This document shows positions 1 to 35,280 of a stretch of DNA of 35,280 nucleotides, piece after piece. Each line of letters opens with the position of its first letter. The first letter of the stretch is position 1. Where the stretch lies: the NCBI GenBank assembly GCA_016866775.1, contig VGLJ01000051.1:1-35280 (forward strand), given 5' to 3'. Source of the stretch: Candidatus Rokuibacteriota bacterium (GTDB taxonomy: Bacteria; Methylomirabilota; Methylomirabilia; Rokubacteriales; CSP1-6). Made by a program: the position numbers and the translations under genes. A model generated the notes under the pieces. It had not been told where the DNA came from and ran no database searches. It saw nothing but the letters and a program-made list of their open reading frames with translations.

Positions 1-126
1 GTGAACGTGATCGACGACTGGTCGTGGATCGTGGGCGGCGGCCAGGGGATCGCGCGCGACCCGGAGTCGGGTGCGCTGATGGCCGCCGCCGACCCGCGCC
101 GCGACGGCTATGCCCTGGCGATCTAA
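1..126 (+). CDS. ggt: Gamma-glutamyltransferase, C-terminal end (5' part outside the window)
   Basis: The open frame enters from the left edge and ends at TAA (124-126), giving the last 41 residues of a protein. The stretch GGGQGIARDPESGALMAAAD followed by PRRDG matches the conserved end of the small subunit of gamma-glutamyltranspeptidases, where the final beta-strand lies beside the active site. The family cleaves gamma-glutamyl bonds of glutathione and related compounds, usually in the periplasm. The N-terminal nucleophile threonine and the large subunit are outside the window, so activity cannot be judged. The gene converges on the ferritin-like gene and the two stop codons overlap in the bases CTAA (123-126). 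Confidence 0.8.
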   Translation: MNVIDDWSWIVGGGQGIARDPESGALMAAADPRRDGYALAI

Positions 127-770
127 TGAGTCTCGACGCGCGCGCGGTGGTGGCGGTACGCGTTGAAGATGCGCTCGTTCATCTCGACGCACGCGGCGCG
201 GGCGGCGGTCTGGCGCGATGGCGAATCGCAGAGCAGCGTCAACGCGCGGCGGCCGATCGCTGCGTGCTTGTACTCGTCGGGGAGGATCGCGGTCTCGTAG
301 AGCTTCGCGGTCTCCGGATCGACGTCCCGACCCAGCGCGATCAGCGTCTCGAACCCCTCGCAGGATTGCGTCTCGCCGGCGAACTGGAACATCGCGAGCT
401 TCTCCCACGTCGGGCGCGCGCGGCACGCGACGAGCCAGTCGAAGAGCGCTTCCCATTCGGGGAGCGGGCGGAAGCCGTCCGGATCCTCGCCGAGGTCGAT
501 CATCCGCTGGCGGAGCAGGCGATAGTGGCGATGCTCGTCGTCGAGCTGGCCGGGGAGGAGGGACTGCATCTCGCGCTCCGGCACGTGCGGGAGCCACGCC
601 GCGATCAGCTCGACGGAGCGCAGCTCGTTGTAGACGCCCTGCCGCATCCGCGCGCGGAGCTGCGCGAGGCGAACCGCGGGGGAGGCGTCGGGATCCTGCC
701 GGACGTCGCGTCCGCGCCAGAACGCTGCGTTCTCGTCGGCGAGCGCGCGCACGAAATCGCGCGGGTCCAT
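123..770 (-). CDS. Ferritin-like diiron protein, unknown substrate
   Basis: The 215-residue protein is predicted all-helical and has the four-helix diiron pattern: an acidic helix around E49/E54, an ExxH at E79-H82 (DDEHRHY), acidic residues at E133/E138, and a second ExxH at E166-H169 (DEYKHA). This is the ligand layout of ferritin-like oxygenases and related proteins, such as MiaE-type tRNA hydroxylases and rubrerythrin relatives. The substrate cannot be told from sequence. I chose the ATG at 768-770, which opens MDPRDFVRAL; the longer frame upstream is low-complexity shadow of the neighbouring gene. It lies 10 bases downstream of the DUF3047 gene on the same strand and is probably co-transcribed with it. 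Confidence 0.75.
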   Translation of the reverse strand: MDPRDFVRALADENAAFWRGRDVRQDPDASPAVRLAQLRARMRQGVYNELRSVELIAAWLPHVPEREMQSLLPGQLDDEHRHYRLLRQRMIDLGEDPDGFRPLPEWEALFDWLVACRARPTWEKLAMFQFAGETQSCEGFETLIALGRDVDPETAKLYETAILPDEYKHAAIGRRALTLLCDSPSRQTAARAACVEMNERIFNAYRHHRARVETH

Positions 771-780
771 CGCCGAAGGC

Positions 781-1452
781 CTACTGCCGGCGGAAGGCGA
801 TCGGTCCGATGAAGGCTTCGGCGTACGAGTTGGTGTCGTTCGAGTCGATCGCGATCGAGACGACGGCGGGGTTGTCCGCGTCCTCGCCGTAGACCCGCTT
901 GAAGTCGTCACGCACGTTGCGCCGTTCGGTGAACCACTTGCCGGCCTCGGCGGTGCCCGAGCGCACGACGATGTACGTCACCATCCCGGTCTTCTCGCTC
1001 TTGCACGTGGTCCCGACCGGCTGCGTGGTGTCCCACACGTAGCCGATGATCCGCGAGCGCACCTGCTCCGGGAACCGCGGCCACAGCACGAACACCTGGC
1101 CCGCCTGGTCGTCGGTGGCCTTCACGCAGGAGTTGCCGCCCTTCGGCAGCGCCACCATCTTCCAGCTCCACTCGAGGACCGGCGTGTCCTTCAGGTTGAC
1201 CTTGCCCTTCACTTCCCTGTTGATCGTGGAGCCTTCGTTCTTGCTCTTGAGATGCAGGACCTTCTTGCCGCCGTCTTCCGCGACGGTGATGTCGTACGCG
1301 GGGCTGCCCCACTGCTGCCCCTTCCATTCGGGAGGGATCCCCTTGTGGCCGACCGGCGCCTTCGACCAGTCCTCGACCACGAAGTGGTCGGATGCCCACG
1401 CGGCGGCGGCGAAGAGGACGACGAGTGTGGCGGCGGCGAGGCGAGATCGCAT
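781..1452 (-). CDS. Secreted DUF3047 family protein
   Basis: This 223-residue protein begins with a signal peptide (MRSRLAAATLVVLFAAAAWA, then SDHF), so it is exported to the periplasm. The mature part has the features of the DUF3047 family: an early VEDWSKAP segment, a beta-rich core with LEWSWKM, and a late DDFKRVYGED followed by VSIAIDSNDTNS. DUF3047 is an all-beta domain of unknown role found in many proteobacteria-like genomes. The start is the ATG at 1450-1452, placing the signal peptide at residue 1. It is divergent from the S4 gene, with 21 bases between the two starts. Confidence 0.8.
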   Translation of the reverse strand: MRSRLAAATLVVLFAAAAWASDHFVVEDWSKAPVGHKGIPPEWKGQQWGSPAYDITVAEDGGKKVLHLKSKNEGSTINREVKGKVNLKDTPVLEWSWKMVALPKGGNSCVKATDDQAGQVFVLWPRFPEQVRSRIIGYVWDTTQPVGTTCKSEKTGMVTYIVVRSGTAEAGKWFTERRNVRDDFKRVYGEDADNPAVVSIAIDSNDTNSYAEAFIGPIAFRRQ

Positions 1453-1473
1453 GGGCGCTATCATACCGTGCGC

Positions 1474-1845
1474 ATGGAATCGCCCGTCGCGATGCGCATC
1501 GACAAATGGCTCTGGGCGGCGCGCGCGTTCAAGACGCGCAGCATCGCCGCCGACGCGTGCGACGGCGGGAAGGTGGACGTGAACGGCGAGGCGGCGAAAC
1601 CGGCGAAGCAGGTGCGGCCCGGCGATCACGTCGAGATTACGGTCGTGGGCGGCCGACGGATTCTGAAGGTCATCGCGCTTTCCGAGCGCCGCGGGCCGGC
1701 GCCCGAAGCGCGTCTTCTCTATGACGATCTAACGCCACCTGCGCCGCCCAGGATCCGCCAGGCGAAGCCGCCGTACCGCGCGGCCGGCGCGGGCCGACCG
1801 ACCAAGCGCGAGCGGCGCGAGATCGATCGGCTGCGCGGGGTGTAG
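1474..1845 (+). CDS. hslR: S4-domain RNA-binding protein (HslR/Hsp15-like)
   Basis: The 123-residue protein starts with the S4 signature MRIDKWLWAARAFKTRS and continues with DGGKVDVNGEAAKPAKQVRPGD, the RNA-binding fold of Hsp15. In E. coli Hsp15 binds stalled 50S subunits carrying peptidyl-tRNA and helps recycle them. The C-terminal third (PPYRAAGAGRPTKRERREID) is basic, as in the family, where a positive tail contacts rRNA. The start is ATG 1474; the ATG at 1492 (MRIDKW) is an equally possible start and is closer to the family's usual N-terminus. A TATCAT hexamer at 1459-1464 lies nine bases before 1474, suggesting a very short or absent leader. Confidence 0.85.
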   Translation: MESPVAMRIDKWLWAARAFKTRSIAADACDGGKVDVNGEAAKPAKQVRPGDHVEITVVGGRRILKVIALSERRGPAPEARLLYDDLTPPAPPRIRQAKPPYRAAGAGRPTKRERREIDRLRGV

Positions 1846-1847
1846 GT

Positions 1848-2171
1848 ACCGTCGCACCCGTGCGCTTCTGGAGCTCCGACACGTCACCGGTGTGATCGCC
1901 GTGGCCGTGCGTGACGAGGATGACGTCGACCTTGCCGAGCTTGTCGAGATCCTTCCAGCCCTGCGGGGTCTTGGGATTGTTGCGGATGAACGGATCGATG
2001 ACGATGACCTTCCCGGCGGTGCTCGTCACGCCAGTGCACCTGCACCTTGCCGGGCGCCGGCGCGCCGCCCGCCGTGGGCGCGGGAGCGGTCGCGGTGGCG
2101 CAGCCACCCGCCGCGATCGTGAAGGTGAGCGCGCCACCGGCCTTCATGAAATCTCGGCGGTCGATATTCAT
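1848..2171 (-). pseudogene. Broken metallo-beta-lactamase-fold hydrolase with twin-arginine signal
   Basis: The reading frame opens at ATG 2169-2171 with a good Shine-Dalgarno (GAGGAGG on the minus strand) and a twin-arginine plus lipoprotein-like leader (MNIDRRDFMKAGGALTF, then GGCATATAP). Near 2028-2034 the frame is lost after GKVQVHW and resumes one frame over as VTSTAGKVIVIDPF, leading to the metal-binding motif THGHGDHTGD. Compared with the family, the segment between the two pieces (normally about seven residues) is missing, so a small deletion is likely. The homology stops at RTGATV near 1848, next to the S4 gene stop, so most of the metallo-hydrolase domain is gone. Both lesions make this a remnant. 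Confidence 0.75.
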
Positions 2172-2221
2172 GGGATGATCCTCCTCGGCGCGAGACGTTA
2201 TCTCGTGTGAGAGGGAACGGC

Positions 2222-3004
2222 ATGACGACACAGACGTACGACTGGACGACGCTGGCCGACGGGCTCAACCGCTATCTCCGGCTGCGCTCCATCCCGATCG
2301 GCATGAAGCTCTTCGAGACCGTCGAGGCGATGGAAGCGATCCCGAAGATCCGCCGGCCGAAGGCGAAGCACACGACCGATCAGATCGTGGCGCAGGCGCG
2401 CCAGCTCGGCTGGACCGTCGGCATCACGATGGCCGACCTCATCGGCGCGCAGTGCGGCGCCGTCATCGGTCTCCATCCGCAGGACGACGAGTGGCTCTCG
2501 GGCAAGCGCATGGCCGGCGTGTGGTTCAAGACGCAGGAAGACGCGAGCCTCCACCAGCATGCGATGGACGTGGTGCCGCACGGCCGCTACCGCGCGATGG
2601 CGGTGTCGCCGCTCACGTCCGGGCGCCTCGATCCTCCGGACATCTGCCTCATCTACGGCACGCCGGGCCAGATGATCTTCTTCATCAACGGGCTCCAGTG
2701 GTCCGGCTACAGGAAGATGAGCTTCACGTCGGTCGGCGAGTCGGCGTGTGCCGACTCGTGGGGCAAGGCGCTGAAGACCGGCGAGCCCGCGCTGACGATT
2801 CCGTGCTACGCCGAGCGGCGCTACGGCGGGGTCGCCGACGACGAGCTCCTGATGGCGATTCCCCCGCGCTATCTCCCCACGGTCCTCGAGGGGCTCGCCG
2901 CGCTCGACAAGAACGGCCTCCGCTATCCGATTCCTCCCTACGGCATCCAGTCGGACGCCGGCGCCGGCCTCGCCGTGAGCTATGCCGAGAAGGAGAAGCG
3001 TTAG
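2222..3004 (+). CDS. DUF169 family protein
   Basis: The 260-residue product carries the DUF169 hallmarks: an N-terminal YLRLRSIPIGMKLFETVEAM segment, a CGAVIGLHP stretch, the VSPLTSGRLDPPDICLIYGT block, and GESACADSW followed by IPCYAERRYGG with conserved cysteines. DUF169 proteins are widespread in anaerobes and metagenomic lineages; their biochemical role is not established. The ATG at 2222 is preceded by a GAGAGGGA ribosome-binding site at 2210-2217, which decides against the ATG at 2207. It is divergent from the broken hydrolase; the 50-bp gap contains a small inverted repeat, CGAGA at 2191-2195 and TCTCG at 2201-2205. It lies just upstream of the first B12 riboswitch. Confidence 0.8.
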   Translation: MTTQTYDWTTLADGLNRYLRLRSIPIGMKLFETVEAMEAIPKIRRPKAKHTTDQIVAQARQLGWTVGITMADLIGAQCGAVIGLHPQDDEWLSGKRMAGVWFKTQEDASLHQHAMDVVPHGRYRAMAVSPLTSGRLDPPDICLIYGTPGQMIFFINGLQWSGYRKMSFTSVGESACADSWGKALKTGEPALTIPCYAERRYGGVADDELLMAIPPRYLPTVLEGLAALDKNGLRYPIPPYGIQSDAGAGLAVSYAEKEKR

Positions 3005-3014
3005 CGCCCCCTCG

Positions 3015-3043
3015 TTGCGACGCCCCGGAGATCCTGTTAGGCT
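3015..3043 (+). promoter_or_regulatory. Likely promoter of the first B12 unit
   Basis: TTGCGA at 3015-3020 and TAGGCT at 3038-3043 are separated by exactly 17 bases, the standard sigma-70 spacing. Transcription would begin near 3050, a few bases before the P1 stem of the cobalamin riboswitch at 3056. The same geometry recurs upstream of the tRNA gene and of the gene at 30570. Confidence 0.5.
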
Positions 3044-3055
3044 TTCCAGGTTGTT

Positions 3056-3217
3056 CGCGCCCGGGATGCCTCACGCGAGGCCCAGGGAAGGCGGTGTGAA
3101 GCCGCCGCGACCCCGTCACTGTAATCGGGGACGAAACCCGCGAAGGCCACTGGCCAGTCGGCCGGGAAGGCGCGGGGAGTAGGACGATCCGAGAGCCAGG
3201 AGACCTGCCCGGGCGCG
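3056..3217 (+). ncRNA. Cobalamin (adenosylcobalamin) riboswitch controlling cobU-btuD
   Basis: The canonical elements are all visible in order: GGGAAGGCGGTGTGAAGCCG (from 3084), GTCACTGTAATC (3115-3126), GAAGGCCACTG (3142-3152), GGGAAGGCGCGGG (3163-3175) and the B12 box GAGCCAGGAGACCTGCC (3193-3209). A perfect 10-bp P1 stem closes it (3056-3065 with 3208-3217). The element ends 36 bases before the cobU ATG, which fits control of translation initiation or of early termination. No T-tract terminator is obvious. Confidence 0.95.
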
Positions 3218-3253
3218 CCAGACCCTTCACCGGTCTTCGAGGGAGGACCCGGG

Positions 3254-3802
3254 ATGTCGTCGCTCTTCATTCTCGGCGGTGCGCGCAGCGGCAAGAGCCG
3301 GCACGCGATCGCCGCGCACCCGCGTCGCGCTCGCGTCGCGTTCGTCGCCACCGCGCACGCCGGGGACGGCGACATGGCCGCGCGCATCGCGCGCCACCGC
3401 GCCGAGCGTCCCGCGCACTGGACGACGGTCGAGGAGCCGTTCGACGTGCCCGCACGGCTCGCCACGCTGCGCGGGATCGACGCGGCGATCGTCGACTGCG
3501 TCACCGTCTGGATCGCCAATCGCGTGCTGCGCGGCGATGCCGACGACGCGATCCTCGCCGGCGGCGAGGCGCTCGCCAAGGTCGTCTCCGACGCGCCGTT
3601 CGACGTCACCCTCGTCTCCAACGAAGTCGGCGAAGGTGTGCATCCCGAGACGGCGGTCGGGCTGCGCTTTCGCGATCTGCTCGGCATCGTGAATCAGCGA
3701 CTGGCCGCGGCGTGCGATGGCGCGGTGCTGATGGTCGCCGGGCTCCCGCTCACGCTGAAGACGCCACCTCCTGTACGGCATGTCGATCAACAGGCTCCGT
3801 GA
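3254..3802 (+). CDS. cobU: Adenosylcobinamide kinase / adenosylcobinamide-phosphate guanylyltransferase
   Basis: The 182-residue protein phosphorylates adenosylcobinamide and then transfers GMP to give adenosylcobinamide-GDP, the acceptor for nucleotide loop assembly. The P-loop is at the extreme N-terminus (GGARSGKS), followed by VAFVATA and IARHRAERP, with the active-site histidine region in HRAERPAHW, then VDCVTVW and the late VSNEVGEGVHPETAVGLRFR, all standard for CobU/CobP. The ATG at 3254 follows the riboswitch and a GGGAGGA-like site (3240-3245). Its last 23 bases overlap cobT, so the two are translationally coupled. Being the first gene behind the riboswitch, it should be repressed by adenosylcobalamin. 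Confidence 0.95.
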   Translation: MSSLFILGGARSGKSRHAIAAHPRRARVAFVATAHAGDGDMAARIARHRAERPAHWTTVEEPFDVPARLATLRGIDAAIVDCVTVWIANRVLRGDADDAILAGGEALAKVVSDAPFDVTLVSNEVGEGVHPETAVGLRFRDLLGIVNQRLAAACDGAVLMVAGLPLTLKTPPPVRHVDQQAP

Positions 3803-4838
3803 GGCGATCACGGCGCCCGACGAGGGCGCCGCGGTCGCCGCTCGCCGGCATCTCGACGCGCTGACGAAGCCGCCCGGGAGCCTCGGACGGCTGGAGGATC
3901 TCGCCGTCCGTCTCGCCGTGCTGCGCGGCGGCGCGCCGCGCGTCGAGCAGCCGGTCGTGTTCGTGTTCGCCGGCGACCACGGGATCGTCGCCGAAGGCGT
4001 CAGCGCGTACCCGCAGACCGTCACCGCGCAGATGGTCGAGAACTTCCTCGCGGGCGGCGCCGCGATCAACGTGCTCGCGCGGCAGGCGGGCGCCCGGGTC
4101 GTGGTCGCGGACTTCGGAGTGGCGATGCCCGTGCTGCCGAATGCCGAGGCGCACGATCTCGCGCGCGTTCGCATCGCGCCGGGGACCGCGAACATGGCGG
4201 TGGGGCCGGCGATGTCGCACGCGCAGGCGATCGCCGCGATCGAAGCGGGCGCCGCGCTGGCCGAAGACGCCGCCGAGCGTGGCGCGGACCTGTTCGCCAT
4301 CGGAGAGATGGGGATCGGCAACACGACCGCGGCGAGCGCGATCACCGCGGCGGTCACCGGCGCCGCGCCCGACGACGTGACCGGGCGCGGGACCGGCGTC
4401 GACGACGCGACGTGGCGGCGCAAGATCGACGTCGTCGGCCGCGCGCTCGCGATCAATCGTCCCGATCCGCGCGAGGGCCTCGCGGTCCTCGCGGCGCTCG
4501 GCGGCTTCGAGATCGCCGGGCTCGTCGGCGTGATCCTCGCGGCCGCGGCGCGGCGCGTGCCCGTCGCCGTCGACGGCTTCATCGCGACGAGCGCCGCGCT
4601 CGTCGCGGTCACGCTGGCGCCGGCCGCACGACACGCGCTGTTCGCGGCGCACCGCTCGGCGGAGCCCGGGCACGCGGTCGCGCTGCGGCATCTCGCACTC
4701 GAGCCGTATCTCGACCTCGGTCTGCGGCTCGGTGAAGGAACGGGCGCCGCGCTCTTCATCCACCTCGCGCGCGCCGCCGCGCGGATCTACGGCGAGATGG
4801 CGACGTTCAAGTCCGCGGGCGTGGACGGGCGGCTGTGA
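3780..4838 (+). CDS. cobT: Nicotinate-nucleotide--dimethylbenzimidazole phosphoribosyltransferase
   Basis: This 352-residue enzyme makes alpha-ribazole phosphate, or an analogue with another lower base, from nicotinate mononucleotide and a free base. Family markers are LTKPPGSLGRLEDLA near the N-terminus, the VFVFAGDHGIVAEGVSAYP segment, the EMGIGNTTAAS motif and the catalytic glutamate in LRLGEGTGAAL (E319, equivalent to Salmonella E317). Length is typical. The ATG at 3780 overlaps the end of cobU. Its stop overlaps the GTG start of cobB by four bases (GTGA, 4835-4838). CobS, the partner that joins ribazole to cobinamide-GDP, is not in this window. Confidence 0.96.
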   Translation: MSINRLREAITAPDEGAAVAARRHLDALTKPPGSLGRLEDLAVRLAVLRGGAPRVEQPVVFVFAGDHGIVAEGVSAYPQTVTAQMVENFLAGGAAINVLARQAGARVVVADFGVAMPVLPNAEAHDLARVRIAPGTANMAVGPAMSHAQAIAAIEAGAALAEDAAERGADLFAIGEMGIGNTTAASAITAAVTGAAPDDVTGRGTGVDDATWRRKIDVVGRALAINRPDPREGLAVLAALGGFEIAGLVGVILAAAARRVPVAVDGFIATSAALVAVTLAPAARHALFAAHRSAEPGHAVALRHLALEPYLDLGLRLGEGTGAALFIHLARAAARIYGEMATFKSAGVDGRL

Positions 4839-6256
4839 GGGCGCTCGTCATCGCGGGGGTGGCGAGCGGCGTCGGCAAGACCACGGTGACGCTCGGCCTC
4901 ATGGCGGCGCTCCGCCGCCGCGGGCTCGCGGTGCAGGCGTTCAAGGTCGGGCCCGACTTCATCGACCCCGCCTTCCACGCGCTCGTGACCGGCCGGCCGT
5001 CATACACGCTCGACGGCTGGATGTGCGGGCGCGAGGCCGTGCGCGCGACCGTCGCGCGCCACGCCGCGGATGCGGACATCGCGATCATCGAGGGCATGAT
5101 GGGCTGCTTCGACGGCATCGATGGTACGAGCGACGACGGCTCGACCGCGCAGATCGCGAAGTGGCTCGGCGCGCCCGTGATCCTCGTGGTCGACGCGGGC
5201 GCCGCGTCGCGCAGCGTCGCCGCCGTGGTCCTCGGCTGCGAGACGTTCGACCCGGCGCTCGACGTCGCCGGCGTGATCGCGAACAACACCGGCGGCGCGA
5301 TCCACGCCCGCTGGGTCCAGGACGCGATCGCTTCGCGCTGTCGCGCCGTGCCTCTCGGCGCGCTCGGTCGCGATGCCGCGCTCGTGTTACCCGAGCGCCA
5401 CCTGGGCCTGGTGACCGCGGCGGAAGGCCCACTGACCCCGGCTCATCAGACAAGGCTCGCGGAAGCGATCGACCGTGCCGTCGATGTCGACCGGCTGCTG
5501 AGGCTCGCGAGCGCCGCGGAGGGCGAGGGCCGGACGGGCCCAGGGGATGCCCGGCCTCCTGTCCTCGCAGAGCCTGCGGATGTCGGCCGGGCATCCCCCG
5601 GGCCCGTCCGGCCCTCGCCCTCCGCGGCGCGGATCGCGGTCGCCCGCGACATCGCGTTCCAGTTCTACTACGAAGAAAATCTCGCGCTGCTCCGCGAAGC
5701 CGGCGCCGAGCTCGTGTTCTGGAGTCCGGAGACCGACCCGGACGTCCCGGACGCCGACGGCCTGTACTTCGGCGGCGGGTATCCGGAGCTCCGCGCGAAG
5801 GCGCTCTCCACCAACGTCGCGGTGCGGCGCGGTGTCCGCGCGTTCATCGAGCGCGGTGGTCCGGTGTACGCCGAGTGCGGCGGGCTCATGTACCTCGCGG
5901 AGACGCTCGAGGATCCGGAAGGCGGCGTTTACGAGATGGTCGGCGTGCTGCCGGCGGCGGTCCGCATGCGCCCGCGCACGCTCAGCCTCGGCTACGCGAC
6001 GGTGACGACGACCGCGCCGTCGATCCTCGGGCCGGCGGGGACGGTCGCGCGCGGACACGAGTTCCACTACTCGACGCTCGAGCGCGTGCCGCTCTCGGTG
6101 CCGCGCGCGTACCGCCTCACCGACGCGCGTGGCGGCGAGCGTGTCGAGGGCTATCAGATCGGCAGCGCGCTCTCGAGCTACGTCCACCTGCACTTCGCGT
6201 CGAACCCGTCGGTCGCCGAGGCGTTCGTCCGGGCGTGCGCGGGAGCCCGCGCGTGA
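4835..6256 (+). CDS. cbiA: Cobyrinate a,c-diamide synthase with an in-frame palindromic insertion
   Basis: The 473-residue ATP- and glutamine-dependent amidase (CbiA/CobB) adds amide groups to the a and c side chains of cobyrinate or hydrogenobyrinate. The N-terminal half is a dethiobiotin-synthetase-like domain: P-loop GVASGVGKTT (residues 8-17), FKVGPDFIDP, then EGMMGCFDG. The C-terminal half is a class I glutamine amidotransferase with the nucleophile C348 in VYAECGGLMYL and GHEFHYS. The two domains are joined by about 40 extra residues (226-266) encoded by a 120-bp inverted repeat (5511-5630) that keeps the frame, so the enzyme is probably still active. The start is GTG at 4835, overlapping the cobT stop; the stop overlaps the btuF GTG. 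Confidence 0.95.
   Translation: MRALVIAGVASGVGKTTVTLGLMAALRRRGLAVQAFKVGPDFIDPAFHALVTGRPSYTLDGWMCGREAVRATVARHAADADIAIIEGMMGCFDGIDGTSDDGSTAQIAKWLGAPVILVVDAGAASRSVAAVVLGCETFDPALDVAGVIANNTGGAIHARWVQDAIASRCRAVPLGALGRDAALVLPERHLGLVTAAEGPLTPAHQTRLAEAIDRAVDVDRLLRLASAAEGEGRTGPGDARPPVLAEPADVGRASPGPVRPSPSAARIAVARDIAFQFYYEENLALLREAGAELVFWSPETDPDVPDADGLYFGGGYPELRAKALSTNVAVRRGVRAFIERGGPVYAECGGLMYLAETLEDPEGGVYEMVGVLPAAVRMRPRTLSLGYATVTTTAPSILGPAGTVARGHEFHYSTLERVPLSVPRAYRLTDARGGERVEGYQIGSALSSYVHLHFASNPSVAEAFVRACAGARA
5511..5630 (+). repeat. 120-bp near-perfect inverted repeat inserted in frame in cbiA
   Basis: Left arm 5511-5556 and right arm 5585-5630 are reverse complements over 46 bases, with one mismatch (A5542 against C5599). 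The 28-base spacer (5557-5584) can fold further through CGCAG and CTGCG, so the whole unit is one long hairpin or cruciform. The length is exactly 40 codons. Because it is a palindrome, both strands read open and give similar peptides in corresponding frames (EGEGRTGPGDARP near the start, ASPGPVRPSPSA near the end). It ends with GCCCTCCGC (5617-5625), shared with the repeats near 18974 and 25263. It interrupts no catalytic segment. Confidence 0.9.
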
Positions 6257-7131
6257 CGCGCGCGGTGACGCTGGCGCTGCTCTTCGCGCTCGCGCTCCCG
6301 GGCGCGGCCCCCGCGTACACCGTGCGCGACATGCACGGGCACGAGATCGTGCTCGCGGCGCCGCCGCGGCGGATCGTGTCGCTCGTCCCGAGCGCCACCG
6401 AGACGATCTTCGCGCTCGGCGGCGAGGATCGCCTCGTCGGCCGCACCGACTTCTGCGACTACCCGCCCGCCGCGCGCGCGAAGACGAGCGTGGGCGGCAT
6501 GATCAATCCCAGTCTCGAAGCGATCGTCGCGCTCAAGCCCGACCTCGTGATCGTCACCCGCTCCGGCAACAGCGAGGAGACCTTCAAGCGGCTCGCGCGC
6601 CTGAAGATCCCCGTCTACCAGGTCGGCGCCGAGCGGATGGCGGAGGTGAAGGACGTCACGCGCCGCCTCGCGGCGCTCACCGGGCGCGAGGCCGCCGTCG
6701 CCCCGCTGCTCGACGCCATCGACCGCCGCGTGGCGGCGGTGCGCGAGGCCGTCAAGTCCCACGGGCGCCCGCGCGTGCTGTACGTGCTGTGGCCCGATCC
6801 GCTGATCGTCCCCGGCCGCCGCGCGCTCGTGACCGAGCTCATCGACATCGCCGGCGGCGACAGCCTCACCGCCACGGACGCCGCCGACTATCCGCGCTAC
6901 AGCCTCGAGGCGGCCGTGGCGAAGAGCCCGGAGGTGATCGTGCTCGCCAACCACGGCAGCAAGAGCGGGCCGATCGCGATCGATCGCTGGCGCCGGCTCA
7001 CGAGCCTCCCCGCGATCAGGACCGACCGCGTCCACTCCGTCGACGGAAACCTCATGCATCGCTACGGGCCGCGGGTGCTCGACGGCCTCGAGCAGCTCGC
7101 GCGCGCCATCCATCCCGAGGCGTTTCGTTGA
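6253..7131 (+). CDS. btuF: Periplasmic corrinoid-binding protein of the B12 ABC importer
   Basis: The 292-residue protein has a signal peptide (MTRAVTLALLFALALPGAAPA) and the two-lobed helical-backbone fold of class III binding proteins: RIVSLVPSATETIFALGG near the start, VGRTDFCDYPP, LKPDLVIV and a C-terminal lobe ending in DGLEQLARAIHP. These match BtuF, which delivers vitamin B12 and other corrinoids to BtuCD. The start is GTG 6253, overlapping the cbiA stop by four bases. Position within a riboswitch-controlled cob operon and directly before btuC and btuD supports corrinoids over iron-siderophores as the ligand. Confidence 0.92.
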   Translation: MTRAVTLALLFALALPGAAPAYTVRDMHGHEIVLAAPPRRIVSLVPSATETIFALGGEDRLVGRTDFCDYPPAARAKTSVGGMINPSLEAIVALKPDLVIVTRSGNSEETFKRLARLKIPVYQVGAERMAEVKDVTRRLAALTGREAAVAPLLDAIDRRVAAVREAVKSHGRPRVLYVLWPDPLIVPGRRALVTELIDIAGGDSLTATDAADYPRYSLEAAVAKSPEVIVLANHGSKSGPIAIDRWRRLTSLPAIRTDRVHSVDGNLMHRYGPRVLDGLEQLARAIHPEAFR

Positions 7132-7133
7132 AC

Positions 7134-8153
7134 ATGGGGGCCCCGCAACGACGCCTCGCCGTGACGCTCGTCGCGCTGGGCGTGGTGCTCGCGGCGGCGG
7201 TCGTCCTCGCGCTGTTCATCGGCAGCGCGCAGCTCTCCGCGCGCGCGGTGCTCGCGGCGCTCACGGGCCGCGCGGAAGCCGACTCGGTCGCGACCGTCGT
7301 CACGCTGAACGTGCGGCTACCGCGCATCGCCGTCGCCGCGCTCGCGGGCGGCGCGCTCGCGGTGGCGGGCGTCGCGTTCCAGGCGCTCACGCGCAACCCG
7401 CTCGCGGAGCCCTCGGTGCTCGGCGTCTCCGCGGGTGCCGCCTTCGGCGTGGTGCTGGCGCAGATCTTCGGCCTCGGGCTGACGTTCCTCGCGGCGCTCG
7501 GCCTCGCGGCCTTCGCGTTCGCCGGCGCGCTGGTCGCCGCGGGCGCCGTGTACCTGATCGCCGCCGCGGGCGCGGGACTGTTGATCCAGACGCTGCTCCT
7601 GGCCGGCGTGATCGTCGGCATCTTCTTCTCGTCCGCGATCACCGTGCTCATCTCGATCATCGACTTCAACCGCCTGGGCGGGGTGATTCACTGGCTGCTC
7701 GGCAACCTCGCGCCGATCCCGCCGGGCGCGCTGCTCGTCTTCGCGGTCCTGGCCGCGCTGGGCTTCTGGCTCGTCCTCGGGCAGGCGCGCCAGCTGAACC
7801 TCCTGGCGCTCGGCGAGGAGGCGGCAAGCCAGCTCGGCGTCGACGCGGAGCGCCTCAAGCTCCGGATCTTCGGCGGGGCGGCGCTCCTCACCGGCTGCGC
7901 CGTCGCGTTCGCGGGCCCGATCGGATTCGTCGGGCTCATCGTTCCGCACCTGCTTCGCGGCGCGCTCGGCCACGACAACCGGCTGCTCGTGCCGTCGGCG
8001 CTCCTGGGCGGCGCGACGTTCCTCCTGCTCGCGGACACGCTCGCCCGCAACGTGATCGCGCCGGCCGAGCTCTCGGTCGGCGTCATCACCTCGCTCTGCG
8101 GCGCCCCCTTCTTCGTCTACCTGCTCCGCACGCGCTACCGGGCCCGCTTGTGA
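7134..8153 (+). CDS. btuC: B12 ABC importer permease
   Basis: The 339-residue protein is a FecCD/BtuC-type permease with about ten membrane helices. Visible family motifs are VRLPRIAVAALAGGALAVAG, FQALTRNPLAEPSVLGVSAG, the LGEEAASQLGV coupling segment that contacts the ATPase, and GPIGFVGLIVPHLLR near the C-terminus. It forms the inner-membrane channel for corrinoids as a dimer. I chose ATG 7134; a TTG at 7128 overlapping the btuF stop would add two residues. The stop overlaps the btuD GTG. Confidence 0.95.
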   Translation: MGAPQRRLAVTLVALGVVLAAAVVLALFIGSAQLSARAVLAALTGRAEADSVATVVTLNVRLPRIAVAALAGGALAVAGVAFQALTRNPLAEPSVLGVSAGAAFGVVLAQIFGLGLTFLAALGLAAFAFAGALVAAGAVYLIAAAGAGLLIQTLLLAGVIVGIFFSSAITVLISIIDFNRLGGVIHWLLGNLAPIPPGALLVFAVLAALGFWLVLGQARQLNLLALGEEAASQLGVDAERLKLRIFGGAALLTGCAVAFAGPIGFVGLIVPHLLRGALGHDNRLLVPSALLGGATFLLLADTLARNVIAPAELSVGVITSLCGAPFFVYLLRTRYRARL

Positions 8154-8980
8154 GCGCGCAGGTCGACTTCCATGAGATCGAGTTCGACTATGCCGCGCCG
8201 GCGGGACGCAGAGGCGCGCCTCCGGCGCGACGTGCGCAGCCGTTTCACCTCGGGCCGCTGTCGTTCACGGTCGCGCCCGGAGACGTCGTCGGCGTGATCG
8301 GACCGAACAGCGCGGGCAAGACCACGCTCGTCCGGCTGCTCACGCGCGTCGTGCGCCCGACGGCGGGCGAGATCCGGCTCGACGGGCATCCGCTCGCGGC
8401 ACTGCCCGCGGCGCGCCTCGCGCGCGAGGTCGCGGTCGTCCCGCAGGAGCTGCCGCACGCGTTTCCGTTCACGGTCGAGCAGCTCGTGCTCATGGGCCGC
8501 TATCCGCACGATCCCGGCCGCTACTTCGAGGGCGCGGGCGACCGCGCCGCCGCGCGCGCGGCGATGGCGGCGACGGGCGTGCTCGAGCTCGCCGCGCTGC
8601 CGCTGGACGAGCTCAGCGGAGGCGAGCGGCAGCGCGCGGTGCTCGCGCGCGCGCTCGCGCAGGAGCCACGTCTCCTGGTCCTGGACGAGCCGACCGCCCA
8701 CCTCGACCTCCGCTACCAGGCGGAGTGCGTCGGCCTCCTGCGGCGGGTCAATCGCGAGCGCCGGATGACGGTCGTCCTCGTCGCGCACGACCTGAATCTC
8801 GCGGCGGAAGTGTGCGATCGCCTCGTGCTCGTGTCGGCGGGCCGCGCCGCGCGTCTCGGGACGCCCGAGGACGTGCTGCAGGAGGAGCTGTTGCGCAGCG
8901 TGTACGGCTGCGAGGTCATCGTCGACAAGAACCCGTCGGGCGCGCGCCCGCGCGTGCAGGTGGCGTGGCCCGATGCGTGA
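8150..8980 (+). CDS. btuD: B12 ABC importer ATP-binding protein
   Basis: The 276-residue ATPase powers the BtuC dimer. Walker A is GPNSAGKT (51-58), the Q-loop glutamine is near 99 (VVPQEL), the ABC signature is LSGGERQR (155-162), Walker B is LLVLDE (175-180), and the switch histidine is in VLVAHDLNLA. The serine in Walker A, where GPNG is commoner, is tolerated in the family. A short arginine/alanine-rich stretch at residues 20-29 is encoded around a perfect 12-bp palindrome (8211-8222) and looks like extra sequence before the first core strand. The start is GTG 8150, overlapping the btuC stop. It is the last gene before the second riboswitch. Confidence 0.94.
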   Translation: MSAQVDFHEIEFDYAAPAGRRGAPPARRAQPFHLGPLSFTVAPGDVVGVIGPNSAGKTTLVRLLTRVVRPTAGEIRLDGHPLAALPAARLAREVAVVPQELPHAFPFTVEQLVLMGRYPHDPGRYFEGAGDRAAARAAMAATGVLELAALPLDELSGGERQRAVLARALAQEPRLLVLDEPTAHLDLRYQAECVGLLRRVNRERRMTVVLVAHDLNLAAEVCDRLVLVSAGRAARLGTPEDVLQEELLRSVYGCEVIVDKNPSGARPRVQVAWPDA

Positions 8981-9021
8981 AAGGGGAAGGAGGTGAGGAC
9001 GGCCGTTCGCTGATTCGTCGG

Positions 9022-9170
9022 GCTCCGGATGAAGGGAAGCCGGTGTGAAGCCGGCACGGTCGCGCCACTGTGAGTGGGGAGTGCCGTCCCGAGCAGGCCA
9101 CTGTTCGCCGCGGCGAATGGGAAGGCGGGACGCGCGCGAGGATCCACGAGTCAGGAGACCTGTCCGGAGC
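9022..9170 (+). ncRNA. Second cobalamin riboswitch controlling btuB and downstream genes
   Basis: Conserved parts in order: GAAGGGAAGCCGGTGTGAAG (9031-9050), CGCCACTGTGAG (9063-9074), GAGCAGGCCACTG (9091-9103), GGGAAGGCGGGAC (9119-9131) and the B12 box GAGTCAGGAGACCTGTCC (9148-9165). An 8-bp perfect P1 stem (9022-9029 with 9163-9170) closes it. The btuB ATG lies 39 bases after it, behind AAAAGGAAGAGG. I see no clear promoter between btuD and the riboswitch, so it may act on read-through transcripts as an internal control point. Confidence 0.95.
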
Positions 9171-9209
9171 TGTCGCTTCGAACCCTTTCGCGAGAAAAGG
9201 AAGAGGCTC

Positions 9210-11096
9210 ATGGCTCTGCTGTCGATCGTGCTGATGGTGTCGATGATGGTCGTGACAGTCGTGACAGAGGACGCTGCGGCGCAGGCTCCCGACCCCAGGC
9301 GGCTCGATCCCGTCGTGGTCACCGCGACGAAGGTGGAGACGCCGCAGGGGCGCCTCGGCGCGTCGGTCACCGTGATCAGGGGCGACGAGATCGTGGAGAA
9401 GAACTATCCGACCGTGGAAGAGGCGCTGCGGCACGTGCCCGGCGTCGACATCCAGCGCTCGGGCGGGCTCGGGAGGACCACCGCGATCCGCATCCGCGGC
9501 GCCGGCGCGCAGCAGGTGCAGGTGATGGTCGACGGGCTTCGCGTCAAGAGCCCGACGCTCGGGATTGCCGAGCTGAGCGATCTCTCCATCGACGCGATCG
9601 AACGGATCGAGGTCGTGCGCGGTCCGCAGTCGACGCTGCACGGCGCGGATGCCATCGGCGGCGTCGTCAACATCATCACGAAGAAGGGGCAGGGGCCGCC
9701 GCGCGCGACCGCGCAGGTCGAGGCCGGGACGGACGAGACGTATCGCCAGCACGCGGCGCTGAGCGGGTCGTGGAAGGCGTTCTCGTACTCGCTGTCCGGC
9801 AGCCACTACGACACGCGCGGCCATCTCCACTCACCCGCGCACGGCAACGACGACGCCACGCAGTCGGCGCTCGCGGGCCGCTTCGACTACGACTTCCCCT
9901 GGCAGGGCACGCTGTCGCTGAAGGGGCGCTACATCAGCAACAAGACCGACCTCCCGGTCGACAGCGCGATGCCGACCACCGTCTTCGACCCGAACAGCCA
10001 GCAGCAGAGCGAGACGTGGCTCTACAACGTCAGCTACGACCAGAAGGTCACGGCGTGGTGGGACACGCACCTTCGCTACGGCCAGTGGTTCAACCGCGCG
10101 GGCTTTCAGGACCCCCCGCCCCCCGGGACGTTCACGACCCTCACCCAGATCAACACGGAGCGCCGCGAGGCGGAGTGGGTCAACAACTTCCACGCCGGCA
10201 AGTGGAACGCGCTGACACTCGGCGCCGAGCATCGCCACGAGGTCGGCAGGAACCGGGGCACGTTCCGCGAGGAGATCAACGTCAAGTCGCTCTTCGCCCA
10301 GGACGAGCTGAGGCTCTTCGAGCGCGTCATCCTCGGCGGCGGCATCCGCCACGAGGAGAACGACGTCTTCGGCGAGGCCCTCACCGGGCGCGCGTCGTTC
10401 GCCGTGCTCGTTCCCGAGACCGGGACGAAGTTCCGCGGCGCGTGGGGCGAAGGTTTTCGTGCGCCGAGCGTCAACGACCTGTTCTTCCCGGGATTCGGCA
10501 ACCCGCAGCTCCAGCCCGAGGAGAGTGTGAGCTACGAGGTCGGCGTGGACCAGCAGCTCCTGAAGAACCGGCTGCGGTTCGGCGCGACGTATTTCAAGAA
10601 CGAGTTCGAGAACCTGATCCAGATCGTCAACATCCCGGGGACGTTCCTGTTCCAGCCGGTGAACGTGGGCCGCGCGGAGACGGAAGGCGTCGAGGTCTAC
10701 GCCGAAGGCGATCCGACGGACTGGCTGACGGCCTACGCGAACTACACCTACACGCACACCGAGGATCTCCTGACGTTCAAGCCGCTGCGGCGCTTTCCGC
10801 GCAACCGGTGGGCGACCGGCGTGACGTTCACCTGGGACAAGCTCCGCCTCTTCGCCGAGGCGGTGGTGGTCTCGAAACAGTTCGAGACCGCGACCAACGC
10901 GCGCAGCTACAACCGCGGCCACCATCGCCTCGACTTCGGCGGCAGCTACCTGCTCTGGGGCCGCGCCGGGATCATGGAGCGCGCCGAGCTGATCGCGCGG
11001 TTCAACAACATCACCGACGAGCGGTACAACGAGGTCTTCGGCTTCCCCGCGCCGGGCTTCAACTGTCTGATCGGCCTGCGGGTCGCGTTCCAGTGA
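9210..11096 (+). CDS. btuB: TonB-dependent outer-membrane corrinoid receptor
   Basis: The 628-residue protein is an outer-membrane beta-barrel importer. It has an N-terminal signal segment (residues 1-25), a TonB box (DPVVVTATK, 33-41), a plug domain with VEEALRHVPGVDIQR, IRIRGAGAQQVQVMVDG and VEVVRG-type motifs (IEVVRGPQSTLHGADAIGG), and a C-terminal barrel ending in the aromatic residue of GLRVAFQ. The riboswitch directly upstream and cbiZ and tonB downstream identify corrinoids as the likely cargo. The ATG at 9210 follows a purine-rich ribosome-binding site; the longer open frame to 9045 runs into the riboswitch and is not coding. Confidence 0.95.
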   Translation: MALLSIVLMVSMMVVTVVTEDAAAQAPDPRRLDPVVVTATKVETPQGRLGASVTVIRGDEIVEKNYPTVEEALRHVPGVDIQRSGGLGRTTAIRIRGAGAQQVQVMVDGLRVKSPTLGIAELSDLSIDAIERIEVVRGPQSTLHGADAIGGVVNIITKKGQGPPRATAQVEAGTDETYRQHAALSGSWKAFSYSLSGSHYDTRGHLHSPAHGNDDATQSALAGRFDYDFPWQGTLSLKGRYISNKTDLPVDSAMPTTVFDPNSQQQSETWLYNVSYDQKVTAWWDTHLRYGQWFNRAGFQDPPPPGTFTTLTQINTERREAEWVNNFHAGKWNALTLGAEHRHEVGRNRGTFREEINVKSLFAQDELRLFERVILGGGIRHEENDVFGEALTGRASFAVLVPETGTKFRGAWGEGFRAPSVNDLFFPGFGNPQLQPEESVSYEVGVDQQLLKNRLRFGATYFKNEFENLIQIVNIPGTFLFQPVNVGRAETEGVEVYAEGDPTDWLTAYANYTYTHTEDLLTFKPLRRFPRNRWATGVTFTWDKLRLFAEAVVVSKQFETATNARSYNRGHHRLDFGGSYLLWGRAGIMERAELIARFNNITDERYNEVFGFPAPGFNCLIGLRVAFQ

Positions 11097-11752
11097 CGAT
11101 CGAAGGCATCTCCGTCGTCATCGATGCCGAGGGCGTGGCGGTGAAAGCCGCCACGCCGCTCGTGGTCGCGTCGTCCGCGCTCGTCAACGGCGGAGTCGCC
11201 ACCGCCGACGCTATCCTCAACGTCCACGTCTCCAAGAACTTCGCGTGCGCCGCGTCGGAGGCCGCGCTCGCCGCGTTCGCGCTGCGGCACGGGGTTCGCG
11301 GGTCGTATGTTGGACTCCTGACCGGCGCCGGCACGGAGAAGGCGGAGAGCGCCGAGGCGGAGCGCGGGGCGCTGCGCGCCCGCGCGATCGTGACCGTCGG
11401 CCTGAGCAACGCGATCACGGCCGGGGTGTCGCCGATGGCGGCGTGGAGGCCGTCGACGATCAACACGATCGTCGTCGTCGACGCGGACGCGGAGCCCGCC
11501 GCGCTCGTCAACGCGCTGCTGACGGTCACGGAGGTGAAGACGCTCGCGCTGATCGAGGCCGGCGTGAAGGGCGCGGGCGGGCATCCCGCGACCGGCACGT
11601 CGACCGATGCCGTGGTCGTCGCCGCGACCGGACGCGGTCCGCGCGCGCGGTTCGGCGGACCCATCAGCGACCTCGGCTGGGTCGTCGCGCAGGCGGCGGG
11701 CCCCGCGCTGCGCCGCGGCATCGCGCGCTGGCTCGCGGAGCGTTCGGCGTGA
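11093..11752 (+). CDS. cbiZ: Adenosylcobinamide amidohydrolase (corrinoid remodelling)
   Basis: The 219-residue protein matches CbiZ, which hydrolyses the amide holding the aminopropanol side chain of adenosylcobinamide (and, in some bacteria, of pseudo-B12) to give adenosylcobyric acid. Recognisable segments are LVVASSALVNGG, VGLLTGAGTEKA, TVGLSNAITAG, and the late GHPATGTSTDAVVVAAT motif. CbiZ lets a cell open imported foreign cobamides and rebuild them with its own lower base, which fits its place between the receptor and cobQ/cbiB. The start is GTG 11093, overlapping the btuB stop; its stop overlaps the tonB GTG. Confidence 0.93.
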   Translation: MTIEGISVVIDAEGVAVKAATPLVVASSALVNGGVATADAILNVHVSKNFACAASEAALAAFALRHGVRGSYVGLLTGAGTEKAESAEAERGALRARAIVTVGLSNAITAGVSPMAAWRPSTINTIVVVDADAEPAALVNALLTVTEVKTLALIEAGVKGAGGHPATGTSTDAVVVAATGRGPRARFGGPISDLGWVVAQAAGPALRRGIARWLAERSA

Positions 11753-12681
11753 CGTTGCGGCTCCCCCGGTGGCTCCCCGCCGCGCGGTTGCCGCGATGGC
11801 TCGCCACGCTGCCGTTCTCGCTCGCGATGCACGTCGTCTTCGTCGCGGCCGCGATCGCGGTGCTGCGCACGGAGTCGACACTCCCGCCGCTGATCGTCGA
11901 TCTGCGGGCGATCATCGTGGGCCCTGACGACGGCGGCGCGACGCCGGCACGGGCGCCGTCGCGCGCTTCCGCCTCCGCGCGCACGTCGGAGCCGCCACGC
12001 TCGTCGACCCGAGCGGCCGAGCGTTCATCGGCGGCGTCCGCGCCCGCGCCGCCCGTCGCGCCGCCGCGGGCGCCGGAGCCGACGCCCCCGCCCGTGCCGC
12101 AAGCGCCCGCGCCAGCCGCGCTGCCGGCGCCCGCACCCGCGCCACCGCCGCGCGTGGAGCCGGCACCGGCGCCGTCGTCCGCGCCGGTCGGCCAGGCAAC
12201 CAACACCGGTTCAACGACGGTCGGCGAGAACGCTGGGGCCGTCCTCCCAGGTGGCCGCGCCGGTGAGCGCGCTGCCGGCGCGAGCGAGCCGGGCAGTGGC
12301 GCCGGAGGGAGTGGAGTCGGCGCGGCGGCGGGCGAGCGCATCGCCGCGATCGCGCCGGGGACCGGAAGCGCCGACGGCACCGCTCTCGGCAGCGAGTACG
12401 CCGGCTACTACGCCCGGCTCCGCGAGCGCATCCAGCAAAGCCTGCGCTACCCGGCGGTCGCGAAGCGCCGCGAGCTCACGGGCACGGTGGAGCTCGAGAT
12501 CGCGATCGCGGCCGACGGCGCGATCGCCGCCGTGACGGTCATCGGATCGTCGACGCACGAGATGCTCGACCGCGCCGCCGTCGACGCCGCGCGGTCCGTG
12601 CGGCGCATCCCGTTCCCCTCCGACGTGCGGGCGCGGCCGCTGACGGTGCGGCTGCCGGTGGTCTTCCACCTGCGTGACTGA
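11749..12681 (+). CDS. tonB: TonB family energy transducer
   Basis: The 310-residue protein has the TonB plan: a cytoplasmic basic start, one membrane helix (about residues 21-40), a long proline/alanine-rich periplasmic spacer (about 70-150), a glycine-rich stretch (about 160-215), and a C-terminal TonB domain from about 220 with YPAVAKRRELTGTVELEIAI and ending VRLPVVFHLRD. It would couple the proton-motive force to the neighbouring BtuB receptor. The YP motif and the beta-strand that pairs with TonB boxes are present. ExbB and ExbD are not in the window. The start is GTG 11749, overlapping cbiZ. Confidence 0.92.
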   Translation: MTLRLPRWLPAARLPRWLATLPFSLAMHVVFVAAAIAVLRTESTLPPLIVDLRAIIVGPDDGGATPARAPSRASASARTSEPPRSSTRAAERSSAASAPAPPVAPPRAPEPTPPPVPQAPAPAALPAPAPAPPPRVEPAPAPSSAPVGQATNTGSTTVGENAGAVLPGGRAGERAAGASEPGSGAGGSGVGAAAGERIAAIAPGTGSADGTALGSEYAGYYARLRERIQQSLRYPAVAKRRELTGTVELEIAIAADGAIAAVTVIGSSTHEMLDRAAVDAARSVRRIPFPSDVRARPLTVRLPVVFHLRD

Positions 12682-12695
12682 GTTACAGTAGGTGC

Positions 12696-13205
12696 GTGAC
12701 CGATCTCGTGCGCGAGCTCGATGGCAGCGTCAGCCGCTACGACGACGTGCCGGTTGCCGGCGATACCGTCGGCCGCCTGCTCACGGAGCTGTTCTCGAAG
12801 CACTGGGCGGACGTCGCGTTCGGCCCGGTGATCGAAGGCGCGGCGTGGGAGATCCGCCTGACGCAGGCGCCGGCGCTCACCATGCGCGACGGGTATCTCA
12901 CCGTCGACACCGGCGCCTGGCATTTCCACCTCTGCGTCGACGATCACCACGCGCGCGGCGACGCGCAGCTCGCCGCCGCGCGGCGGGTGGCGCGCGCCGC
13001 GTTCTTCCGCACCGACGGCGGCACCTGCGTGCCGACGTCGTGGGGCTTGCGCCTGTGGAACGGGCGCGGCGAGCAGATGATCTCGATCTACTTCCCGAGC
13101 CCCTTCTACGACCACGCGACGGAGACACGCCGCCGCGAGCCCGACTGGACCCGGACCGCGCTGTGGGAGGACTTTCGCGCGCGCTGGGTCGCCGCGCCGG
13201 TGTGA
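12696..13205 (+). CDS. Unknown His/Cys-rich cytoplasmic protein in the B12 operon
   Basis: I do not recognise a characterised family. The 169-residue protein has no signal peptide or membrane helix. It contains a striking cluster HFHLCVDDHH (H76, H78, C80, H84, H85) and a second cysteine at C111 (GGTCVPTSWGLRLWNGRGEQ), a plausible metal- or tetrapyrrole-binding set. It lies between tonB and cobQ inside the riboswitch-led run of genes, so a role in corrinoid or cobalt handling is possible but only inferred from context. The GTG start at 12696 is 14 bases after the tonB stop and follows a TACAGT hexamer (12684-12689). Its stop overlaps the next gene's GTG. Confidence 0.75.
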   Translation: MTDLVRELDGSVSRYDDVPVAGDTVGRLLTELFSKHWADVAFGPVIEGAAWEIRLTQAPALTMRDGYLTVDTGAWHFHLCVDDHHARGDAQLAAARRVARAAFFRTDGGTCVPTSWGLRLWNGRGEQMISIYFPSPFYDHATETRRREPDWTRTALWEDFRARWVAAPV

Positions 13206-13924
13206 TCCGCCGTCTCGTCGTCCTCGCCCTCCTGATCGTCGTCACCACGCCCGCGATGGCGGAGCCGCCGTCGCCCGCCGCGCTCGAGGCGCTGCGCCGG
13301 CGCGGCCTGGCGAAGATGTCCGGGACCGTCGACGGGCGCATGTACCTCGAGCGTGCGAAGCCAAACGCGCCCGACGAGCCGCTCGCCGGCGTCGGGGTGC
13401 TGCTCGTGCCGCGCTCCGACACGCTCCGGGAGCAGCTCGACAGCCTCAAGCGACAGGCGCGCGACTCGATGCGCGGCTTTCGTGAGGCTGCGCCCGCGGT
13501 GCGCGCGGCGCTCGAGGAGCACGAGCGGGAGCTCTGGCAGGCGGGCTATCCCGACGTCGCCGTGCGCGTCGCGACGGATGCGGCCGGCGCATTCCGCGCG
13601 GTGCTCCCCGCGGGCGCGTGGCTCCTCGTGGCCGAGCGCCGGGTCTTCGTGCCGGTCCATACCTCGCGCGTGCCCGACGCGCCCTCCGCGAGCGCGCTCG
13701 ATCCGCTCGCGCGCTACTCGACGCTGGCCTACCAGCATTTCCTGCCGACCGCGCGTCTCGTCGGGTTCGACGCGGTCACGGTCTGGCTGCGCGAGCTCGG
13801 CGTCGCCGCCGGCGAGACGGTCACGCTCGAGCTGCACGACCGCGGCGTGTGGCTCAGCGGTCTCGCGGAGGAGACCGAGGCGCCGCGGCGCGTGCGCTTC
13901 ACGCCGGGCGGCCGCAAGCGCTGA
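13202..13924 (+). CDS. Unknown secreted protein in the B12 operon
   Basis: The 240-residue product has a clear signal peptide (MIRRLVVLALLIVVTTPAMA) and is probably periplasmic. The mature part has two beta-rich segments (LAGVGVLLVPR at about 61-71, and VRVATDAAGAFRAVLPAGAW at about 121-140) that resemble the strands of carboxypeptidase-regulatory or transthyretin-like domains, interrupted by a charged helix (73-113). I do not recognise a named family. It overlaps the preceding unknown gene (GTGA at 13202-13205) and runs directly into cobQ, so it belongs to the B12 transcription unit; a periplasmic accessory role in uptake is conceivable but unproven. Confidence 0.75.
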   Translation: MIRRLVVLALLIVVTTPAMAEPPSPAALEALRRRGLAKMSGTVDGRMYLERAKPNAPDEPLAGVGVLLVPRSDTLREQLDSLKRQARDSMRGFREAAPAVRAALEEHERELWQAGYPDVAVRVATDAAGAFRAVLPAGAWLLVAERRVFVPVHTSRVPDAPSASALDPLARYSTLAYQHFLPTARLVGFDAVTVWLRELGVAAGETVTLELHDRGVWLSGLAEETEAPRRVRFTPGGRKR

Positions 13925-13932
13925 CACCCGCG

Positions 13933-15465
13933 GTGGAACGTCTCGCGCCGTGCCTCATGGTCCAGGGGACGGCCTCGGGTGCGGGCAAGAGCTTCCTGGT
14001 CACCGCGTTCTGCCGGCTGTTCGCCCGCGCCGGTTATCGCGTCGCGCCGTTCAAGTCACAGAACATGGCGCTGAACGCCGCCGTCGCCGCCGACGGCGGC
14101 GAGATCGGTCGTGCGCAGGCGACGCAGGCCGAGGCCGCCGGCGTCGCGCCGACGGTCGACATGAACCCGATCCTGCTCAAGCCGGAAGGTGATCTCCGCT
14201 CCCAGGTCGTGATCCGCGGGAGCGCGACGCGCAGCGTCGACGTCGCGGCGTATCACCGGATGGCGCCGGAGCTCCTCACGATCGTCGGCGAGAGCCTCGC
14301 GCGGTTGCGCGCGGCGCACGATCTCGTGGTGATCGAAGGCGCGGGCAGCCCCGCCGAGATCAACCTCGCGGCGACCGAGATCGTGAACATGCGCATCGCG
14401 CGCCTCGCCGGCGCGCCGGTGCTGCTCGTCGGCGACATCGACCGCGGCGGCGTCTTCGCCTCGCTCGTCGGCACGCTCGCGCTCCTCGACGCCGATGATC
14501 GCGCGCGGATCGCCGGCTTCCTCATCAATCGGTTCCGCGGCGAGCGGCGCCTGCTCGAGCCCGGGCTCGAGATGTTGACGGCGCGGACGGGTGTGCCGGT
14601 GCTCGGCGTCGTGCCCTTCATCCACGAGCGGCTCGTGCCGGCGGAGGACTCGCTCGACATCGAGCACATGGCTTCGACGGCCGATGGGGCGGTCGTCGAC
14701 ATCGCGGTGATCCGGCTGCCCCACATCGCGAACTTCGACGACTTCGAGCCGCTCGCGGACGAGCCGGGCGTGCGCGTCCGGTTCGTCCGCGGCGCCGGAG
14801 AGCTCGGCCGGGCGGACCTCGTCATCGTGCCCGGCACGAAGACGACGGTCGCCGATCTCGGCTGGCTGCACGAGCGCGGGCTCGGGGCCGCCATCCGCGC
14901 CGCCGCGAGCGCCGGACGGCCGGTGCTCGGCATCTGTGGCGGATTCCAGATGCTCGGGACGCGGGTCGAGGATCCGGAGGGGCTCGACGGTGTCGCGGGA
15001 AGCGCGACCGGTCTCGGGCTGCTCCCGGTCACCACCAGGTTCGCGGGCGCCAAGCGCACGGTGCGCGTGCGCGCGCGCGTCGCCGCCGCGCGTGGGCCGT
15101 TCGCGGCCGCGGCGGGCCGCGAGATCGGCGCGTACGAGATCCACGTCGGCGGGACATCGAGCGCGGGCGACCCGGCGTTCACGGTCGTCGCGCGCGGCGC
15201 CGATCTCTCACGCGACGCCGATGGCGCCGTCAGCGCCGACGGCGCGGTGACCGGCACGTACCTCCACGGGATCTTCGCGGACGACGCGCTCCGGGGCGCG
15301 CTCCTCGGTGCGCTCGCCGTGCGCGCCGGCCGTACGCCGGATTCCCGGTGGGGTCGACCGCGTCGCGCCGGCGAGCGCTACGACCGTCTCGCCGACCACG
15401 TCGCGGCAGCCGTCGACCTCGCCGCGGTCGCGAAGCTCGTCGGACTCTCCTGGCCGCGCGCGTGA
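13933..15465 (+). CDS. cobQ: Cobyric acid synthase
   Basis: The 510-residue enzyme (CobQ/CbiP) amidates side chains b, d, e and g of adenosylcobyrinate a,c-diamide using glutamine and ATP. Its N-terminal domain has MVQGTASGAGKSFLVTAF, FKSQNMALNA, and VIEGAGSPAEINL; the C-terminal amidotransferase domain has VLGICGGFQMLG (nucleophile C335) and a late YEIHVGGT and TYLHGIF with the catalytic histidine. I chose GTG 13933; an in-frame CTG at 13921 overlaps the preceding stop and would add four residues. Its stop overlaps the GTG start of cbiB. Confidence 0.95.
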   Translation: MERLAPCLMVQGTASGAGKSFLVTAFCRLFARAGYRVAPFKSQNMALNAAVAADGGEIGRAQATQAEAAGVAPTVDMNPILLKPEGDLRSQVVIRGSATRSVDVAAYHRMAPELLTIVGESLARLRAAHDLVVIEGAGSPAEINLAATEIVNMRIARLAGAPVLLVGDIDRGGVFASLVGTLALLDADDRARIAGFLINRFRGERRLLEPGLEMLTARTGVPVLGVVPFIHERLVPAEDSLDIEHMASTADGAVVDIAVIRLPHIANFDDFEPLADEPGVRVRFVRGAGELGRADLVIVPGTKTTVADLGWLHERGLGAAIRAAASAGRPVLGICGGFQMLGTRVEDPEGLDGVAGSATGLGLLPVTTRFAGAKRTVRVRARVAAARGPFAAAAGREIGAYEIHVGGTSSAGDPAFTVVARGADLSRDADGAVSADGAVTGTYLHGIFADDALRGALLGALAVRAGRTPDSRWGRPRRAGERYDRLADHVAAAVDLAAVAKLVGLSWPRA

Positions 15466-16373
15466 CGGTGCTCGCCGTCGCGCTCGCGATCGATCTCGTC
15501 GCGGGCGACCCGCCGAATCGCTGGCACCCGGTGGCGTGGATCGGCTCGGTGATCGCCGCCGCGCGCCGCCGGCTCGCGCATGGCTCACCGCCCTGGCTCT
15601 TGCTGGCCGGCGGCGCGACGACGGTGGTCATCGCCGCGCTGGCGGCCGGCGCGGGCGTCGTCGTGCTCTGGATCGCGGCGGGGCTCGGGCGCTGGGGCTT
15701 CGTCCTCGAGGCCGTCGCGCTCTCGTGCTGTCTGTCGATGCGCGGGCTCTGGCGTGCCGCCGCGGGCATCGCGACGTCACTCGAGGCGGGCGATCTCGCG
15801 AGCGCGCGGGCTGCGCTCGGCTTTCACCTCGTGAGCCGGCCCACGGCGGAGCTCGAGGGCGGGGAAGTCGCGGCGGCGGCCGTGGAGTCGGTCGCGGAAA
15901 ATCTCACCGACAGCATCGTCGCGCCCGCGCTGATGTACCTCGCGTTCGGCCTTCCCGGCGCCACCCTCTATCGGGCGGTGAACACCGCGGATGCGATGAT
16001 CGGCTACCGCGACGGCGCGCTCGAGCACTTCGGGAAGCTGGCAGCCCGTGCGGACGACGCGTTGAACTTCGTCCCGGCGCGCGTCGCCGCGCTCGCCATC
16101 GTGCTCGCGGCCTTCGTCACGCGCGCCGCGCCCGCGCGCGCGTGGACGATCGCCCTGCGGGATCACCGGCGCACCGCGAGTCCCAACGCCGGATGGACGA
16201 TGGCGGCGATGGCCGGAGCGCTCGGCGTGCGGCTGGGGAAGCGGGGCGCCTACACGCTGGGCGACGGCCCGTTGCCGGCGCCGGGCGACATCCGCCGGAG
16301 CCTGGTCGTGATGGCGGCGGCCGCGCTGATCGTCCTCGTGCCCGCGGCGCTCGTCGCGTTACGATTGTCTTGA
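15462..16373 (+). CDS. cbiB: Adenosylcobinamide-phosphate synthase
   Basis: The 303-residue integral membrane protein (CbiB/CobD) joins aminopropanol or its phosphate to adenosylcobyric acid. Family motifs are LAIDLVAGDPPNRWHPVAWIG at the start, SRPTAELEGGEVAAAAVESV with AENLTDSIVAP, YRAVNTADAMIGYR, FGKLAARADDALNFVPARV, and SPNAGWTMAAMAGAL. It has about five hydrophobic segments. It uses the product of CobQ and of CbiZ and so connects de novo and salvage routes. The start is GTG 15462. It is the last cob gene; no clear rho-independent terminator follows. Confidence 0.95.
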   Translation: MTVLAVALAIDLVAGDPPNRWHPVAWIGSVIAAARRRLAHGSPPWLLLAGGATTVVIAALAAGAGVVVLWIAAGLGRWGFVLEAVALSCCLSMRGLWRAAAGIATSLEAGDLASARAALGFHLVSRPTAELEGGEVAAAAVESVAENLTDSIVAPALMYLAFGLPGATLYRAVNTADAMIGYRDGALEHFGKLAARADDALNFVPARVAALAIVLAAFVTRAAPARAWTIALRDHRRTASPNAGWTMAAMAGALGVRLGKRGAYTLGDGPLPAPGDIRRSLVVMAAAALIVLVPAALVALRLS

Positions 16374-16387
16374 AGAACCGGTAACTT
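16359..16387 (+). promoter_or_regulatory. Possible argS promoter
   Basis: TTACGA (16359-16364) and TAACTT (16382-16387) are 17 bases apart. The match to consensus is weak (three of six at each box), but the spacing matches the other putative promoters in the window. It overlaps the end of cbiB and would give argS an untranslated leader of about 250 bases. Confidence 0.3.
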
Positions 16388-16650
16388 ACATGGTGGAGTG
16401 TCAGAGACCCCTTCGCCCACGTCGCGTGACCATTGCGAGCGACGGCTGCGCCGCTGCGCGTCCCTCGCGAGAAAACGATGCGCGCGAGAAAACGATCCGG
16501 AGGAGGTTGCCTGAGGACGCGCCGCCTCGCGATGAAGCCGCGACGCTGCGTGATGCGGCGATCGCCGCTCGCACTTGGTTTTTCTTCGGCGGCCTCGCGC
16601 GGCGCCGGTATCATGAATTCGTCGCCGCCAACGCGCGGCGATTTCCGTTT
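16374..16650 (+). other. 277-bp gap between cbiB and argS
   Basis: No separate gene is supported here. The argS reading frame is open through the gap from 16390 without a stop, and in that frame it is unusually arginine-rich (18 of 87 codons). A 14-bp direct repeat, CGCGAGAAAACGAT, occurs at 16466-16479 and 16483-16496. A Shine-Dalgarno-like GGAGGAGG (16499-16506) is not followed by a convincing start. It may be a long 5' leader of argS. Confidence 0.35.
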
Positions 16651-18303
16651 ATGGCGCTCACGGACCGGCTGACCGACGGCGTGCGGACGGCGCTCGCGCA
16701 AGCGGGGTTGTCACCGGCCGACGCGTGCGTCTGGGAAGTCCCGCGCCAGGCCGGTCACGGCGACTACGCCACCAGCGTCGCGATGCAGCTCGCGCGCGCG
16801 GCGAAGAAGCCCCCGCGTCAGATCGCCGAGGCGATCGTGCGGCACTTTCCCCCGATGCCGGAGGTCGAGCGCCTCGAGATCGCGGGGCCCGGATTCCTGA
16901 ACGTGTTTCTCTCGCCGGCGTGGGTCGCGGGCACGCTGCGCGACGTCCTCGAGGCGGGCGAGGCCTACGGGCGCGGCTCCGCCGAAGCCGGCCGACGCAT
17001 CCGCCTCGAATTCGTGTCCGCGAATCCGACGGGCCCGCTCGTCATCGTGAACGCGCGCGCGGCGGCGGTCGGCGACTCGCTCGCGCGGCTCCTGCGCGCG
17101 CAAGGCGGACACGTCACGCCCGAGTACTACGTCAACGACGCCGGCACGCAGTTCGAGGCGCTCGCCCGGTCGTTCGAGGCGCGCGTGCGCCAGGCGCTCG
17201 GCGAGGACGCGCCGCTTCCGGAGAACGGCTACCCCGGCGAATACCTGAGCGAGCTGGCGCTCGCGTATCGCACCGACGGCGGCCCGGCGCCCGACGAGGT
17301 CCCGGCGCCCGCGCGGCTCGAGCACTTCGGACGCTATGCGGTCGCCGAGATGGTGAACGCGCAGCGGCGCATCCTCGCCGACTACGGGGTGACGTTCGAC
17401 GCGTGGACGTCCGAGCAGCACGACGTCCGCGACAAGGGGCTCGTTGAGGCGGTGCTGGACGATCTCGGCCGGCGCGGACTCACCTACGAGCAGGACGGCG
17501 CGCTGTGGTTCCGCTCGACGCAGTTCGGCGACGACAAGGACCGCGTCGTGCGCCGCTCGAACGGGGAGCTGACGTACTTCGGCGTCGACATCGCCAACCA
17601 TCACCACGTGAAGTTCGGGAGCGCCGAGCGGGTGATCGACCTCATCGGTCCCGATCATCACGGCTACGTCGAGCGCCTGCGCGCGGCGATGCAGGCGCTC
17701 GGGCATCCGACCGAGGCGTTCGAGGTGCTGATCATCCAGCTCGTCACGCTGCTGCGCGACGGCCAGCCCGTGCGGATGTCGAAGCGGCGTGGCGAGTTCG
17801 TGCTGATGGACGAGCTGCTCGAGGAAGTCGGCAAGGACGCCGCCCGGTTCACCTTCCTCACGCGGCGGCACGACAGCCCGCTCGACTTCGACCTGGCCGT
17901 CGCCACGCGGCGCAGCGCCGACAACCCCGTCTATTACGTGCAGTACGCGCACGCGCGGATCGCGTCGATCCGGCGCCAGCTGACGGAGCAGGGGATCGGG
18001 GTCCCGCCGTGGTCGGCGATCGATCTCGGCGTGCTGACGCTGCCAGAGGAGCAGCAGCTCATCAAGCGGCTCCTCGGCTATCCGGAGATGGTCGCGGGCG
18101 CGGCGCGCGCGCTCGAGCCGCATCGGGTCGCGTTCTGGCTCTCGGAGGTGGCGGGGCTCTTCCACCCGTACTACAAGGCGCACCGGGTGATCCAGGACGA
18201 CCGCGCGCTGATGCTCGCCCGCTTCGCGCTGTGCGCGGCGATCGGTCAGGTCGTTCGCAACGGGCTCGACCTGCTCGGCGTGAGCGCACCGGAGACGATG
18301 TGA
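16651..18303 (+). CDS. argS: Arginyl-tRNA synthetase with an altered HIGH motif
   Basis: The 550-residue class I synthetase charges tRNA-Arg. The N-terminal additional domain (residues 1-90, GHGDYATSVAMQLA and GPGFLNVFLS) and the catalytic region LEFVSANPTGPL are typical, as are the KMSKS-like VRMSKRRGEFV and the C-terminal anticodon-binding domain with LEPHRVAFWLSEVAGLFHPYY. The HIGH tetrad that normally follows SANPTGPL is VIVN (131-134) instead of HVGH or similar, so both histidines are absent; the rest of the enzyme looks intact, and it is the only ArgRS in view. I chose ATG 16651; the frame stays open to 16390. Its stop overlaps the start of the SPOR gene. Confidence 0.92.
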   Translation: MALTDRLTDGVRTALAQAGLSPADACVWEVPRQAGHGDYATSVAMQLARAAKKPPRQIAEAIVRHFPPMPEVERLEIAGPGFLNVFLSPAWVAGTLRDVLEAGEAYGRGSAEAGRRIRLEFVSANPTGPLVIVNARAAAVGDSLARLLRAQGGHVTPEYYVNDAGTQFEALARSFEARVRQALGEDAPLPENGYPGEYLSELALAYRTDGGPAPDEVPAPARLEHFGRYAVAEMVNAQRRILADYGVTFDAWTSEQHDVRDKGLVEAVLDDLGRRGLTYEQDGALWFRSTQFGDDKDRVVRRSNGELTYFGVDIANHHHVKFGSAERVIDLIGPDHHGYVERLRAAMQALGHPTEAFEVLIIQLVTLLRDGQPVRMSKRRGEFVLMDELLEEVGKDAARFTFLTRRHDSPLDFDLAVATRRSADNPVYYVQYAHARIASIRRQLTEQGIGVPPWSAIDLGVLTLPEEQQLIKRLLGYPEMVAGAARALEPHRVAFWLSEVAGLFHPYYKAHRVIQDDRALMLARFALCAAIGQVVRNGLDLLGVSAPETM

Positions 18304-18959
18304 GGGCGGCGCGACCACGCCGCGGCGTGAAGCCGGCTCCGCGACGGCGCAAGCGGCGCCGCCTCGGCACGATGCTGTTCCTCGTCGGCGTGCTGGGCGT
18401 GCTCGGCGCGACGTTCGCGGCGGGCGCGCTGGCCGGCCGGTTCTCGCTTCGCCCGACGGCGTCGGTCGCGAACGCGAAGACCGCCGAGCGCGCGGCGAGG
18501 CCCGCGCCGTCGCCGCAGCCGGAGCTGACGTTCTATCGCGAGCTCACGGCGCCGCTGACGCCGCCGCCTCCGCCACCGCGCCTGGCGAGCAAGCCGGCGC
18601 CCAAGCCAACGCCCGCGGCGGCGCCGGCGGAGCCCGCGGAGCAACACGTGACGGCCACGGCCCGTCAATGGTCGACAGAGGCAGCGCGCTACACGGTGCA
18701 AGTCGGTTCCTATAACGAGCGTGCGCAGGCGGATGCGCTCCGCGCGCGCCTCGCGTCCGAGGGCCACGACGCGTACGTCGCCGAGGGCGAAGCCGCGGGG
18801 GTCACGCGCTACCGCGTCCGCATCGGCACGTTCCCGACGGCGGAGGACGCGCGCCAGGCCGCCGTGCGCCTCGCCAGCGAAGCGCACGTGGCGGTCTTCA
18901 TCACTGTGGGGGGCCCGGGACGGGCCCCCCACGCCCCCCGCGCTGCAGGCGCGGAGTGA
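18300..18959 (+). CDS. SPOR-domain membrane protein
   Basis: The 219-residue protein has a basic cytoplasmic start, one membrane helix (about residues 25-46, MLFLVGVLGVLGATFAAGAL), a proline/alanine-rich periplasmic spacer (about 60-115), and a C-terminal SPOR domain (about 128-202) with YTVQVGSYNERAQADALRAR and YRVRIGTFPTAEDARQAA. SPOR domains bind denuded septal peptidoglycan; such proteins often act in cell division. The start is GTG 18300, overlapping the argS stop; GTG 18327 is an alternative. The last 17 residues (VGGPGRAPHAPRAAGAE) are encoded by a palindromic repeat, and the stop codon lies in its hairpin loop. Confidence 0.85.
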   Translation: MRAARPRRGVKPAPRRRKRRRLGTMLFLVGVLGVLGATFAAGALAGRFSLRPTASVANAKTAERAARPAPSPQPELTFYRELTAPLTPPPPPPRLASKPAPKPTPAAAPAEPAEQHVTATARQWSTEAARYTVQVGSYNERAQADALRARLASEGHDAYVAEGEAAGVTRYRVRIGTFPTAEDARQAAVRLASEAHVAVFITVGGPGRAPHAPRAAGAE

Positions 18960-18974
18960 ATCCGCGCCCTCCGC
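18906..18974 (+). repeat. Double-hairpin palindromic element, copy A
   Basis: The first hairpin is a perfect 12-bp stem (18906-18917 with 18921-18932) around GGA. A CACGCCCCCC segment (18931-18940) links to a second hairpin: GGCGCGGA (18948-18955), loop GTGAA, TCCGCGCC (18961-18968). It ends in GCCCTCCGC (18966-18974). The loop contains the TGA stop of the SPOR gene. No T-tract follows, so it does not look like a simple terminator. A second copy lies at 25197. Confidence 0.85.
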
Positions 18975-18987
18975 GAGTGCCCTGGTG

Positions 18988-19539
18988 ATGGCCGAGCCCG
19001 GGCCGAGCGTGCCTCCCGGCCGGATCCTGATCAGCGAGGACGAGCTGCGGGCGCGCGTCGCCGAGATCGGCGCCGCGATCGCGCGCGACTACGCGCAGGA
19101 GAACCCGGTCCTCGTCGGCGTGCTCAAGGGCGCGCTCGTCTTCATGGCCGACCTCGTCCGCGCCACGCCGATCGCGCTCACCATGGATTTCATCGCGCTG
19201 TCGAGCTACGCGGGCGGCACGCGCCCGTCGGGGGTCGTGAAGCTCGCGGCGGACCTCTCGATGCCGATCGAGGACCGGCACGTGGTGATCGTGGAGGACA
19301 TCATCGACACCGGCCGGACCGTGTCCTACCTGAAGCGGAACCTCGAGACCCGCCACCCGCGGTCCGTGCGCCTCTGCTCGCTCCTCGACAAGATCGAGCG
19401 CCGGGAGGCCGACGTCGACATCGATTACCTCGGCTTCACGATTCCGAACCTCTTCGTGGTCGGCTACGGGCTCGACCACGCGGGTCTGTACCGGAACCTG
19501 CCGTACATCACGGCGCTCGACACGGTCCCGCTCCCGTAA
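18988..19539 (+). CDS. hpt: Hypoxanthine phosphoribosyltransferase
   Basis: The 183-residue purine salvage enzyme makes IMP or GMP from hypoxanthine or guanine and PRPP. The PRPP-binding signature VVIVEDIIDTGRTVSYL and the early VLVGVLKGALVFMADLVR, plus the late VVGYGLDHAGLYRNLPYI, are all standard for Hpt. The ATG at 18988 was chosen (GTG 18985 adds one residue). It lies only 29 bases after the SPOR stop, immediately after palindromic element A. hpt directly before ftsH is a common arrangement in bacteria. Confidence 0.95.
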   Translation: MAEPGPSVPPGRILISEDELRARVAEIGAAIARDYAQENPVLVGVLKGALVFMADLVRATPIALTMDFIALSSYAGGTRPSGVVKLAADLSMPIEDRHVVIVEDIIDTGRTVSYLKRNLETRHPRSVRLCSLLDKIERREADVDIDYLGFTIPNLFVVGYGLDHAGLYRNLPYITALDTVPLP

Positions 19540-19575
19540 CGCGCCGCGTAAGGCGGTCTGCCCTTTGCATGCGAA

Positions 19576-19584
19576 TGCTATAAT
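19576..19584 (+). promoter_or_regulatory. Possible extended -10 promoter for ftsH
   Basis: TGCTATAAT is a perfect extended -10 element (TG at 19576-19577, TATAAT at 19579-19584) that needs no strong -35 box. Transcription would begin about 6-7 bases downstream, almost at the ftsH ATG (19594), giving a nearly leaderless message; the alternative is that GGAG (19586-19589) acts as a ribosome-binding site on a longer transcript from hpt. Confidence 0.45.
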
Positions 19585-19593
19585 CGGAGCCAC

Positions 19594-21411
19594 ATGAACC
19601 AGGTCTACAAGAACCTCGCGCTCTGGATGGTGATCGGCTTGATCGTCATCCTGCTCTTCACGGTGTTCCAGGGCGCGCAGCAGGGCGGCCAGGAGCAGCC
19701 GAACTTCTCCGAGTTCTTGAAGGCCGTCGAGCAGGGCCGCGTCGACTCCGTCGTCATCCGCGGCAATCTCGTCACGTACACCTTGAAGGACAGCGCGTCC
19801 ACCCAGCGCACCTACATCGTCGACTACCCGGACCTGATCAAGCAGCTTCGCGACCGCGGCGTGCGCATCGCGGTGAAGCCGCCCGACTCGAACCCCTGGT
19901 ACGCGACCTTCCTGCAGTGGGTCCCGATGCTCCTCTTCATCGGCGTGTGGATCTTCTTCATGCGCCAGATGCAGGGCGGCGGCGCGAAGGCGTTGAGTTT
20001 CGGAAAAGCGAGAGCCCGGCTGATTTCTGAAAAGCAGAACAAGATCACGTTCCAGGACGTGGCCGGGGTGGACGAAGCGAAGGAAGAGCTCAGGGAGATC
20101 ATCGACTTCCTGAAGGACCCGCAGAAGTTCCAGAAGCTCGGCGGCAAGATCCCGAAGGGGGTGCTGCTCGTCGGGCCTCCAGGCACCGGCAAGACGCTGC
20201 TCGCGAAGGCGATCGCCGGCGAGGCGAACGTGCCGTTCTTCTCGATCTCCGGCTCGGACTTCGTCGAGATGTTCGTGGGCGTCGGCGCCTCGCGCGTGCG
20301 CGATCTCTTCGAGCAGGGGAAGAAGAACGCGCCGTGCATCATCTTCATGGACGAGATCGACGCCGTCGGGCGCCATCGCGGCGCCGGCCTGGGCGGCGGC
20401 CACGACGAGCGCGAGCAGACGCTCAACCAGCTCCTCGTCGAGATGGACGGCTTCGAGACCAACGAAGGCGTGATCCTGATCGCCGCCACCAACCGTCCCG
20501 ACGTGCTCGACCCCGCGCTCCTCCGGCCCGGCCGTTTCGACCGCCAGGTCGTCGTCCCGCGCCCGGACGTGAAGGGCCGCGAAGAGATCCTCCGCGTGCA
20601 CGCGCGCCGGATCCCGCTCGCGCCGAACGTCGAGCTGAAGGTGCTCGCGCGCGGCACGCCGGGCTTCTCGGGCGCGGACCTCGCCAACCTCGTGAACGAG
20701 GCGGCGCTGCTCGCGGCGCGGCAAAACAAGAAGCTCGTGGAGATGCTGGACTTCGAGAACGCCAAGGACAAGGTCCTGATGGGCGTCGAGCGGCGCTCCA
20801 TGATCATCTCGGACACCGAGAAGCGCACGATCGCCTACCACGAGGCCGGCCACGCGCTCGTCGCGGACTTCCTGCCCGGCGCCGACCCGCTCCACAAGGT
20901 GACGATCATCCCGCGCGGCCGCGCGCTCGGCCTCACGATGCAGCTGCCGATGGACGACAAGTACAACTACTCGAAGGAGTACCTCGTCAACCGGATCACC
21001 ATCCTCCTGGGCGGGCGCGCCGCCGAGGAGATCGTGCTGCAGCAGCAGACGACCGGCGCCGGCGACGACCTCGAGAAGGCGACCGAGATGGCGCGCAAGA
21101 TGGTCTGCGAGTGGGGCATGTCCGACAAGCTCGGCCCGCTGACCTTCGGCAAGAACGAGGAGCACATCTTCCTCGGCCGCGAGGTGACCCGCCAGAAGGA
21201 CTACAGCGAGGACACCGCGCTGCTGATCGACTCCGAGATCAAGCGCATCGTCATCGACTGCGCCAGCCGCGCGCGCCAGATCCTGATGGACAACATCGAG
21301 AAGCTCCACGCGCTCGCCCGGGCGCTGCTCGAGCGCGAGTCGCTGGACAGCGAAGAGATCGCCAGGATCCTTCGCACCCGTCCGTTCTCAGAAGCCCCCG
21401 CGCCGGCCTAG
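19594..21411 (+). CDS. ftsH: Membrane-bound ATP-dependent zinc protease FtsH
   Basis: The 605-residue AAA protease degrades membrane and short-lived cytosolic proteins. It has two membrane helices (about 9-25 and 108-123) flanking a periplasmic domain, Walker A GPPGTGKT (194-201), Walker [10 protein letters not shown] (248-256), the second region of homology ([20 protein letters not shown]), and the zinc motif HEAGH (416-420). The length is slightly short only in the C-terminal tail. The gene opens the conserved ftsH-folP-cdaA-cdaR-glmM block. Confidence 0.98.
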
Positions 21412-21451
21412 ATCGCCGCTCCGCCGGGCCGGCGGCGGTGTACCTTTAGAC

Positions 21452-22324
21452 ATGTCCGCGCGGTCTGAGGCGTTCCTCGGTCTCGTGCGCGTCGGCGGCG
21501 ACGCCTCGGTCGTCGTCATGGGTGCGCTCAACGTCAGTCCCGAGTCGTTCTACGGCGGCTCCGTGCATCGCGATCGCGACGCGCTCGTCCGCGCGGGCGC
21601 GGCGATGGCGAAGTCGGGGGCCGCGCTGCTGGACGTCGGCGCGCGCTCGAGCGCGCCGTACCTCGAAACGGCGATCGGCGATACCGAGGAGGCCGAGCGG
21701 CTCGCGACCGCGGTGCACGCGCTCGTGACGAAGGTCGGGCTGCCCGTGTCCGCGGACACCGCGCGCGGACCGGCGGCGCGCGCCGCGCTCGACGCGGGCG
21801 CGACCGTCATCAACGACGTGACCGCGCTGGCGGACGAGGAGGTCGCGCGCGTGATCGCCGAGCGCGGGGTGTCGGCGATCCTCATGGCGTCACCCGCGGC
21901 TGCGGGCGGCGCGCCGGGCGACACCGCGCCCCTGGCCACGGTGCTCGGGATCCTCAGCGCCGCGATCGGACGCGCCCGCGCGGCCGGCGTGCCGGAGAGC
22001 CGTGTCGTGCTCGATCCCGGCATCGGGTTCTTCCGCGACGCGGGCGTGTCGTGGGACGTCTGGGACGCGACGCTCCTCGCCCGTCTCGACGGTCTCGCGT
22101 CGCTCGGACGGCCGCTCTGCGTGGGCGTCTCGCGCAAGTCGTTCCTCGGCGCGATCACCGGGCACGCCGATCCGGCCGCGCGGCTTGCCGCCTCGCTCGC
22201 CGCGACGGCGATCGCGGTCCTCCGGGGCGCGGCGGTGATCCGCGCGCACGACGTCGGGGAAACCGTCGACGCGGTGCGGGTGGCCGAACGGCTCACGGCC
22301 GCACGGCACGAGAGAACGCCATGA
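21452..22324 (+). CDS. folP: Divergent dihydropteroate synthase
   Basis: The 290-residue protein is a pterin-binding TIM barrel in the usual folP position between ftsH and cdaA. Conserved elements are GALNVSPESF (family NVTPDSF), VSADT (SVDT), GATVINDVTAL, DPGIGF and GVSRKSFLG, plus a late VIRAHDV. Two classical motifs are altered: the GGESTRPG loop is GARSSAPY, and the MHMxG segment is MASPAAAGG. The pterin site looks kept, but the p-aminobenzoate side may differ, so a related reaction is possible. The ATG at 21452 follows a TACCTT hexamer (21441-21446) by five bases. The stop overlaps cdaA (ATGA). Confidence 0.8.
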   Translation: MSARSEAFLGLVRVGGDASVVVMGALNVSPESFYGGSVHRDRDALVRAGAAMAKSGAALLDVGARSSAPYLETAIGDTEEAERLATAVHALVTKVGLPVSADTARGPAARAALDAGATVINDVTALADEEVARVIAERGVSAILMASPAAAGGAPGDTAPLATVLGILSAAIGRARAAGVPESRVVLDPGIGFFRDAGVSWDVWDATLLARLDGLASLGRPLCVGVSRKSFLGAITGHADPAARLAASLAATAIAVLRGAAVIRAHDVGETVDAVRVAERLTAARHERTP

Positions 22325-23154
22325 AGGACGTGCTCGCGGCGTTCCGGTGGCGCGACCTCATCGACATCGCGCTGGTCGCGCTCGTCGTCTATCGCATCCT
22401 CGTCATGTTCCGGGGCACGCGCGCGGCGCAGATGCTGATCGGGCTCTCGTGCCTCGTGGCGGGCTCGCTGCTCGCGCGGCGGCTCGAGCTCTACAGCACG
22501 CAGTGGATCCTCGACAACTTCTGGTCGTTCTGGGTCATCGCGCTCGTGGTGCTCTTCCAGCCCGAGCTGCGCCGCGCGCTCGCGCGCGTGGGCGAGGGAC
22601 GCCTCGTGGCGAGCCTGCTCGGCGCGTCGCGCGCGGAGCGCGCGCACGTCATCGACGAGATCGTCGACGCGGCCGAGGCGCTCACCGCGCGGCGCATCGG
22701 CGCGCTGCTCGTGATGGAGCGCTCGGCCGGTCTGCGCCAGTACGCCGAGCTCGGCGTCGCGGTGGACGGCCTCGTCTCGGCGGACCTGCTCGTCAGCGTC
22801 TTCCTGCCGTACTCGCCGCTGCACGACGGCGCCGTGTTCGTGCAGGGCAGCCGTCTCGTCGCGGCCGGCTGTTTCCTGCCGCTCTCCCGCAATCTTCAGA
22901 TCGCGCGCTCGCTCGGCACGCGCCATCGCGCCGCGCTCGGCATCAGCGAGGAGACCGACGCGGTCGCCATCGCGGTGTCGGAGGAGACGGGCCGCGTGAC
23001 GATCGCGGTCGGCGGCCACATCGAGACCGTGCGCGATCTCAATGCGCTGCGTGACCGGCTCGGCGAGCTCGTCGGCGTGCCGGCGCCCGCGCCGGGCGGC
23101 GGCCTCGTGCGCGGCGTCCGGCGCCTCCTCTCGCGCGCCCCCGACAGCGCCTGA
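22321..23154 (+). CDS. cdaA: Membrane diadenylate cyclase (c-di-AMP synthase)
   Basis: The 277-residue enzyme makes cyclic di-AMP. Three membrane helices occupy the first 80 residues, followed by the DAC domain with the catalytic SPLHDGAVFV (DGA at 169-171) and GTRHRAALG (199-207), which bind the second ATP. It is coupled to folP upstream (ATGA overlap) and to cdaR downstream (TGATG overlap). The order cdaA-cdaR-glmM is widely conserved; GlmM often binds and inhibits CdaA, linking c-di-AMP to cell-wall precursor supply. Confidence 0.96.
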   Translation: MKDVLAAFRWRDLIDIALVALVVYRILVMFRGTRAAQMLIGLSCLVAGSLLARRLELYSTQWILDNFWSFWVIALVVLFQPELRRALARVGEGRLVASLLGASRAERAHVIDEIVDAAEALTARRIGALLVMERSAGLRQYAELGVAVDGLVSADLLVSVFLPYSPLHDGAVFVQGSRLVAAGCFLPLSRNLQIARSLGTRHRAALGISEETDAVAIAVSEETGRVTIAVGGHIETVRDLNALRDRLGELVGVPAPAPGGGLVRGVRRLLSRAPDSA

Positions 23155-23846
23155 TGCCGCGCGCGCTGACCGCGCAGTGGGAGCTGAAGCTCATCGCGGT
23201 GCTCGTCGCGTGCACGCTCTGGTTCTTCGTCGCCACGAGCGAGCAATCACAGCTCGCGCTCGCCGCGCCGGTCGAGTACGTGGGGCTGCCGCATGAGCTC
23301 GTGGTCGTCGGCGGACAGCGCGAGACGATGGACGTCGAGGTGCGCGCGGTGCGCTCGGTCGTCGCCCGCCTCGGTCCCGAGACCGTCCGCGTGCGTCTCG
23401 ACCTCGCGGGCATCGAGCCGGGCGAGTCGTTCGTGCAGGTGACGCCGACGGACGTGCAGGTTCCGCCGGGCACGACCGTGACGCGCATCACCCCGGCGCG
23501 CCTCCTCCTCACCGTGGCGCCCGCGACGACGGGCGAGATGAAGGTCGTCCCGCGGGTGCGCGGCACCCCGGCGCCCGGATTCTCCGTCCAGCGCGTCGTC
23601 GTCGACCCTTCCAGCGTGAGGATCCGCGGACCGCGGTCTACAATTGAAACGCGAGGGGAGGTTCCGACCCTCCCGATCGACGTGTCCGGCACGCGCCGGA
23701 GCGTCACCCAGAGCGTCGGGCTGATGCTGCCCGCCGCGACCTATTTGACGCGTGAAGGACCGGTCCGCGTGACCGTCGAGATAGCGGAGGATGGCATGTC
23801 GCAGCAGCAGGGCGCCCGCGGGGCAAGCCGCAAGGCGGGCCGATGA
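23154..23846 (+). CDS. cdaR: YbbR-domain regulator of CdaA
   Basis: The 230-residue protein has one N-terminal membrane helix (LKLIAVLVACTLWFFVA, about 12-28) and extracytoplasmic YbbR-type beta repeats, recognisable by PVEYVGLPHELVVVG, VRVRLDLAGIEPGE and VVVDPSSVRIRGPRSTIE. CdaR modulates the activity of the diadenylate cyclase encoded just upstream. It is shorter than Firmicutes CdaR, with about two repeats rather than four. The ATG at 23154 overlaps the cdaA stop by one base; its own stop overlaps the glmM ATG. Confidence 0.88.
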   Translation: MPRALTAQWELKLIAVLVACTLWFFVATSEQSQLALAAPVEYVGLPHELVVVGGQRETMDVEVRAVRSVVARLGPETVRVRLDLAGIEPGESFVQVTPTDVQVPPGTTVTRITPARLLLTVAPATTGEMKVVPRVRGTPAPGFSVQRVVVDPSSVRIRGPRSTIETRGEVPTLPIDVSGTRRSVTQSVGLMLPAATYLTREGPVRVTVEIAEDGMSQQQGARGASRKAGR

Positions 23847-25195
23847 GCACGTTGTTCGGCACCGACGGCATCCGCGGGGTCGCGAACGTGGAGCCGCTGA
23901 CACCCGAGCTGGCGTTCAGAGTCGCGCGCCAGCTCGTCGCGACGCTCGGCGAGCACGGCACCGAGCGCGTACGGATCGTCATCGGCCGCGACACGCGGGT
24001 CTCCGGTCAGCTCCTCGAGTCGGCGATGGTCGCCGGCGTGCTGTCCGCGGGCGGCGAGTGCTACGCGGTGGGCGTACTGCCGACGCCCGGCATCGCGCTG
24101 CTCACGCGTGCGCTCGAGGCGCAGGGCGGCGTCGTCCTCTCGGCGTCGCACAACCCCTACGAAGACAACGGCATCAAGCTCTTCTCCGCGCAGGGGACGA
24201 AGTTCCCGGACGCGTGGGAAGAGGAGGTCGAGCGCAAGCTCGCGGCCGACGATGTGGCACCGCGCGCGCACGGCAAGCAGATCGGCCGCCTGCACGTCTA
24301 CGATCGCGCCGCGCAGTATTACGTCGACTACCTCTGCCGCTGCTTTCCGCTCGACCTCGCGGGGATCACGATCGCGATCGACTGCGCGCACGGCGCCACC
24401 CATCGCGTCGCGCCGAGCGTCTTCCGCCGCCTCGGCGCGCGTGTGGTCGCGCTCGGCGCGAAGCCCGACGGCATCAACATCAACGCGGGCTTCGGCGCGC
24501 TGTTCCCGCAGCAGCTCCAGGACAAGGTCCGTGCGAGCCGCGCGGAGATCGGCTTCGCGTTCGACGGCGACGGCGACCGGCTGATCTCCGTCGACCACAT
24601 GGGCGAGATCCGCGACGGCGACTACGCGCTCGCGGTCGCGGGACGGCATCTCGCGAAGACGAAGCGGCTGAAGGGCAACGTGGTCGTCACCACCGTGATG
24701 GCGAACCTCGGCCTCGACGAGGCGTTGACGGCGGCCGGGATCGGCGTCGTCAAGACGCAGGTCGGCGACCGCTACGTCCACGAGGAGATGCAGCGCCGCG
24801 GCGCGAACGTCGGCGGCGAGCAGTCGGGCCACCTCTTGTTTTTCGACCACGCGCCCGCCGGCGACGGCATCCTCTCCGCGCTGATGCTGCTCAGCGTGGT
24901 GCGCGAGTCGGGAGAATCGCTCGCGTCGCTCGCGAGCTGCATGCGGAAGTTCCCCCAGATCCTCGTCAACGTGCCGGTGCGCACCAAGCCGCCCTTCGAT
25001 TCCATCGCCGGCGTCCACGAGAAGGTGACCGCGTTCGAGCGTGAGATGAACGGCGCCGGGCGTGTGCTGATCCGGTATTCCGGCACCGAGCCCCTCGCGC
25101 GCGTCATGATCGAAGGCGCCGACGGCGACCGCATCCGCGCGATGGCGGACGAGCTCGCGGGCGTCATCCGCCGCCAGATCGGGGACGACAGTTAA
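23843..25195 (+). CDS. glmM: Phosphoglucosamine mutase
   Basis: The 450-residue enzyme converts glucosamine-6-phosphate to glucosamine-1-phosphate on the way to UDP-GlcNAc, peptidoglycan and lipopolysaccharide. FGTDGIRG opens the protein, the phosphorylated serine is S102 in SASHNP, the magnesium loop is DGDGDR (241-246), the sugar-binding loop is GGEQSGH, and the phosphate-binding loop is RYSGTEP. The length is typical. The ATG at 23843 overlaps the cdaR stop (ATGA). Palindromic element B begins two bases after its stop. Confidence 0.97.
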   Translation: MSTLFGTDGIRGVANVEPLTPELAFRVARQLVATLGEHGTERVRIVIGRDTRVSGQLLESAMVAGVLSAGGECYAVGVLPTPGIALLTRALEAQGGVVLSASHNPYEDNGIKLFSAQGTKFPDAWEEEVERKLAADDVAPRAHGKQIGRLHVYDRAAQYYVDYLCRCFPLDLAGITIAIDCAHGATHRVAPSVFRRLGARVVALGAKPDGININAGFGALFPQQLQDKVRASRAEIGFAFDGDGDRLISVDHMGEIRDGDYALAVAGRHLAKTKRLKGNVVVTTVMANLGLDEALTAAGIGVVKTQVGDRYVHEEMQRRGANVGGEQSGHLLFFDHAPAGDGILSALMLLSVVRESGESLASLASCMRKFPQILVNVPVRTKPPFDSIAGVHEKVTAFEREMNGAGRVLIRYSGTEPLARVMIEGADGDRIRAMADELAGVIRRQIGDDS

Positions 25196-25196
25196 C

Positions 25197-25263
25197 GTGG
25201 GGGGCTCCGGGCGCCCCCCCACGCCCCCCAGCTCCGGGCCCGGAATGAATCCGGGCCCTCCGC
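25197..25263 (+). repeat. Double-hairpin palindromic element, copy B
   Basis: This has the same plan as copy A: GTGGGGGG (25197-25204) pairing with CCCCCCAC, then the shared CACGCCCCCC, then a 9-bp stem GGGCCCGGA (25236-25244), loop ATGAA, TCCGGGCCC (25250-25258), ending in GCCCTCCGC (25255-25263). Relative to copy A the second stem differs by one G-C to C-G exchange that is compensated on the other arm. It fills the space between glmM and acpS; the loop supplies an in-frame ATG (25245) for acpS. Confidence 0.85.
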
Positions 25264-25265
25264 TC

Positions 25266-25682
25266 GTGCAGATTAAGGGGATCGGGATCGACCTCGTGCC
25301 CATTCCTCGCATGCGCCAGATCCTCGAGCGGTGGCAGGATCGCTTCCTCACGCGCGTGTTCACCGCCGACGAGATCGCCTACTGCCGCGCGCGCAAGGAT
25401 CCGGCGCCGCATTTCGCCGCGCGCTTCGCCGCGAAGGAAGCCGGCCTCAAGGCGCTGGGGACGGGACTTCGTCTCGGCGTCAACTGGCGTGAGCTCGAGG
25501 TGAAGCGCGAGCGCGGCGGGCCGCCGACGATGGTGCTCCGCGGCCGCTCGCGCGAGATCGCCAGGGCCCGCGGCGCCGATCGCATGCTGCTCGCGCTCAG
25601 TCACGACGGCGACTACGCGATCGCCCAGGCCATGCTGGTCGGCGACGGAGCGGCGGACGGTGCGCGGGGCGCGAGCGCTTAG
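25266..25682 (+). CDS. acpS: Holo-[acyl-carrier-protein] synthase
   Basis: The protein, about 138 residues, transfers 4'-phosphopantetheine from CoA to acyl carrier protein. The two magnesium-binding motifs are GIGIDLVPIPR (D9) and RFAAKEAGLKALG (E58). I place the start at GTG 25266, giving VQIKGIGID as in the family. An upstream in-frame ATG at 25245 lies in the loop of palindromic element B and would add MNPGPPL; a GTG at 25197 would translate the whole element. The last 23 bases overlap the lipoprotein gene. Confidence 0.9.
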   Translation: MQIKGIGIDLVPIPRMRQILERWQDRFLTRVFTADEIAYCRARKDPAPHFAARFAAKEAGLKALGTGLRLGVNWRELEVKRERGGPPTMVLRGRSREIARARGADRMLLALSHDGDYAIAQAMLVGDGAADGARGASA

Positions 25683-26268
25683 CGTGGCGTCGGTCGCGCT
25701 GGCGCTCTCCGGCTGCGCGATGCAGCGCGTGGAGGTCGAGCCGGTCGCGCCGCGGGGCGCGGTCGTCGCGCGGCCCGGGCGGCCCGGCTTCGTGATCGCC
25801 GTCTCGCACGCCACCGCGGATCCGCAAAGCCGCGACGTGGCGGCCGAGCTGGCGCGACGGACCGGCTTCGGGCTCGTCATCGCCGATGGCGGACGGATCT
25901 ACGAGCAGGGCGTGCGTGAGGCGGCGCAGGGCCCGCTCGCGTTCTACGCGGAGATCCACGGCGCGCCGCGGAGCGAGTCCGCGAGCCGGATCGAGATCGC
26001 GACCGTCGGCGGCGACGCGGCCCACGCCGGCCGCCTGCGCACGCTCTTCGAGCTGATCCGCGATGCGCACCTGCGCGGCTCCCCCGGCGCGCCGCGCGTC
26101 GACGTCCTCGTCGCTCCGGCGGATGCCCGCGACCGGCTGCTGCTCGTGCCGGGTCGTACGATCCAGGTCGCGGTGCCACGCATCGCGCGCGGCGAGGCGC
26201 GCGAGCCCTACCTCACGATCCTCGCGGACTTTCTCGCCCAGGCGGCCGCACTGCCGGTGGGACGCTGA
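25660..26268 (+). CDS. Putative lipoprotein of unknown function
   Basis: The 202-residue protein has a lipoprotein leader (ALSVASVALALSGC, lipobox LSGC with C19), so it should be anchored in a membrane facing the periplasm. The mature part is alpha/beta in appearance, with GFVIAVSHATADPQSRDVAAE, an IADGGRIYEQ segment and LLLVPGRTIQVAVPRI. The early SH...D pattern faintly recalls N-formylglutamate amidohydrolase-like enzymes, but I would not assign that function. The start GTG 25660 overlaps acpS; GTG 25684 would leave too short a leader. It is followed three bases later by nnrD. Confidence 0.75.
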   Translation: MRGARALSVASVALALSGCAMQRVEVEPVAPRGAVVARPGRPGFVIAVSHATADPQSRDVAAELARRTGFGLVIADGGRIYEQGVREAAQGPLAFYAEIHGAPRSESASRIEIATVGGDAAHAGRLRTLFELIRDAHLRGSPGAPRVDVLVAPADARDRLLLVPGRTIQVAVPRIARGEAREPYLTILADFLAQAAALPVGR

Positions 26269-26271
26269 GCC

Positions 26272-27897
26272 GTGCGTCCGGTCTTCACCGGCGACGAGAT
26301 GCGCCGGCTCGACGAGCGCGCGATCCGCGAGCTCGGCATTCCGGGCGCCACGCTCATGGAGAACGCGGGCCGTGGCGCCGCCGACGCCATCCTCGCGCGG
26401 CTCACGAGCGCGCGGCGCCCGGCGCGCGGCCGCCGCGTCGCGCTCGTGTGCGGCAAGGGCGGCAACGGCGGCGACGGATTCGTCGCCGCGCGCTGGCTCG
26501 CGCGTCAGGGCGTGCGCTGCGACGTCCTCCTCGTCGGGTCGCCGGGCGACGTGCGTGGTGATGCCGCGCAGAAGCTCGAGGCGCTGAAGCAGGCGCGACT
26601 GCGGCCGACCGTCGTCAGCGACGCCGCGCGCCTCGCACCGGTCCTGGCGCGCGCGGACCTCGTCATCGACGCGTTGCTCGGTACGGGCGCGCGCGCGGCG
26701 CCCGAAGGATCGATCGCCGAGGCCATCACCGCGATCAACGCCTCGGGCCGCCCCGTGCTCGCGCTCGACATCCCGTCGGGATTGCCGGCCGACGGCGGGC
26801 CTCCGTACGGCCCGACGGTGCGTGCGGACGCGACCGTGACGTTCGCGGGACTCAAGCGCGGCCTCGTCGTTCCGCCCGGACGCGATCTCGCGGGCCGCGT
26901 CTCGGTCGTCGACATCGGCGTCCCCGCCGGCGAGGTGGCGCGTGGGATCTCCACGTTCGTGCTCGACGCCGCCGACGTCGCGCGACACTTCCCGCGGCGC
27001 GAAGCGGCCGCGCACAAGGGAACGTACGGCCACCTCCTGGTGGTGGCCGGCTCGCTCGGCAAGACCGGCGCCGCCGCGCTCGCCGCCGAAGGGGCGCTGC
27101 GCGCCGGCGCCGGTCTCGTCACCGTCGCGACCGCTGCGACGCAGCAGCCTGTCGTCGCCGGGCTCGTCCTCGAGGCGATGACCGCCGCGCTCGCCGAAGG
27201 CGCGCCCGGCGTCATCGGGGAGGCCGCGTGGCCCGCGCTCGCCGAGCTGGTCGCCGCGCGTGACGCGGTGGCGATCGGTCCCGGGATCGGCCTGGACGCG
27301 GGCGTCCGGGAGCTCGCGCGGCGCCTCGTGGTCGAAGCGCGCGTGCCGATGGTCGTCGACGCGGATGCGCTGACGGCGCTGAGCGGGCACCTCGACCTGC
27401 TGCGCAAGGCTGCGGCCCCGCGCTGCCTGACGCCGCATCCGGGCGAGCTCGCGCGCCTGCTCGAGAAGCAGGTACCCGACGTCGAGCGCGCGCGGATCGA
27501 GGTCGCGCGCGAGTTCGCGACCACGCATCGCGTGCACCTCGTCCTCAAGGGCGCCGTGAGCGTCGTCGCCGCGCCCGACGGCACGGCCTTCCTGAATCCG
27601 ACCGGCAATCCGGGCATGGCGTCCGGCGGCACGGGCGACGTGCTCACCGGCATCGCGGGCGCGTTCCTCGCGCGCGGGCTCGCGCCGGGCGACGCGCTCG
27701 CCTCCGCGGTCTACCTGCACGGCCTCGCGGGCGACGTCGCCGCGGAGCGCGTCGGCGAGGAGTCGCTGATCGCGCGCGACGTGATCGCCGCGCTCCCCGA
27801 AGCCTTCGGCCGCATCGAGCGAAGCGAGGCACCGAGCGGGCGGGCGACTGCCGAGCGGGCGGGCGCTCGAGCGCCCGGGAGCCCGCGAGTTCAATGA
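26272..27897 (+). CDS. nnrD: Bifunctional NAD(P)HX epimerase/dehydratase
   Basis: The 541-residue protein repairs hydrated NADH and NADPH. The N-terminal YjeF_N epimerase domain has LMENAGRGAADAI and CGKGGNGGDGFVAARW (60-75); the C-terminal YjeF_C dehydratase domain has HKGTYGHLLVVAGS, VVDADAL, LTPHPGEL, and NPTGNPGMASGGTGDVLTGI (about 442-461), the ADP-binding signature. The domain order is as in E. coli NnrD (YjeF). The last 25 or so residues are low-complexity and encoded by direct repeats and a palindrome (27832-27877). The start is GTG 26272; the stop overlaps the tsaE ATG. Confidence 0.95.
   Translation: MRPVFTGDEMRRLDERAIRELGIPGATLMENAGRGAADAILARLTSARRPARGRRVALVCGKGGNGGDGFVAARWLARQGVRCDVLLVGSPGDVRGDAAQKLEALKQARLRPTVVSDAARLAPVLARADLVIDALLGTGARAAPEGSIAEAITAINASGRPVLALDIPSGLPADGGPPYGPTVRADATVTFAGLKRGLVVPPGRDLAGRVSVVDIGVPAGEVARGISTFVLDAADVARHFPRREAAAHKGTYGHLLVVAGSLGKTGAAALAAEGALRAGAGLVTVATAATQQPVVAGLVLEAMTAALAEGAPGVIGEAAWPALAELVAARDAVAIGPGIGLDAGVRELARRLVVEARVPMVVDADALTALSGHLDLLRKAAAPRCLTPHPGELARLLEKQVPDVERARIEVAREFATTHRVHLVLKGAVSVVAAPDGTAFLNPTGNPGMASGGTGDVLTGIAGAFLARGLAPGDALASAVYLHGLAGDVAAERVGEESLIARDVIAALPEAFGRIERSEAPSGRATAERAGARAPGSPRVQ
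27832..27877 (+). repeat. Direct repeat plus palindrome in the nnrD tail
   Basis: CCGAGCGGGCGGGCG is repeated exactly at 27832-27846 and 27851-27865. The second copy runs into an 18-bp perfect palindrome, CGGGCGCTCGAGCGCCCG (27860-27877). Together they encode the C-terminal low-complexity residues of NnrD (PSGRATAERAGARAPGS), outside the catalytic domains. Confidence 0.8.
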
Positions 27898-28316
27898 CCA
27901 GCGCCACGACGCACTCGCCCGAAGAGACCCAGGCGCTCGGCGCGCGGCTCGCCGAGCGGCTGAAGCCCGGCGACGTCGTCGCGCTCACCGGCGAGCTCGG
28001 CGCGGGCAAGACCTGCTTCACCCAGGGCCTCGCGCGCGGGCTCGGCGTCGCCGGCCGCGCGGTGAGCCCGACGTTCGTGCTCATCAACGAGTACCGCGGC
28101 CGGCTCCCGGTCCACCACGTCGACGCCTACCGCACCGAGAGCCTCACGGAGCTGCTCGACCTGGGCCTCGAGGAGCTCTTCTCCGGCGACGGGGTCACCA
28201 TCGTCGAGTGGGCGGACAAGCTGGTGCCGCTGCTGCCGCCGCACACGATCCACGTGCACATCGAGGGTGTCGGTGACGAGCCGCGGCATATCACTGTATC
28301 GAATGGTGGGCGTTGA
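27894..28316 (+). CDS. tsaE: tRNA threonylcarbamoyladenosine biosynthesis ATPase TsaE
   Basis: The 140-residue P-loop protein works with TsaB and TsaD to make the t6A37 modification of ANN-decoding tRNAs. Walker A is GELGAGKT (33-40), followed by FTQGLARGLG, VSPTFVLINEY, HVDAYR and VEWADKL, all conserved in TsaE. The ATG at 27894 overlaps the nnrD stop. nnrD-tsaE adjacency is common in bacteria. Confidence 0.95.
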   Translation: MTSATTHSPEETQALGARLAERLKPGDVVALTGELGAGKTCFTQGLARGLGVAGRAVSPTFVLINEYRGRLPVHHVDAYRTESLTELLDLGLEELFSGDGVTIVEWADKLVPLLPPHTIHVHIEGVGDEPRHITVSNGGR

Positions 28317-28349
28317 CGAGACGCGCTCCCGCGCCGGAGAGTGGCCCCG

Positions 28350-29021
28350 ATGCTCGAGCGATCACCGGTCGGGGAACGGCCGCGGGAGCGGCTCTACTGG
28401 AGCGGCGCCGATGCGCTCGCCGACGCCGAGCTGCTGGCCCTGCAGCTCGGCACGGGCACGCGCGGGCGCTCGGCGGTCGACGTCGCGCGTGAAGTCCTCG
28501 CCACCTACGGCTCGCTGACCGATCTCGCCGCGCGGGAGGCCGAGGAGCTCGCGCGCCTGCCCGGGATCGGGCGGGCGAAGGCGGCGCGGCTGGCGGCGAC
28601 GTTCGAGCTGTGCCGGCGGCTGCGCGCCCGCGTGCCCGCCGCGCGTGTGACGTTGTCGGGCCCGGCCGAGGTCTACGCCGCGTACGGCCCGCTGATGGAG
28701 GACCTCACGCGGGAGGTCTTCCGGATCGCCCTCCTCGACGCGCAGAACGGCCTGCTTCGCGACCGCGTCATCTCCGAAGGCACGCTGTCGGCGAGCCTCG
28801 TGCACCCGCGGGAAGTCTTCAAGCCCGCCATTCTCGAATCTGCGGCGTCGGTGATCCTGCTGCACAACCACCCGAGCGGGGACCCGACGCCGAGCCGGGA
28901 AGACGTGCGCCTGACACGGCAGCTCGTGGAGTGCGCGCGGCTGCTCGATCTGCGGATCCACGACCACGTGATCGTGGGGCGCGGCACCTACGTGTCGCTC
29001 GCGGAGAAGGGGCTGATCTAG
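28350..29021 (+). CDS. radC: RadC family protein (JAMM/MPN+ domain)
   Basis: The 223-residue protein has an N-terminal helix-hairpin-helix-like region (LPGIGRAKAARLAA) and a C-terminal JAMM metalloprotease-like domain with E143 (VISEGTLSAS) and the metal motif LHNHPSGDPTPSREDV (H172, H174, D185). RadC was once linked to DNA repair; its true role is uncertain. A GGAGA site (28336-28340) nine bases before ATG 28350 supports that start over GTG 28341. It converges on the small gene at 29025. Confidence 0.92.
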   Translation: MLERSPVGERPRERLYWSGADALADAELLALQLGTGTRGRSAVDVAREVLATYGSLTDLAAREAEELARLPGIGRAKAARLAATFELCRRLRARVPAARVTLSGPAEVYAAYGPLMEDLTREVFRIALLDAQNGLLRDRVISEGTLSASLVHPREVFKPAILESAASVILLHNHPSGDPTPSREDVRLTRQLVECARLLDLRIHDHVIVGRGTYVSLAEKGLI

Positions 29022-29024
29022 CGG

Positions 29025-29267
29025 TCAGCCCTTCGCGAGCTTCTCGATGTCCTTCTTCGAGAGCGTCTGGAGCCGGGCGAGGAGGCTCTTCACCTTGCGC
29101 TCCGAGGCATGGTCCGCGAGGATCAGCTTCTTCGATCGCGTGCCGTTCGCGATGTACGCGACCCAGTCGTCGAGGTTGGGCGTGCCGCGCCAGGCGACCG
29201 TCACACCGCTAACCCGCATCTTGCGCCGTCCTTCGACCTTCGCAAGGGGTTTCCGGCTTCCCTCCAT
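29025..29267 (-). CDS. Small basic protein of unknown function
   Basis: This 80-residue protein is rich in lysine and arginine, with a central TVAWRGTPNLDDWVAYIANG segment and a helical C-terminus (KVKSLLARLQTLSKKDIEKL). I do not recognise the family. The start is ATG 29265-29267 behind a purine-rich site (GGGAGGAACGAGG on the minus strand), which makes translation credible. It ends three bases from the radC stop in convergent orientation. Its upstream side faces the intergenic region with DnaA-box-like sites. Confidence 0.6.
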   Translation of the reverse strand: MEGSRKPLAKVEGRRKMRVSGVTVAWRGTPNLDDWVAYIANGTRSKKLILADHASERKVKSLLARLQTLSKKDIEKLAKG

Positions 29268-29412
29268 CGTCCTCGTTCCTCCCGCGAGCCGGTCGATCAA
29301 GTGTGCCCGCCAAACTTACGAGCGCCGCGTCCCTCGGTCAAGATTTCGTTTCCCCGCATGAACAGCGCGCGCGCGGCCCATGACACAGCGCGAAGGCGCA
29401 CGGAATGGAGAT

Positions 29413-29444
29413 TTTCTTCCCGTGGGGGACGGTTGGGGAAGAAA
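29413..29444. repeat. Inverted repeat in the intergenic region
   Basis: TTTCTTCCC (29413-29421) and GGGAAGAAA (29436-29444) form a 9-bp stem around a 14-base loop in an AT-richer patch. The function is unknown. The whole gap 29268-29545 contains no convincing gene. Confidence 0.5.
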
Positions 29445-29506
29445 CGACGTGGCGTTTTGGCGTCGCCCGCGTGCGGACCGCGCCAAATGCGGGGATTTTC
29501 GCGAAA

Positions 29507-29544
29507 TGTGGATAACAGTGGACATGTGGAAAAGCTGTGGGCAG
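29507..29544. other. Cluster of DnaA-box-like sites
   Basis: TGTGGATAA at 29507-29515 is the exact reverse complement of the consensus DnaA box TTATCCACA. TGTGGAAAA at 29525-29533 is the one-mismatch form TTTTCCACA. Two weaker relatives, AGTGGACAT (29517-29525) and TGTGGGCAG (29536-29544), give four same-oriented GTGG cores spaced 10, 8 and 11 bases, close to one helical turn. The surrounding bases are AT-richer than the rest of the window. It could be part of a replication origin or another DnaA-binding regulatory locus. Confidence 0.45.
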
Positions 29545-29545
29545 T

Positions 29546-30535
29546 TCAGCGGCGCCGTACCAGCTCGTCGAGGATCCGGCGCGCCAGCAGTGGTCCCCGG
29601 GTGATGAACGCGGTGAAGTAACCGACCGCCGTCGCCCCCGCGTCGAGCACGGCGCGCGCCTTGTCGGGCGCGTCGATGCCGCCGGTGGCGATCAGCGCGA
29701 GCCGATCACCGAATCGCGCGCGGGTGTTGCGCACGTTCTCGAGCGTCGCGGGAAAAATCTCGGGCCCGGAAAGCCCGCCGCTGCCTTGCGAGAGCCGGCG
29801 GTCCTCCACGCGGCGTGTGTTGCCGTAGTTCACGATGCCGACACCCGCCTCCAGCGCCGCCGGGATGACGTGACGCTCGTTCGCATCGGCGAAATCGGGC
29901 GAGATCTTGAGGATGAGCGGCCGCGGCGCGGCGGCGCGCACCGCTTCGAGCACCGCGCGGAGCTCGGCGGGCTTCTCGCTCCACGCATAGACCAGCTTCG
30001 TGTTGGGCGAGGAGATGTTGAACTCGACGAGATCGCCGTGCGGGCCGAGGCGGCGCACGAGCTCCACGCAATCATCGGGCGATTCGCCGGCGATGCTCAC
30101 GATGAGCGGCACCCGGTGCGGCAGCTTCGCCACGTCGGCGGCGAATGCGTCGAGCCCCGGGTTCTTGAAGCCGTTGCAGTTGATCAGCCCGGGACCGGCG
30201 GCGGTGCGCACGCGCACGAGATTCGGCTCCGGGTGCCCCGGTCGCGGATAACGCGTGATGCTCTTCGCCGTCACCGCGCCGAAGCCGAGGCCCATGGCCC
30301 GCCGCAGGATCGTCGTGTCGTAGTACTGCGCCGCGAGGATGAGCGGATTCGGCAGCCGCACACCGCCGAGCGTCGTGGCGAGCCGCGGATCGTCGAGGCG
30401 GAACAGCGGGAGCCGATCGAAGGGGAGCATCCGCAGCGCGGTCTGCCCGATCGCGATGGCTCGCTCTTCGGGCAGCCGGCTCAGGACACCCTCGTAGAAC
30501 ACGCGATAGACCCTGGCGAGCGTGTCCGTCGTCAT
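29546..30535 (-). CDS. pyrD: Dihydroorotate dehydrogenase (quinone), class 2
   Basis: The 329-residue flavoenzyme oxidises dihydroorotate to orotate in pyrimidine synthesis, passing electrons to membrane quinone. The N-terminal helices (VYRVFYEGVLSRLPEERAI) are the membrane-associating extension of class 2 enzymes. Core motifs are AKSITRYPRPGHPEPN, NCNGFKNPG, VEFNISSPNT (with the class 2 catalytic serine), LKISPD, and IATGGIDAPDKA followed by GATAVGYFTAF for FMN phosphate. I chose the ATG at 30533-30535; the open frame upstream overlaps the divergent gene and is not coding. Confidence 0.93.
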   Translation of the reverse strand: MTTDTLARVYRVFYEGVLSRLPEERAIAIGQTALRMLPFDRLPLFRLDDPRLATTLGGVRLPNPLILAAQYYDTTILRRAMGLGFGAVTAKSITRYPRPGHPEPNLVRVRTAAGPGLINCNGFKNPGLDAFAADVAKLPHRVPLIVSIAGESPDDCVELVRRLGPHGDLVEFNISSPNTKLVYAWSEKPAELRAVLEAVRAAAPRPLILKISPDFADANERHVIPAALEAGVGIVNYGNTRRVEDRRLSQGSGGLSGPEIFPATLENVRNTRARFGDRLALIATGGIDAPDKARAVLDAGATAVGYFTAFITRGPLLARRILDELVRRR

Positions 30536-30564
30536 TTGACAGCCATGGGTCGTCAGTTTACCGT
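30536..30564 (+). promoter_or_regulatory. Likely promoter of the ABC transporter unit
   Basis: TTGACA at 30536-30541 is a perfect -35 box and TACCGT at 30559-30564 lies 17 bases downstream. The GTG start of the next gene is only five bases after the -10 box, so its transcript may begin at or just after the start codon (leaderless). The -35 box abuts the pyrD start codon on the opposite strand. Confidence 0.5.
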
Positions 30565-30569
30565 CACAC

Positions 30570-31277
30570 GTGTTTATCTTCGAGGGCCTCGCCGCTGTGC
30601 TGCTTCTGGCCACGGCCTGTGCGACGACGCCCGCCGCGCCCGCGCGAGAGTCGGCCGGACCGGCGACGTTCGGCTTCGGACCCGACACGTTCTCGTTCCG
30701 GAACGAGATCCGCGAGCGTCATCCCGACGCGCCGCCCGGACTCTACGCCAACTACTGCTTCGTGCTGGCGCGGGGTCTCCCGGACGGGCTGGCGCAACGA
30801 ATCCGCGGGCAGCTCGCCGACGTCAACGTCCAACTCCCCGGCGAACTGAGCGGTCAACTGCGGCAGTCGACCGCGTTCTTCTCCGCGCTTCTCGGAGGCA
30901 TCGGAGCACTTGCGTTCGTGATCGGTGGCCTCTCGCTCGCGAACACGATCGCCGCCGCCGTCTTCGAGCGCGTGCGCGACTTCGGCGTCAAGCGGGCGCT
31001 CGGCGCCTCCGACCTCCAGCTTGGCGGTGAGGTCCTCGCCGAGTCGCTCGCGGTGACGCTCTCGGGCGGCGTTGCGGGGATCGCGGTCGCTGTGGGTCTC
31101 GCGTTCGTTATCGACACATGGGCGGCGCGGACGGGCCAACAACTCTTCCACTTCTCGCCCCGCCTCCTCGGTGGCGCACTCGTATTCTCCGTCCTTCTCG
31201 GTGCCGCAGCGGCGGCCTACGCGACCGCGCGCATCGTCCGTCTTTCGCCCGCCGAGGCGATCCGGCGCGGTACCTGA
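30570..31277 (+). CDS. Hybrid protein: lipoprotein N-terminus joined to an FtsX/MacB permease C-terminus
   Basis: The 235-residue reading frame has two unlike parts. Residues 1-65 look like the start of a lipoprotein (MFIFEGLAAVLLLATAC, lipobox LATAC), followed by FGPDTFSFRNEIRERHPDAP and YANYCFVLARGL, a pattern I associate with secreted transglutaminase-like lipoproteins. From about residue 67 (LAQRIRGQLADVNVQ) it reads as the C-terminal half of a MacB/LolC-type permease, with three membrane helices, the FGVKRALGAS coupling motif and the terminal SPAEAIRRGT. The first membrane helix and most of the periplasmic domain of the permease are missing. This may be a deletion fusion; whether it is functional is unclear. 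The ATPase gene follows at once. Confidence 0.65.
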   Translation: MFIFEGLAAVLLLATACATTPAAPARESAGPATFGFGPDTFSFRNEIRERHPDAPPGLYANYCFVLARGLPDGLAQRIRGQLADVNVQLPGELSGQLRQSTAFFSALLGGIGALAFVIGGLSLANTIAAAVFERVRDFGVKRALGASDLQLGGEVLAESLAVTLSGGVAGIAVAVGLAFVIDTWAARTGQQLFHFSPRLLGGALVFSVLLGAAAAAYATARIVRLSPAEAIRRGT

Positions 31278-31278
31278 C

Positions 31279-31968
31279 GTGCTCCTGCGGGCCGAGGGTC
31301 TCGCGAAGACCTACCGCGCGCCATCCGGCGAGGCCGTGCCCGTACTCGGCGGTATCGACCTGCATGTGAAGGCCGGGGACTTCGTCGCGATCACCGGCGC
31401 ATCGGGCTCGGGCAAGACGACGCTGCTGAATATCTTGGGCCTGCTCGAAGCCCCCGACGCCGGTGCGGTATGGTACGGAGCTGAGCCCGTAAGCCTGCGA
31501 CCGCGCCGCGCGCAGGGCGTGGCGCGTGGACGCCACGTCGGGTTCGTCTTCCAGTCGTTTCTGCTGCTCGCCTCGCTGACCGCGCTCGACAACGTGCTGC
31601 TCGCCGCACGGTACGTCGCGAACGTCGACGACGCGCGGCGCCGCCGCGCGCGCGAGCTGCTCGACGCGTTCGGCCTCGCAGGGCGCGCCGGCCACTATCC
31701 CGCGCAGCTCTCGGGCGGCGAGCAACAGCGCGTCGCGTTCTGCCGCGCGCTGCTCAACGACCCGCCGCTCCTGCTCGCCGACGAGCCCACTGGCAATCTC
31801 GACGACGTGAACGGCGCCGTCATCCTCGACGCGCTCCGCGCGCGGACGCGCGAGGGGGGTGCCGTGGTCGTGGTCACCCACCGTCCGGACATCGCGCGCG
31901 ACGCGACCGCCGTGCTGCAGCTCCGTGCCGGACGCGTACACGAACACCACTCTCAGGAGGAAACGTGA
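31279..31968 (+). CDS. LolD/MacB-type ABC transporter ATPase
   Basis: The 229-residue ATPase has Walker A GASGSGKT (40-47), the LNILGLLEAPDAG stretch typical of LolD/MacB/FtsE-class ATPases, signature LSGGEQQR (144-151), Walker B LLLADEPTGNLD, and the switch histidine in VVVVTHRPDIAR. Partners of this class are FtsX-type permeases that move lipoproteins, macrolides or peptides out of or away from the inner membrane; the permease here is the shortened hybrid directly upstream. The start is GTG 31279, one base after the permease stop. The AGGAGG at its end serves the next gene. Confidence 0.9.
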   Translation: MLLRAEGLAKTYRAPSGEAVPVLGGIDLHVKAGDFVAITGASGSGKTTLLNILGLLEAPDAGAVWYGAEPVSLRPRRAQGVARGRHVGFVFQSFLLLASLTALDNVLLAARYVANVDDARRRRARELLDAFGLAGRAGHYPAQLSGGEQQRVAFCRALLNDPPLLLADEPTGNLDDVNGAVILDALRARTREGGAVVVVTHRPDIARDATAVLQLRAGRVHEHHSQEET

Positions 31969-32336
31969 TCAAGACGATGGTCATCGTGCTGATTGCCGCC
32001 GTGCTGGGCGGGACGGGCCACGTGTTTCTCGCCAAGGGCATGCGGCCGGTCGGCGACCTGACCGAGGCGCCGAGCCACCGCCTGGGCGACATGGTGGCGC
32101 GCGCCGTGTCGAACCCGTGGCTGCTCTTCGGGGTGGTGCTCCAGGCGTCCTTCTTCTTCATCTACCTGACGCTGCTCTCGCGCGCCGACGTGAGCCTCGT
32201 GCTGCCGCTGACGGCCATCGACTACATCGTCGTGGCCGTGCTCGCGCAGTACATGCTCGGGGAGATCGTCACACCGGTCCGCTGGGCGGGCATGGGGCTG
32301 ATCGTGGTGGGCGCCGGACTACTGTCCCGGAGCTAA
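31965..32336 (+). CDS. Small DMT-superfamily (EamA/SMR-like) membrane protein
   Basis: The 123-residue protein has four membrane helices, the size of a half-EamA or small multidrug resistance unit that works as a dimer. Typical features are a glycine-rich first helix (IVLIAAVLGGTGHVFLAKGM), a central LSRADVSLVLPLTAIDYI and a last helix with RWAGMGLIVVGAGLL. The substrate is not evident. GTG 31965 is preceded at four bases by a perfect AGGAGG (31955-31960) and overlaps the ATPase stop. Its end overlaps the convergent deacetylase gene by 18 bases. Confidence 0.85.
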   Translation: MIKTMVIVLIAAVLGGTGHVFLAKGMRPVGDLTEAPSHRLGDMVARAVSNPWLLFGVVLQASFFFIYLTLLSRADVSLVLPLTAIDYIVVAVLAQYMLGEIVTPVRWAGMGLIVVGAGLLSRS

Positions 32337-33011
32337 CAGCTCGCCGACCGTCGCGAACGTGTAGCCCTGCGCGCGGAGTCCTTCGATCATCGCCGGCAGC
32401 GCCGCGACCAGCCGCTCCGGCGCCCCTCGGGTTCCCTCGGCATCGTGCAGATCGACGATCGCGCCGGGGTGCGCGCGGCGCACGACGTGCGCGACTTGCG
32501 CGTCCGCGGGCGCCGGCTGAAGACCTTCGGGCTGGATCGACCAGAACACCGGGCGCAGGTTCCGCGCGCGCAGGATCGGGAACATCGCAGCGTTCACCAT
32601 GCCCCACGGCGGGCGGAAGAAGCGCGGCACGCTGCCCGTGAGCCGCGTGAGCGTGTCGCCGGCGCGATCGATCTCCTCCGCCGTACGGCGCGGCCCACAG
32701 AGCCAGAGGCTCCTGTGCGACCAGCCGTGGCTCGCGACCTCGTGGCCCGCCGTCGCGATGGCGCCGACGGTTGCCTGCGCGCGCGCGGCGCGCTCGCCGA
32801 CGAGGAAGAACGTCGCGCGCACATCGTGCGCGGAGAGCACGTCGAGCACGCGCGGCGTCCACGCGGGGTCGGGCCCGTCGTCGAAGGTGAGCGCGATGCG
32901 GCGGCCGGCCGCGCGCGGTCCGCGGTGCACGCAGAGCGGTGTGGCGAGGTGGGCGACCCATGCGTAGGCGACCCACGCGGCGCCGGCGGCGAGAGCGAGG
33001 CGCGCGAGCAC
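32319..33011 (-). CDS. Polysaccharide deacetylase (NodB domain), membrane-anchored
   Basis: The 230-residue protein has an N-terminal hydrophobic segment (about 3-24) and a NodB-type carbohydrate esterase 4 domain: IALTFDDGPDPAWTP with the catalytic D44 and D45, the metal-binding SHGWSHRSL (H95, H99), and RPPWGMVN (133-140). The final motif LHDAEGTRGA supplies the last conserved histidine. Such enzymes remove acetyl groups from N-acetylated glycans, often peptidoglycan or exopolysaccharide. The start is GTG (33009-33011). It is divergent from the flavoprotein gene, 21 bases away. Confidence 0.92.
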   Translation of the reverse strand: MLARLALAAGAAWVAYAWVAHLATPLCVHRGPRAAGRRIALTFDDGPDPAWTPRVLDVLSAHDVRATFFLVGERAARAQATVGAIATAGHEVASHGWSHRSLWLCGPRRTAEEIDRAGDTLTRLTGSVPRFFRPPWGMVNAAMFPILRARNLRPVFWSIQPEGLQPAPADAQVAHVVRRAHPGAIVDLHDAEGTRGAPERLVAALPAMIEGLRAQGYTFATVGELLAPGQ

Positions 33012-33032
33012 GGCCCATCATAAACTGCCGGC

Positions 33033-34025
33033 ATGAAGTTCGGCGTCTTCGCGGTCGTGGATCACTATCCCGGCGAGCTGCCGCGCACGGTCGCGCGCTT
33101 CTACGACGAGCTGCTCGAGCAGGTGGAAGCCGCCGACAGCCTCGGCTTCGATTCGTTCTGGGTCGCCGAGCATCACTTTCACGAATACGGCGCGATTCCG
33201 CGCCCGCCGGTGTGGATGGCGGCGGCCGCGCAGCGCACCCGGCGCATCCGGCTCGGCGCCGGGGTCGTGGTGCTGCCGTTCGACAACCCGCTCCGCTCCG
33301 CCGAGGACTACGCGATGGTCGACATCCTCTCGCGCGGGCGTCTCAACCTCGGCGTGGGCTCCGGATATCTGGGTCACGAATACGCCGGCTTCGGCGTCGA
33401 CCCCGCGGACAAGCGCGCGCGCTTCGACGAAGCGCTCGACATCCTGCTGCGCGCGTGGACGGGCGAGCGCTTCTCCTACGCGGGCACGTACTACCGCGTG
33501 GACGACGTCCAGCTCAACGTGACGCCGCTGCAACGGCCCCGGCCGCCGATCTGGATCGCGACGCTGCACAACGAGGGCGCCGCGCTCGTCGGCGCGCGCG
33601 GGTTTCCCGCGATGATGATCCCGTACGCCGGCGTGGAGCGGCTCGAAGACCTGGGCGCGGCGGTGACGGCATTCCGGACCGCGTTCATCGGCGCCGGCGG
33701 ACGCCCGGAGGACGCGACGGTGCCGTTCGGGCTCCACACGTATTGCGCGGACGACGTCGCGCGGGCGCGCGCGGAGGCGAAGGAGGCGATGGATCGCTAC
33801 GTCCGCACGCGGCTCTACGCGAGGCAGCGCCCGTTCGAGCTGCTGGTCGAGAAGGACCTGATCGCGTTCGGCGGGCCGGAGGACGTCATCCGGATCGCGC
33901 GCCGGTACGAACGCCTCGGGCTCACGCACTTCCTCGCGATCATGAACTTCGGCGGCCTCGACCACGCGCGCGTGCTGCGCTCGATGGAGCGGCTGGCGAA
34001 GGACGTCCTGCCGGCATTCGCGTAG
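33033..34025 (+). CDS. Luciferase-like flavin-dependent oxidoreductase
   Basis: The 330-residue TIM-barrel protein belongs to the LLM family. It has the LGFDSFWVAEHHFHEYG segment, RIRLGAGVVVLPFDNPLR, the FMN-binding VDILSRGRLNLGVGSGY, and RARFDEALDILLRAWTGE, the arrangement of bacterial luciferase alpha-like monooxygenases using reduced FMN or F420. The substrate is unknown. The ATG at 33033 follows TAAACT (33021-33026) by six bases, which suggests a leaderless message. It stands alone between the divergent deacetylase and the tRNA. Confidence 0.9.
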   Translation: MKFGVFAVVDHYPGELPRTVARFYDELLEQVEAADSLGFDSFWVAEHHFHEYGAIPRPPVWMAAAAQRTRRIRLGAGVVVLPFDNPLRSAEDYAMVDILSRGRLNLGVGSGYLGHEYAGFGVDPADKRARFDEALDILLRAWTGERFSYAGTYYRVDDVQLNVTPLQRPRPPIWIATLHNEGAALVGARGFPAMMIPYAGVERLEDLGAAVTAFRTAFIGAGGRPEDATVPFGLHTYCADDVARARAEAKEAMDRYVRTRLYARQRPFELLVEKDLIAFGGPEDVIRIARRYERLGLTHFLAIMNFGGLDHARVLRSMERLAKDVLPAFA

Positions 34026-34054
34026 TTGACGCCGCACGCGCAAGCCGGTAACGT
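34026..34054 (+). promoter_or_regulatory. Likely promoter of tRNA-Val
   Basis: TTGACG (34026-34031) and TAACGT (34049-34054) are exactly 17 bases apart, and the tRNA begins 11 bases after the -10 box. It starts at the last base pairs of the flavoprotein gene stop. Confidence 0.6.
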
Positions 34055-34065
34055 TGCGTGTCCGT

Positions 34066-34141
34066 GGACGATTAGCTCAGTTGGCAGAGCACCGGCCTCA
34101 CATGCCGGGGGTCACTGGTTCAAGTCCAGTATCGTCCACCA
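34066..34141 (+). tRNA. tRNA-Val with anticodon CAC
   Basis: A complete 76-base cloverleaf is visible: acceptor GGACGAT (34066-34072) pairs with ATCGTCC (34131-34137); D arm GCTC/GAGC; anticodon stem CCGGC (34092-34096) with GCCGG (34104-34108) and loop CTCACAT, anticodon CAC at 34099-34101; T arm ACTGG, TTCAAGT, CCAGT; discriminator A; CCA encoded in the DNA (34139-34141). It reads GUG valine codons, a frequent codon in GC-rich genomes. Confidence 0.97.
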
Positions 34142-34204
34142 TCATCCATCCCGCGGGAGCTGATCATCGCCATCCGTCCGTGGACGCTGCGCCGGCGCCA
34201 GCTC

Positions 34205-34714
34205 GTGTTCGCCGCGCGACCGTGGGTCGAGGTCTACGACGACACGTGGGAGATGGCCGACGGCCGCGTCCGCGACGGCTTCCATCACATCGTGCTGCCG
34301 GAGTACGCGATCGTCGTGCCGGTGACGCCCGACGGGCGCTTCGTGATGATCCGCGAGTTCAAGAGCGGCGCCGAAGCGATCTGTCTCAACGCGCCCGCGG
34401 GCATGATCGTCGCCGGCGAGGATCCGCTCGCGGGCGCCCGGCGTGAGCTCCTCGAGGAGACCGGCTACGCGTCCGAGGACTGGCGGCCGCTCGGCGCGTT
34501 CCGCATCGACGGCAGCACGGGCGCCGGGCGCGGCCATCTCTTCCTCGCGCGCGGCGCGACGCGCGTCGCGGCGCCGCAGCCCGACGACACCGAGGAGATC
34601 GACGTCGTTCTGCTCGAGGAGCACGCGCTGCGCGCGACGCTCGAATCCGGCGGCATCACGATGATGGCGACCGCCTTTGCCGTCGCGCTTGCCCTGCTCG
34701 CCCTTCACCGCTAG
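34205..34714 (+). CDS. NUDIX hydrolase (ADP-ribose pyrophosphatase-like)
   Basis: The protein has a complete NUDIX box, GEDPLAGARRELLEETGYAS, following NAPAGMIVAG, and the upstream ADP-ribose-pyrophosphatase-type features VVPVTPDGRFVMIREFKSG. It should hydrolyse nucleoside diphosphates linked to another moiety; the exact substrate is not clear. GTG 34205 gives 169 residues, but the frame is open and family-like further up (IRPWTLRRRQL), with GGGAG (34155-34159) just before CTG 34160, so a non-standard start there is likely. It begins within about 20-60 bases of the tRNA end. The stop TAG (34712-34714) interlocks with that of the convergent hydrolase. Confidence 0.85.
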   Translation: MFAARPWVEVYDDTWEMADGRVRDGFHHIVLPEYAIVVPVTPDGRFVMIREFKSGAEAICLNAPAGMIVAGEDPLAGARRELLEETGYASEDWRPLGAFRIDGSTGAGRGHLFLARGATRVAAPQPDDTEEIDVVLLEEHALRATLESGGITMMATAFAVALALLALHR

Positions 34715-35280
34715 GCGCCCACCAGCCTCCGGAACGCGGCGACGATCGTGCGTGCGGTCGTCGCGTCCGCGTGCAGCGCGTGCGCGGCGCGCGGCAGCAC
34801 GAGCAGCTCGGCCGGCGCGGCGACGAGCGCGCGCGCGGCGTCGATCTCGTCGGGCGCCCCGAACGGATCCCGGTCGCCGTGCACGAAGAGCGTCGGCACG
34901 CGCAGCGACGGCAGATGCTCGATGCGACGGCGCTCCGGCTTTCCGGGCGGATGCAGCGGATAGGACAGGAGCAGCAAGCCCCGCGCGAGCGACGGCGACT
35001 CGGCGAGCAGCATCGAGGCCTGCCGGCCGCCGTAGGAATGGCCGCCGAGGAAGCAGCGGGGCGCCCTGACCGCGCTCACCGCCGCGGCGAGCCCGCGCCG
35101 ATCGCGCTCCGCGCCGGCCGGTGACGGCGGCCCGGAGGCTCGCGACTGCCGGAACGGCAGATCGCAGCGCAGCACGGCGATGCCGTCGTCCGCGAACGCG
35201 CGCGCGAGGGCGCGCAAGAGCGGCGCGTTCGCGTTCGAGCCCGCGCCGTGCGTGAGGATGATCGCGTCGGCGCCGTCACG
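34711..35280 (-). CDS. Alpha/beta hydrolase (KANL3/Tex30-type), N-terminus outside the window
   Basis: The frame is open to the right edge, so the start is missing. Near the edge it reads ILTHGAGSNANAP, the oxyanion-side HGxG motif, followed by GIAVLRCDLPFRQ. The nucleophile elbow is GGHSYGGRQ, the acid is in FVHGDRDPFGAPDEI, and the catalytic histidine is in RAAHALH. This is the pattern of the KANL3/Tex30-type hydrolase family related to dienelactone hydrolase; the substrate is unknown. The visible part is 189 residues, close to the family's usual 200-220. It converges on the NUDIX gene and the stops share CTAG (34711-34714). Confidence 0.85.
   Translation of the reverse strand, partial: RDGADAIILTHGAGSNANAPLLRALARAFADDGIAVLRCDLPFRQSRASGPPSPAGAERDRRGLAAAVSAVRAPRCFLGGHSYGGRQASMLLAESPSLARGLLLLSYPLHPPGKPERRRIEHLPSLRVPTLFVHGDRDPFGAPDEIDAARALVAAPAELLVLPRAAHALHADATTARTIVAAFRRLVGA

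Follow-up and report, generated by a model that had tools for sequence, protein, structure and literature searches.

The spacer between glmM and acpS in a Candidatus Rokuibacteriota genome is filled by a double hairpin, element B, which resembles a second stretch further upstream, copy A. Both lie in the 35,280 nucleotides of contig VGLJ01000051.1 analysed here (the window, by which we mean this whole stretch). The original prediction had seen in these two copies a recurrent intercistronic element whose loops can donate start or stop codons, whose arms are either selected as a hairpin or copied together, and which would be a new class of regulatory repeat. The locus thus raises the questions of what element B is, what keeps it palindromic, and whether it supplies acpS with its start codon. 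The relevant features are as follows.

23843..25195, + strand: glmM, with its own TAA (25193-25195) immediately 5' of element B and a C-terminus placed approximately as in its relatives.
25195-25275, + strand: element B, occupying the glmM-acpS spacer (covariance model R1, 89.2 bits, E 1.7e-13; R2, 61.7 bits).
25197..25222, + strand: hairpin 1 of B, a G-run paired with the first C-run, the second C-run being an alternative partner.
25224..25229, + strand: second C-run of B, conserved family-wide (alignments A1 and A2).
25236..25258, + strand: hairpin 2 of B, GGGCCCGGA-ATGAA-TCCGGGCCC.
25266..25682, + strand: acpS, with a GTG start and the V/M-x-[VI]-x-GIG pattern of its relatives.
18904..18986, + strand: copy A, of element B's family (R1, 70.7 bits, E 2e-10).

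Direct reading of element B places GTGGGGGG at 25197-25204, CACGCCCCCC at 25220-25229, the hairpin 2 arms GGGCCCGGA and TCCGGGCCC at 25236-25244 and 25250-25258 around the loop ATGAA (25245-25249), and the terminal part GCCCTCCGC at 25255-25263. The sequence from 25197 to 25263 is as it had been described, a second copy of the element seen at A. In copy A the loop is GTGAA (18956-18960) and the arms are AGGCGCGGA/TCCGCGCCC. The predicted compensatory change in the second stem is present, a single C-G pair in one copy being flipped to G-C in the other with both arms altered; in addition, the outermost pair of this stem is mismatched in copy A, a point absent from the original prediction. The loop of B holds an ATG (25245-25247) in the frame of acpS and an overlapping TGA (25246-25248), and the TGA in the loop of A (18957-18959) terminates the upstream ORF 18372-18959, again as predicted. 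When up to three mismatches are allowed, TGAATCCGGGCCCTCCGC occurs twice, compared with an expectation of 0.11. No Rfam 15 family matched the region 20000-30000 of the window up to E = 1.

A covariance model built from 26 copies finds at least 148 copies in the 5.13 Mb genome, distributed over both strands and most of the large contigs, this number being a lower bound; a BLAST search of the same genome with element B returns approximately 40 loci at E < 1e-10. The prediction of further copies, and with it that of a recurrent intercistronic element, is thus borne out. GC-rich sequence readily forms hairpins, and A and B could be two such hairpins that are alike by chance; however, nearly all of the 148 matches have E-values far below chance, and the covariation described below is reached by none of 500 shuffles, so that we regard a chance resemblance as vanishingly improbable.

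The repeat unit, approximately 80 bp long, has a G-run hairpin followed by a second C-run, the CGCTC motif and then a variable hairpin, with the consensus (TGATYGAC)ATGGGGGG-[variable hairpin top]-CCCCCCAAGCCCCCCACGCTCC-GGGCCCGGA-RTGAA-TCCGGGCCC-TCCGCGAGTGCC. The feet of the hairpins are ATGGGG and CGCTC; the 5' and 3' ends of the element are dissimilar, and its boundaries are not sharp. Among copies with an RTGAA loop, 23 have arms of type GGGCCCGGA, 22 of type GGGCCGGGA and 12 of type GGGCGCGGA, and the difference between the stems of A and B corresponds to arm types that are common genome-wide and is not an isolated event. At three loci in genome G000 (C3:112064, C5:52229 and C52:20775; L082, L090 and L149) the 5' hairpin region is different or nested and contains GGACCCCAAACCCCTC or a near match, giving the impression that hairpin 1 was interrupted or replaced by a second repeat.

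Positions relative to genes were determined for 133 copies in approximately 684 kb of surrounding sequence, using ORFs called by a purpose-written codon-usage script that recovers the gene layout of the window. Between codirectional genes there are 42 copies in sense and 23 in antisense orientation, 28 copies lie between convergent genes and one between divergent genes; 37 others overlap an ORF call, many of these calls being apparently spurious or run-through, and two fall at the limits of the retrieved sequence. Of 686 gene pairs 80 are divergent, whereas only 1 of the 94 non-overlapping copies has a divergent site, a significant avoidance (p = 1e-4). Stop codons are near most copies, 103 of the 133 being at most 15 nt from a stop compared with 13% of random intergenic points, although for sense copies this is partly circular because the element itself brings a TGA with it, both at the 5' edge and in the loop. 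Antisense and convergent copies, for which the neighbouring stop is that of the host gene, mostly lie within approximately 20 nt of it, and the antisense copies near host stops and the avoidance of divergent spacers provide the cleaner positional evidence. One copy (L077:3953-4035) follows a tRNA-Leu gene at a distance of 6 nt, which makes it more likely that the positional determinant is the gene 3' end rather than the stop codon as such. The sense bias in codirectional pairs is roughly 2:1 (42:23, p = 0.025) and could reflect some RNA-level function. The adjoining genes have ordinary, mixed metabolic functions, and the 25 families listed include no transposase near the copies and show no host-gene coherence. 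Approximately ten copies are seemingly deep in ORF calls and far from any predicted stop (G000 C11:10959, C15:30012, C32:8508, C57:17855, C72:18913 and others); these may be within-gene insertions or false ORFs.

The proposal that the element donates start and stop codons holds for the stops: in approximately 22 of 70 sense copies the loop TGA terminates the upstream ORF call, and the 5' edge of the element has two further fixed positions where TGA recurs. It fails for the starts. ATG 25245 shares the frame of acpS, and the frame of B is open from GTG 25197 into acpS, but AcpS homologues have only a few residues ahead of GIGVDL, and the equivalent start here is GTG 25266, just 3' of the element; judged by these homologues, the predicted AcpS start is GTG 25266, and the loop ATG is coincidental. 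Such codons in the element explain spurious N- and C-terminal extensions, for example an AcpS annotated from the loop ATG.

In the majority of relatives, the start codon of acpS and the stop codon of glmM overlap (GTGA or ATGA). A MIRU-like element, inserting at start/stop overlaps and keeping downstream translation coupled through an ORF of its own, would suit this ancestral junction, the open frame from GTG 25197 into acpS, and the tandem copies described below, which MIRUs have as well. However, among the 34 sense copies having a downstream codirectional gene, the frame of an ATG, GTG or TTG at the 5' end of the element runs into that gene in 12, exactly the one third that chance provides; moreover, many copies are antisense or between convergent genes and one follows a tRNA gene. 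Frame coupling of the MIRU kind was rejected on this chance frequency, and a MIRU-like element is a very improbable explanation. Element B probably replaced an ancestral junction of this overlapping kind. Because B puts 70 bp between the two codons, any effect that it may have in the window would be on the coupling of acpS to glmM.

By its GlmM, the window belongs with Candidatus Rokubacteria, the closest named relatives showing 70-78% identity. A second covariance model, for which the window's own genome, a pair of relatives and a pair of named loci supplied the sequences, was run on 57 genomes of the family and detected diverged homologues of the element in 46 of them, with up to at least 79 copies per genome; in a sample of the phylum outside the family, one of 38 genomes has a borderline match (E 6e-4). 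The versions are genus-specific and retain a constant order of hairpin 1, second C-run, CGCTC, hairpin 2, and TCGA or similar. A search of viral contigs for the hairpin 2 core gave no match. The literature on Rokubacteria and Methylomirabilota repeats, searched mostly outside subscription papers, yielded no matching description.

Congeners differ by gains and losses of copies. Between glmM and acpS, the window genome has the element in sense orientation, L181 and L182 have it in antisense orientation, L183 has what is probably a remnant, and seven other junctions are without it (L174, L175, L176, L178, L180, L184 and L201). Three orthologous junctions in G017, G044 and G045 differ in presence, orientation or tandem number, and several more such differences occur among G009, G060, G061 and G010 of the neighbouring genus. 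Tandem copies are arranged head-to-tail in L176 (83 bp units), G010 (102 bp) and L260 (four copies). These comparisons also brought up other repeated sequences. A different GC-rich dispersed repeat, GAGGCGGGCTTCGCCCCCCATCCCC..., at L246:14526-14632 (G009) has matches elsewhere in G060; approximately 70 bp (GTGCGAGCCGACGGCGGCCGCGGAGCGGGAGG...) are duplicated between two genes in L269, reversed, at ~1229-1390 (G010), where relatives have a short spacer; and in L266, reversed, at ~1500-1600 (G045), repeated GCGCCGTTGAGCGGA units are inserted in sequence that is uninterrupted in G017.

The covariation predicted from two copies is real when more are aligned. Across 126 copies, both-sided changes in the two stems number 175 cells compared with 33 in shuffles, double changes occur at all nine pairs of stem 2, slid controls are all far below the observed covariation, and both stems covary in the family-wide alignment as well. 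This tells us that pairing is maintained, and not whether it is maintained in DNA or in RNA. RNA would tolerate G.T mismatches; the mismatches in stem 2 are G.T in seven cells and A.C in nine, with no excess of G.T among what are only 16 cells. G.T pairing has been cited as support for an RNA function of REPs (PMC3733652). The apical loops of hairpin 1 include exact inversions between copies (TGCGAGACGCA/TGCGTCTCGCA, CCGCCTCCAGCGG/CCGCTGGAGGCGG and CCGCCAGAGGCGG/CCGCCTCTGGCGG), and at C15:57072 the outer stem has been converted to a perfect palindrome with arms CGCTCC...GGAGCG. When a polymerase switches template from one arm of an inverted repeat to the other, homogenised arms and inverted spacers are reported to result (PMC8604942). 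Taken as a sequence pattern, the lack of G.T bias, the loop inversions and the arm-copied palindrome point to arm homogenisation at the DNA level, presumably by hairpin template switching, and joint copying of the arms, the alternative named in the original prediction, accounts for the data no less well than selection on the hairpin does. Since arm copying yields an equal pattern, compensatory changes in repeat hairpins need not mean a selected RNA, and covarying repeat hairpins are not by themselves proof of a selected RNA structure.

A functional RNA 3'-end double hairpin after the stop codon, serving as a terminator, mRNA stabiliser or translation attenuator, would likewise show stem covariation. 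Its folds are very stable (z -2.4 to -4.1), with DNA and RNA minimum-energy folds choosing different C-runs for hairpin 1 of B; the location within 15 nt of stops and the sense bias are consistent with such a role, as is the report that E. coli REPs at most 15 nt from a stop stall ribosomes (PMC12306157). However, G.T pairs show no excess over A.C in the 16 cells counted, a U-tract is absent, and a terminator scan found no terminator-like site at copy A or element B. There are, moreover, just ~150 copies in 5.1 Mb, 23 of the 65 in codirectional spacers are antisense, and orthologous gene ends vary in whether they have one. An RNA 3'-end function is therefore a possible explanation of the repeat, but one that we doubt.

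The other question is that of the carrier. A classical REP, mobilised by a RAYT (an IS200/IS605-type Y1 transposase), would be palindromic, extragenic, present in more than 100 copies, capable of stop-codon donation and without target-site duplication (PMC3733652), and the element has these traits; the flanks gave no convincing fixed-length target-site duplication, the best candidate occurring at 5 of 116 copies (514 tests, permuted flanks). The window's own genome, however, has no Y1 transposase domain (PF01797), and the RAYT model NF047646 matches none of the 23 genomes with at least 20 copies compared with nine of the 34 others (p = 0.008), with PF01797 found in one of 23 and 10 of 34, respectively; given related genomes and incomplete assemblies, these p-values should be read as no more than a guide. 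The GTAG tag is also missing. Y1/RAYT was rejected as the carrier on its absence from the own genome and its anti-correlation with copy number, and a classical RAYT-mobilised REP is improbable. DDE-type MITEs do not fit either, the ends being unlike and a fixed-length target-site duplication not convincing. Integron attC sites, whose cores are RYYYAAC/GTTRRRY, were set aside: such cores were not seen, and the copies lie at ordinary housekeeping genes. No known mobilising enzyme was found with the repeat.

The general description of a REP, a high-copy dispersed palindrome that is mostly extragenic and downstream of genes, applies to the element. We conclude that element B is probably a copy of a REP-like double-hairpin repeat of approximately 80 bp, which has spread in Rokubacteria and accumulates at gene 3' ends. 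The term new class would overstate the case, as repeats of the REP type, including donors of stop codons, are already known (PMC3733652); what appears novel within the REP kind, from its sequence, is a double-hairpin unit with neither tag nor RAYT. Copies would settle just past stop codons, owing to tolerance of insertions at such sites or to targeting, and would bring their own stop codons; their arms would be kept complementary largely by template switching between DNA hairpin arms during replication, and the carrier dispersing them would not be a RAYT. We offer only as a speculation, and one rather unlikely to hold in full, the broader proposal of clade-wide palindromic repeats that home to gene 3' ends with no dedicated transposase, are maintained by template switching, and are perhaps even dispersed by it. 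For REPs without a dedicated transposase there is a precedent in the CGTC type (PMC3733652). The repeat is a lineage-wide family in an uncultured group, its unit structure is unlike that of catalogued REPs and it is without their enzyme, and it is a natural case in which to ask how palindromic repeats disperse and keep their palindromic form when no transposase is present.

Among known systems, intrinsic terminators are also GC-rich hairpins directly 3' of genes, but the element has no U-tract, occurs as dispersed near-identical copies, and varies at orthologous gene ends. With quasi-palindrome template switching it has in common the homogenisation of arms and the exact inversion of spacers (PMC8604942), a process described for yeast inverted repeats and here proposed for a bacterial repeat family. 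MIRUs (described in part in PMC12548453) are similarly intergenic, inserted at gene junctions and found in head-to-tail tandems; the element differs in having hairpins, in lacking coupling to the downstream frame, and in occurring also in antisense orientation and after a tRNA gene. The closer likeness in kind is to REP/BIME sequences, short palindromes often present in at least 100 copies, extragenic and mostly between codirectional or convergent genes, of which the GTAG type sometimes donates stop codons (PMC3733652); the element is likewise palindromic, high-copy, extragenic, downstream of coding regions and sometimes stop-donating. It departs from the REP/BIME picture (PMC3733652) in having no RAYT and, in the 16 cells counted, no G.T pairing bias. 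GTAG and CGTC REPs are approximately 20-40 bp with one stem and an unpaired tag at the hairpin foot, whereas the element is approximately 80 bp, has neither tag, and contains two unlike stems. REP/BIME tandems are inverted pairs, whereas those of the element run head-to-tail and, within each unit, the two hairpins are joined, unlike in REP/BIME, by a conserved C-run and CGCTC.
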